The notes under the pieces are model-generated. The model had not been told where the DNA came from and searched no databases. It saw only the letters and a list, made by a program, of their open reading frames with translations. Below are positions 1 through 33,010 of a DNA stretch of 33,010 nucleotides, piece after piece (position 1 is the stretch's first letter; every line of letters begins with the position of its first letter). This stretch comes from Lachnospiraceae bacterium (lineage in GTDB: Bacteria; Bacillota_A; Clostridia; Lachnospirales; Lachnospiraceae), in NCBI GenBank assembly GCA_028694115.1, contig JAQUUB010000046.1, forward strand, positions 1 to 33,010. Reading direction: 5' to 3'. A program made the translations under genes and the position numbers.

Positions 1-27
1 TGTAAGCTGTCAGCAAAAACGTCAAAA
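1..27. repeat. Left terminal inverted repeat / transposase end site
   Basis: The first 27 bases match the reverse complement of the last 27 bases (32984-33010) at 19 of 27 positions, including the outermost TGTAA and an inner GTCAAAA. TG...CA ends are typical of Mu-like elements cut by a DDE transposase. Read on the minus strand the site contains TTGACGTTTTTGCTGA, related to the other end sites. This is the end distal to the repressor, equivalent to the Mu right (S) end. Confidence 0.75.
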
Positions 28-47
28 TTCCCCACTTAAAATGACAA
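28..47. repeat. Internal transposase-binding-like site, left end
   Basis: TTCCCCACTTAAAATGACAA matches the right-end site at 32886-32905 at 17 of 20 positions. On the minus strand both read TTGTCATT.T..GTGGGGAA, which also resembles the terminal TTGACATTCTTAATGA at the right end. Shared subterminal motifs of this kind are what a MuA-type transposase binds; the assignment to binding is inference. Confidence 0.6.
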
Positions 48-152
48 AACTTTGTATCGTGGAATTTTTCTTAAAAAACGAGCTATTTTTATGTGATTTT
101 ATCATTGAAAAACTGTGATTGAAATGCCGTTGAACTTCTCTTTGAAAATAGG

Positions 153-181
153 TTTAACTTCATTTCTATTTAACTTCATTT
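153..181. repeat. Short tandem duplication at the stop of the last gene
   Basis: TTTAACTTCATTT occurs at 153-165 and again at 169-181, offset by 16 bases. The second copy holds the final codons and stop of the 188-residue gene, and the first lies just downstream. It looks like a small duplication at the gene end. Confidence 0.6.
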
Positions 182-732
182 TTCTGAAGAAATTCTTTAA
201 TATAGAAAAGGTATCTCATCACGTTTGGATCTTCTAAAGAAATATTACTTGCCACTTTTCCAGTTACAGGATCTAATCCATCACATAACCTTTGAGTGTA
301 AGCTACTGCATTATTATATCGTTTTATTTCATCATTTGAAACTGTTTTATTTGAGTTACAATTAATCTGTGTGTCAGTACTGCTGCCAGATTGATTTCTT
401 ATTGAATCTGGAACATGGGAGCCATCAGCATAGAATCTGAATTTGTTATCTTCAAAATCATTCTGTGCAATGATGGCTTCCTTCTTAATGAAAATATAGG
501 ATACGTGAGCAGCTTCTACAATCTCCTGTGTTTCTTCCCACTTATCAGCTAGACAGCTGCATCTTAATCTTCCGGATTCCATTTGAATCAGTTGAAAATC
601 TGTTAAATCTGAAAGCACACATGCTGATTCATCATATGCACAATAGAACAATCCTGCATTCTGCAGAATCAATTTATCCTGATGTTCTCTTGCCAAGATC
701 TCTGACTTGGTTCTATCCTTCCTTGTTGACAT
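166..732 (-). CDS. Hypothetical late protein at the left end of the phage
   Basis: This 188-residue protein has no family I recognise with certainty. Two cysteines near residues 58 and 60 (CSC) lie in a region of alternating hydrophobic and charged residues. The C-terminal part (about 134-185) contains DPVTGKV followed by a helical stretch ending in FYIKEFLQK, similar in pattern to small Clostridia proteins that end in an NPITGE...LFYV segment. The ATG overlaps the stop of the XkdX-like gene (TAATG), so it is translationally coupled and is the last gene of the late operon. In Mu-like phages this end often holds tail-fibre helpers or DNA-modification functions, but nothing in the sequence decides between them. 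It is not a recognisable DGR accessory (Avd) protein. Confidence 0.7.
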   Translation of the reverse strand: MSTRKDRTKSEILAREHQDKLILQNAGLFYCAYDESACVLSDLTDFQLIQMESGRLRCSCLADKWEETQEIVEAAHVSYIFIKKEAIIAQNDFEDNKFRFYADGSHVPDSIRNQSGSSTDTQINCNSNKTVSNDEIKRYNNAVAYTQRLCDGLDPVTGKVASNISLEDPNVMRYLFYIKEFLQKNEVK

Positions 733-869
733 TACTCTGTGTAATCCTCTCCTGTAATTTGTTTATATTCCTCTTTTGTAATCCATTTGCCTACTGCCGC
801 CCTAACTCTGTCTGTGCTCCAGAAGCCTTTATCATAATACTGTTTAACCTTTTGAAAATTAGCACTCAT
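732..869 (-). CDS. XkdX-like small tail-region protein
   Basis: A 45-codon ORF begins with ATG at 869, overlapping the TGA of the upstream gene (ATGA). It encodes a peptide with YYDKGFWSTDRVRAAVGKW, then ITKEEYKQITGEDY. This pattern (YDKGxW, then K.ITxEEYxxITGxDY) is the signature of the XkdX family found at the end of tail modules in PBSX and many Firmicutes phages. Its function is unknown. Overlaps with the genes on both sides (ATGA and TAATG) show tight translational coupling. It is short and would be missed by a 60-residue cutoff. Confidence 0.85.
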   Translation of the reverse strand: MSANFQKVKQYYDKGFWSTDRVRAAVGKWITKEEYKQITGEDYTE

Positions 870-1102
870 AAGACAACCCCCATTTCCATTGCAATAAAGT
901 CTACATCTGATTGCAGTCTCTCATAATCTTCATAGATTGTATATTCAGATGCTAACATCTTCTTTTCCTGATAATGGTACATATCCGGTTTATCATCTGT
1001 TCCTGGAATAAGTTCAATATTTTTTCTGACATATACTATTCCATCGATCTCTTCATATAATAGAGTTTTCTCTGTACTCTCCACACTATTCCACGTATTC
1101 AT
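866..1102 (-). CDS. Small acidic tail-region protein
   Basis: This 78-residue protein starts after a strong GGAGGATATA site 9 bases downstream of the RT stop. It is acidic, with a predicted beta start (LLYEEIDGIVYVRKNIELIPG) and a C-terminal helix containing DYERLQSDVDFIAMEMGVVL. Small proteins that end in a D...FIAMMxGVEL-like helix commonly sit just before XkdX in Firmicutes phages, so I read it as part of the tail/host-range cassette. Its place next to the RT makes an accessory DGR role possible, but it is shorter than Avd proteins and I see no basic helical-bundle pattern. Confidence 0.7.
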   Translation of the reverse strand: MNTWNSVESTEKTLLYEEIDGIVYVRKNIELIPGTDDKPDMYHYQEKKMLASEYTIYEDYERLQSDVDFIAMEMGVVL

Positions 1103-1111
1103 TATATCCTC

Positions 1112-2200
1112 CTATGCTGCTACATTCTGCATCTTATCCTTTTTGGATACATAGTTCTTCATCCGCTTTATATCAACGTTTGGTTTAACGTAAGTTAAAA
1201 ACGAATTGTAGGTATCTGTGTGTGTTATCCATCCCATATAGGAAAGCATTTTACGGCAATCATATACAGAAGGTTTATCCTTCTTTCCTATCCTTCTGGC
1301 AGTTCTCATAATAGAATAATAGATAGATCTTCTTATTGTGATTCTATTTCTGTGGAAAACAAATCCAATAAAATCAACAGCTCTTCCTATTACCTTTGTT
1401 TCTCCCTTAACTGTCTTTTCATACTCTATTTTGTATACCTGCCAGTTTTCCTTAATCTTTAGCTCCATTGTAGCCAAATAATCTTTTATACTTTGAACGT
1501 TCTTATGCAGCTGCTTCTTGCTTGCTCCGAACAGATACATATTGTCTATGTATCTTACATAGGTTTTAACCTTTAAAACTTGTTTTATATAATGATCTAA
1601 TGGTGTTAAAATCCAGTTTGCAAACCACTGTGAAGTATAGAATCCAATAGGAAGTTCATCTTCTCCTGATTCAATTATCATATACACAATCCATAAGAAA
1701 TCTTCATCATGAATAATCTTAGACAACCTTCTCTTCAGGTACCTGGTCTTCACACTTTGAAAGAACTTCTTTATATCCAGCTCCGCTACATATCTTGTAT
1801 TCTTTGTATCCTTTAAAGCTTTCTGAATATACCTTTTTGCATAATGAGGTCCTTTCTTTGGAATGCTTCCGCATGAGTACTCATACATTCCTTTCTGAAG
1901 AATAGGAATGAGCACCTGCATCACTGCATGGTGTATGATCTGTTCATATTGGTAATCCGGTTGAATAATTTCTCTGGTCTTACTTCTGGATCCTTCGTTA
2001 ATAACTTTCTTCACATGGGTTCTTGGTCCCCATGTTCTGTAAATGAGCATCCTCTGAATCTTTGGAATATAATAATCCTTATGATCCAGTATTTCCTTTA
2101 CATCTCTTCTATCACGCTTTCCTTTTGATGAATTCATGATAGCTTTATCCAGGTTATCATAGGCAATTGCCTTTTCCATAAGGTGATTATAACTTTTCAT
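1112..2200 (-). CDS. DGR reverse transcriptase
   Basis: This 362-residue reverse transcriptase copies the adjacent template repeat for mutagenic retrohoming into the variable repeat. RT motifs run in order: the LDIKKFFQSV segment carrying the first catalytic Asp; LPIGFYTSQWFAN, with SQ in place of the QG common in other RTs, which is the DGR-type signature; and YVRYIDNMYLFG, where the usual YxDD box reads YIDN. A basic C-terminal thumb follows. There is no maturase or endonuclease domain, as expected for a DGR RT. The gene lies directly after the TR and is preceded by an AGAGGATAAG ribosome site. Adenine-only TR/VR differences show the system has been active. The D-to-N change at the second Asp is the only odd point in the active site. 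Confidence 0.93.
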   Translation of the reverse strand: MKSYNHLMEKAIAYDNLDKAIMNSSKGKRDRRDVKEILDHKDYYIPKIQRMLIYRTWGPRTHVKKVINEGSRSKTREIIQPDYQYEQIIHHAVMQVLIPILQKGMYEYSCGSIPKKGPHYAKRYIQKALKDTKNTRYVAELDIKKFFQSVKTRYLKRRLSKIIHDEDFLWIVYMIIESGEDELPIGFYTSQWFANWILTPLDHYIKQVLKVKTYVRYIDNMYLFGASKKQLHKNVQSIKDYLATMELKIKENWQVYKIEYEKTVKGETKVIGRAVDFIGFVFHRNRITIRRSIYYSIMRTARRIGKKDKPSVYDCRKMLSYMGWITHTDTYNSFLTYVKPNVDIKRMKNYVSKKDKMQNVAA

Positions 2201-2300
2201 CTTTCTTATCCTCTAAAGGGCTTTCGACTTGCTACTAACCCCTTCCTGTATCGAGTTTATTTCCACCAAGCGGTGAGGATATAAGAGTGCATTAACTTTG

Positions 2301-2420
2301 TTTCTTGGACAAGAATGGGCGGCACCGATGTTCCAGTCGGCATTGGCAGCGGTGTTGTTGAGGTTCGAGCAGAACGGACCGCACAACAGCGAGTTGCTGC
2401 AGTTACCACCCACGAGAGCG
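2301..2420 (-). repeat. DGR template repeat (TR)
   Basis: Positions 2316-2420 align without gaps to the VR at 2510-2614: 95 of 105 bases are identical, and all 10 differences are at adenines of the TR coding (minus) strand. The TR reads in frame like the VR, with AAC/AAT codons exactly where the VR has Ala, Asp or Tyr. Similarity continues to 2301 after a two-base length difference, where TR has TTCTTGTCCAAGAA, an inverted repeat, and VR has TTTCTTACAAGAAA. This changed 3' part is the expected IMH*/IMH distinction. The TR lies between the VR gene and the RT. It is GC-rich compared with the surrounding AT-rich DNA. Confidence 0.93.
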
Positions 2421-2462
2421 CACTCTTATACCCTTAAATCTTTTTATTTTTTTTAGTTCAGC

Positions 2463-2476
2463 GGGGGAGATCCCCC
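2463..2476. other. GC-rich hairpin between VR and TR
   Basis: GGGGGAGATCCCCC forms a 5-6 bp GC stem with a 2-4 base loop, about 35 bases downstream of the VR on the coding strand. It is followed by an A-rich tract rather than a U run, so it is not a normal minus-strand terminator. In the Bordetella phage DGR a hairpin/cruciform just downstream of the VR promotes retrohoming; this one is placed to do the same. That role is inference. Confidence 0.5.
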
Positions 2477-2484
2477 GTTCCCCC

Positions 2485-4044
2485 CTAAAGAACAGGTTTC
2501 TTGTAAGAAAGGGCGGCACCGAAGTACCAGCCGGCATAGGCAGCGGTGTCGGCGAGGGCCGAGCAGAACGGACCGCACAACAGCGAGTTGCTGCAGTTAC
2601 CACCCACGAGAGCGATATCGGTCTGGCTATTGTTAAACCATAATCCATCAGCCAGATAAGTACTAGAGCTTCCACTTGCCGTGACTGGAATAATACCAAA
2701 TCCATTAGCAATGTTAACTCCAGAGATATATCCTCCGCTTGTTCCTCCAGGTGTCGCGGATGCAACAGTAAGATAACCACTACCTGTAAGATTGTATCCT
2801 TTTACTGTACTTCCATCGTCTGTTCCATAGGTCATTTTAATCTTCTGGGTTCCACTTACATTAATCCATCCAAGCAATCTTCTCCACTGATTTCCCCAGT
2901 AGTTTTCAATACCAAATACCTTAACACCCTTTCCGGTTCCGTTTGAACCCCAGAAAAGACCATTTGAATTCATGGTGCCTGTTATCAATAAATCACTTGC
3001 TGAAGAACCACCTGTATAATGACCATTACCAAATATCTTCTGTCCATCTGTTCCTTTACCCATAAGAGTAAGCAATAAGTTTATACAGAATCTGTCAACA
3101 GCCAGATCAGGTTCCCAACCATCTCCATTAGTTTCAGCATAAGACATTTCCTGCTGTGCTGTCTTATTGTTCATACAAGGCTGACCACTTAAGGATCTCA
3201 TTTTATTGTTTACCAGGGAGCCGTTATATGCTGCCATGTAAACAGCCGGAAGAATAGAACCATTTCTGTCGTAATGCATCCACGCATGATAAGATTCATT
3301 AATTCGCTTATTTGCAATCTTAACATGGAGCTTTGTTCCAACCTGATAGCAATAGAACCAGATTGTTTTAAACTCAACCATGGCATTTTTTGACTGAGAA
3401 GTATCTGCAATCTCACTGAGCGAACCATCTTCTCTTAATGCCATGTTATCCCGGTTCAGATAATATGCAACGTTTCCATCCGGATCAAGCATACAAGGTC
3501 TTGACATAAAGAACGCATTCTTAAATGAACCATAGTTAAAGGCTCCTGTTTCATAATCCATATAAGCCGGTACCAGATTCACTGACTTACCTTCATATTC
3601 AACATTATTTTCTGTATCTGCTTTGGAAGTATCATATACAAATTCATACAACTCAGTGTCTGTAAAACGATTGTTTTCATTAATACTTATAGAGCTTGTG
3701 TCTGCTGCCGGGAATGCCATGTAATAGAAGTCAGATACTGAACCATCTTCTGTGATAGTGTCAATGTATCCATCTGAAGCATACTGGTCTCTGACCTTAT
3801 TTACTACTATTGGAGTTCCATCTTTAATTCCAGTTGGATAAGAACCCTTCTTTCTAAGAATTGTTGTCTGTGCCCAGGAAGATATCAAAATACCATTGAT
3901 ATAGGTATCTTCCGGATCTCCCCATTTTAAAGTGACTGTTTTGCTTTCTTCGTCCTGGAACATTGTTAGACCAGTACAAAGCTGCGGTGCAACACCACCA
4001 TATCCAAACTGCTTAGCGTATATAACATTATCTACGACTGACAT
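2485..4044 (-). CDS. DGR-diversified tail receptor-binding protein
   Basis: This 519-residue protein is the DGR target and probable host-receptor ligand at the tail tip. I start it at the ATG at 4044, which follows AAGGAGATAAAT, rather than at an upstream ATG without a ribosome site. Residues about 20-80 resemble a fibronectin-III-like strand pattern. The C-terminal half has C-type-lectin/FGE-like features (ENYWGNQWRRLLG, then GLWFNNSQTD) and ends in GGNCSNSLLCGPFCS...GWYFGAALS, the region encoded by the VR. Variable positions include Ala, Ala, Asp, Tyr, Gly, Tyr, Phe and Leu, where the TR encodes Asn, Asn, Asn, Asn, Asp, Asn, Ile and His. It is the last gene before the TR and RT, and follows the baseplate genes. 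Confidence 0.9.
   Translation of the reverse strand: MSVVDNVIYAKQFGYGGVAPQLCTGLTMFQDEESKTVTLKWGDPEDTYINGILISSWAQTTILRKKGSYPTGIKDGTPIVVNKVRDQYASDGYIDTITEDGSVSDFYYMAFPAADTSSISINENNRFTDTELYEFVYDTSKADTENNVEYEGKSVNLVPAYMDYETGAFNYGSFKNAFFMSRPCMLDPDGNVAYYLNRDNMALREDGSLSEIADTSQSKNAMVEFKTIWFYCYQVGTKLHVKIANKRINESYHAWMHYDRNGSILPAVYMAAYNGSLVNNKMRSLSGQPCMNNKTAQQEMSYAETNGDGWEPDLAVDRFCINLLLTLMGKGTDGQKIFGNGHYTGGSSASDLLITGTMNSNGLFWGSNGTGKGVKVFGIENYWGNQWRRLLGWINVSGTQKIKMTYGTDDGSTVKGYNLTGSGYLTVASATPGGTSGGYISGVNIANGFGIIPVTASGSSSTYLADGLWFNNSQTDIALVGGNCSNSLLCGPFCSALADTAAYAGWYFGAALSYKKPVL
2497..2614 (-). repeat. DGR variable repeat (VR)
   Basis: The VR is the 3' end of the target gene, up to 12 bases before the stop. 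Relative to the TR all 10 substitutions in the 105-base aligned core are at template adenines: AAC to GCC twice, AAC to GAC, AAT to TAT, GAC to GGC, AAC to TAC, ATC to TTC and CAT to CTT on the coding strand. Substitutions cluster in the 3' half; the upstream part, coding for GGNCSNSLLCGPFC, is identical to the TR although it also contains adenines. The distal end forms an inverted repeat, TTTCTTACAAGAAA. Confidence 0.93.
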
Positions 4045-4054
4045 ATTTATCTCC

Positions 4055-4438
4055 TTATGCTTTAACCACATCTCCCACTGTAGATGTTATTGTTCCATCT
4101 TCATTGAAGACTGTATCTTTGGTTATCATATTTCCTTCCAGATCAGTAATAATCTCCGTGATAGAACCATCAGTATTAAACTTGGTTATCTTTGTTCCAA
4201 TGTCCAATACTTCTGTTACCGATCCATCATCATTAAATGATACATTACTGTTTTTGAAGTCGTATAAGCTTCTTACCATTTCCTTAAGCTCTGCACCTCC
4301 GACTTCATCACCTATGGTTTTGTAAGAGGTCATATCTGATATTCTGTCATATCCATCAGCACGTTTGGTTATCTCATATTTTCGTTCTGTATTGACCTCT
4401 TCGTTTAATACATCATCCTTATAGTCCAGCTTTAACAT
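4055..4438 (-). CDS. Small tail protein upstream of the DGR target
   Basis: This 127-residue acidic protein is read from the ATG at 4438, after GGAAAGGAGTAAA. Its C-terminal half is a beta-repeat with DGS(V/I)TE motifs: NDDGSVTEVLD, NTDGSITEIIT and NEDGTITSTVG, each about 20-25 residues apart, suggesting a small beta-helix or beta-hairpin stack. Such repeats are common in phage tail-spike and baseplate decoration proteins. It ends 10 bases before the receptor-binding gene and overlaps the preceding gene by 7 bases. A role as connector or chaperone of the receptor-binding protein is plausible but unproven. Confidence 0.7.
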   Translation of the reverse strand: MLKLDYKDDVLNEEVNTERKYEITKRADGYDRISDMTSYKTIGDEVGGAELKEMVRSLYDFKNSNVSFNDDGSVTEVLDIGTKITKFNTDGSITEIITDLEGNMITKDTVFNEDGTITSTVGDVVKA

Positions 4439-4890
4439 TTTACTCCTTTCCAGCATCCTAATCTGATAGAAAGCTTTGGCTTATTTTGCCTGATCAGAGA
4501 GAGCTTTGTATAAATATCAAGACTGGATTGCTCCAGTCTGTTAAGCTCATCTACTAATTTACCTGCGGTGTTACTTGAATACTGTTCTCTGGTACCAATA
4601 TCAGTTTCTACTGATGCCTGATTGATACGTTCCAGATTGTCCTGCATTTCAGTCCACCACGAAGCTTTCAATTCATTTTCAGAACCATAAAAGACATCTG
4701 CTCCAAGATCATTACAAACAGGATTATTATCATATATTTGATGAGCAAAGTCACGTAAATAATTGATATTATTTTTTATCCTGTTGTAATCGTCAGGTTC
4801 AAATGTATCTCCTGTATAGTTCCCATCTGAATCATAACTAATTTTCCAGTCTGTCCGTGGTTCTTTCCATGCGTATTTACTTATTATCAT
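4432..4890 (-). CDS. Phage tail-tip/baseplate-associated protein
   Basis: This 152-residue protein starts at an ATG overlapping the stop of the large tail protein (ATGA), after GGAAGGAGCACAGG. An N-terminal segment with WKEPRTDWKISYDSDG and DDYNRIKNNINYLRD resembles the short domain at the start of many Firmicutes tail-fibre or baseplate proteins (a tryptophan-rich stretch followed by an 'N.I..N' helix). The C-terminal part is alpha-helical. It sits in the tail-tip cassette between the large baseplate-like protein and the beta-repeat protein. Function is inferred from position. Confidence 0.65.
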   Translation of the reverse strand: MIISKYAWKEPRTDWKISYDSDGNYTGDTFEPDDYNRIKNNINYLRDFAHQIYDNNPVCNDLGADVFYGSENELKASWWTEMQDNLERINQASVETDIGTREQYSSNTAGKLVDELNRLEQSSLDIYTKLSLIRQNKPKLSIRLGCWKGVKC

Positions 4891-7160
4891 CCTGTGCTCC
4901 TTCCGTTACAGCTACTGTCATTATAGGTTCCATTAAACTTAATGTTGACTGTATGAACTCTGATTAACTGTAAGCTTCCATCTTCACTTTCAAAGAAAGC
5001 AAGATCATTACTTTCCAGAACAGGATCACCTATCACTTTGGAAGCAGAGTATTCTGCTTTTGCACTATAATATTTTGCACACCATTCCGTATACATAGCC
5101 GCCATTTCTACAGTATCAATAAGTGGGTTCTCCAATGGCTCCGGTGTTGTTCCAGTCGTGTTTACATTCAATGTATAGATAGGATTAGAAACCTTATAAA
5201 TAAATCCATGAACTGAAAGAGTGACCTCTGTTGGTACAGCAGGAGGATTATTAAACCTCACTATGCAGTACCAGTTGGAATACTTCACTATCTCTGCTCC
5301 ATAATCAACCAGAACATCTTCTGATCCTTCCTCATCAGTCGCTGGTACCATCGTTGTAACTGATATAGGAATTGAAGCATCATTGAATTCCATTTTAAGC
5401 AACGTATTATCTGCAGATATTATCGTTGTATCAGAGAATACATCCTCCTGTGTACTTGGCAATGTATATACTGTTCTTACTGCTATTACATCCTTGACTG
5501 CATCCTGCCTTTCTGTTGATGGTTCTTCAAGAAAATCATTTCTCTCAAATGTGAAGTCTGTTGTTTCATCCACAGATAAGCTCTTAATATGAATCCTGTT
5601 AAATGCTGCTGCCTTTGTAAATTCTATCTGTACCTGGTCAACATCCATAAATGAATGATTGATAATGTGTTTCTGTGTACTCACCTCGGAAACAAAGCTT
5701 TCAGTTTGTTCTCCACTGTTATAACACCTTACTATAGCTTTCACTGGATACACATTACCAAACTGTACTGTCAGCTGATAAAAGGTGAATGCTGCTGAAG
5801 CAGTTAATGTAATAACCGGATTTTCCTCAAACGCTCCGTTTTCATCTGACAGTGCTTTGCTAATATATCCGGAATAATTGTATTCATCCTGTCCTTCAGG
5901 TGGGAAGAATAGACAACCATCTATCCGGTTAAAGGACTGCTGCCAATCGAAGTATTCTGTTACATCTATTGTATCAAGCAACTTCTCAGCATTAGAATAG
6001 TCAGCTTCAGCATTTGCAAATGTTGAAAGCTCTGGAATAAAAGAAGCTTTAATAATTATTTTAAAATTTCTATCCTGCTTCATAATACATCTGCAGGAAT
6101 TTGCAATTAACAAAATGCAGTTTGCATATGTATCTTTAGGAAGCGGATTATGAAGTATGATTGTTTTCAGGTAAGGATCAATGGAATATTCCTCCCGGCT
6201 TAACCCTGCCTGATCAAATATATCTACCAGTTGATCAAACGCTGTTATTCCATCCTTTCGATAAATACCATCTTCATATGTTCCATCCATTTGATACAAT
6301 CTGTCTGTTGCTGAAAACTCCGCTGTACTTGTTTTATCCTTCCATGTGGTATCCATGGCTGCATATGCTGCATTCACTTTTTCTATGCTTCCATCTTCCA
6401 ACGTCTGATAGAAATAAGCCTTCACAGGCTGTCCTTTTCTTAAAAAGTTGATTACACTATCATCTGCATTTGCATTGAAATATCTGTCCTGGTTATCCAC
6501 TGTGAAGCTCACATCCACTGTTGGAAGCTCTAGGCTGATAGGATGCGTTTTTTCCTTGATGCTTAAGCTGATTATTTTCTTGCTTCCAGTAAAAGTGATA
6601 CCAATACCAAATAGTATCTGTTCTATATGAAATCTTGTTATTCCATTTGACATTGCTCCCGGAACAATCTTTATATAATCAACTTTATTGAACACATCTT
6701 CAGTAACAAATTCTCTTGAATCTGTTGTATATTCGTTTGTACTGTTATTGGTTACTATCGTAAAGGTTTCTGGGTAGGACTCACCAAAGGTAATGGTAAG
6801 TCCTTTAATATCCAGCTTCTCTGTATTGAACAGAAACAATACTTCTGGATGAGCTTCATCCGTACACAATGCTTCCGTTACAATTCCGTTATTATAAACA
6901 GTTTCTTCCTGATTCTCCGGAAGGAAGAACATTGAACCATCAAGCTTATTGGCTCTCTCTTCCCATGTGAAGTATCTGTTAGAAACCTCTTCATCTGTCT
7001 CTAATGGGCTCTGCAGATCAGCATACTTCCAGAAGGATCCATTAACAGTTGCTCCGGTCTGTGCATCCTGATTGATAGCACCAATATAAATAACTGCATT
7101 AGTGACATCTCGTCGATCACTCCGCATCATCTTCTTATACAAATCACTTCTGTTCTGCAT
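4887..7160 (-). CDS. Large tail-tip (baseplate/Tal-like) protein with internal duplication
   Basis: This 757-residue protein follows the tape measure and a small tail protein, the position normally held by the tail-associated (Tal) or distal baseplate protein. Residues about 62-130 and 403-480 are similar to each other: YFTWEERANKLDG...FFLPENQE...LTITFGESYP against YFDWQQSFNRIDG...FFPPEGQD...LTVQFGNVYP. Both look like beta-sandwich modules of galactose-binding type. The part between them (about 200-380) resembles baseplate-hub domains, with VDNQDRYFNA and GQPVKAYFYQTLEDG. The final 150 residues are an Ig-like beta region and a Tyr-rich tail. It probably links the tail tube to the receptor-binding protein. 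Confidence 0.75.
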   Translation of the reverse strand: MQNRSDLYKKMMRSDRRDVTNAVIYIGAINQDAQTGATVNGSFWKYADLQSPLETDEEVSNRYFTWEERANKLDGSMFFLPENQEETVYNNGIVTEALCTDEAHPEVLFLFNTEKLDIKGLTITFGESYPETFTIVTNNSTNEYTTDSREFVTEDVFNKVDYIKIVPGAMSNGITRFHIEQILFGIGITFTGSKKIISLSIKEKTHPISLELPTVDVSFTVDNQDRYFNANADDSVINFLRKGQPVKAYFYQTLEDGSIEKVNAAYAAMDTTWKDKTSTAEFSATDRLYQMDGTYEDGIYRKDGITAFDQLVDIFDQAGLSREEYSIDPYLKTIILHNPLPKDTYANCILLIANSCRCIMKQDRNFKIIIKASFIPELSTFANAEADYSNAEKLLDTIDVTEYFDWQQSFNRIDGCLFFPPEGQDEYNYSGYISKALSDENGAFEENPVITLTASAAFTFYQLTVQFGNVYPVKAIVRCYNSGEQTESFVSEVSTQKHIINHSFMDVDQVQIEFTKAAAFNRIHIKSLSVDETTDFTFERNDFLEEPSTERQDAVKDVIAVRTVYTLPSTQEDVFSDTTIISADNTLLKMEFNDASIPISVTTMVPATDEEGSEDVLVDYGAEIVKYSNWYCIVRFNNPPAVPTEVTLSVHGFIYKVSNPIYTLNVNTTGTTPEPLENPLIDTVEMAAMYTEWCAKYYSAKAEYSASKVIGDPVLESNDLAFFESEDGSLQLIRVHTVNIKFNGTYNDSSCNGRSTG

Positions 7161-7163
7161 ATG

Positions 7164-7523
7164 CTACTCCTCAATAAAGCTCATTTTCACACTCTTGTAT
7201 ACCGGTTTTCCGTCCTTATACATAAGAACATCCTTCGTCCTGTCACCTACATACATGGTGAGCTCTCCATCCTTATTTTTTTCTGGAATATGGTAAAAAA
7301 CTTTTAAGCCATATTTGTTCTGTATTGCCTGTGCAAGTACATAATACTGATCAGCTGATAATACTTTCCAACTGCATTCTATTTTGTGAACGTCATGCCG
7401 GATAACATGACCTCTCATGTATCCGGTGACCGTTCTGTTAGAATCTGTAATATCATACTCACTTGGTTTCATGCCTGTTGGCTCAGGTACCAGTATTCCG
7501 TTTACCATCAAAATGTTACCCAT
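7164..7523 (-). CDS. Small tail protein after the tape measure (DUF6711-like)
   Basis: This 119-residue protein overlaps the tape-measure stop (TGATG) and ends 3 bases before the next gene. It begins with MVNGILVPEPTGMKPSEYDI and contains a conserved-looking core with KIECSWKVLSADQYYVLAQAI and a terminal SVKMSFIEE. This resembles the DUF6711 family of small post-tape-measure proteins in Firmicutes siphophages, which start with a short hydrophobic NG...P motif and have a central W..LS...Y..L helix. It may act as a distal tail or tube-completion protein. The family assignment is from memory of the pattern, not a search. Confidence 0.7.
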   Translation of the reverse strand: MGNILMVNGILVPEPTGMKPSEYDITDSNRTVTGYMRGHVIRHDVHKIECSWKVLSADQYYVLAQAIQNKYGLKVFYHIPEKNKDGELTMYVGDRTKDVLMYKDGKPVYKSVKMSFIEE

Positions 7524-10429
7524 CAGACACCCTCCACAACAATCTTATATCCAAGTCTCTTCCGAGCTTTAATCAGTTTCTTCAGTATTGTTTCACCATC
7601 CATTTCCAGTGTGATTGGAATAGAAATGTTGATTTCATCTCCATATACACTTCCGCTGGATGTTCCGGTGAACTTGCTGTTTATCTGCTCTGAAATCTTA
7701 GCAGCTATCAGATCCAGCCAACCGGTATTATTTTCTAATGGAACAATTGCTTCTCTTCCTGCTTCACCTGCTATCAATGGAGTAGCACCATCGATAATAC
7801 CGCCCTTGGCTAGTCTTGGAAGTGTAACCGGTGATAATGTTCCTATATTGAATCCAAATGATTTTCCACCAAATCCGGGTACCCAGTCTGGAATATCAAA
7901 ATGTAATTGATTCAAAGCGTTTATAACTGTGTTGATTCCGTTAACAACTCCGTTCGCCATGGACTCAATTCCACCAAGGATGCTATTAATAACTCCCTTG
8001 ATTGTGTTCCAAATTCCGTTAAAGATGTTTGTAACTACAGTTTTGCATCCTGTCCAAACAGTATTCCAGGTATTGCTTACATTTGTAAGCATCGTAGAAA
8101 TTGCTGTTTTAATAGTTGTAACCACTGTTGAAATTGTGGTTTTTATCGCGGTCCAGACAGCTTGAGCTTTGAGCTTTACAGTGTCCCAATTTTTGTATAG
8201 CAGAACACCAATGGCAATCAGAGCTGCAATGATTGCAATTGCAATGGTAATTGGACTTGTTAGGAATGCAATGGCAGCTCCTAATGCTCCTGCTGCCACA
8301 GCTGCTGCTGCCGAAGCAACACCACCTGCTGATGTAACTGCTGTGAATATCGCAGCTGCTACGTTATAGATTGCCATTCCTGCATTTACCAATTCAATAG
8401 CTGCCGCTATAGATCCAATGATAACTGCAAGTGTTTCCATTATCGTCTGGTGCTCTGATACCCAGTCACCAATTGCTGTAAGTACATCTGCCAATGTCTC
8501 TAGGACACTAACTATTACACCACCTGTCCATGATGCTATAGGCTGTAAGAATGAATCCCACAACCACAATCCTAATGGTTGGAATGTAACAAGAATGTCG
8601 TTGATTGCACCAATAGCTGCAGCGAGTAAATCAAAGAATGCCGGTATAGCATCTTCTATACTCCATGAAGCAAACGGAAGCAGTACATTTTCATACATCC
8701 ATACCAGTCCATCACATACGGTACCGGTTAATGGCTCGATTGCATCAAGTAATCCACTGAATGCTGTCATAATAGGAGTAAAGTCAAGACTTGCACTCCA
8801 ATCTGCTGTAGCCTGTGACATTTCATCTATTGCATCAAGTACATTCAGAAGAATATCAAACAGGGATTGTACAATCTTTGTTCCTGTATCATCAAAATTC
8901 CATGCTTTATCAAGTCCTGTTGCTATATTCCCAACTGTGATAAATACGTTTTTAAGGATGTTTAGAATATCATTACATACCTTAACTCCGGTTCCATTGG
9001 TCCATACTTCAGCAAAGCTCTTTCCAATGTCTGAGCACAATGTCTGAATGCTTGATAATGCGTATTTTGCAGAGTCAATAACTCCTGCACCATTTGTATC
9101 CCAGGATTCTCTTAATGGATCAAAGAGTGTTTTCAGAGACTCTTTGATCTTGTCGATAATTCCCGGTGTATCTCCCAGCTCTGCCGAAGGATCCATAAGA
9201 TCTTCTCCTGAAGAACTTCCGCCTGAAGAGGAATCATTTTTAGTAATATTATTGGTTTCATCAAATGAGAAGTTCTGTGCTGCTTCTTTAGCAGAACCAT
9301 AACCTTTCATTGCATCTGTCGCAGTCTTCAGTCCTTGCGCCGTCTGAAGGCTTTGTGAATAGGTCTTTCCGAAAATAGCACTAAGCATTGTTGCGAGTGC
9401 CTGTGATAGAGCAGCAAGTGCTGTCATCATTGCATTAATTGCAGGAAGGACTGCTGTATAAATTGCTGCAAACGATACTTGAAGATTGGTTTTAATAATG
9501 TTTAAAGACGATGAAAACTCTGTGTTTGTCTTCAAACAGCTGAGCATATAGGAATTAAAATTTCTAAGTCCAGAACTTAATACATTAAAAATGAAAGCCG
9601 AAGCAATCAGGGCTGTAATTCTCTTCTTGAATCTTTCCACAGATTTTTCCATATTGCTGAAGCCTTTGGATGTTTCTGCAGATGAGGTCTTTGCATTCCT
9701 GGTTAATTCCTTAATCTTGGAAAGTATCTGACTGAGCTTTGTTCTGGTACCTGGTGGACTCTTGCTATTCATAACAGCATCTAACTTTTCTTTTGTGGTA
9801 CCAGCTTCATTCTTAAGCCGTTCAAGTTTCTTTGTCTCAATGTCGATTTTTGCAGCCATATCCTGTGCAGTAGATGAACTTTCAGGATTCATCTTTACCT
9901 GTTCAAGCTGTGCTTTCAATTTTTCAACATTTCGACCAAGAGATTCATATTTAGGATCCAACTCATCAATCTGATCTGATATCTCCTTCAGGTGAGAAGA
10001 ACCACCACCATTCTGAGCTGCAGCTTCATAGATTTCATATTCATCTAATAGAGAAGCCATCTTCTGTTTTGCAACTTCAAATTCTTTCTCTGCTGATTTA
10101 AGCTGTTTTTCTATTCCGGATACACCTTTATCCTGTGTCATTCCGCTGATCAGACTGTCATACTGATTTCTCAGGCTGTTAATTACATTTTCCTGCTGCA
10201 CAATTTTCTCTTTCTGCCGATTCAAGGAATTTGTTAGGTTCTCTAATTCCTTCTGTGCTTTTGCGGAGCTGACCTTACCCATAGCCTGATTAATCTTTGA
10301 TGTTTCACCTTCGATTGCATCTCTTGCTTTTTTAGTCTCAGATTTCACACTTCCCATATCTTTTTTATAACCGCTTAAAGCAGCACGGATAACAACCTTC
10401 AACTCGTGAATTTTTCCGCTATCACTCAT
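7523..10429 (-). CDS. Tail tape measure protein
   Basis: This 968-residue protein sets tail length and helps DNA entry. The first 240 residues are highly charged coiled coil. Hydrophobic, probably membrane-active segments appear near residues 330-350 (Ala/Leu/Met-rich) and 730-770 (AIAFLTSPITIAIAIIAALIAIG). A repeated W.T....I...V segment follows, then a C-terminal domain with GFGGKSFGFNIGTLSPVTLPRLAKGGI and GEAGREAIVPLEN, which is a very common tape-measure signature (LAKGGI.....P...GE.G.EAI.P). At about 1.5 angstrom per residue the tail would be roughly 140 nm. It overlaps the genes on either side by 1-4 bases. Confidence 0.95.
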   Translation of the reverse strand: MSDSGKIHELKVVIRAALSGYKKDMGSVKSETKKARDAIEGETSKINQAMGKVSSAKAQKELENLTNSLNRQKEKIVQQENVINSLRNQYDSLISGMTQDKGVSGIEKQLKSAEKEFEVAKQKMASLLDEYEIYEAAAQNGGGSSHLKEISDQIDELDPKYESLGRNVEKLKAQLEQVKMNPESSSTAQDMAAKIDIETKKLERLKNEAGTTKEKLDAVMNSKSPPGTRTKLSQILSKIKELTRNAKTSSAETSKGFSNMEKSVERFKKRITALIASAFIFNVLSSGLRNFNSYMLSCLKTNTEFSSSLNIIKTNLQVSFAAIYTAVLPAINAMMTALAALSQALATMLSAIFGKTYSQSLQTAQGLKTATDAMKGYGSAKEAAQNFSFDETNNITKNDSSSGGSSSGEDLMDPSAELGDTPGIIDKIKESLKTLFDPLRESWDTNGAGVIDSAKYALSSIQTLCSDIGKSFAEVWTNGTGVKVCNDILNILKNVFITVGNIATGLDKAWNFDDTGTKIVQSLFDILLNVLDAIDEMSQATADWSASLDFTPIMTAFSGLLDAIEPLTGTVCDGLVWMYENVLLPFASWSIEDAIPAFFDLLAAAIGAINDILVTFQPLGLWLWDSFLQPIASWTGGVIVSVLETLADVLTAIGDWVSEHQTIMETLAVIIGSIAAAIELVNAGMAIYNVAAAIFTAVTSAGGVASAAAAVAAGALGAAIAFLTSPITIAIAIIAALIAIGVLLYKNWDTVKLKAQAVWTAIKTTISTVVTTIKTAISTMLTNVSNTWNTVWTGCKTVVTNIFNGIWNTIKGVINSILGGIESMANGVVNGINTVINALNQLHFDIPDWVPGFGGKSFGFNIGTLSPVTLPRLAKGGIIDGATPLIAGEAGREAIVPLENNTGWLDLIAAKISEQINSKFTGTSSGSVYGDEINISIPITLEMDGETILKKLIKARKRLGYKIVVEGV

Positions 10430-11336
10430 TGATCATTACTCCTATTTCTCGCTTTGTTTGTTCGATATGCGTGTTGTATCCTCTGTGCTTTATACAGTTG
10501 CATGTCCGGAGAAAGCTGTGGTTTATCCTCTTGCTTTTCAGGAACATTATTATCATTAGTATTTGCTTTTCTATGTACGTTAGGAAACAGATCAGGAAGA
10601 TATTCAAGCAATGAGAAGGTTGCTCCTTCCGTTGCTCCAAGGGTAATCATTACCTTTTCAATCAGGTTTGCACCAAACAGATCTAGTACAGATGCAAGCT
10701 TCTGATAATCCTCTTTTTGAGAAGTTTCTTTTCTCCGGTTATAGCTTTCTATCATATCGATGGCTTCATTAATGGATAATGTCCAGAATAGTCCAGGTGT
10801 GTAATTGCAGTCTAAGAATCGTTCATACAAACGATTTAACTGCTCCATCTGGTATTCATATGTTTTTACATATTCTCCCGAACTCTCTCCATCGAATCCG
10901 TTACATCCTCCACCATCGAGCTGGAGAAAAAACCAGATACCATAAAAATCTGAATGTAAACATCAACATAAAGATTTAGCTGTGTACCACCATTCATCTG
11001 ATACTTGTCATAGAAATTCATGATATCTTTCAGCTTAATTCCATGATTGTATGGAAGAGCTGCTGAATGGATAATCTGAAACATTGTAGTAAGTGGAGGA
11101 ATGTTATCTTCATCTCCAAGTAAATTAATCAGGTTCTTTCTAAACTTCTTTTCCAGCTCCACAATCTCTGAAGTGATCAGTTTAAGCTGCAGCTTCTTAT
11201 CCCCTACTTCCCAGTAAGCAAAAGCAGGACGGATTGCTTTTTTTGATTCAATTGATACAACATTTCCACCTTCAGGTGTTTCATTTGACTGGTTTTCATC
11301 ATTTTCGTATTCATCATTATCAATAAAATTGTTCAT
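10426..11336 (-). CDS. Tail assembly chaperone GT fusion (programmed -1 frameshift)
   Basis: The upstream chaperone frame (from 11336) and the downstream frame (to 10426) are joined by a canonical slippery heptamer, T TTT TTC, at 10932-10926 (zero-frame GGT TTT TTC). After a -1 slip the reading frame continues without stop, through LQLDGGGCNGFDGESSGEYVKTYE into MEQLNRLYERFLD, to the TAA/TGA at 10426. The downstream ORF on its own has an ATG at 10848 with no ribosome site, supporting its expression only as the fusion. The product would be about 303 residues. This is the lambda G/GT arrangement, found upstream of tape-measure genes in long-tailed phages, where the fusion recruits the tape measure and tube subunits. 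Confidence 0.82.
10866..11336 (-). CDS. Tail assembly chaperone (G-like)
   Basis: The zero-frame product is 156 residues, starting at the ATG at 11336 after AAGGAGAAAACCAAA. It is acidic at the N-terminus (DNDEYENDENQSNE), followed by a helical core containing YWEVGDKKLQLKLITSEIVELEKKF. Position between the major tail protein and the tape measure, and the frameshift site near its 3' end, identify it as the G-type tail chaperone. The residues encoded after the slippery site (SSSMVEDVTDSMERVRENM) would appear only in the unshifted form. Confidence 0.85.
   Translation of the reverse strand: MNNFIDNDEYENDENQSNETPEGGNVVSIESKKAIRPAFAYWEVGDKKLQLKLITSEIVELEKKFRKNLINLLGDEDNIPPLTTMFQIIHSAALPYNHGIKLKDIMNFYDKYQMNGGTQLNLYVDVYIQIFMVSGFFSSSMVEDVTDSMERVRENM
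10926..10932 (-). other. Slippery heptamer for -1 ribosomal frameshift
   Basis: On the coding strand the sequence is T TTT TTC with codons TTT TTC in the zero frame, the standard X XXY YYZ form. The -1 frame is open from here into the downstream chaperone ORF. Confidence 0.8.
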
Positions 11337-11404
11337 TTTGGTTTTCTCCTTATACCAGGAATGCCATACCGGGTATATCCGGCATGGCATTTACATTGGC
11401 TCTA

Positions 11405-11818
11405 TTATGTTGGATCTCCTACGACGATATCACTCTGCAGAGACATCTTAACGGAAAGGTCTACTACAGTATTGGTACCACCACCACGTTTGAATCCAAG
11501 TGACGGAATTGCTGTGTAGGTGAATGTGGTTCCATCTGTCCATGTTTCCATGAATTCAAGAGGTGTATCACTATCAGCATACTGGCGAAGCATACGATAA
11601 GCAGTACCTTCCTTGTTTTCTGAATGGACGAATGTATATTCCATATCTCCATAATCACCAACACCATTCTCATAACGCTTGTTGGCTGATGATAAAGGTG
11701 TATTTTCAACCTTCTCTTTTTCGTTGTTCATATCAGGCACAGTCTTCAGATCAGGAAGATCTTTAAACTCTGTGCCACCTGGCAACTTAACACCAAGCAA
11801 TTGACCATTAACTAACAT
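11405..11818 (-). CDS. Major tail tube protein
   Basis: This 137-residue protein begins MLVNGQLLGVKLPGG after AAGGAGGAACAAT. Its pattern (a short strand, a K.VPDMNNEKEKVENTPL linker, then an alternating beta barrel with MEYTFVHSENKEGTAYRML and a C-terminal SLGFKRGGGTNTVVDLSVKMSLQSDI) fits the single-domain tail-tube fold of siphophages. It lies between the tail terminator-like gene and the chaperone pair, exactly where the tube subunit is usually encoded. It would be the most abundant tail protein. Confidence 0.85.
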   Translation of the reverse strand: MLVNGQLLGVKLPGGTEFKDLPDLKTVPDMNNEKEKVENTPLSSANKRYENGVGDYGDMEYTFVHSENKEGTAYRMLRQYADSDTPLEFMETWTDGTTFTYTAIPSLGFKRGGGTNTVVDLSVKMSLQSDIVVGDPT

Positions 11819-11829
11819 ATTGTTCCTCC

Positions 11830-12189
11830 TTAATTAGGTGACAAAATATTTCCGTTGCTCTCGACAATAATACCTTCGTATCGCATAACTTTATGCTTTC
11901 TTCCTGGCTCATTACTATCTGTGCAGCCTGTTCTCTTAAGTCCAAGAACTCCGTTTATTTTCTCATCAACAGCACAGGCAAGGTCAGACGTACTTTTCTT
12001 ATTCCAGATATCAATTTTGTATCTTATATAAGAAGTAATTACCCTATTACCAGAAGTATCCTGTGCTCGATTTTCCTCTTCAGTATATTGAATCTGTGTA
12101 TCCTTTGAAAAATCATCAGGGAAGCTGTCCGAAGCATCCGGACAAATAGCTTCCATAAGTTCCATGACCTTTCCTTTAATGTTGATCAT
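11830..12189 (-). CDS. Tail terminator / tail completion protein
   Basis: A 119-residue protein starting with an ATGA overlap on the upstream gene, after GGAGGATAAAACCA. It begins with an amphipathic helix (MINIKGKVMELMEAIC) and includes RVITSYIRYKIDIWNKKST, the beta strands typical of small siphophage tail-terminator or minor capsid proteins, where a conserved Y..DIW.K...S motif is common. It sits between the HK97 gp10-like gene and the tail tube gene, which supports the call. Confidence 0.72.
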   Translation of the reverse strand: MINIKGKVMELMEAICPDASDSFPDDFSKDTQIQYTEEENRAQDTSGNRVITSYIRYKIDIWNKKSTSDLACAVDEKINGVLGLKRTGCTDSNEPGRKHKVMRYEGIIVESNGNILSPN

Positions 12190-12668
12190 TTGGTTTTATC
12201 CTCCACTGCTTTTATCACATCAGAATTTATCTTTTCAATAATCTGATCTTCATTATCCTTAAGTGCCGGGTACATATATGGTTGTGCAGCCTGACCAGCT
12301 ATGTATCTGATACCGGAATCTGTATCACTTACCAATCCTGGAATAACACCCTTCCACTTATCCGGGGAATAAGTCACAGACACTTCAGGTGATGTTCCTT
12401 CATGGTTTGCAGCTCCTACAGGTCCGGTACCAAATTCAACATATACTGCATGATCAGAATTGGTATGAATCTCTGAAACAATTTCTGCATTCTCTTTACT
12501 GGTTGTATGATCAATAGATTTACGAAGGTCACTTGTATCTACCGGTGCTCTAAGCCTTGCATCATCCCGGACAAATTCTCCACACTGATCAACAGAAGCA
12601 AATAGTTCATCTTCGATTTCAGCCATTGCTGTAAGCTTCGATAAAAAAGCATCCATTCCTTCAATCAT
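12186..12668 (-). CDS. HK97 gp10-like head-tail / neck protein
   Basis: This 160-residue protein contains the family pattern of HK97 gp10-like proteins: GEFVRDDARLRAPVDTSDLRKSI near residues 30-55 (where A..APVDTG.LR.SI is the hallmark), followed by YVEFGTGP and a C-terminal AAQPYMYPAL. It helps complete the head-tail joint. It starts after TTGGAGAAGAT and overlaps the stop of the gene before it by 4 bases. The family usually precedes the tail terminator, as here. Confidence 0.9.
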   Translation of the reverse strand: MIEGMDAFLSKLTAMAEIEDELFASVDQCGEFVRDDARLRAPVDTSDLRKSIDHTTSKENAEIVSEIHTNSDHAVYVEFGTGPVGAANHEGTSPEVSVTYSPDKWKGVIPGLVSDTDSGIRYIAGQAAQPYMYPALKDNEDQIIEKINSDVIKAVEDKTK

Positions 12669-13036
12669 ATCTTCTCCAATAATATCTTCAGATGTCCTAC
12701 CGGATAGATAGCAGTAATCTTATAATCAGGTTCCTGCTGTGGAGTAGAATATACACACACTCCATCACCGGCTGCCATACTGTATGACTTATCTTTAAAC
12801 CAGTATGTTTCCACACCATCTTCATTGGTAATTGTAAAAGGTTCATCACATAGTAATTTCTTCTGGTACTGCTGCACGTTACCAATTTGGCTTTCTTGCA
12901 CTTGCCCGGATTTTGAATATACTGTAACACTGATTTTTATTGGTTCATCAGAATAAGTTGCATACTTCTCTCCGTCCTTACCTTTGTTGACCACCTTTTT
13001 CTTCAGATAACAGTCGCTCTTATTTTTAAGCTTCAT
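12665..13036 (-). CDS. Head closure (stopper) protein
   Basis: I place the start at the ATG at 13036 (MKLKNKSDCYLKKK), giving 123 residues; a longer frame begins at 13072 without a ribosome site. It is beta-rich, with an SVTVYSKSGQVQESQIGNVQQYQKK segment (Q...G....Y..K.L typical of phage head-tail joining/stopper proteins) and a C-terminal PDYKITAIYPVGHLKILLEKI strand. It overlaps the connector gene before it by 11 bases and the gp10-like gene after it by 4 bases, in the standard connector-stopper-gp10-terminator order. Confidence 0.72.
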   Translation of the reverse strand: MKLKNKSDCYLKKKVVNKGKDGEKYATYSDEPIKISVTVYSKSGQVQESQIGNVQQYQKKLLCDEPFTITNEDGVETYWFKDKSYSMAAGDGVCVYSTPQQEPDYKITAIYPVGHLKILLEKI

Positions 13037-13340
13037 GTGATACCACCGCCTGTTTGAGCTTTCTACGTGCAAGGATCCTTTTCATAATGTCCTCTGGAAT
13101 TTCCTTGGAATATGAATTAGAAACACTTACATCTCCTTCAGATCTGCTGTCCTCACCTGCTGCCAAAATTCTTCTTACATAAACCTCTGCAAGAGTAAGC
13201 TGCAGATTTAGCATCGTGGGTGGAATGGATGTCCTGTTACAGACATCCAGTATCATCCCTTCAGCATCATTTATGGCTTGTTGTAGAATTCCTGCATCCG
13301 CTTCAGAAACACGAGTGGTAAGATCATCTATCATAGCCAT
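13026..13340 (-). CDS. Head-tail connector (gp6/gp15-like adaptor)
   Basis: A 104-residue, mainly helical protein with MAMIDDLTTRVSEADAG at the N-terminus, a central LTLAEVYVRRIL helix and a SNSYSKEIPEDIMKRILARRK C-terminal part. The combination of helices and a YSKEIP-like loop matches the gp6-like head-tail adaptors. It is located immediately after the capsid-region genes. The ribosome site is modest (GTAGGTGATCAT). Confidence 0.78.
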   Translation of the reverse strand: MAMIDDLTTRVSEADAGILQQAINDAEGMILDVCNRTSIPPTMLNLQLTLAEVYVRRILAAGEDSRSEGDVSVSNSYSKEIPEDIMKRILARRKLKQAVVSHEA

Positions 13341-13348
13341 ATGATCAC

Positions 13349-13708
13349 CTACTCAGCTTTCTGATCGGTTGGTGTTTCATCCGTTGCATCAGCTCCGGAG
13401 CTCTGAGGATCTTCTCCTTCAGATGAATCTGTTCCTGGTGCATCAGTATCATTGGTTGCTGCACCACCAGCATCAGTTGATGCTTTCGCATTTGCAAGTA
13501 CAAGTTCCTGAAGCTCTTTCTGCTTTGCTTTTGGATCATAAGCAATGCCGTTTGCATCACAATATGCTTTTAACTGCTTCACATTCATTTTTGAAGGATC
13601 TACAGTTTCATCATCTGTCTTTTCTTTAAATCCCTGCTTCTCATAGAAAAGCTTGTAAGCCTTTTCTGTTGCCTGAATCTCATAGCCATTTTTTACATAC
13701 GTCTTCAT
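13349..13708 (-). CDS. HeH/SAP-like domain protein of the head module
   Basis: This 119-residue protein starts after GGAGGAAATAATATT. Residues 1-30 form a small strand-rich region (KTYVKNGYEIQATEKAYKLFYEKQGF). Residues about 40-75, DPSKMNVKQLKAYCDANGIAYDPKAKQKELQELV, have the helix-extended-helix pattern of HeH/SAP/LEM domains. The remaining 45 residues are Asp/Ala/Thr/Gly-rich low complexity. Proteins of this kind often sit between the capsid and connector genes in Firmicutes phages; they may be decoration or DNA-contact proteins. Confidence 0.72.
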   Translation of the reverse strand: MKTYVKNGYEIQATEKAYKLFYEKQGFKEKTDDETVDPSKMNVKQLKAYCDANGIAYDPKAKQKELQELVLANAKASTDAGGAATNDTDAPGTDSSEGEDPQSSGADATDETPTDQKAE

Positions 13709-13723
13709 AATATTATTTCCTCC

Positions 13724-14617
13724 TTATGCATTAGCCTTTGGTGTTACAGCTGCAAAGGCTTCATCTTTTACTACCAGGTAAGCAATTCTCATGGTTGCCT
13801 TAATAGCAATCAGATCCTGCTCTGCAAGAGAGATTGGTTTACCATCTTCATCAACAGTTCCCTGAAGCGTAGCTTCCTTTAAGATTTCATAGGTAATACC
13901 ATCACGTACACCTACCAAGCTCTTATCCCAGTCACCGGCAATAATCTCTGCCTTGGTCTTATCCCATGCATTGTTTCTGGAGAAGTCGATTGGATTAGAA
14001 TAAAGTTCATTCTGATCTGTACCAGGAACAAATAAAGCATTTCCATTTGCATCACGAAGCTTTCTTAAGCTGTTCTTGATTCCGTAGTGAGCAGTAAAAC
14101 CATTTACATCAGTTCCGCTGTCTTCTACAAGTGCCATTGCATCCGATACATCAAGGTCAAGGCTTGCGCCGGTACCAAGAACAATCAGATTTTCGCTGTC
14201 AGTTGCTGATTTCAGCACATTGGTAGCAAATGGTGAATCTGTACCAAACAAACAAGCGGAATCAATTGCTGTATAGAAAGCTTCAGCAATAGACTCTTTT
14301 AGCTCTCCGAAAACGTCAAAAATGGAATCTTCCAATTTCTCTTTTGTACATGGAACAATAACAGCAAGCTTCTTGGATTCCAGTTTAGGATAAATCCACT
14401 GAGCCTTGGAAACTCCAATTCTCTGACCTTCACCAACCCAGTAAGCACCAACACCATCTGTCATAACAGGTACTGTCTTTGTGTCAGATGTCATTGGAAC
14501 GCTCTTGGATAATCTGAGGACGCTGGATCCTCTTGCTACATCCTTAATAATATCTTTGGAAAGGTCCTCAGGAACCGATCCTGAAAGCTCATCTTTTAAA
14601 TAAACTGTATCAGCCAT
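13724..14617 (-). CDS. Major capsid protein (HK97 fold)
   Basis: This 297-residue protein starts after GGGAGGACATAGAATT. Features of HK97-fold capsid proteins include the N-terminal VPMTSDTKTVPVMTDGVGAYWVGEGQRIGVSK (the P..T....P......A.WV.EG..I..S motif), KLAVIVPCTKEKLEDS, and a long helix FYTAIDSACLFGTDSPF. The C-terminal part has AEIIAGDWDKSLVGVRDGITYEI and a strand with MRIAYLVVKDEAFAAVTPK. It follows the scaffold gene, as in other phages of this type. Confidence 0.95.
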   Translation of the reverse strand: MADTVYLKDELSGSVPEDLSKDIIKDVARGSSVLRLSKSVPMTSDTKTVPVMTDGVGAYWVGEGQRIGVSKAQWIYPKLESKKLAVIVPCTKEKLEDSIFDVFGELKESIAEAFYTAIDSACLFGTDSPFATNVLKSATDSENLIVLGTGASLDLDVSDAMALVEDSGTDVNGFTAHYGIKNSLRKLRDANGNALFVPGTDQNELYSNPIDFSRNNAWDKTKAEIIAGDWDKSLVGVRDGITYEILKEATLQGTVDEDGKPISLAEQDLIAIKATMRIAYLVVKDEAFAAVTPKANA

Positions 14618-14635
14618 AATTCTATGTCCTCCCTA

Positions 14636-15388
14636 TTAGCGTCTTGAACGCTGTGTTTTTATAATATCGGAAAAGTTCTGTGTAGTTGCTTTTCCATTTC
14701 CAGGCTTGCTTCCATCCTGCGCTGTCTTTGGTGTATTACTTCCACGAAGTCTTGCATTCACTGCTTCCTGAATGGAATCCTGGAATGCTTTAACAACAGC
14801 ATCTTTTGTCTGTGTAAAAGTTTCTGTGCTTTCATAATTAAAGCAATCTGCAAGAGCTGCAGGAAGCTGCTCTTTTGCAAGTTCCTCAATTGCCGTTGCT
14901 TTCATCTCTCTGGCTGCAAGAGCTTTTTCTCTTTCTTCCAGTTCACGTTCTTTCTTGGCGGTCTCATATCCGGCTTTTTCTTCCGGAGTCATGTTTGCCA
15001 TCTTCTCAGCTTCATCTGCCTGAGACTTTGCATCATTGGTTGCTGCATTAACAGCTTCCTGCACCTTTGCATCAAATGCAGCTTTTAATGTAGGATTCTG
15101 AAGCATATCATCTAATGATGGTGTATTTGCATCATCAGATGCTCCATCCTCTGTGGTACCTGCCTGATCATCTGCAGATTGTTCATCTACTACTCCATCT
15201 GCATTAGCTCCGGCTGAACCTGGCTGGGTTCCTCCGTCTGCTGCTCCTGCAGCTTCATCATTTGTGTTTGCTTTCCCTGCTTCCGGATCTGTTTGTGCCT
15301 GTGAATCCGTGGCAGTCTGCATTGCTTTTTTCTGCTCTTCGGCAGCAGGATCTTTTGTCTGATCCTTTTTCTTTTCATCCTTAATCAT
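14636..15388 (-). CDS. Scaffold protein (DUF4355-like)
   Basis: A 250-residue protein with a long acidic, Gln/Ala/Asp-rich low-complexity N-terminus (about 1-115) and a charged coiled coil, ERELEEREKALAAREMKATAIEEL (central). The C-terminal domain contains KEQLPAALADCFNYESTETFTQTKDAVVKAF and the tail ARLRGSNTPKT, which match phage scaffolding proteins of the DUF4355 family (LP..L......D.....I......F..A......RL.G..P). It is encoded directly upstream of the capsid. The start follows AAAGGAGTAACC. Confidence 0.88.
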   Translation of the reverse strand: MIKDEKKKDQTKDPAAEEQKKAMQTATDSQAQTDPEAGKANTNDEAAGAADGGTQPGSAGANADGVVDEQSADDQAGTTEDGASDDANTPSLDDMLQNPTLKAAFDAKVQEAVNAATNDAKSQADEAEKMANMTPEEKAGYETAKKERELEEREKALAAREMKATAIEELAKEQLPAALADCFNYESTETFTQTKDAVVKAFQDSIQEAVNARLRGSNTPKTAQDGSKPGNGKATTQNFSDIIKTQRSRR

Positions 15389-15436
15389 GGTTACTCCTTT
15401 CTAAGAATGTATCTATAAGCCTTATTTTCAGGCACT

Positions 15437-15459
15437 AAAAAAAGACCTGTTAAAGGTCT
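15437..15459 (-). terminator. Rho-independent terminator or attenuator in the head operon
   Basis: On the coding strand AGACCT-TTAAC-AGGTCT forms a 6-bp stem followed by seven U. It lies in a 92-base gap between the small acidic gene and the scaffold gene. This would partly uncouple the terminase/portal/MuF segment from scaffold and capsid, or be read through. No clear promoter is visible between it and the scaffold start. Confidence 0.75.
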
Positions 15460-15480
15460 CTTTAAAGTCAGTTGAATCAA

Positions 15481-15690
15481 TTAATTATGCTTTTTAATAG
15501 GTGCATCACGCATCTGTTGAACTTCCGGTGTCAATGTAATTTCACCTGTATTGAAAAGTTTATCAAACATCTCATCCGTATATCCAAATAATTTCTTTGC
15601 TTTCTCACGTGCATTTGGATCCGGTTTAGGATCGTCCTCATATAGCTCTGTATCATCAATAAATACTTCATCTTCTCTATCGTCTTTCAT
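15481..15690 (-). CDS. Small acidic protein paired with the MuF gene
   Basis: A 69-residue, strongly acidic protein with DDREDEVFIDDTELYEDDPKPDP at the N-terminus and AKKLFGYTDEMFDKLFNTGEITLTPEV later. Its ATG (15690) has a strong GGAGGTCATT site and lies 14 bases inside the end of the MuF-like gene, in another frame. A terminator follows it. The overlap with a MuF protein that has an additional C-terminal domain suggests a partner or immunity protein, but it could equally be a structural accessory. Confidence 0.72.
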   Translation of the reverse strand: MKDDREDEVFIDDTELYEDDPKPDPNAREKAKKLFGYTDEMFDKLFNTGEITLTPEVQQMRDAPIKKHN

Positions 15691-17293
15691 AATGACCTCC
15701 GTTCATTGCTATTGTTAATGCTAAGCTTCTATCCCTTGCATCAGTCATAGTCATGTTTGATTCACTAACAAATGCATCTCTAAATGTAGTATAGCACTCT
15801 TCAAAAGCATCTGTATACTTAACATTGGATGCAAGATATACAGAGCCACCATGTCCGGCAACAATACTGTCAGAGATGCATGGATATTTGCTGTTAGTAG
15901 AAAAGTCCTTTAGGCTGAATGGAGAATTGCTCGGATGATTATGTAGGACTACCACGCTGTTATCTTTTTTGAAGATAAGCTTTACTTTTAACTCCTGTGG
16001 TATTTTCACATTACTATCAATGGTACCAACTGCATTACCAATTAGCTTTCCTGATTTCTTATCAAAGAAATACAGTTCCTCTGTTCTAGTTCCGGATCTT
16101 CTCTTTAGTATACCCTTTGCAGCTGAATAGACTGCTTCATCTGCTTTCACGCTTCCTGTCAGATTTGAATATTTATCATGGTATTCCTGACTATCTATAT
16201 AGTCTGTATCCACCTCATATTTATCTGAACCGGTATCAGACATAATATGTTCATCTGACACCATCTTTTCCCATTCCCGATAAGTCATATCTGCAGGAAC
16301 CTTATAATTCTTTCCTGTTACCGGGTTTCTTGCGGTTCGTACTCTGTGAACCAATCCTTCTATCACATCTATTATAACCGACCTGCAGAACGGATGAAGC
16401 GGTGGTATTGTCTTTCCTGGTACTGCATCTTCTATATTAATAATGTTTCCGTCATGATCTCGGCACTCCTCAGAAGTTCTATCATCCAGGGTAGCAACAA
16501 ATCTTATTCGTTTTGTTCCTCTTCTCTTGGCTGCTTCCAAATCTGCCATTGCAACAAAATATGTACTTTCTGTTCTGATCAGTCTCTCACAGGCATACGT
16601 GCCTGTGTTTGTGATCTTATCAAGTTCCTTTGCAAGTTTTCTGGAATTGGTACCGGTAAGTGTTCCCTTCAGGAGAAGCTTCTTGACAGTGTCTTCAATT
16701 TTTGCACCATTCACCATGGAGTTTTCCCATAGTCTCTTGGAATAATGCTTTCCAGACCAGTTATCTTTCAATATTTCATTGATAGTGTTCACTGGAATCT
16801 TGCTGAAGGAATATGCAAAGTTTAAATATTGCTGGCAATCAAATACGTTGTGAAGGTAATCATCCTGGATAATATTAAAATATCTTGCAGTTGACCTTTG
16901 CAGCTCTACATCAGCCATCTTGGAAGTCTGAATATAAATATCTTCTTTCAGAGCTTCCAGTCTGCTGATCCTTGAACGTGATATCGTTGCATCCAGCTTC
17001 GTGTACAACTGTCTTTTTATATCAGGATCCTGAATCATATCTATCTGACTTCTTATGGAATCTACTTCCTGTGATGTCAGTGTTTCACTCAGTAACTCCT
17101 TCGCCTGCTCCGGAGTAAGTCCGTTCTTTCCAGCAAATCTGAAGAACAGTCTATCAATATCTTTATTCAGCTGCTTCATAGCACTATCATATGCTTCTGA
17201 AATGTCTTGGATTGTCTGATCAGAACCGGCTTGTATCTCTGCCATTCTAGCATCTGCTCTTTTTATCCAATAATCCGCATATGCCATGAGCAA
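15677..17293 (-). CDS. MuF-like minor head protein with C-terminal JAB-like domain
   Basis: The first 320 residues are a MuF-type head morphogenesis protein: N-terminal helices, then the core SLIRTESTY-like LIRTESTYFVAMADLEAAKR, DDRTSEECRDHDGN and IPPLHPFCRSVI. The C-terminal 200 residues are not needed for MuF function and contain GTRTEELYFF (Glu 405/406) and, at 451-463, HNHPSNSPFSLKD. This HxHP...SxxD arrangement matches JAB/MPN metalloproteases such as RadC-type proteins, though the spacing between the second His and Ser is one residue shorter than canonical. MuF proteins with extra C-terminal enzyme domains are known in Firmicutes as possible injected effectors. It could be an effector, a protease that processes the head, or an inactive relic. 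Confidence 0.85.
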   Translation of the reverse strand: MLMAYADYWIKRADARMAEIQAGSDQTIQDISEAYDSAMKQLNKDIDRLFFRFAGKNGLTPEQAKELLSETLTSQEVDSIRSQIDMIQDPDIKRQLYTKLDATISRSRISRLEALKEDIYIQTSKMADVELQRSTARYFNIIQDDYLHNVFDCQQYLNFAYSFSKIPVNTINEILKDNWSGKHYSKRLWENSMVNGAKIEDTVKKLLLKGTLTGTNSRKLAKELDKITNTGTYACERLIRTESTYFVAMADLEAAKRRGTKRIRFVATLDDRTSEECRDHDGNIINIEDAVPGKTIPPLHPFCRSVIIDVIEGLVHRVRTARNPVTGKNYKVPADMTYREWEKMVSDEHIMSDTGSDKYEVDTDYIDSQEYHDKYSNLTGSVKADEAVYSAAKGILKRRSGTRTEELYFFDKKSGKLIGNAVGTIDSNVKIPQELKVKLIFKKDNSVVVLHNHPSNSPFSLKDFSTNSKYPCISDSIVAGHGGSVYLASNVKYTDAFEECYTTFRDAFVSESNMTMTDARDRSLALTIAMNGGHYERR

Positions 17294-17326
17294 CCTCCCA
17301 TATACTTAAGTAATAATCAGAACTAC

Positions 17327-18682
17327 TTAAGTAGTCTTAAAATCATATGAACCAAAGGCTTGTGCATTCGCTTTGGCTTTATCCTCATTTTCTTTTTTTA
17401 ATCTCTCACGTTCCAGATCAGGATCCAGTTCAGGATCATATCTCTGAATGCGTGTTTCCCATGAAATGAATCCGTCTGTTTCCTGTGCAATCTTTGCTAA
17501 TGCTTCATCATCCACCGGAAGTGAACGCTTCATGGATGTATTGATTTCCTTGAAATCGATGTAGGTACCCATGATAAAGAATATGTGACAAATCATCTTT
17601 AAACGTTTCTTTAACCCTTTTTTAAAGAATCTTTCCTTTATCTTTCCAAGCTGTTCCAATCCAAACAATTTATACTTCATAGCAACTCCGGAAGAATTAC
17701 CAACAAAATTTTCATCTGTCAGACATGGAACCTTTGAGAACTCGTGAATATCATCTTTAAGTGCTTTCTTTAGCACTTCGATCTGAGACTCATTCATTTG
17801 TTTTACCAGCCAATATGCTTTTCCACCTTCAGGGAGCTCCAGGATACGTTCCTTCTTAATGAACTCTGCAGTTTCTGATCTCTCTGCAATATCATCACCA
17901 AGGGAAGCATTTTCAATTGCCAGAAGTGCATCGGCAAGAGCTTCCTTGTCATTCATTCGATCAGATTGTAATAGGTTATACGCATCTATTAATGTAATAA
18001 CTCCTTCAAAATCTCCACGCTGCTTCTTATTATTAGAATATTCAATCAGAGGACAATCATCAAAATAATGAGGTTCCATATCCAGCAGCTCATAAGACTG
18101 TGCCTGATACAATGACTTGGTAAAATAATGAATTGTCCAGTGATCATCATACTGGTAAACGTCATATCCAATGATTGTATTATCCATGCTCATTTTTGGA
18201 ACATAATTAAATCCAAACATCGTATCATGTCTAACTGTTGTATCCTTTACAACGTTGGTTGTTCTTGGATTCATAACAGCAAGCTCAACATATGGTTTTT
18301 CCTCTTCATTAATATAAAGAAGCTCATATCCTCTTCCAAATGTAGAAATATCGGTACCAAGCTCCGCATTGTGTGCATCCTCTTCATTCTTGGTAAACAG
18401 ATCATCTATAAGACTGCTGCCGGTACCACTGTAACTAATTGCGGTACCGTGCACATAACCGGTTGCAATTGTCACAATGTATTCTGCATGATTGGCTACA
18501 ATACGAACATTGGAAGCATCACCTGCCATCTTCCTTTTTAGGATTTCATGCTTTCCATCCACATAATTATTTAATTTATCAAGTCTTGCTGATTGATCCT
18601 CATGCTCCACAATACATCTGCAGAGCAGTTGTACTGGGATGCTGCCATCTCTATTCAGAAGATCTCTGTCCTTTAATATCAT
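17327..18682 (-). CDS. Portal protein (SPP1 gp6-like)
   Basis: This 451-residue portal has SPP1-type markers: an N-terminal helix then LDKLNNYVDGKHEILKR (where the L..Y..G.H.I..R pattern is typical), ANHAEYIVTIATGYVHG, DISTFGRGYELLYI and GDFEGVITLIDAYNLLQSDRMND. The C-terminus includes FVGNSSGVAMKYKLFGLEQLG. It forms the dodecameric ring through which DNA is packaged and lies directly after the large terminase gene, 11 bases away, with AGGAGCTGACAAT ahead of the ATG. Confidence 0.95.
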   Translation of the reverse strand: MILKDRDLLNRDGSIPVQLLCRCIVEHEDQSARLDKLNNYVDGKHEILKRKMAGDASNVRIVANHAEYIVTIATGYVHGTAISYSGTGSSLIDDLFTKNEEDAHNAELGTDISTFGRGYELLYINEEEKPYVELAVMNPRTTNVVKDTTVRHDTMFGFNYVPKMSMDNTIIGYDVYQYDDHWTIHYFTKSLYQAQSYELLDMEPHYFDDCPLIEYSNNKKQRGDFEGVITLIDAYNLLQSDRMNDKEALADALLAIENASLGDDIAERSETAEFIKKERILELPEGGKAYWLVKQMNESQIEVLKKALKDDIHEFSKVPCLTDENFVGNSSGVAMKYKLFGLEQLGKIKERFFKKGLKKRLKMICHIFFIMGTYIDFKEINTSMKRSLPVDDEALAKIAQETDGFISWETRIQRYDPELDPDLERERLKKENEDKAKANAQAFGSYDFKTT

Positions 18683-18693
18683 ATTGTCAGCTC

Positions 18694-20364
18694 CTATCTA
18701 ATACCCAGTCTGCTTTTTCTGGCTGTTTTAACTTTCTGTTTAACCTTCAACTCTCCATTCATAAATTCTACAACTCCGGTTAAACAGTCAGGTGCATCAT
18801 CATGTTCTGTGCTTTTACTCTTTCTCTGGTATGCCATCAGATGTTTATAGAAGTCAGGCCATCTCTTTTCCCATCCCTCCGGCATGATGATCTGTTCACA
18901 TACATTTGAAGAATGTGAAAGAATTCTTGAACGCTTATTTTTCCCCTGGAAGAACCAGTTAATTGAAGTACGCTTCCAATGCATTTTAGTCTTCAGTATT
19001 CGTTCCACATTCCTTGCAAATCCGCGTCCACCATTATTGGATTCAATGACAGCTTCCCGGACATCATTCACTTTTAATCTTCTGGCTGTTTCCTTTTCTG
19101 TAATACTCATATCCTCATCTGTGAAGTAAACATCACGAATGTAAGCATATCCATCAATTTCATCAAAACAGATACTACAGAGTGAATCTGATCCTGTGTC
19201 AGCTGTATCAGTGTAGCTTCTCTTTTTCTCTGCAAGTGTAGGATCGTAAGTATCCGGATCATAAGTCTTGAAGCCTTGTGCATATACGGCACCTGTAACA
19301 TCAACCGGCTGCTGTTGGTAGTTTGCAAGAAAGATAGGTAAGCTTGTCAGCTTTCTTTTGCTGTTCCATGACTTAAATGACAGCAAATCAGGACACATCA
19401 TTTTACCAATCATGTTTCCATCATCATCCAGCGGTTCATCTTTAACTACTTCACAAGGGAACTCCGGGCAATCTTTACAATTCTTCAAAAGGTGTGATTT
19501 ACGGCATTCAACTACTTTAAATACTTTTTCCGCATTTAAACAAGCTGGATACTGCAATGTATACCACTCATCTGATTCTTCCTCAGATTCCAGTCTTCCG
19601 CATAAATCCTTGGTAGACCATCTTGTCATATTAATAATCTGATATCCACCTTCCTCAATACGTGAAAGGTAAGTATCTACATACCAATCCCACTGATCAT
19701 TCAGTACAGAATCGTTATATGCTTCTGTGTCACTCTTTACCGGATCATCAATTACACCAAGTCGGCAGCCGACACCGGTTAAGGTACCGCCAAAGGATGT
19801 TCCCAGGTAACTGAAAAATCTTCCTGCCAGTGCCCAGATATTTTTAGCTGCATCACCATACTTAATCTTGGTATTAGGAAAAATATCAGAAAATATAGTA
19901 ATCTTCTTATCTATCTTGGTGGCATCGATGCCATCTCTTACATTGGAAGAGAACCTGGATGAAAGCGTTTCATTATAAGATACTGTAATAACAGTGTTGT
20001 CATTATTAACTCCGAGGTACCACTGTTCAAACATTTGAAGTGAATAGCTCTTTCCGTGTCGTGGTGGAATATTTAACTTCAACTTTTTACAGACCAGATA
20101 TTTAACTTTTCCTTCCTGAAGCTCTGCAACCTCTTCAGGAGTTGCAATATGCCATTCCGTTTCAGGAACACGTTTAATGATCCTGTCTTCAACCAATGCC
20201 TGTAATGTAGTTGCTATTTCCTTCAGATGCCATCTGTCTTCCTTAAAGAATCTTGGATTAATCTGCTTTTCATATTCCCACAGGCTCTTAGCAGCTGCTT
20301 CGGTGCTGGAAGGAATTCTATCTTTATTCTGTTTTTGTTTAAATTCCTCTGCAATACTTCCCAT
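18694..20364 (-). CDS. Terminase large subunit
   Basis: This 556-residue protein has an N-terminal ATPase domain with LNIPPRHGKSYSLQMFEQW as Walker A (about 90-108), a GVIDDPVKSD Walker B-like segment, and a motif with GGYQIINMTRWSTKDL. The C-terminal part is RuvC-like nuclease: SYTDTADTGSDSLCSICFDEIDGYAYIRDVYFTD, VIESNNGGRGFARNVE and HDDAPDCLTGVVE. A cluster of Cys (HLLKNCKDCPEFPCEV) lies near residue 300. It packages DNA, presumably by headful as in Mu. The start follows GAGGTGTTCAA. Confidence 0.95.
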   Translation of the reverse strand: MGSIAEEFKQKQNKDRIPSSTEAAAKSLWEYEKQINPRFFKEDRWHLKEIATTLQALVEDRIIKRVPETEWHIATPEEVAELQEGKVKYLVCKKLKLNIPPRHGKSYSLQMFEQWYLGVNNDNTVITVSYNETLSSRFSSNVRDGIDATKIDKKITIFSDIFPNTKIKYGDAAKNIWALAGRFFSYLGTSFGGTLTGVGCRLGVIDDPVKSDTEAYNDSVLNDQWDWYVDTYLSRIEEGGYQIINMTRWSTKDLCGRLESEEESDEWYTLQYPACLNAEKVFKVVECRKSHLLKNCKDCPEFPCEVVKDEPLDDDGNMIGKMMCPDLLSFKSWNSKRKLTSLPIFLANYQQQPVDVTGAVYAQGFKTYDPDTYDPTLAEKKRSYTDTADTGSDSLCSICFDEIDGYAYIRDVYFTDEDMSITEKETARRLKVNDVREAVIESNNGGRGFARNVERILKTKMHWKRTSINWFFQGKNKRSRILSHSSNVCEQIIMPEGWEKRWPDFYKHLMAYQRKSKSTEHDDAPDCLTGVVEFMNGELKVKQKVKTARKSRLGIR

Positions 20365-20407
20365 TTGAACACCTCTTCAACTCATGAAAAACTATATTTG
20401 AAACCAA

Positions 20408-20590
20408 TTAAAAAAGAGGTTCAACTGAGCCCCTTTTAGCTTTTTCTTCTTTTAACTTTTTGCGTCTGTCCTGAATTCGTATCATTTCACAAGTTTCTTT
20501 TACCTGCAGCTGTGCATAGGTCAAACCCTGTTCTCTTGCACTTCTCATGAATTCATCTATTGGATCAGGTCCTTTTTTCTTTTTCTTCAT
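20408..20590 (-). CDS. Small basic protein upstream of the terminase
   Basis: A 60-residue, Lys/Arg-rich protein (MKKKKKGPDPIDEF at the start, RRKKLKEEKAKRG near the end) with one predicted helix in the middle. Its start follows a weak ATTGAGAA site and lies 6 bases after the stop of the HTH gene. It may be a DNA-binding accessory of packaging. I recognise no family. Confidence 0.55.
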   Translation of the reverse strand: MKKKKKGPDPIDEFMRSAREQGLTYAQLQVKETCEMIRIQDRRKKLKEEKAKRGSVEPLF

Positions 20591-20596
20591 ATATTC

Positions 20597-20896
20597 TCAA
20601 TGATATTTTTCGTGGCTTAAAAGCATAACCGCTATATCATGCTCCCTTTTCATAGTGTCCGCTGTTACACTGCTTCTATAATCTTCTCTGTATTCCCTGT
20701 TCTTCTCTCGCTTATATGCTTTGCGCTTGATCTGATTGTCACTCTTCCTGGATTCCTTTTCTTCCTGGTACTCAGGAAGCGTTTTAAGGAATCCGGAAAT
20801 ACTTTGTCTGGAAATACCAATTTCATCAGAGATCTGATTTATATTCAGTTTGCTTTCAAAGAATAATTCTTTGGTTCTCACCTTCCAAGCTTCCAT
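20597..20896 (-). CDS. HTH DNA-binding protein next to the terminase
   Basis: A 99-residue protein with an N-terminal helix-turn-helix: LNINQISDEIGISRQSISGFLKTLPEY (about residues 18-44), similar to the AsiA/small-terminase HTH. The remainder is charged and helical (KRKAYKREKNREYREDYR). It starts after AGAGGTATCAC. It could be a second small terminase-like protein or a late regulator; the gene at 21092-21646 already looks like the gp27-type small terminase. Confidence 0.65.
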   Translation of the reverse strand: MEAWKVRTKELFFESKLNINQISDEIGISRQSISGFLKTLPEYQEEKESRKSDNQIKRKAYKREKNREYREDYRSSVTADTMKREHDIAVMLLSHEKYH

Positions 20897-20940
20897 GTGA
20901 TACCTCTTTACTTTACATTTTTGTCCTCACATTTTTGGGC

Positions 20941-20956
20941 GCAGTAAGGGTACTGC
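20941..20956. other. Hairpin in a 195-base gap before the HTH gene
   Basis: GCAGTA-AGGG-TACTGC forms a perfect 6-bp stem with a 4-base loop in the 195-base gap 20897-21091. It is not followed by a U run on the minus strand, so it is not a typical terminator. AAAATGT occurs twice between it and the next gene. The rest of the gap is AT-rich with nothing I can assign. Confidence 0.45.
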
Positions 20957-21091
20957 AAATGTTTATCTTCTGTAATGGTTTAGAATAGTGTTCAACCATG
21001 TTTAAATTCGTTAAATTCAAAAATAAAAGAATGTGGTGCTCAGTTCTTTCACTTCTGTTTAAAATCGAAATTAGAGCCTTTCAGAGCTTTG

Positions 21092-21646
21092 TTATACTTT
21101 ACTCATTTCTGACTCTGTTTCTTCAGCAAGAGTAAGAAGTGTCTGAGCGATCTCAGGATAGTTGGCACCAATCTCTGCAAATACTTTTTCTTTCATCATG
21201 TTAAGTGCCACATGGACTGCTCCACTTTCTTTTCTCGCTTCCAGCTTCAGCTTCTCATTGGATACCTGAGCTCTCTGCAGACTGGCAATTGACTTTGCAA
21301 TCCCCGCTCTCTCATCCGGCTCCATATCATCATTGACCATGGCTTCCATGATCAGCTGCGATGCTAAAAGGTTATTTGCTTCATGCAGCTCTGTAGAAGG
21401 TCTGTCTGCATTATCCTCTGCCAGAAGCTTTGCAAATTCCTTTGCCACTCTGACTGACTCAAATCTCTTTAAGAACTTCCTTCCATATCTGCCAACAGAG
21501 GAAAGATGAACTTCTTCCCCCTGCTCTCTTAGATAGCTTGATATATCCTCATATGTCTCTCCATTCAGGAGCCGGTTCTCTACTTCGTGCTTCAGCTCAG
21601 TTGGAAGACCATCTATTTTTCCATGACTTCTGTTCTGCTCTTCCAT
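21092..21646 (-). CDS. Mu gp27-like small terminase (DUF3486-like)
   Basis: A 184-residue protein with the N-terminal pattern GKIDGLPTELKHEVENRLLNGETYEDISSYLREQGEEVHLSSVGRYGRK broken into a HTH (about 8-55): 'KID.LP.EL...V...L..G.TY..I..+L...G...S.S...RY' is the Mu gp27/DUF3486 signature. The rest is helical (AGIAKSIASLQRAQVSNEKLKLEARKE). In Mu the corresponding gene precedes the large terminase gp28 and acts as the small terminase. The start follows GGAGTATAGGT. Confidence 0.85.
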   Translation of the reverse strand: MEEQNRSHGKIDGLPTELKHEVENRLLNGETYEDISSYLREQGEEVHLSSVGRYGRKFLKRFESVRVAKEFAKLLAEDNADRPSTELHEANNLLASQLIMEAMVNDDMEPDERAGIAKSIASLQRAQVSNEKLKLEARKESGAVHVALNMMKEKVFAEIGANYPEIAQTLLTLAEETESEMSKV

Positions 21647-21648
21647 AC

Positions 21649-21951
21649 CTATACTCCTATTCCCGGAATATCAGGACCAGTTCCATCAAGGTAATCCATA
21701 CCTTGCGCTGTTATGAAATAAATATCTCTGTTAATGCCAAGACGTTCATTCTTGATTTTCTCCATGTGAATCAGTCTCTTCTCCTGCAGGTAATACAATT
21801 CCTTGTCCATTTCAGAGGTATCAAGTCCAAGCTTTCCTACAGCTGCTACAAGTACCTGCTTGCTGCATCCAGCCGAACTACCAACTCTGCAGAGCTGCAT
21901 GATCTCTTTTCTGAAAATTTCCTTTTCTGCCAGCTTAACAACATCACTCAT
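21649..21951 (-). CDS. Mu gp26-like winged-helix protein
   Basis: A 100-residue protein starting at the ATG at 21951. It has a winged-helix pattern: IMQLCRVGSSAGCSKQVLVAAVGKLG..., then YYLQEKRLIHMEKI, then IYFITAQGMDYLDGTGPD. The 'L...L..A.......L...L..L...GL......Y.AT.T..G.+...G' pattern matches the VpaChn25_0724/Mu gp26-like family found just upstream of the gp27 gene. It overlaps the preceding gene by 8 bases. Its role is unknown. Confidence 0.68.
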   Translation of the reverse strand: MSDVVKLAEKEIFRKEIMQLCRVGSSAGCSKQVLVAAVGKLGLDTSEMDKELYYLQEKRLIHMEKIKNERLGINRDIYFITAQGMDYLDGTGPDIPGIGV

Positions 21952-22246
21952 CAATTATTACCCCCATATCCTCAATATCACCTTCCGCAAGATTAACTCC
22001 TGCAGGTGTCAACCAGATCATAGAATCCATCCAGTTTTCCTTGTCCACTTCTACGTGAATATATCTCTTACCTTCACCGCCAAGATAAAAAATGCATTTC
22101 TTCAGGTTCTCTTCAGGGAGAAGTCCTTTAGATCTTAATGCATTTCTAAGAGCTGCTATCCGGATATCTGTTCCATACGTTCCATAAAGCTTTTCTATTA
22201 CATCCCCACGGAGTATCTTCAATTCTGAAATATCTAATGAATTCAT
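21944..22246 (-). CDS. Second gp26-like winged-helix protein
   Basis: A 100-residue protein that shares its layout with the next gene: an N-terminal helix, RIAALRNALRSKGL, LKKCIFYLGGEGKRYIHVEV and WMDSMIWLTPAGVNLAEGDIED. The last segment matches the WLT..G...AEG end of the gp26-like family. It starts after GGGAGGTTCTTAAT. The two adjacent genes look like a diverged tandem pair. Confidence 0.66.
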   Translation of the reverse strand: MNSLDISELKILRGDVIEKLYGTYGTDIRIAALRNALRSKGLLPEENLKKCIFYLGGEGKRYIHVEVDKENWMDSMIWLTPAGVNLAEGDIEDMGVIIDE

Positions 22247-22247
22247 A

Positions 22248-22715
22248 TTAAGAACCTCCCATATGATCTATTTTGTGTTCCAGGTTGTGCATCTGGTCTT
22301 TGATCTGCGTGATATCTGACTCATGCCGGGATTCCATCTTATTAAGAGAAATTTCAATTTTGGATAATGAACTTGTAATCTGATCCATTGAATTAAGCAT
22401 CCTGTCCTGATTAGCCATCAGGATTCCTTCTCGCTTCTCTGCTTCTCTCCGGATCAGGTTCTCTCTCTTTTCAGATTCCTGTCTGAGTATTTCCTCACGC
22501 TTCGCATTTTCTGACATCAGCGTGTTCTCCCGGTCTTTCACCTCTTTGTTACAATCTTCGATTTTCTTTTGGGCATCAGAATATGCTTTCTTTACTCTTG
22601 CATCATCATCATTGGCTCTTCGGATAAAGAACACAATGAAGATTACCAGGAGAACAGGTGTAATACCTATGTCAACGATATTCTTTAATACTTCCGCAAC
22701 TGTTAATCCATCCAT
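22248..22715 (-). CDS. Membrane-anchored coiled-coil protein
   Basis: I choose the ATG at 22715 because it follows GGAGGATATAGC, giving 155 residues (MDGLTVAEVLKNIVD...). One transmembrane segment, GITPVLLVIFIVFFI, is followed by a long charged coiled coil (AQKKIEDCNKEVKDRENTL to KMESRHESDITQIKDQMHNLEHK). A longer in-frame start at 22811 would add another hydrophobic segment but has only a weak ribosome site. By position next to the holin it could be a spanin-like or lysis accessory protein; Gram-positive hosts would not need a classical spanin. Confidence 0.7.
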   Translation of the reverse strand: MDGLTVAEVLKNIVDIGITPVLLVIFIVFFIRRANDDDARVKKAYSDAQKKIEDCNKEVKDRENTLMSENAKREEILRQESEKRENLIRREAEKREGILMANQDRMLNSMDQITSSLSKIEISLNKMESRHESDITQIKDQMHNLEHKIDHMGGS

Positions 22716-22788
22716 GCTATATCCTCCATAGCTGTATTTAATCAGTTCTTTTCCAATTTCAACTGCAATGAGAAGAACTGATAGCATC

Positions 22789-23286
22789 TCAGCTTTCTGT
22801 CTTTTCTCCATCCTGCTGTTCCCCCTGTGCCGGTATCACTTCCCCGGAAGAGGTAAGTGCACTGTATTTGGTCTTGACTTCTGGAAGAACCTCTTCGATC
22901 TTGTTACGGATAAGTGTTTCTGTATTTCCAACACATGATTCAAGAGCTTCCATAACAATAGGCGACATCTGATCTACAATATCCAGGTATGCATCATCTG
23001 AAAGCTTTGTCAGCTCCGTGAACTCCTTCTGACCACTCTTAACAGCTTTCCTTACTGCTGCAGCCTGTGTTGCTTCGATCTGGCTTACTGTTGTTTCTGT
23101 TATACTGTTCAGTACTGTGATAGCAAGTGAATAAGCTGTGGCAGCAGACTTGTTATTTGCTTCTGTTGCTTCTGCTTTTTTCTTTTCCAGGAATGCATTC
23201 AGGATTGCCACCAGCTGTCTGGCAATAATAAGAATAAGTGTGATAATTAAAGCAGTTAAAATACTAATTATGATCTCTTTTAACAT
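22789..23286 (-). CDS. Holin, LLH type
   Basis: A 165-residue protein read from the ATG at 23286 after GGGGGAGGTTCAACTT. It begins with a short hydrophobic segment, LKEIIISILTALIITLILIIARQLVAIL, then an Ala-rich helix (KAEATEANNKSAATAYSLAITVLNSITETTV) and a C-terminal acidic region. The single N-terminal TM helix with 'A...VE....+....+' periodicity fits the LLH-family phage holins of Lactobacillus and Clostridia phages. It is the first gene after the Mor terminator, consistent with late expression. Confidence 0.82.
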   Translation of the reverse strand: MLKEIIISILTALIITLILIIARQLVAILNAFLEKKKAEATEANNKSAATAYSLAITVLNSITETTVSQIEATQAAAVRKAVKSGQKEFTELTKLSDDAYLDIVDQMSPIVMEALESCVGNTETLIRNKIEEVLPEVKTKYSALTSSGEVIPAQGEQQDGEKTES

Positions 23287-23313
23287 AAGTTGAACCTCCC
23301 CCAAATTTGGTAT

Positions 23314-23353
23314 AAAAAAATAGACATTGCAATTTGTTCTTTGCAATGTCTAT
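23314..23353 (-). terminator. Rho-independent terminator after the Mor-type gene
   Basis: On the minus strand, ATAGACATTGCAA and its perfect complement form a 13-bp stem with an 8-base loop, followed by seven U. It closes the early/middle block and lies just before the holin. The stem is partly covered by a candidate late transcription start. Confidence 0.85.
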
Positions 23354-23393
23354 TCTAACTGTTCCTATCACCATTGTACTTTGTATCATACAA
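23345..23393 (-). promoter_or_regulatory. Candidate Mor-dependent late promoter
   Basis: A 13-base palindrome, TTGTATGATACAA (23381-23393), lies 42 bases upstream of the start expected from the -10-like TAGAAT (23357-23352). Mor-type activators in Mu bind a dyad centred about 43.5 bases upstream of the start, and such promoters have a poor -35, as here. The expected start near 23345 lies inside the terminator stem, so late transcripts would lack half the hairpin. Confidence 0.5.
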
Positions 23394-23399
23394 TTTATT

Positions 23400-23750
23400 T
23401 TATTTTTCCCCGGTTCCAAATATATCTGCTATTGACATCTGACCTGGTATATTTGGGTGTCTGTGAATACCGCTTTTCAGCTGCTCCCTGACCACGTTGT
23501 AAACTGTAGATTCTGAAACGTTATATTTGTTTGCCAGTGTTTTGATATTCGTACCATCAAATTCATCCTGAATCATCTGGTAAACGCGATTCTTCACAAT
23601 TTCTTTCATCTGAGGAATATATATTGCACTTCCACCAAATGAAGACACAAGCTTCAGGAAGCTCTCCAGACCAATGCTCTCTGCAATCTGTCTGTGTGGT
23701 TCCTGCAGGTCGTCAATGACAAGTTTGGAAATGATCTCTTTCTCTGTCAT
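23400..23750 (-). CDS. Mor-type transcription activator
   Basis: I start this 116-residue protein at the ATG at 23750 after AGGAGGCGTACTAAA. It has the Mor/C family layout: an N-terminal dimerisation region with a strand-rich GGSAIYIPQMKEI, then a C-terminal helix-turn-helix, DGTNIKTLANKYNVSESTVYNVVREQ. In Mu, Mor activates the middle promoter; here the single Mor-like protein probably switches on the late operon that begins next to it. It is the last gene of the early block. Confidence 0.88.
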   Translation of the reverse strand: MTEKEIISKLVIDDLQEPHRQIAESIGLESFLKLVSSFGGSAIYIPQMKEIVKNRVYQMIQDEFDGTNIKTLANKYNVSESTVYNVVREQLKSGIHRHPNIPGQMSIADIFGTGEK

Positions 23751-23784
23751 TTTAGTACGCCTCCTGAATTTCTGCAAGCAGTTT

Positions 23785-24714
23785 TTACTTGCCAGCCTTA
23801 AGAACCGCTCTTGACTTTGGACCTATACGCTTATCCGGTGCCTTGGTGCTGTATGTCTCTGGATGAGCAACCTGGAATTCTCTTACTGCTTTATCTGTCA
23901 GTTTTCCATATGCTCCATCGATGCTGTCATAGGTCTTTCCTCCGAAAGTATAGGTCTTTGCCATATGTCCATATGACACGAGGTAATACTGCAGCCACTT
24001 CACATATTCGACGGACATTGCAAGTCTTCCAAGATAGAGTGTATAGGTTGGTTCCTGATATGGATTTTTTATCACATTGGCAGCAGGTGTCTGATCTTTG
24101 CTCTCTGCATCCTGATACAGGACATTCATATCAACAGCTCCGGAGATACCAGGCACAGATCCGGTAGAAGCGAACTGCCATCCGAATAATGTCTGTGTGA
24201 TAACAGGCTTATAGCTTTCATTTGGATATGTACCAAATGAAATTGTCTTCTTAGATGGATAACCAGCAACCCAGAACTCATTCTCAAAGGCTTTGGTATC
24301 AATTACATTCTTATACCAGTCCTTATTGCAATAAATTCCAAATGGGAAGTCATACTTTTTGGCAACTGCTTCTGCTGCTTTTACAATTTTTGTAATAGCT
24401 GCCTTGCCAAGTGCTCTGAGCTTAACCCATTCAATATCATACCAGATGGTACAGTAGATACCGTTTTCTCTAAGAAGCTTACATACCAGCGTCATTTCCT
24501 CTGCAGCAGCTTCTTCCGTTAATGCATACACATACTTGTAAACATCAAATGGAATGTTATTGTCTCTGCAGCCTTTTACATTATTCACAAACTGATAATC
24601 TGTCTTGCCGGATCCTCTGGTGGATCGGATAATAACAAACTGGACTCCTGCTTTTGCTGTGTTCTTCCAGTTAATGACTCCCTGATTATCAGATACATCA
24701 ATTCCTAACTTCAT
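23785..24714 (-). CDS. GH25 endolysin with peptidoglycan-binding domain
   Basis: This 309-residue endolysin has a GH25 muramidase domain (1-210): LGIDVSDNQGVINW with the first catalytic-region Asp, and WYDIEW (Asp93, Glu95) as the catalytic pair, ending with GVDMNVLYQ-like GAVDMNVLYQ. A linker leads to a C-terminal domain (about 230-309) with VKWLQYYLVSYGH, SIDGAYGKLTDKAVREFQ and RIGPKSRAVLKA, the peptidoglycan_binding_1 pattern. There is no signal peptide, so the holin would release it. It overlaps the GemA gene by ATGA and, unusually, lies before the mor gene rather than with the holin. Confidence 0.93.
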   Translation of the reverse strand: MKLGIDVSDNQGVINWKNTAKAGVQFVIIRSTRGSGKTDYQFVNNVKGCRDNNIPFDVYKYVYALTEEAAAEEMTLVCKLLRENGIYCTIWYDIEWVKLRALGKAAITKIVKAAEAVAKKYDFPFGIYCNKDWYKNVIDTKAFENEFWVAGYPSKKTISFGTYPNESYKPVITQTLFGWQFASTGSVPGISGAVDMNVLYQDAESKDQTPAANVIKNPYQEPTYTLYLGRLAMSVEYVKWLQYYLVSYGHMAKTYTFGGKTYDSIDGAYGKLTDKAVREFQVAHPETYSTKAPDKRIGPKSRAVLKAGK

Positions 24715-25115
24715 GTACTTTCCTCCTGATTTGCAATCATCTTCTTTAACCCTTCAATAACCTTGGAAGCCATGGATGCGGTAAGCCATTTATACGAGTC
24801 CACACCATAACGCTTGCTGCAGAACCCATCCAGTCTTTTATAATCTCGCTTTCCATTTTCATCCAGCCATCCAAGATCTTTCATTAGCATATAGATATAA
24901 CGCGACTGCTTTTCTGTCATATGATCACTTTTCGGATTGGTTTTCTTACCTTCAAGGCTGTCTATAAGCTTTACAGCTTCCGTGATATTTAGTTCCTTAA
25001 GGCTTCCCTTTCCGGTTATAGTGTTTATATGAATATGCAGCAGGTCATTATCAAGACCATGCTCTCTTGCAGTTGCATAAATTTTTCTCATTTGTGATGT
25101 TGTAATTGGTTGCAT
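24711..25115 (-). CDS. GemA/Mu gp16-like regulator (DUF1018)
   Basis: I start at the ATG at 25115 (MQPITTSQMRKIYATAREHG), giving 134 residues; an upstream frame lacks a ribosome site. The pattern, T..QMRKIYA.AREHGLDNDLLH, then GSLKELNITEAVKLIDSLEG, then TEKQSRYIYMLMKDLGW and a C-terminal LTASMASKVIEGLKK, is that of GemA/Mu gp16 proteins, in which two similar halves of 'Q...I..L...LG' occur. In Mu GemA alters host gene expression and DNA supercoiling. It lies after Gam as in Mu. Confidence 0.85.
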   Translation of the reverse strand: MQPITTSQMRKIYATAREHGLDNDLLHIHINTITGKGSLKELNITEAVKLIDSLEGKKTNPKSDHMTEKQSRYIYMLMKDLGWLDENGKRDYKRLDGFCSKRYGVDSYKWLTASMASKVIEGLKKMIANQEEST

Positions 25116-25128
25116 AGGACCGCCCCTT

Positions 25129-25623
25129 TTATTTATCCTGTACTGTGGTTTTTTCTGTTTCATACCAGAATGTATCTTCTTTTTTAAGGGATCCACCAAC
25201 ATTGATGATTTCCTTTTCATCATATGTTTTAAGGACTTCCTTATTGACAGTGATGGTTGTATTCAGACAATCCATCATTCCGTTGCTCTTCAGGTTCTCA
25301 ATAACTGTTTTGATCTGTTTTGGTAAAATAAGCTTCGTAGAGAGTCTGAAGCCAAGAGTACCAAATGCAAATTTTCTACTCTTTCCTTTCAGATCACCCT
25401 TATGCTCAGTAGCAAACTGTTGGATAAGCACTTCATTGATTTTGATAATAGACTCATGAGATTTCACTTTTTCTTTTGCCGCCTTTTTGATTTCAGCAAT
25501 CTGAGCATTCATCTCAGATTCAATGGTTGCAATCTCATTCTGAGCATCACCAATAATTTTCAATGACTCATTTACCTCATCCCAGCTGGTAAGCACCTGC
25601 TCTGTAACCTTTTTTCTTGCCAT
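25129..25623 (-). CDS. gam: Gam-like host-nuclease inhibitor
   Basis: A 164-residue protein starting at MARKKVTEQ (25623) after AAAGGAGAACAATC. It matches Mu Gam in layout: a helical, charged first half (SWDEVNESLKIIGDAQNEIATIESEMNAQIAEIKKAAKEK) and a second half with GKSRKFAFGTLGFRLSTKL and ILPKQIKTVIENLKSNG, ending in a strand-rich tail. Mu Gam is a Ku-like double-strand DNA-end binding protein that protects phage DNA from exonucleases. It sits in the early operon beside GemA. Confidence 0.88.
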   Translation of the reverse strand: MARKKVTEQVLTSWDEVNESLKIIGDAQNEIATIESEMNAQIAEIKKAAKEKVKSHESIIKINEVLIQQFATEHKGDLKGKSRKFAFGTLGFRLSTKLILPKQIKTVIENLKSNGMMDCLNTTITVNKEVLKTYDEKEIINVGGSLKKEDTFWYETEKTTVQDK

Positions 25624-25653
25624 GATTGTTCTCCTTTCTTCAATATTGGTCTT

Positions 25654-25709
25654 ACTCTGCATTTTCACAGGCTTGTAACTGTCCTTGGCTGCATTAAGAC
25701 CGGGCGGTC
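25654..25709 (-). repeat. Repeated hairpin-led intergenic element, copy 1
   Basis: On the minus strand a GACCG-CC-CGGTC hairpin (25709-25698) is followed by a 43-base block beginning TAATGCAGCC and ending AAAATGCAGAGT (25696-25654). The 43-base block matches copy 2 at 38 positions. It contains ATGCAG twice and ACAG...CTGT. It fills the gap between the unknown 124-residue gene and Gam and overlaps the stop of the former. Confidence 0.75.
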
Positions 25710-26082
25710 ATTCTTCCACCCTTGGTCTGTATGTTCGTTCTGATTGGAGCATTTTCTCCTGCTTACGTTGTTTTCCCATAAGCTCCCGGAGCTGATTCAA
25801 CACCTTTCTGTGCTGTGGTTCATCAAAAAACATGATTATGTTCTCCAACATCAGAACCTGATCCTTATTCTCTCTGCGGAGCTTCCTGCTATTCTTCAGC
25901 TTTGTGGCTGCTCTATTGCGCTCCTTTGCATTTTGTGAAAATTCCATTTCATGAAGCAGATCCTGAAGACGTTTATCTTCTTTTCCTACATTGTCATATG
26001 ATATTCTGTAGATATCCTGACACTGTGCTATGAAATTAATGAAACCTTCTATCTCTTCGGATGGATTATTATGCTGCATCAT
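25708..26082 (-). CDS. Conserved-looking early phage protein of unknown function
   Basis: A 124-residue, highly charged helical protein with an N-terminal acidic region (SEEIEGFINFIAQCQDIYRI), a middle segment LQDLLHEMEFSQNAKERNRAATKLKNSRKLRRENKD, and a C-terminal QHRKVLNQLRELMGKQRKQEK. It starts after GGAAGGGGTGTC. I recall similar proteins in Firmicutes phages, but not a function. The terminal Arg-rich tail RTYRPRVEE overlaps the repeat element. Confidence 0.72.
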   Translation of the reverse strand: MMQHNNPSEEIEGFINFIAQCQDIYRISYDNVGKEDKRLQDLLHEMEFSQNAKERNRAATKLKNSRKLRRENKDQVLMLENIIMFFDEPQHRKVLNQLRELMGKQRKQEKMLQSERTYRPRVEE

Positions 26083-26093
26083 GACACCCCTTC

Positions 26094-26477
26094 CTATCTC
26101 TGATCGGTGCCAAGCACGTTCCTTTCAATCCTATCTTCCACTCTTCGATTCATATACATGAGTGCAAGCTCAACGTGTTCCAATGCCTTTGCATTATACT
26201 CAGATGCAAAATCACCACTTTGAAAGCCGGTTAAACGATCTCTGACGATTTCCAAAAGATCTGAGTCAATAACACCTGACAGGGATCCTTCCTGATAACG
26301 TGCTCCTGTCTGGAATATCAGAATAGCTTCCATTACCTCTAATTTTCCATCCCTAGTCTTCTCCGGTTCGGTTCCCTGGATCAGATAATAATGATGCGCA
26401 TTTCCGGGACCGACTTCATCCATGGAAAATACTTCATTCAGATTCTCTCTTTTCTGAATTGTTGATAGTTTTCTCAA
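26094..26477 (-). CDS. Acb2/Tad1-like cyclic-nucleotide sponge (anti-CBASS)
   Basis: I prefer the TTG at 26477, which has AAAGGAG eight bases upstream, to the ATG at 26495, which has none; this gives 127 residues. The C-terminal half shows [55 protein letters not shown] as separate blocks: 'D.LL.IV.DRL..FQ.G.FA...N..AL..+E.AL.++..R..DR..R.V.GT'. This is the pattern of Acb2-type proteins, in which a helical hairpin binds cyclic oligonucleotides and blocks CBASS (and related Thoeris) signalling. The first half is an unassigned beta domain with [11 protein letters not shown] and [13 protein letters not shown]. It lies in the early operon, as would be needed. Confidence 0.78.
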
Positions 26478-26595
26478 TGCCCTTTCTCCTTTCATCTGTC
26501 AGCTTAACAGCCACTAGAAGAACCCTATACAAGAGGTCCTGCTTCAGGATTCTCATATTTGCTCTCTGTCTGAAGAACTCATTCAACATTCTCAT
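26434..26595 (-). CDS. Small basic helical protein
   Basis: A 53-codon [33 protein letters not shown]..., starts at 26595 after GAGGAAGTGGTT, ten bases downstream of the small membrane protein stop. It overlaps the start of the Acb2-like gene by 44 bases in another frame. The sequence is an Arg-rich helix with a hydrophobic [10 protein letters not shown] centre. It is probably translated, but I recognise no family. Confidence 0.5.
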
Positions 26596-26605
26596 AACCA
26601 CTTCC

Positions 26606-26749
26606 TCACTGCAGATTCATAATTTTCATAACAGCAGTTATAATGATGCAGACACAGAAAGCAATAGTGAAACATTTCTTTTCGTCCTTATCTCTTCCAC
26701 CAATCATTCCAAGTAGAAGAATAACTGATATCACACCAAATAAAATCAT
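26606..26749 (-). CDS. Small two-helix membrane protein
   Basis: A 47-codon ORF (ATG at 26749) has a strong ribosome site, AAGGAGATGGAGC. It contains an N-terminal hydrophobic segment, LFGVISVILLLLGMIGG-like ILFGVISVILLLGMIGG, a charged turn RDKDEKK, and a second hydrophobic segment CFTIAFCVCIIITAVM. Both segments are long enough to cross the membrane. It sits just upstream of the Acb2-like gene. Superinfection exclusion or a second small holin-like role is possible; nothing decides it. Confidence 0.66.
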   Translation of the reverse strand: MILFGVISVILLLGMIGGRDKDEKKCFTIAFCVCIIITAVMKIMNLQ

Positions 26750-26781
26750 GCTCCATCTCCTTCCGTTCTTACTGTTCGCCC

Positions 26782-26842
26782 ACTCTGCATTTTTACAGGC
26801 TTGTGACTGTCTAAGGCTGCATTAGGCACCGCCGAAGCGGTG
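26782..26842 (-). repeat. Repeated hairpin-led intergenic element, copy 2
   Basis: On the minus strand CACCGC-UUCG-GCGGUG (26842-26827), a 6-bp stem with a UUCG tetraloop, is followed by the 43-base block (26824-26782), 38 of 43 identical to copy 1. It lies in the 109-base gap between the 71-residue gene and the small membrane protein. The hairpin stems of the two copies differ in sequence but keep pairing, which argues for an RNA structure. Confidence 0.75.
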
Positions 26843-26857
26843 AAAAACAATTCCTGG

Positions 26858-27073
26858 TTAACTCTGTTTTGAGCTTCTTTCATCAAAAGCTCCTTTACAC
26901 ATGAACGCTGGTATCTGAAGACCAGCAAAATTCTTTTTAACCGGAGCTCTTCCACAGAAGATATTCACCGGTGCTACCCTGTAATGCTTCATAGTTGCGT
27001 TTGCAAGGTCATTGATCAGCTCCGCACACTTTTCTTCATCTGGTCCTTCAATAATTATTTCTACTTTCTGCAT
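26858..27073 (-). CDS. Small early protein, unknown function
   Basis: A 71-residue protein after a strong AGGAGGACAAGCAT site. The first 50 residues have an alpha-beta layout, VEIIIEGPDEEKCAELINDLANATMKHYRV, similar to small ferredoxin-like folds; the tail has a FMCKGAF segment and a polar end. It follows the DnaD-like gene by 12 bases in the early operon. Confidence 0.6.
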   Translation of the reverse strand: MQKVEIIIEGPDEEKCAELINDLANATMKHYRVAPVNIFCGRAPVKKNFAGLQIPAFMCKGAFDERSSKQS

Positions 27074-27085
27074 ATGCTTGTCCTC

Positions 27086-27406
27086 CTAGTTTGAAAGCAA
27101 TATTTTCTCTAATTCATCAAAATCATAAGTTCTCTGTTCAAAATCATTGAATGAGTTTTTCTTCTTATCTACAGGAACACCTGCAGCTTTTTGCTTCTGC
27201 AGGTTCCTCATAATGCCAATCGTATAATTCTCCTTATATGCTCGATAATGGGATGCATGAATCTGTAGAGCTTTGGTTACAACATCATCATCAAATGACT
27301 TCCAGCTCTCTTCCACCCGATCTATAACCGACTGACTGATTCTTCCGGATTGTCTGGTTCTTTTAACGATTGACCAGTAATTCTTTTTTAGGTCCTCTGG
27401 GATCAT
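27086..27406 (-). CDS. DnaD C-terminal-like replication protein
   Basis: A 106-residue protein with SRFD-like DDDVVTKALQIHASHYRA and YTIGIMRNLQKQKAAGV, matching the DnaD/DnaB-II C-terminal domain pattern ('V..AL......N......Y..+IL.N...G'), followed by KKKNSFNDFEQRTYDFDELEKILL, the typical 'NKFNNF..R.YD+D.LE..LL' tail. The N-terminal DnaD helical domain is missing. It is next to the MuB-like gene and may help load the host replisome at the transposition fork. The start follows GGGAGGTAGACCTTT. Confidence 0.75.
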   Translation of the reverse strand: MIPEDLKKNYWSIVKRTRQSGRISQSVIDRVEESWKSFDDDVVTKALQIHASHYRAYKENYTIGIMRNLQKQKAAGVPVDKKKNSFNDFEQRTYDFDELEKILLSN

Positions 27407-27412
27407 AAAGGT

Positions 27413-28339
27413 CTACCTCCCAATGTTCATTTCTCTCATCATCCTTGCAATTGTTCCAGCGTTTACATCCTGGTTAAATACGGCAGCAGTATTAACAAAT
27501 ACATTGACTGCTCCACGAAGACCATAATTTGTGTGACAGATCTGATACAGAATATCAATTGCATCCTCCTGAAGGTCTGCATTCCGGAACACATTTCTGA
27601 TATCATCTTTCTTGATATTCTGAATTGATACTGGTTCTCTCATTCCTATTCTGGAGAAGAGCTGTGCAAAGTCTGCTTTACCGGTTCCCTTCAGTTTGGA
27701 ATATACATCTTCATTACCGATTAGGCAGATACCAATGCCGGACTCATCTGCCAGACATCGAATATGGTTAAGAGCTTTGACTGTCAGATGCTGTGCTTCA
27801 TCAATCAGGATTACTCTTCCGGATCCTTTCAGTCTTGTGATAATCTCATTGGTAATCTTCCTTGCTACTCTCTCACGTACACCAAGCTGCTCTGCAAGAA
27901 GCTCATTTACACCGGTAATTGATGAATATGTAGGAGATATGGTAATTCCGATTGCTAAAGAGTTACCCTGCAGGTAATGTCTAAAGGCTTGTGTCTTGCC
28001 AATGCCGGCATCACCATACACTACTGAGATTTTTCCTCTCAAATGGCTGTACTTAATCGCATTTTCAACCAGCTTTGAAACACTTGTTTCTACGAATGGG
28101 GGATCTGTAAGAGTGATTTTCTTTTTCTCGCTGATCTCAACAAGGTTCTTGACCTTTGGAACAATGGTATGTGGGGTTTTATAGTTTCCTGCAAGGAAAC
28201 TTGATAAAGCTCCTGAAGATATTCCAAGTTCCTGTGCTACTAATGCCTGTGTCTTTTTGGTTTTATCTATATAATTTCTTATGAATTCTATTGCCTGTTC
28301 TATTGACATTTCATCTATTACTGTGTTTAATTCATCCAT
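27413..28339 (-). CDS. MuB-like ATPase (target-capture protein)
   Basis: I start this 308-residue protein at the ATG at 28339 after GGAGGATAACGCA; a second ATG lies at 28354. An N-terminal HTH (about 20-55, TQALVAQELGISSGALSSFLAGNYKT) is followed by an AAA+ ATPase with YGDAGIGKTQAFRHY (Walker A), GRVILIDEAQHL (Walker B) and an arginine-finger region FSRIGMREPV. This is the MuB layout. MuB binds target DNA, activates MuA and keeps transposition away from the element itself. It is transcribed immediately after the transposase gene. Confidence 0.93.
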   Translation of the reverse strand: MDELNTVIDEMSIEQAIEFIRNYIDKTKKTQALVAQELGISSGALSSFLAGNYKTPHTIVPKVKNLVEISEKKKITLTDPPFVETSVSKLVENAIKYSHLRGKISVVYGDAGIGKTQAFRHYLQGNSLAIGITISPTYSSITGVNELLAEQLGVRERVARKITNEIITRLKGSGRVILIDEAQHLTVKALNHIRCLADESGIGICLIGNEDVYSKLKGTGKADFAQLFSRIGMREPVSIQNIKKDDIRNVFRNADLQEDAIDILYQICHTNYGLRGAVNVFVNTAAVFNQDVNAGTIARMMREMNIGR

Positions 28340-28356
28340 TGCGTTATCCTCCATTT

Positions 28357-30297
28357 TTATTGGTTATTTTTTTCAGCCTGGATTCTTTCCAGAGCTGCGG
28401 TCCAGTCTATTGGTTCCTCTGCTCCTACAGCCTTGCTGATATCATGGTTATTTACTGCTTCATCCAGCTTTCTGATTGGAGTAATTATCTTAGGCTCCAA
28501 TCTCTCACCTGCAGCAATATTTCTTTCAGCTTCCTCCAAAACAAGTGCAAGAGCATCCTCTGCCTTGATATCCTTTTCTTTCTTATATGCCCTAACGACT
28601 TTTTCAAGCTGTCTCTGCTCGTGCATCTTCTCAGCCACATCTTCCTTGCTTGCAAAATAGCTTAGTGCTGTGTGCTGCTGTGCCGTGCAAAGGAACCGAT
28701 CCTGCTCATCATAGACACGAACCTCCGCAAGATCATCCGGATTAAATCTGAAATAAACCTTTTCTCCAATGTGGTTATACAGAAGCTCATTTGACCAGAA
28801 TGTAATCTCTGTGTCGTAGATCTTAAGCACAACTCCATCTCTTCTGACTGATACCATTCTGCTGTTACGCATCATCATCAGGTTAAGCTCGTCCTTGGTT
28901 GCCGTTCTCATTTCAATAAGGTTGTCAGCATATACCTGATTCCTGGTCTTGTTTCCCATACCGACACCGCCATGCTCTGTGAAATTAAAGATTCCTTCAA
29001 TATAAAGGTCTACATAATCCACAAAATCAGTATAAGGTGTGAAGTTGGAAGCTTTCTTTCCCATTTCTTTGAGTCGTTCAGGTCTCTCTGCAATGGTACC
29101 TCCTGTATATCCTTCAAACAGCTTTGAGAACATATTCTTAACATCTGTGAATGCACGTTCAATGATCTTTGCTCTTGCATTTCTTACAAGTGCGGTTCTG
29201 AAATCTATTCCAAGATTGTCAAGGATCGTTGGTGCAGCGTGTTCGTTTTCTCTTCCGTTCTTACGGAAACCACGACCACCTATATCGTGTGTTAAAAATT
29301 CGCGTCCATTATCTGAGAGGATTTTCTTAGGTATTCCATAGCGTTCAATACCTCTTCTGAGAGCCTGCAGTGTTGCATCCGAACACGGAGCATCTGTCAC
29401 ATACCAGCCAACCATTTTTCTTGATCTGACATCAAGGAATCCGGTAAGGTATACTCTGATCGGCTTCTTATGCTCTCCATCATCCACGAAAATATCAAAC
29501 GTATGGTTATCACAAACCCATATATCATTAGATTCAAGATCACCATAGGTTCTTTTAATGTAAGGAGCACATTCATCCTTAAATGCTTTCTGTCCTAATC
29601 TGAAATACTTCAGAACCGGTACAGGTATGCTTCTCTCAATTTCTCTCGCAAAAGAGTTTTCACTTGCCAATGGCAGCAGGTCTGTTAATTCCTCATGTTT
29701 GATTTCCAGCATGGTAAGACGGATACACTCTTTAACCGATTTCTGTGACTGGTCCAGGTAATAGTATTCAAAGATTCCAAACACCTTATCCGGTACAGCC
29801 TTCTTATGGTTTTCATGTTTTCCTCTGCCATCTGCCAGAGCACAATCTCCAAATTCCTTCCAGGCTTTTTTCTTCCTATATAACATCCTTATAGAAAACT
29901 GCATATCAGGATAGGAAGTATTAAGGAAAGTGACATACTTCTCATCAATTTCACTTTTCTTTCCTGGTTGACTTCTGTAATCATCCCATTCATTCAGAAT
30001 TTTCTTCCAGAATGCAACCTCTGATCGTTCATCCTCTGTCAGCTGCTCCACATTCTCTGGAATCAGATATGGCTTCTCCGGTTTAGTTTCTGCAGACTTG
30101 ATATTGTGGATCCGGTTGTACTTCTTTATGATTTTTGGATCACACTCAGCTAGTGGAATAGAATACTTAACACCATTTTTTCCACCTGTGCTGAATTTTT
30201 CAGTTGCGAATATTTTACCTTCAGATATAAGTCTCCTTACGTGTCTTTCAGTACATCCACGCAATTCAGCATATTCTTCAGTTGATATCTGCTCCAC
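28357..30297 (-). CDS. MuA-like DDE transposase
   Basis: This 646-residue transposase starts at a GTG (30297) after AAGGTGGTGATTCT. An N-terminal HTH (about 1-30, STEEYAELRGCTERHVRRLISEG) is followed by a helical linker and an rve catalytic core: VCDNHTFD with Asp263, KILSDNGREF with Asp329, and IIERAF with Glu380. The spacing is close to MuA's Asp269-Asp336-Glu392. A beta-barrel and a C-terminal charged region (KVVRAYKKEKDIKAEDALAL) complete the MuA layout. It cuts and joins the phage ends for replication and integration. Confidence 0.96.
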   Translation of the reverse strand: MEQISTEEYAELRGCTERHVRRLISEGKIFATEKFSTGGKNGVKYSIPLAECDPKIIKKYNRIHNIKSAETKPEKPYLIPENVEQLTEDERSEVAFWKKILNEWDDYRSQPGKKSEIDEKYVTFLNTSYPDMQFSIRMLYRKKKAWKEFGDCALADGRGKHENHKKAVPDKVFGIFEYYYLDQSQKSVKECIRLTMLEIKHEELTDLLPLASENSFAREIERSIPVPVLKYFRLGQKAFKDECAPYIKRTYGDLESNDIWVCDNHTFDIFVDDGEHKKPIRVYLTGFLDVRSRKMVGWYVTDAPCSDATLQALRRGIERYGIPKKILSDNGREFLTHDIGGRGFRKNGRENEHAAPTILDNLGIDFRTALVRNARAKIIERAFTDVKNMFSKLFEGYTGGTIAERPERLKEMGKKASNFTPYTDFVDYVDLYIEGIFNFTEHGGVGMGNKTRNQVYADNLIEMRTATKDELNLMMMRNSRMVSVRRDGVVLKIYDTEITFWSNELLYNHIGEKVYFRFNPDDLAEVRVYDEQDRFLCTAQQHTALSYFASKEDVAEKMHEQRQLEKVVRAYKKEKDIKAEDALALVLEEAERNIAAGERLEPKIITPIRKLDEAVNNHDISKAVGAEEPIDWTAALERIQAEKNNQ

Positions 30298-30365
30298 AGA
30301 ATCACCACCTTCCCATTGATTTTTTACTGCTTTTCTGCTACTCTTAAGCAGAAGATTTTTTCTTT

Positions 30366-30400
30366 GCCGGTTTTTCCTTTGCGTGGGGAACCGGCTTTTT
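30366..30400 (+). terminator. Hairpin between the small HTH gene and the transposase
   Basis: GCCGGTT and AACCGGC form a 7-bp stem with a 16-base loop, followed by TTTTT on the plus strand only. On the minus strand the stem is followed by A-rich sequence. It would stop plus-strand (antisense) transcripts, or act as an RNA stem between the two early genes. The role is uncertain. Confidence 0.45.
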
Positions 30401-30607
30401 CTATACCGCTATCTGCTCTCTGTCGTAACGCTCCAACGTCATACGAATTTCATCCTTGTGGCTTTTATTTCTTCCAACCATTACATCCGTTACGACTCTG
30501 AAATCTAATCCTGCCATAGAAGCAAGTTCATGTGATGTCAGATTCCTTTTCATAAGTTCAATTTTCAACCACATACCAAATTCTGTGTATTCGCTGGTTC
30601 TTCTCAT
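30401..30607 (-). CDS. Small HTH regulator (Ner-like position)
   Basis: A 68-residue protein with FGMWLKIELMKRNLTSHELASMAGLDFRVVTDVM, an HTH pattern of the Cro/XRE type (about 11-46), and a C-terminal helix MTLERYDREQIAV. In Mu the small early repressor Ner dampens early transcription; here the protein lies between the SSB and transposase genes, so it is a candidate for that role. The start follows GGAAGTGGAAAA. Confidence 0.75.
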   Translation of the reverse strand: MRRTSEYTEFGMWLKIELMKRNLTSHELASMAGLDFRVVTDVMVGRNKSHKDEIRMTLERYDREQIAV

Positions 30608-30662
30608 TTTTCCACTTCCTTCCTGGTCTGTCTCATCAGTCCCGGTAAACCACTTCCGGAAG

Positions 30663-30681
30663 ACCGGAGTTTTCCTCCGGT
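30663..30681. other. Intercistronic hairpin after the SSB-like gene
   Basis: ACCGGAG-TTTTC-CTCCGGT is a perfect 7-bp stem with a 5-base loop, 9 bases beyond the stop of the SSB-like gene. There is no U run on the minus strand. It may protect or process the early mRNA. Confidence 0.45.
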
Positions 30682-30689
30682 TTCGACTT

Positions 30690-31313
30690 TTAATTCTTGT
30701 CGTCTACTATTTCAAAAGCAGTTAAAGCAAGTTCAAATGCTGTTTTAACCACTTTAGAATTACCATTTTGCTTCTCGTACTCACGGCTCTGGAAGCGTCC
30801 AACTACATTCAGCTTTGTTCCTATCTTCTGTTCTGATAGATACTTTGCATTCCGTCCAAACAAAATACTCGGAATGTAGAAGCTTCTCTTAGATCCATTT
30901 ACGGCAAGTATCACATCCGCAATCTGAAATCCGTTTGGTGTCCGTCTGAAGGATGGCTGCTTACAAATTGTTCCACAAAATGAAAATGAATTAGTTTCAC
31001 AGCTTCCAACCTGATTCTCTTCAATCGGATACATAAAATCGGCGAATAAATAAATCTGCAGTTTTGTGTGGCTTTCAGATTTCTCATTAAAGCTTCGGAT
31101 AGTTCCTTTTATATAAAGAAAATCACCGGCTCTCAGATTGTTAAATCCATCAGCTCTTTCAGATACCCTTACAGGTACCAGATCATCCTTATTGCTCTTT
31201 CTTTTTACAGAAATGTATGTCTGATAGAACTTTTCTCCAAGTAACGTTGTATAATGCACCGGATTTTCTGTAACTGTTCCGCAGACAAAACACTCATTTT
31301 TTACTTCATTCAT
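30690..31313 (-). CDS. Single-stranded DNA-binding protein with two OB folds
   Basis: A 207-residue protein with two OB-fold units: residues about 5-95 (CFVCGTVTENPVHYTTLLGEKFYQTYISVKR and DFLYIKGTIRS) and about 105-205 (FSFCGTICKQPSFRRTPNGFQIADVILAVN, then YIPSILFGRNAKY, GTKLNVVGRFQSREYEK). The second unit is the standard SSB pattern 'CGTIC..P..R.TP.G..I.D..LAVN......YIP...WGRNA...G..+...GR.QSREY'. It protects single-stranded DNA during replicative transposition. The start follows AAAGGAGAAATCTT. Confidence 0.9.
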   Translation of the reverse strand: MNEVKNECFVCGTVTENPVHYTTLLGEKFYQTYISVKRKSNKDDLVPVRVSERADGFNNLRAGDFLYIKGTIRSFNEKSESHTKLQIYLFADFMYPIEENQVGSCETNSFSFCGTICKQPSFRRTPNGFQIADVILAVNGSKRSFYIPSILFGRNAKYLSEQKIGTKLNVVGRFQSREYEKQNGNSKVVKTAFELALTAFEIVDDKN

Positions 31314-31326
31314 AAGATTTCTCCTT

Positions 31327-31491
31327 TCATATTTTTGAAATTACATCCCTGATCAGGGCAATTTCACTATCTGCTGTTATATCAACCTTTCTGGATCCAC
31401 CACCATTAAAGTGAATGATTATCAGTTCTTTCTCATTCTGGTACTCCAGACATCTGACATCCATCCTGGTAAGTTTAAGAAGTTCTTCCAG
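31327..31491 (-). CDS. Small early protein with a probable CTG start
   Basis: A 54-codon frame, LEELLKLTRMDVRCLEYQNE..., ends with GGGSRKVDITADSEIALIRDVISKI. The frame is the same as that of the preceding gene, just after its TAG stop, separated by one codon. Homologous-looking phage proteins begin with a methionine equivalent to MEELLKL, so CTG (31491) is the likely start, by reinitiation; an internal ATG at 31464 has no spaced ribosome site. Readthrough of the TAG cannot be excluded. Family and function are unknown. Confidence 0.6.
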   Translation of the reverse strand: MEELLKLTRMDVRCLEYQNEKELIIIHFNGGGSRKVDITADSEIALIRDVISKI

Positions 31492-31494
31492 TTT

Positions 31495-31842
31495 CTATAC
31501 AACTTCCCATTTTCTTTCATTTTCTTTACTAATCTTCTGAAACGAATCATCAAGCCATTCATAGATTTTCCATGAATATTCATTGCTGAAGGTATGAACT
31601 GAATCAAATTTATAAATTTTTCTTCCATATTCTATATAGCTTCCTGATCTAACGAATAAAATTCTTTCGTTATCCATTCCATTACTAATGAAATAAAAAC
31701 CTTCATCCAGAAAATCCTCCGTTCCAAATGCAATTCTCCATTCACCTCCGGGAGCTTTTAGATTGCTTACTCTCTGATTCGAGAATGCGTAAAGATTGAC
31801 TTTTCTTCCATCTGCTGTGAATAAACCACTTCTCTTGATCAT
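31495..31842 (-). CDS. First early-operon protein, unknown
   Basis: A 115-residue protein with a strong AAAGGAGAGCACC site. It has a strand-rich N-terminus (GLFTADGRKVNLYAFSNQRVSNLKAPGGEWRIAFGT split around residue 30) and a C-terminal helix with SWKIYEWLDDSFQKISKENE. It is the first gene transcribed from the early promoter, a position often used for host takeover. I recognise no family. It ends with TAG, and a continuing frame follows. Confidence 0.75.
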   Translation of the reverse strand: MIKRSGLFTADGRKVNLYAFSNQRVSNLKAPGGEWRIAFGTEDFLDEGFYFISNGMDNERILFVRSGSYIEYGRKIYKFDSVHTFSNEYSWKIYEWLDDSFQKISKENERKWEVV

Positions 31843-31858
31843 GGTGCTCTCCTTTCCA

Positions 31859-31877
31859 AGTCGTAAAATTTACAACT
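31859..31877. promoter_or_regulatory. Operator-like dyad O3
   Basis: AGTCGTA-AAATT-TACAACT has the same two-half-site layout (AGYCGTA N5 TACRRCT) as the dyad in the early promoter. It lies just upstream of the ribosome site of the first early gene, within the early leader, so a bound repressor could block elongation. Confidence 0.55.
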
Positions 31878-31954
31878 TATTGTGTTTAGATTATTTCCTA
31901 TTCCCTATCTTGTTGTAGAAAATAATCTCTAAAACCTCTATAATAAGAACGATT

Positions 31955-31968
31955 ACAGATAATTCTGT
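31955..31968. promoter_or_regulatory. ACAGA-N4-TCTGT dyad at the early transcription start
   Basis: ACAGATAATTCTGT is a perfect 5+4+5 dyad just downstream of the early -10. It shares its half-site and spacing with the palindrome at 32544-32563. Its position over the expected start suggests an operator for a negative regulator such as the small HTH protein at 30401-30607. Confidence 0.5.
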
Positions 31969-31972
31969 TATT

Positions 31973-32001
31973 ATAATAGTCGTATTTATTACGGCTGTCA
32001 A
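31973..32001 (-). promoter_or_regulatory. Early promoter (Pe)
   Basis: On the minus strand TTGACA (32001-31996) and TATTAT (31978-31973) are separated by exactly 17 bases. The match to sigma-70-type promoters is near perfect. The start would be near 31966, giving a leader of about 124 bases to the first early gene. Dyad O1 fills the spacer. Confidence 0.85.
31978..31996. promoter_or_regulatory. Operator-like dyad O1 in the early promoter
   Basis: AGTCGTA-TTTAT-TACGGCT is an imperfect dyad (6 of 7 half-site positions paired) located between the -35 and -10 of the early promoter. Binding here by the divergent repressor would block early transcription. Confidence 0.7.
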
Positions 32002-32006
32002 GTTTT

Positions 32007-32035
32007 TTGTCCGTAATTTTACGGCTTAATATAAT
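32007..32035 (+). promoter_or_regulatory. Candidate repressor promoter
   Basis: TTGTCC (32007-32012), a 17-base spacer and TATAAT (32030-32035) face the repressor gene. The start would fall near 32042, only about 9 bases before the ATG, so most of the AAAGGAG would be lost from this transcript. Dyad O2 lies in the spacer, consistent with autoregulation. Confidence 0.6.
32011..32024. promoter_or_regulatory. Operator-like dyad O2
   Basis: CCGTAATTTTACGG is a perfect 6+2+6 dyad inside the candidate repressor promoter. It shares TACGG half-sites with O1 and the TGTCCG start with motifs at the right end. Confidence 0.65.
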
Positions 32036-32050
32036 GAAAGGAGATCAAAA

Positions 32051-32464
32051 ATGGAACAAAACTCTAACATTCTTCCAGAATTAGTAAACAACCTGGATAT
32101 ATTAATGAAAAAGAATGGAATAAGTGCAAATGATTTTGCAAAGGCTATTGGCAAACGAAGAGCCATAGTAACAGATTGGAGGTCAGGTAGATCATCACCA
32201 TCATTAGATACAATTGTACTGATATGTAATACTTTTAATTGTAGTTTATATGAAATATTTCCGGCTCAGTTTTTTACAAATTCAGATAAAACAGTGCATT
32301 TTTCCGATCCTATAAATGAAAATATTATGAAAATACTACCTTCCCTTCCAGAAAATGAACGTGAAGATATTCTCGAACTAATCGAATTTAAAATATATAA
32401 GCAGAACAAAAAAGAGAGACCTGTGCCAAAATCATCAGATTCAAAAGATGATAAATTAGCATAG
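32051..32464 (+). CDS. XRE-family lysogeny repressor
   Basis: The only plus-strand gene. This 137-residue protein has an N-terminal XRE helix-turn-helix: ILMKKNGISANDFAKAIGKRRAIVTDWRSGRSSPSLDTIV (about 17-56) and continues to FNCSLYEIFP. The C-terminal half has a helix with LPENEREDILELIEFKIYKQNKK, probably for dimerisation, and a polar tail ending in KLA. It is divergent from the early operon and next to its operators, so it is the likely repressor that maintains lysogeny. The start follows AAAGGAGATCAAA. Confidence 0.9.
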   Translation: MEQNSNILPELVNNLDILMKKNGISANDFAKAIGKRRAIVTDWRSGRSSPSLDTIVLICNTFNCSLYEIFPAQFFTNSDKTVHFSDPINENIMKILPSLPENEREDILELIEFKIYKQNKKERPVPKSSDSKDDKLA

Positions 32465-32885
32465 TTTAACCATGTTTTAAAATACTTTAAACTCATTTAT
32501 AATCATGCAAAATATTTTGTATTTTGCTTTTATTTTTGTGTTGAATACAGATATATCTGTATTTTATACAATTTACGGACATTTTATTAGTTGCATTAAC
32601 ATAGGAAGATTTGCATTTCATGCAAAGAATGTTGTTATGTCCGCAATATTTTCACTTCATTCTCAACACGTTGATTTTACTGGATTTTGTGTATCGGACA
32701 TGGCTTAGCTGAATATTGCATTTATGTCCGCAATATTCTACTTTTTGTTTGAACATAGTTTTCACACTTTTTTTAAATATTGTTTAAATGCCCTATTTTA
32801 TTGGTTTTCAAAGGTTGAAATAGTTGAAGAACTTTAGAAGATTTTTTTTGACGTGATTTTTAGACATTTTCAACTCTTGTTTTTA
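32465..32885. other. Intergenic right-end region with phased motifs
   Basis: No convincing gene lies between the repressor and the right end. The stretch is very AT-rich. TGTCCG motifs occur at 32576-32582 (minus), 32637-32643 (plus), 32695-32701 (minus) and 32724-32730 (plus), about 61, 58 and 29 bases apart. Those at 32637 and 32724 share TTATGTCCGCAATATT. A TTGACG-containing site lies at 32848-32853, and a weak AGTTTAA/TTAAACT inverted repeat at 32463-32493 follows the repressor. Confidence 0.55.
32544..32563. promoter_or_regulatory. Perfect 20-base palindrome in the right-end region
   Basis: AATACAGATATATCTGTATT is a perfect palindrome. Its ACAGA-N4-TCTGT core is the same as in the dyad at the early start (31955-31968). 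A weak plus-strand promoter-like pair (TTGAAT and TATACA) flanks it. Confidence 0.65.
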
Positions 32886-32905
32886 TTCCCCACCAAGAAT
32901 GACAA
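32886..32905. repeat. Internal transposase-binding-like site, right end
   Basis: TTCCCCACCAAGAATGACAA matches the left-end site at 28-47 at 17 of 20 positions and, on the minus strand, resembles the terminal TTGACATTCTTAATGA. It is in the opposite orientation to the terminal site. Confidence 0.6.
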
Positions 32906-32916
32906 TTTTTCATAAT

Positions 32917-32961
32917 AAAAAAAGGTGAGTTCCCATGTTTTCGGGGTTTCTCACCTTTTTT
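32917..32961. terminator. Bidirectional terminator at the right end
   Basis: AAAAAAGGTGAG and CTCACCTTTTTT form a 12-bp stem with a further CCC/GGG pairing in the loop, with A and T runs on both sides. It lies between the internal and terminal end sites and would separate phage and host transcription in both directions. Confidence 0.85.
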
Positions 32962-32983
32962 CGGTTTTTTTCATAATTTTGTT

Positions 32984-33010
32984 TTTTGACATTCTTAATG
33001 AATATTTACA
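32984..33010. repeat. Right terminal inverted repeat / transposase end site
   Basis: The last 27 bases are the inverted counterpart of positions 1-27 (19/27 identical) and end in TTACA. The site contains TTGACATTCTTAATGA in the plus orientation. It is the end next to the repressor, equivalent to the Mu left (c) end. Confidence 0.75.

What the first reader, a model, noticed from the sequence alone, without database searches (positions are those of the whole stretch)
2301..2614. Active-looking DGR with strictly adenine-specific changes in a tail receptor-binding protein
Over the 105-base gap-free core (TR 2316-2420, VR 2510-2614) there are 10 substitutions and all 10 are at adenines of the TR coding strand (19 adenines in that core). 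They change eight codons (Asn to Ala, Ala, Asp, Tyr, Tyr; Asp to Gly; Ile to Phe; His to Leu). This is the hallmark of DGR mutagenic retrohoming and shows the system has worked. A transposable phage carrying a DGR would diversify receptors while spreading through host chromosomes.
Basis: partly seen in the sequence, partly recalled or inferred. Interest (0 to 1): 0.85.

Follow-up and report, generated by a model that had tools for sequence, protein, structure and literature searches.

The report
Phage hypermutation cassette with altered enzyme
A Mu-like phage genome carries a cassette whose template and tail-gene copies differ only at adenines, and its reverse transcriptase has asparagine where nearly all sampled relatives have the second catalytic aspartate, yet comparison with related phages suggests that enzymes of this kind likely still work.

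Summary
Template repeat (TR) 2311-2420 and variable repeat (VR) 2505-2614, minus strand, differ at 10 of 110 positions, all TR adenines. With an open reverse transcriptase (RT) gene, a tail-gene target and an Rfam RT-18 RNA between TR and RT, this is a diversity-generating retroelement (DGR) in a Mu-like phage, a known combination (Mushu, hankyphage). 'Active-looking' needs care: the RT catalytic box reads YIDN, not YxDD. A 2012 survey calls both aspartates 100% conserved in DGR RTs (passage). Here 3 of 199 homologous proteins and 6 of 167 fetched loci, four of them near-duplicates or repeats in pairs, have YxDN, in three lineages. Two YMDN elements keep the RT under purifying selection (dN/dS about 0.08), and their VRs differ at 15 of 22 adenine sites against 15 of 95 others, so YxDN elements probably still diversify; a helper RT in trans is not excluded. 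The TR is also flanked by a 16-bp helix that covaries across relatives. Host and present activity are unknown.

The parts
2505..2614 (-). variable repeat (VR), last part of the tail gene
   Evidence: 110-base gap-free match to TR, 10 mismatches, all at TR adenines
2311..2420 (-). template repeat (TR)
   Evidence: order VR-TR-RT shared with seven relatives
2485..4071 (-). target tail-protein gene (528 aa; likely start at 4044, 519 aa)
   Evidence: PHROG 5302 tail protein, E 1.1e-76; AlphaFold model pLDDT 90.6; best PDB match the DGR variable protein TaqVP 5vf4, E 2.8e-10 but TM only 0.34/0.45; Mtd weaker, E 5e-3
1112..2200 (-). DGR-type reverse transcriptase (362 aa)
   Evidence: PF00078, PHROG 1423; AlphaFold model pLDDT 92.4, best PDB match 8ub7, a DGR RT in the active state, TM 0.81/0.89
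1541..1543 (-). AAT codon for Asn220, second aspartate position of the YxDD box (YIDN)
2419..2434 (-). 5' arm of the TR-flanking helix, AGGGTATAAGAGTGCG
   Evidence: 16 of 16 positions pair with the 3' arm (14 Watson-Crick, 2 G-U); covaries across relatives; present in MFE and centroid folds
2276..2291 (-). 3' arm of the TR-flanking helix, TGCACTCTTATATCCT
2202..2275 (-). structured spacer RNA between TR and RT, Rfam RT-18 (RF03021)
   Evidence: 58.1 bits, gathering score 41.3, E 8.2e-9
2462..2477 (-). GC-rich inverted repeat downstream of VR, possible target hairpin
   Evidence: read directly: CGGGGGA-TC-TCCCCCG, 27 nt after the VR end
28357..30297 (-). MuA-like transposase
   Evidence: PF09299, PF00665, PF02914; PHROG 310
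27413..28354 (-). MuB-like transposition protein
   Evidence: PHROG 296 DNA transposition protein
1..27 (.). likely phage terminus, TGTAA then GTCAAAA at bases 21-27
   Evidence: read directly; the reverse complement of the other end has the same two words in the same register
32984..33010 (.). likely opposite phage terminus, inverted TGTAA and GTCAAAA
   Evidence: read directly

Best explanation
This is a diversity-generating retroelement in a Mu-like phage that likely works by ordinary adenine-mutagenic retrohoming, with a reverse transcriptase that carries YIDN in place of the usual YxDD catalytic box and is predicted to be still functional. Shown here: TR and VR differ only at TR adenines; the RT gene is open; the target model resembles a DGR variable protein; YxDN occurs in three lineages of this RT family, and two YMDN elements differ from each other mainly at TR-adenine sites while their RT is under purifying selection. 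Inferred: the transcript of the TR is closed by a 16-bp helix between its flanks, which sets the TR next to the RT-18 spacer RNA that would bind and prime the RT; mutated cDNA then replaces the VR and changes the end of the tail protein. Why Asn is tolerated at that catalytic position is unknown.
For: TR/VR 10 of 10 at A. Seven relatives have the same VR-TR-RT order, with 104 of 104 mismatches at TR adenines; that listing showed only pairs with at least 60% at A. [quoted passage not shown] YxDN is not a lone error: P0021 and P0243, 72% and 74% identical to the window's RT over 220 and 152 residues, have YMDN and YVDN. The window and P0243 are sisters in the best trees (FastTree support 0.90), about 0.32 substitutions per site apart, yet the window's TR and VR have no difference at the 91 non-adenine positions, so homing is younger than that split. 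L108 against L129, both YMDN: RT dN 0.030, dS 0.358; VR differs at 15 of 22 adenine sites and 15 of 95 others, Fisher p = 2.9e-6.
Against: The closest full-length RT relative, P0002, has YVDD, and AU tests reject only one of six placements of these four RTs, so Asn in the ancestor of window and P0243 is likely, not proved. The YMDN pairs have more non-adenine mismatches (L108 2 of 17, L129 3 of 11) than 123 YxDD loci (65 of 2025), and L129's TR differs from L108's at 9 of 22 adenine sites, mostly by loss of A: partial decay is possible there. For the third YxDN lineage (L207, L210) no VR could be tested. A YxDD RT from another element could act in trans. The first half of the window's VR is unmutated. 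No read-level variation was examined.
Confidence: 0.62

Rival explanations
1. The DGR worked in the past, but the D-to-N change has killed or nearly killed the RT; the TR/VR pattern is a fossil.
For: The aspartates are described as catalytically essential and 100% conserved in DGR RTs (passage of PMC3521204); 118 of the other 119 homologs in the first set have Asp at this place; the first half of the VR is unmutated.
Against: Two close relatives on other contigs share YxDN; the window's TR and VR have no non-adenine difference; L108/L129 RT dN/dS is about 0.08 and their VRs differ mainly at adenine sites; the window's RT has an open frame and a confident model.
Confidence: 0.22
2. The YxDN RT is inactive but kept for RNA binding, and a YxDD RT of another resident DGR reads its TR in trans.
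For: The spacer RNA is of the RT-18 type found in other DGRs, so a foreign RT might recognise it.
Against: No further TR/VR copy was found in the window, and it would have to hold for several lineages. Not tested in any host genome, because none is held for the window.
Confidence: 0.13
3. An ordinary repeat or gene duplication with chance differences.
For: None found.
Against: p = 3.2e-9 for adenine-only differences, RT and spacer RNA adjacent, and the same anatomy in relatives.
Confidence: 0.01

Closest known systems
DGR of Bordetella phage BPP-1
   Same: order VR-TR-RT in one direction, VR at the end of a tail gene, structured spacer RNA (Rfam Phage_DGR RF03022 there); the window's RT model is closest to a solved DGR RT
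   Different: BPP-1 has Avd between VR and TR and YMDD; the window has no Avd that Pfam recognises, RT-18 RNA and YIDN; its target is matched better by TaqVP than by Mtd
DGRs of transposable phages Mushu (Faecalibacterium) and hankyphage p00 (Bacteroides)
   Same: Mu-type transposition genes plus a DGR towards one end of the genome
   Different: Mushu has bAvd, RT-9 RNA, YMDD and a Hoc-like gene downstream of the RT as target (target named in passages); hankyphage has RT-3 RNA and YCDD
DGRs of Butyrivibrio phage Arawn and Faecalibacterium phage Epona
   Same: RTs among the closest in named phages (45% and 38% identity), same cassette order, adenine-only TR/VR
   Different: no transposase in the Arawn annotation nor in the 15.7 of 49.6 kb of Epona read; YMDD
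Mu-like phage contig IMGVR_UViG_3300010279_000475 (G005)
   Same: transposase 74% identical; 31 of 33 window ORFs tried between 4432 and 30607 match it, in the same order
   Different: no match to RT or target in its 28,736 bases: the tail-tip region with the DGR is a different module

Membership tests
diversity-generating retroelement | TR/VR pair differing at TR adenines | tested here: met
   10 of 10
diversity-generating retroelement | adjacent RT of the DGR type with the SQ motif in domain 4 | tested here: met
   window reads LPIGFYTSQW; PHROG 1423; nearest solved structures are DGR RTs; SQ as a DGR feature from PMC3521204 passages
diversity-generating retroelement | YxDD catalytic box, reported 100% conserved | tested here: not met
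   YIDN in the window; 3 of 199 proteins and 6 of 167 loci have YxDN. Adenine-specific TR/VR pairs occur with YxDN, so it reads as a variant within the family, the TR/VR pair being the defining feature
diversity-generating retroelement | structured RNA between TR and RT | tested here: met
   RT-18, 58.1 bits; 13 of 20 relatives tried also reach the threshold, 7 do not
diversity-generating retroelement | Avd or another accessory gene | tested here: inconclusive
   no Avd family among the 39 window ORFs scanned with Pfam; among the Faecalibacterium phage DGRs of PMC5883640 Avd homologs were found in Mushu and Lagaffe only (passage)
diversity-generating retroelement | GC-rich hairpin 4-34 bp after VR with a 4-nt GRNA loop | tested here: inconclusive
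   CGGGGGA-TC-TCCCCCG at 27 nt is there, but the loop is not GRNA (criteria from PMC3240598 passages)
diversity-generating retroelement | variable protein of the C-type-lectin kind | tested here: met
   best PDB matches TaqVP (E 2.8e-10, TM 0.34/0.45) and, weakly, Mtd
Mu-like transposable phage | MuA and MuB with Gam, GemA, Mor | tested here: met
Mu-like transposable phage | random insertion with 5-bp target duplication | not testable with these tools
   the record appears to end exactly at the termini, no flanking DNA

The most novel reading that the evidence does not exclude
The second catalytic aspartate of the reverse-transcriptase YxDD box is dispensable in DGRs: YxDN enzymes arose at least three times and still diversify their targets, perhaps with altered rate, processivity or error spectrum, in elements whose template RNA is held by an RT-18 type spacer and a helix that closes the TR.
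Probability: 0.5. Interest if true: 0.75.

Novelty: new variant of a known kind. Interest (0 to 1): 0.58.

Why it matters
The second aspartate of YxDD is treated as part of the catalytic core of reverse transcriptases. A set of natural DGR enzymes with Asn there, whose repeats look recently active, would make the need for that residue directly testable and may bear on how adenine-specific infidelity arises. The covarying helix around the TR, next to an Rfam family named only RT-18, suggests how DGRs without a recognisable Avd hold their template RNA.

Tried and rejected
First idea, that YIDN is a one-off lesion or sequencing error: rejected, because P0021 and P0243 share YxDN and L108/L109/L129 and L207/L210 have it in other lineages. 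P0087 matched a YxDN text pattern outside motif C and is YMDD. Third YxDN lineage (L207, L210): VR not testable, the longer contig ends about 330 bases upstream of the TR and holds only one copy. Close relatives of the phage itself: no match in the phage collection at megablast sensitivity for bases 1-25000; no RT above 49% identity to the window's among the loci returned by two IMG/VR scans, the second capped at the best 80 of 472, nor above 47% in the genome scan. A DNA pattern for YxDN with fixed neighbours gave 0. The host genome is not held. Helix in BPP-1, hankyphage and Mushu: not significant (p 0.51, 0.76, 0.07), though AGGG/TCCT-like arms are visible in BPP-1 and Mushu. Literature: no held paper has YMDN with reverse transcriptase, and a search for YxDN, YMDN, YADN or YIDN with reverse transcriptase listed only an E. 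coli genome paper, not opened. The Nature 2025 DGR RNA paper, two DGR papers in NAR and the 2017 structured-RNA paper are not held, so the flanking helix, and a link of RT-18 to DGRs, may already be described. Papers were seen as search listings or passages only; none was read whole.

Full report
Observation. The window is a single 33,010-base record that starts TGTAA... and ends ...TTTACA; both ends carry GTCAAAA at bases 21-27 counted inward, as expected of a transposable phage cut exactly at its termini (read directly). Near one end lie, on the minus strand, a tail gene (2485-4071), a VR at its 3' end (2505-2614), a TR (2311-2420) and an RT gene (1112-2200). TR and VR match without gaps over 110 bases; all 10 differences are at TR adenines (19 adenines in the 105-base core, p = 3.2e-9). 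A scan with the adenines left free found no other copy in the window.

Identity. The RT has PF00078 and PHROG 1423; its AlphaFold model (pLDDT 92.4) is closest to the solved DGR RT 8ub7 (TM 0.81/0.89). The target matches a PHROG tail family, and its model (pLDDT 90.6) is closest to the DGR variable protein TaqVP (E 2.8e-10, TM 0.34/0.45), then, weakly, Mtd. The stretch 2202-2275 between TR and RT is Rfam RT-18; 13 of 20 relatives tried have RT-18 at or just before their RT start, while the spacers of BPP-1, hankyphage and Mushu are Rfam Phage_DGR, RT-3 and RT-9. The genome has MuA, MuB, Gam, GemA, Mor, gp27-like and F-like genes. No Avd family was met in 39 window ORFs scanned with Pfam.

Comparison. 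Of ten RT-bearing loci examined first, seven gave a TR/VR pair, all with order VR-TR-RT and all 104 mismatches at TR adenines (that listing kept only pairs with at least 60% at A). In a larger set, 128 of 168 sequences (167 loci and the window; loci cut short before the RT count as misses) gave a pair; in 123 YxDD loci 1960 of 2025 mismatches are at TR adenines (the extension rule favours adenine mismatches, so the percentage is somewhat flattered, and a pair such as that of L084 looks like a tandem repeat). Among 32 targets, codons with A at TR positions 1 or 2 are more variable than the other codons of the repeat. Of twelve IMG/VR records with a related Mu transposase none has the RT; of four with a related RT none has the transposase; many are short, so absence is weak evidence. 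The genomes of L017 and L018 gave one weak, partial transposase match on another contig and none. The closest Mu-like contig, G005, matches 31 of 33 window ORFs tried between 4432 and 30607 in order, but not the RT or target, so the DGR and tail tip look like an acquired module.

The catalytic box. The window's RT reads YIDN (Asn220, codon 1541-1543). In the first 120 homologous proteins 118 have YxDD and two YxDN; in 199 proteins three are YxDN: the window, P0021 and P0243. In 167 fetched loci six are YxDN, of which L139 is L129's contig again, L109 differs from L108 at one base in 6,092, and L207 and L210 are 99% identical. These are the best-scoring relatives, not a census. On a tree of 133 RTs (duplicate and short ones left out) they fall in three lineages, with four changes by parsimony. 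The DiGReF survey states that both aspartates are 100% conserved in DGR RTs (passage of PMC3521204). The window and P0243 are sisters with moderate support (0.90), but AU tests reject only one of six arrangements with P0002 (YVDD) and P0021.

Does a YxDN element work? Between L108 and L129 (both YMDN, RT 94% identical) the RT has dN 0.030 and dS 0.358; their VRs differ at 15 of 22 adenine sites and at 15 of 95 other sites, against 171 of 1132 in the upstream target gene (Fisher p = 2.9e-6). If their ancestor had YMDN, as both descendants do, the adenine sites were rewritten in a YMDN background. Against this, L108 and L129 have 2 of 17 and 3 of 11 non-adenine TR/VR differences, and the TR of L129 has lost adenines. 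In the window itself there is no non-adenine difference although its RT is about 0.32 substitutions per site from P0243. I therefore think that YxDN enzymes are functional, with a dead enzyme or a helper in trans as the alternatives. Other polymerases with Asn at this place exist (GDN in L proteins of some RNA viruses; recalled, no call).

The flanking helix. AGGGTATAAGAGTGCG at the start of the TR (2434-2419) pairs along all 16 positions with TGCACTCTTATATCCT (2291-2276), directly before RT-18. In 88 non-redundant loci of 128 the best pairing of a locus's own two flanks scores 28.0 on average against 18.9 for flanks of different loci; 63 of 88 exceed the 95th percentile of the latter, and in 35 of 88 the own partner is the best of all. 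With arms chosen by sequence alone (AGGG before, TCCT after the TR; 43 non-redundant of 74 loci with both), the 12 inner positions pair in 72% of cells, against 47% on average and at most 55% in 2000 shuffles of the arms; some loci do not pair in that register. The helix is in the MFE and centroid folds of the window's RNA, although the total energy is not unusual (z = -1.46). For BPP-1, hankyphage and Mushu it is not significant. It recalls the inverted repeats that enclose retron RNAs (recalled). Of the YxDN lineages, the window, L108 and L210 have RT-18 at the gathering score and L129 does not; the helix was seen in the window and in L109 and was not tested in L210.

An oddity. All five adenines in the first half of the TR are unmutated in the VR, although three of the codons concerned are among the most variable in relatives. 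Incomplete mutagenesis, recent crossover or selection could explain it; p about 0.01.

Verdict. The finding is right about the DGR, which is a member of a known kind in a known kind of phage. The new part is the YIDN enzyme and the evidence from relatives that such enzymes persist and probably work.

Noticed in passing
L129 TR 1382-1496 against L108 TR 2276-2392: L129's TR has lost adenines in its second half and largely equals its own VR there, as if VR sequence had been copied back into the TR.
   Followed up: partly
L248 38551-38700 and L249 32875-32974: Rfam families RT-3 and RT-9, named only as RT RNAs, lie in the TR-RT spacers of hankyphage and Mushu, so they look like DGR RNAs.
   Followed up: partly
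window 738-872, 866-1102 and 166-732: Small genes after the RT: 738-872 matches PHROG 134 of unknown function and three relatives; 866-1102 and 166-732 match no Pfam or PHROG family and none of the contigs tried.
   Followed up: no
P0002, residues 1-71: The closest full-length RT is given as one frame that begins inside what looks like its TR, so TR and RT are in the same open frame there.
   Followed up: no
window 23785-24714: The lysis enzyme (glycosyl hydrolase family 25) lies in the early Mu region between Mor and GemA, not with the tail genes.
   Followed up: no
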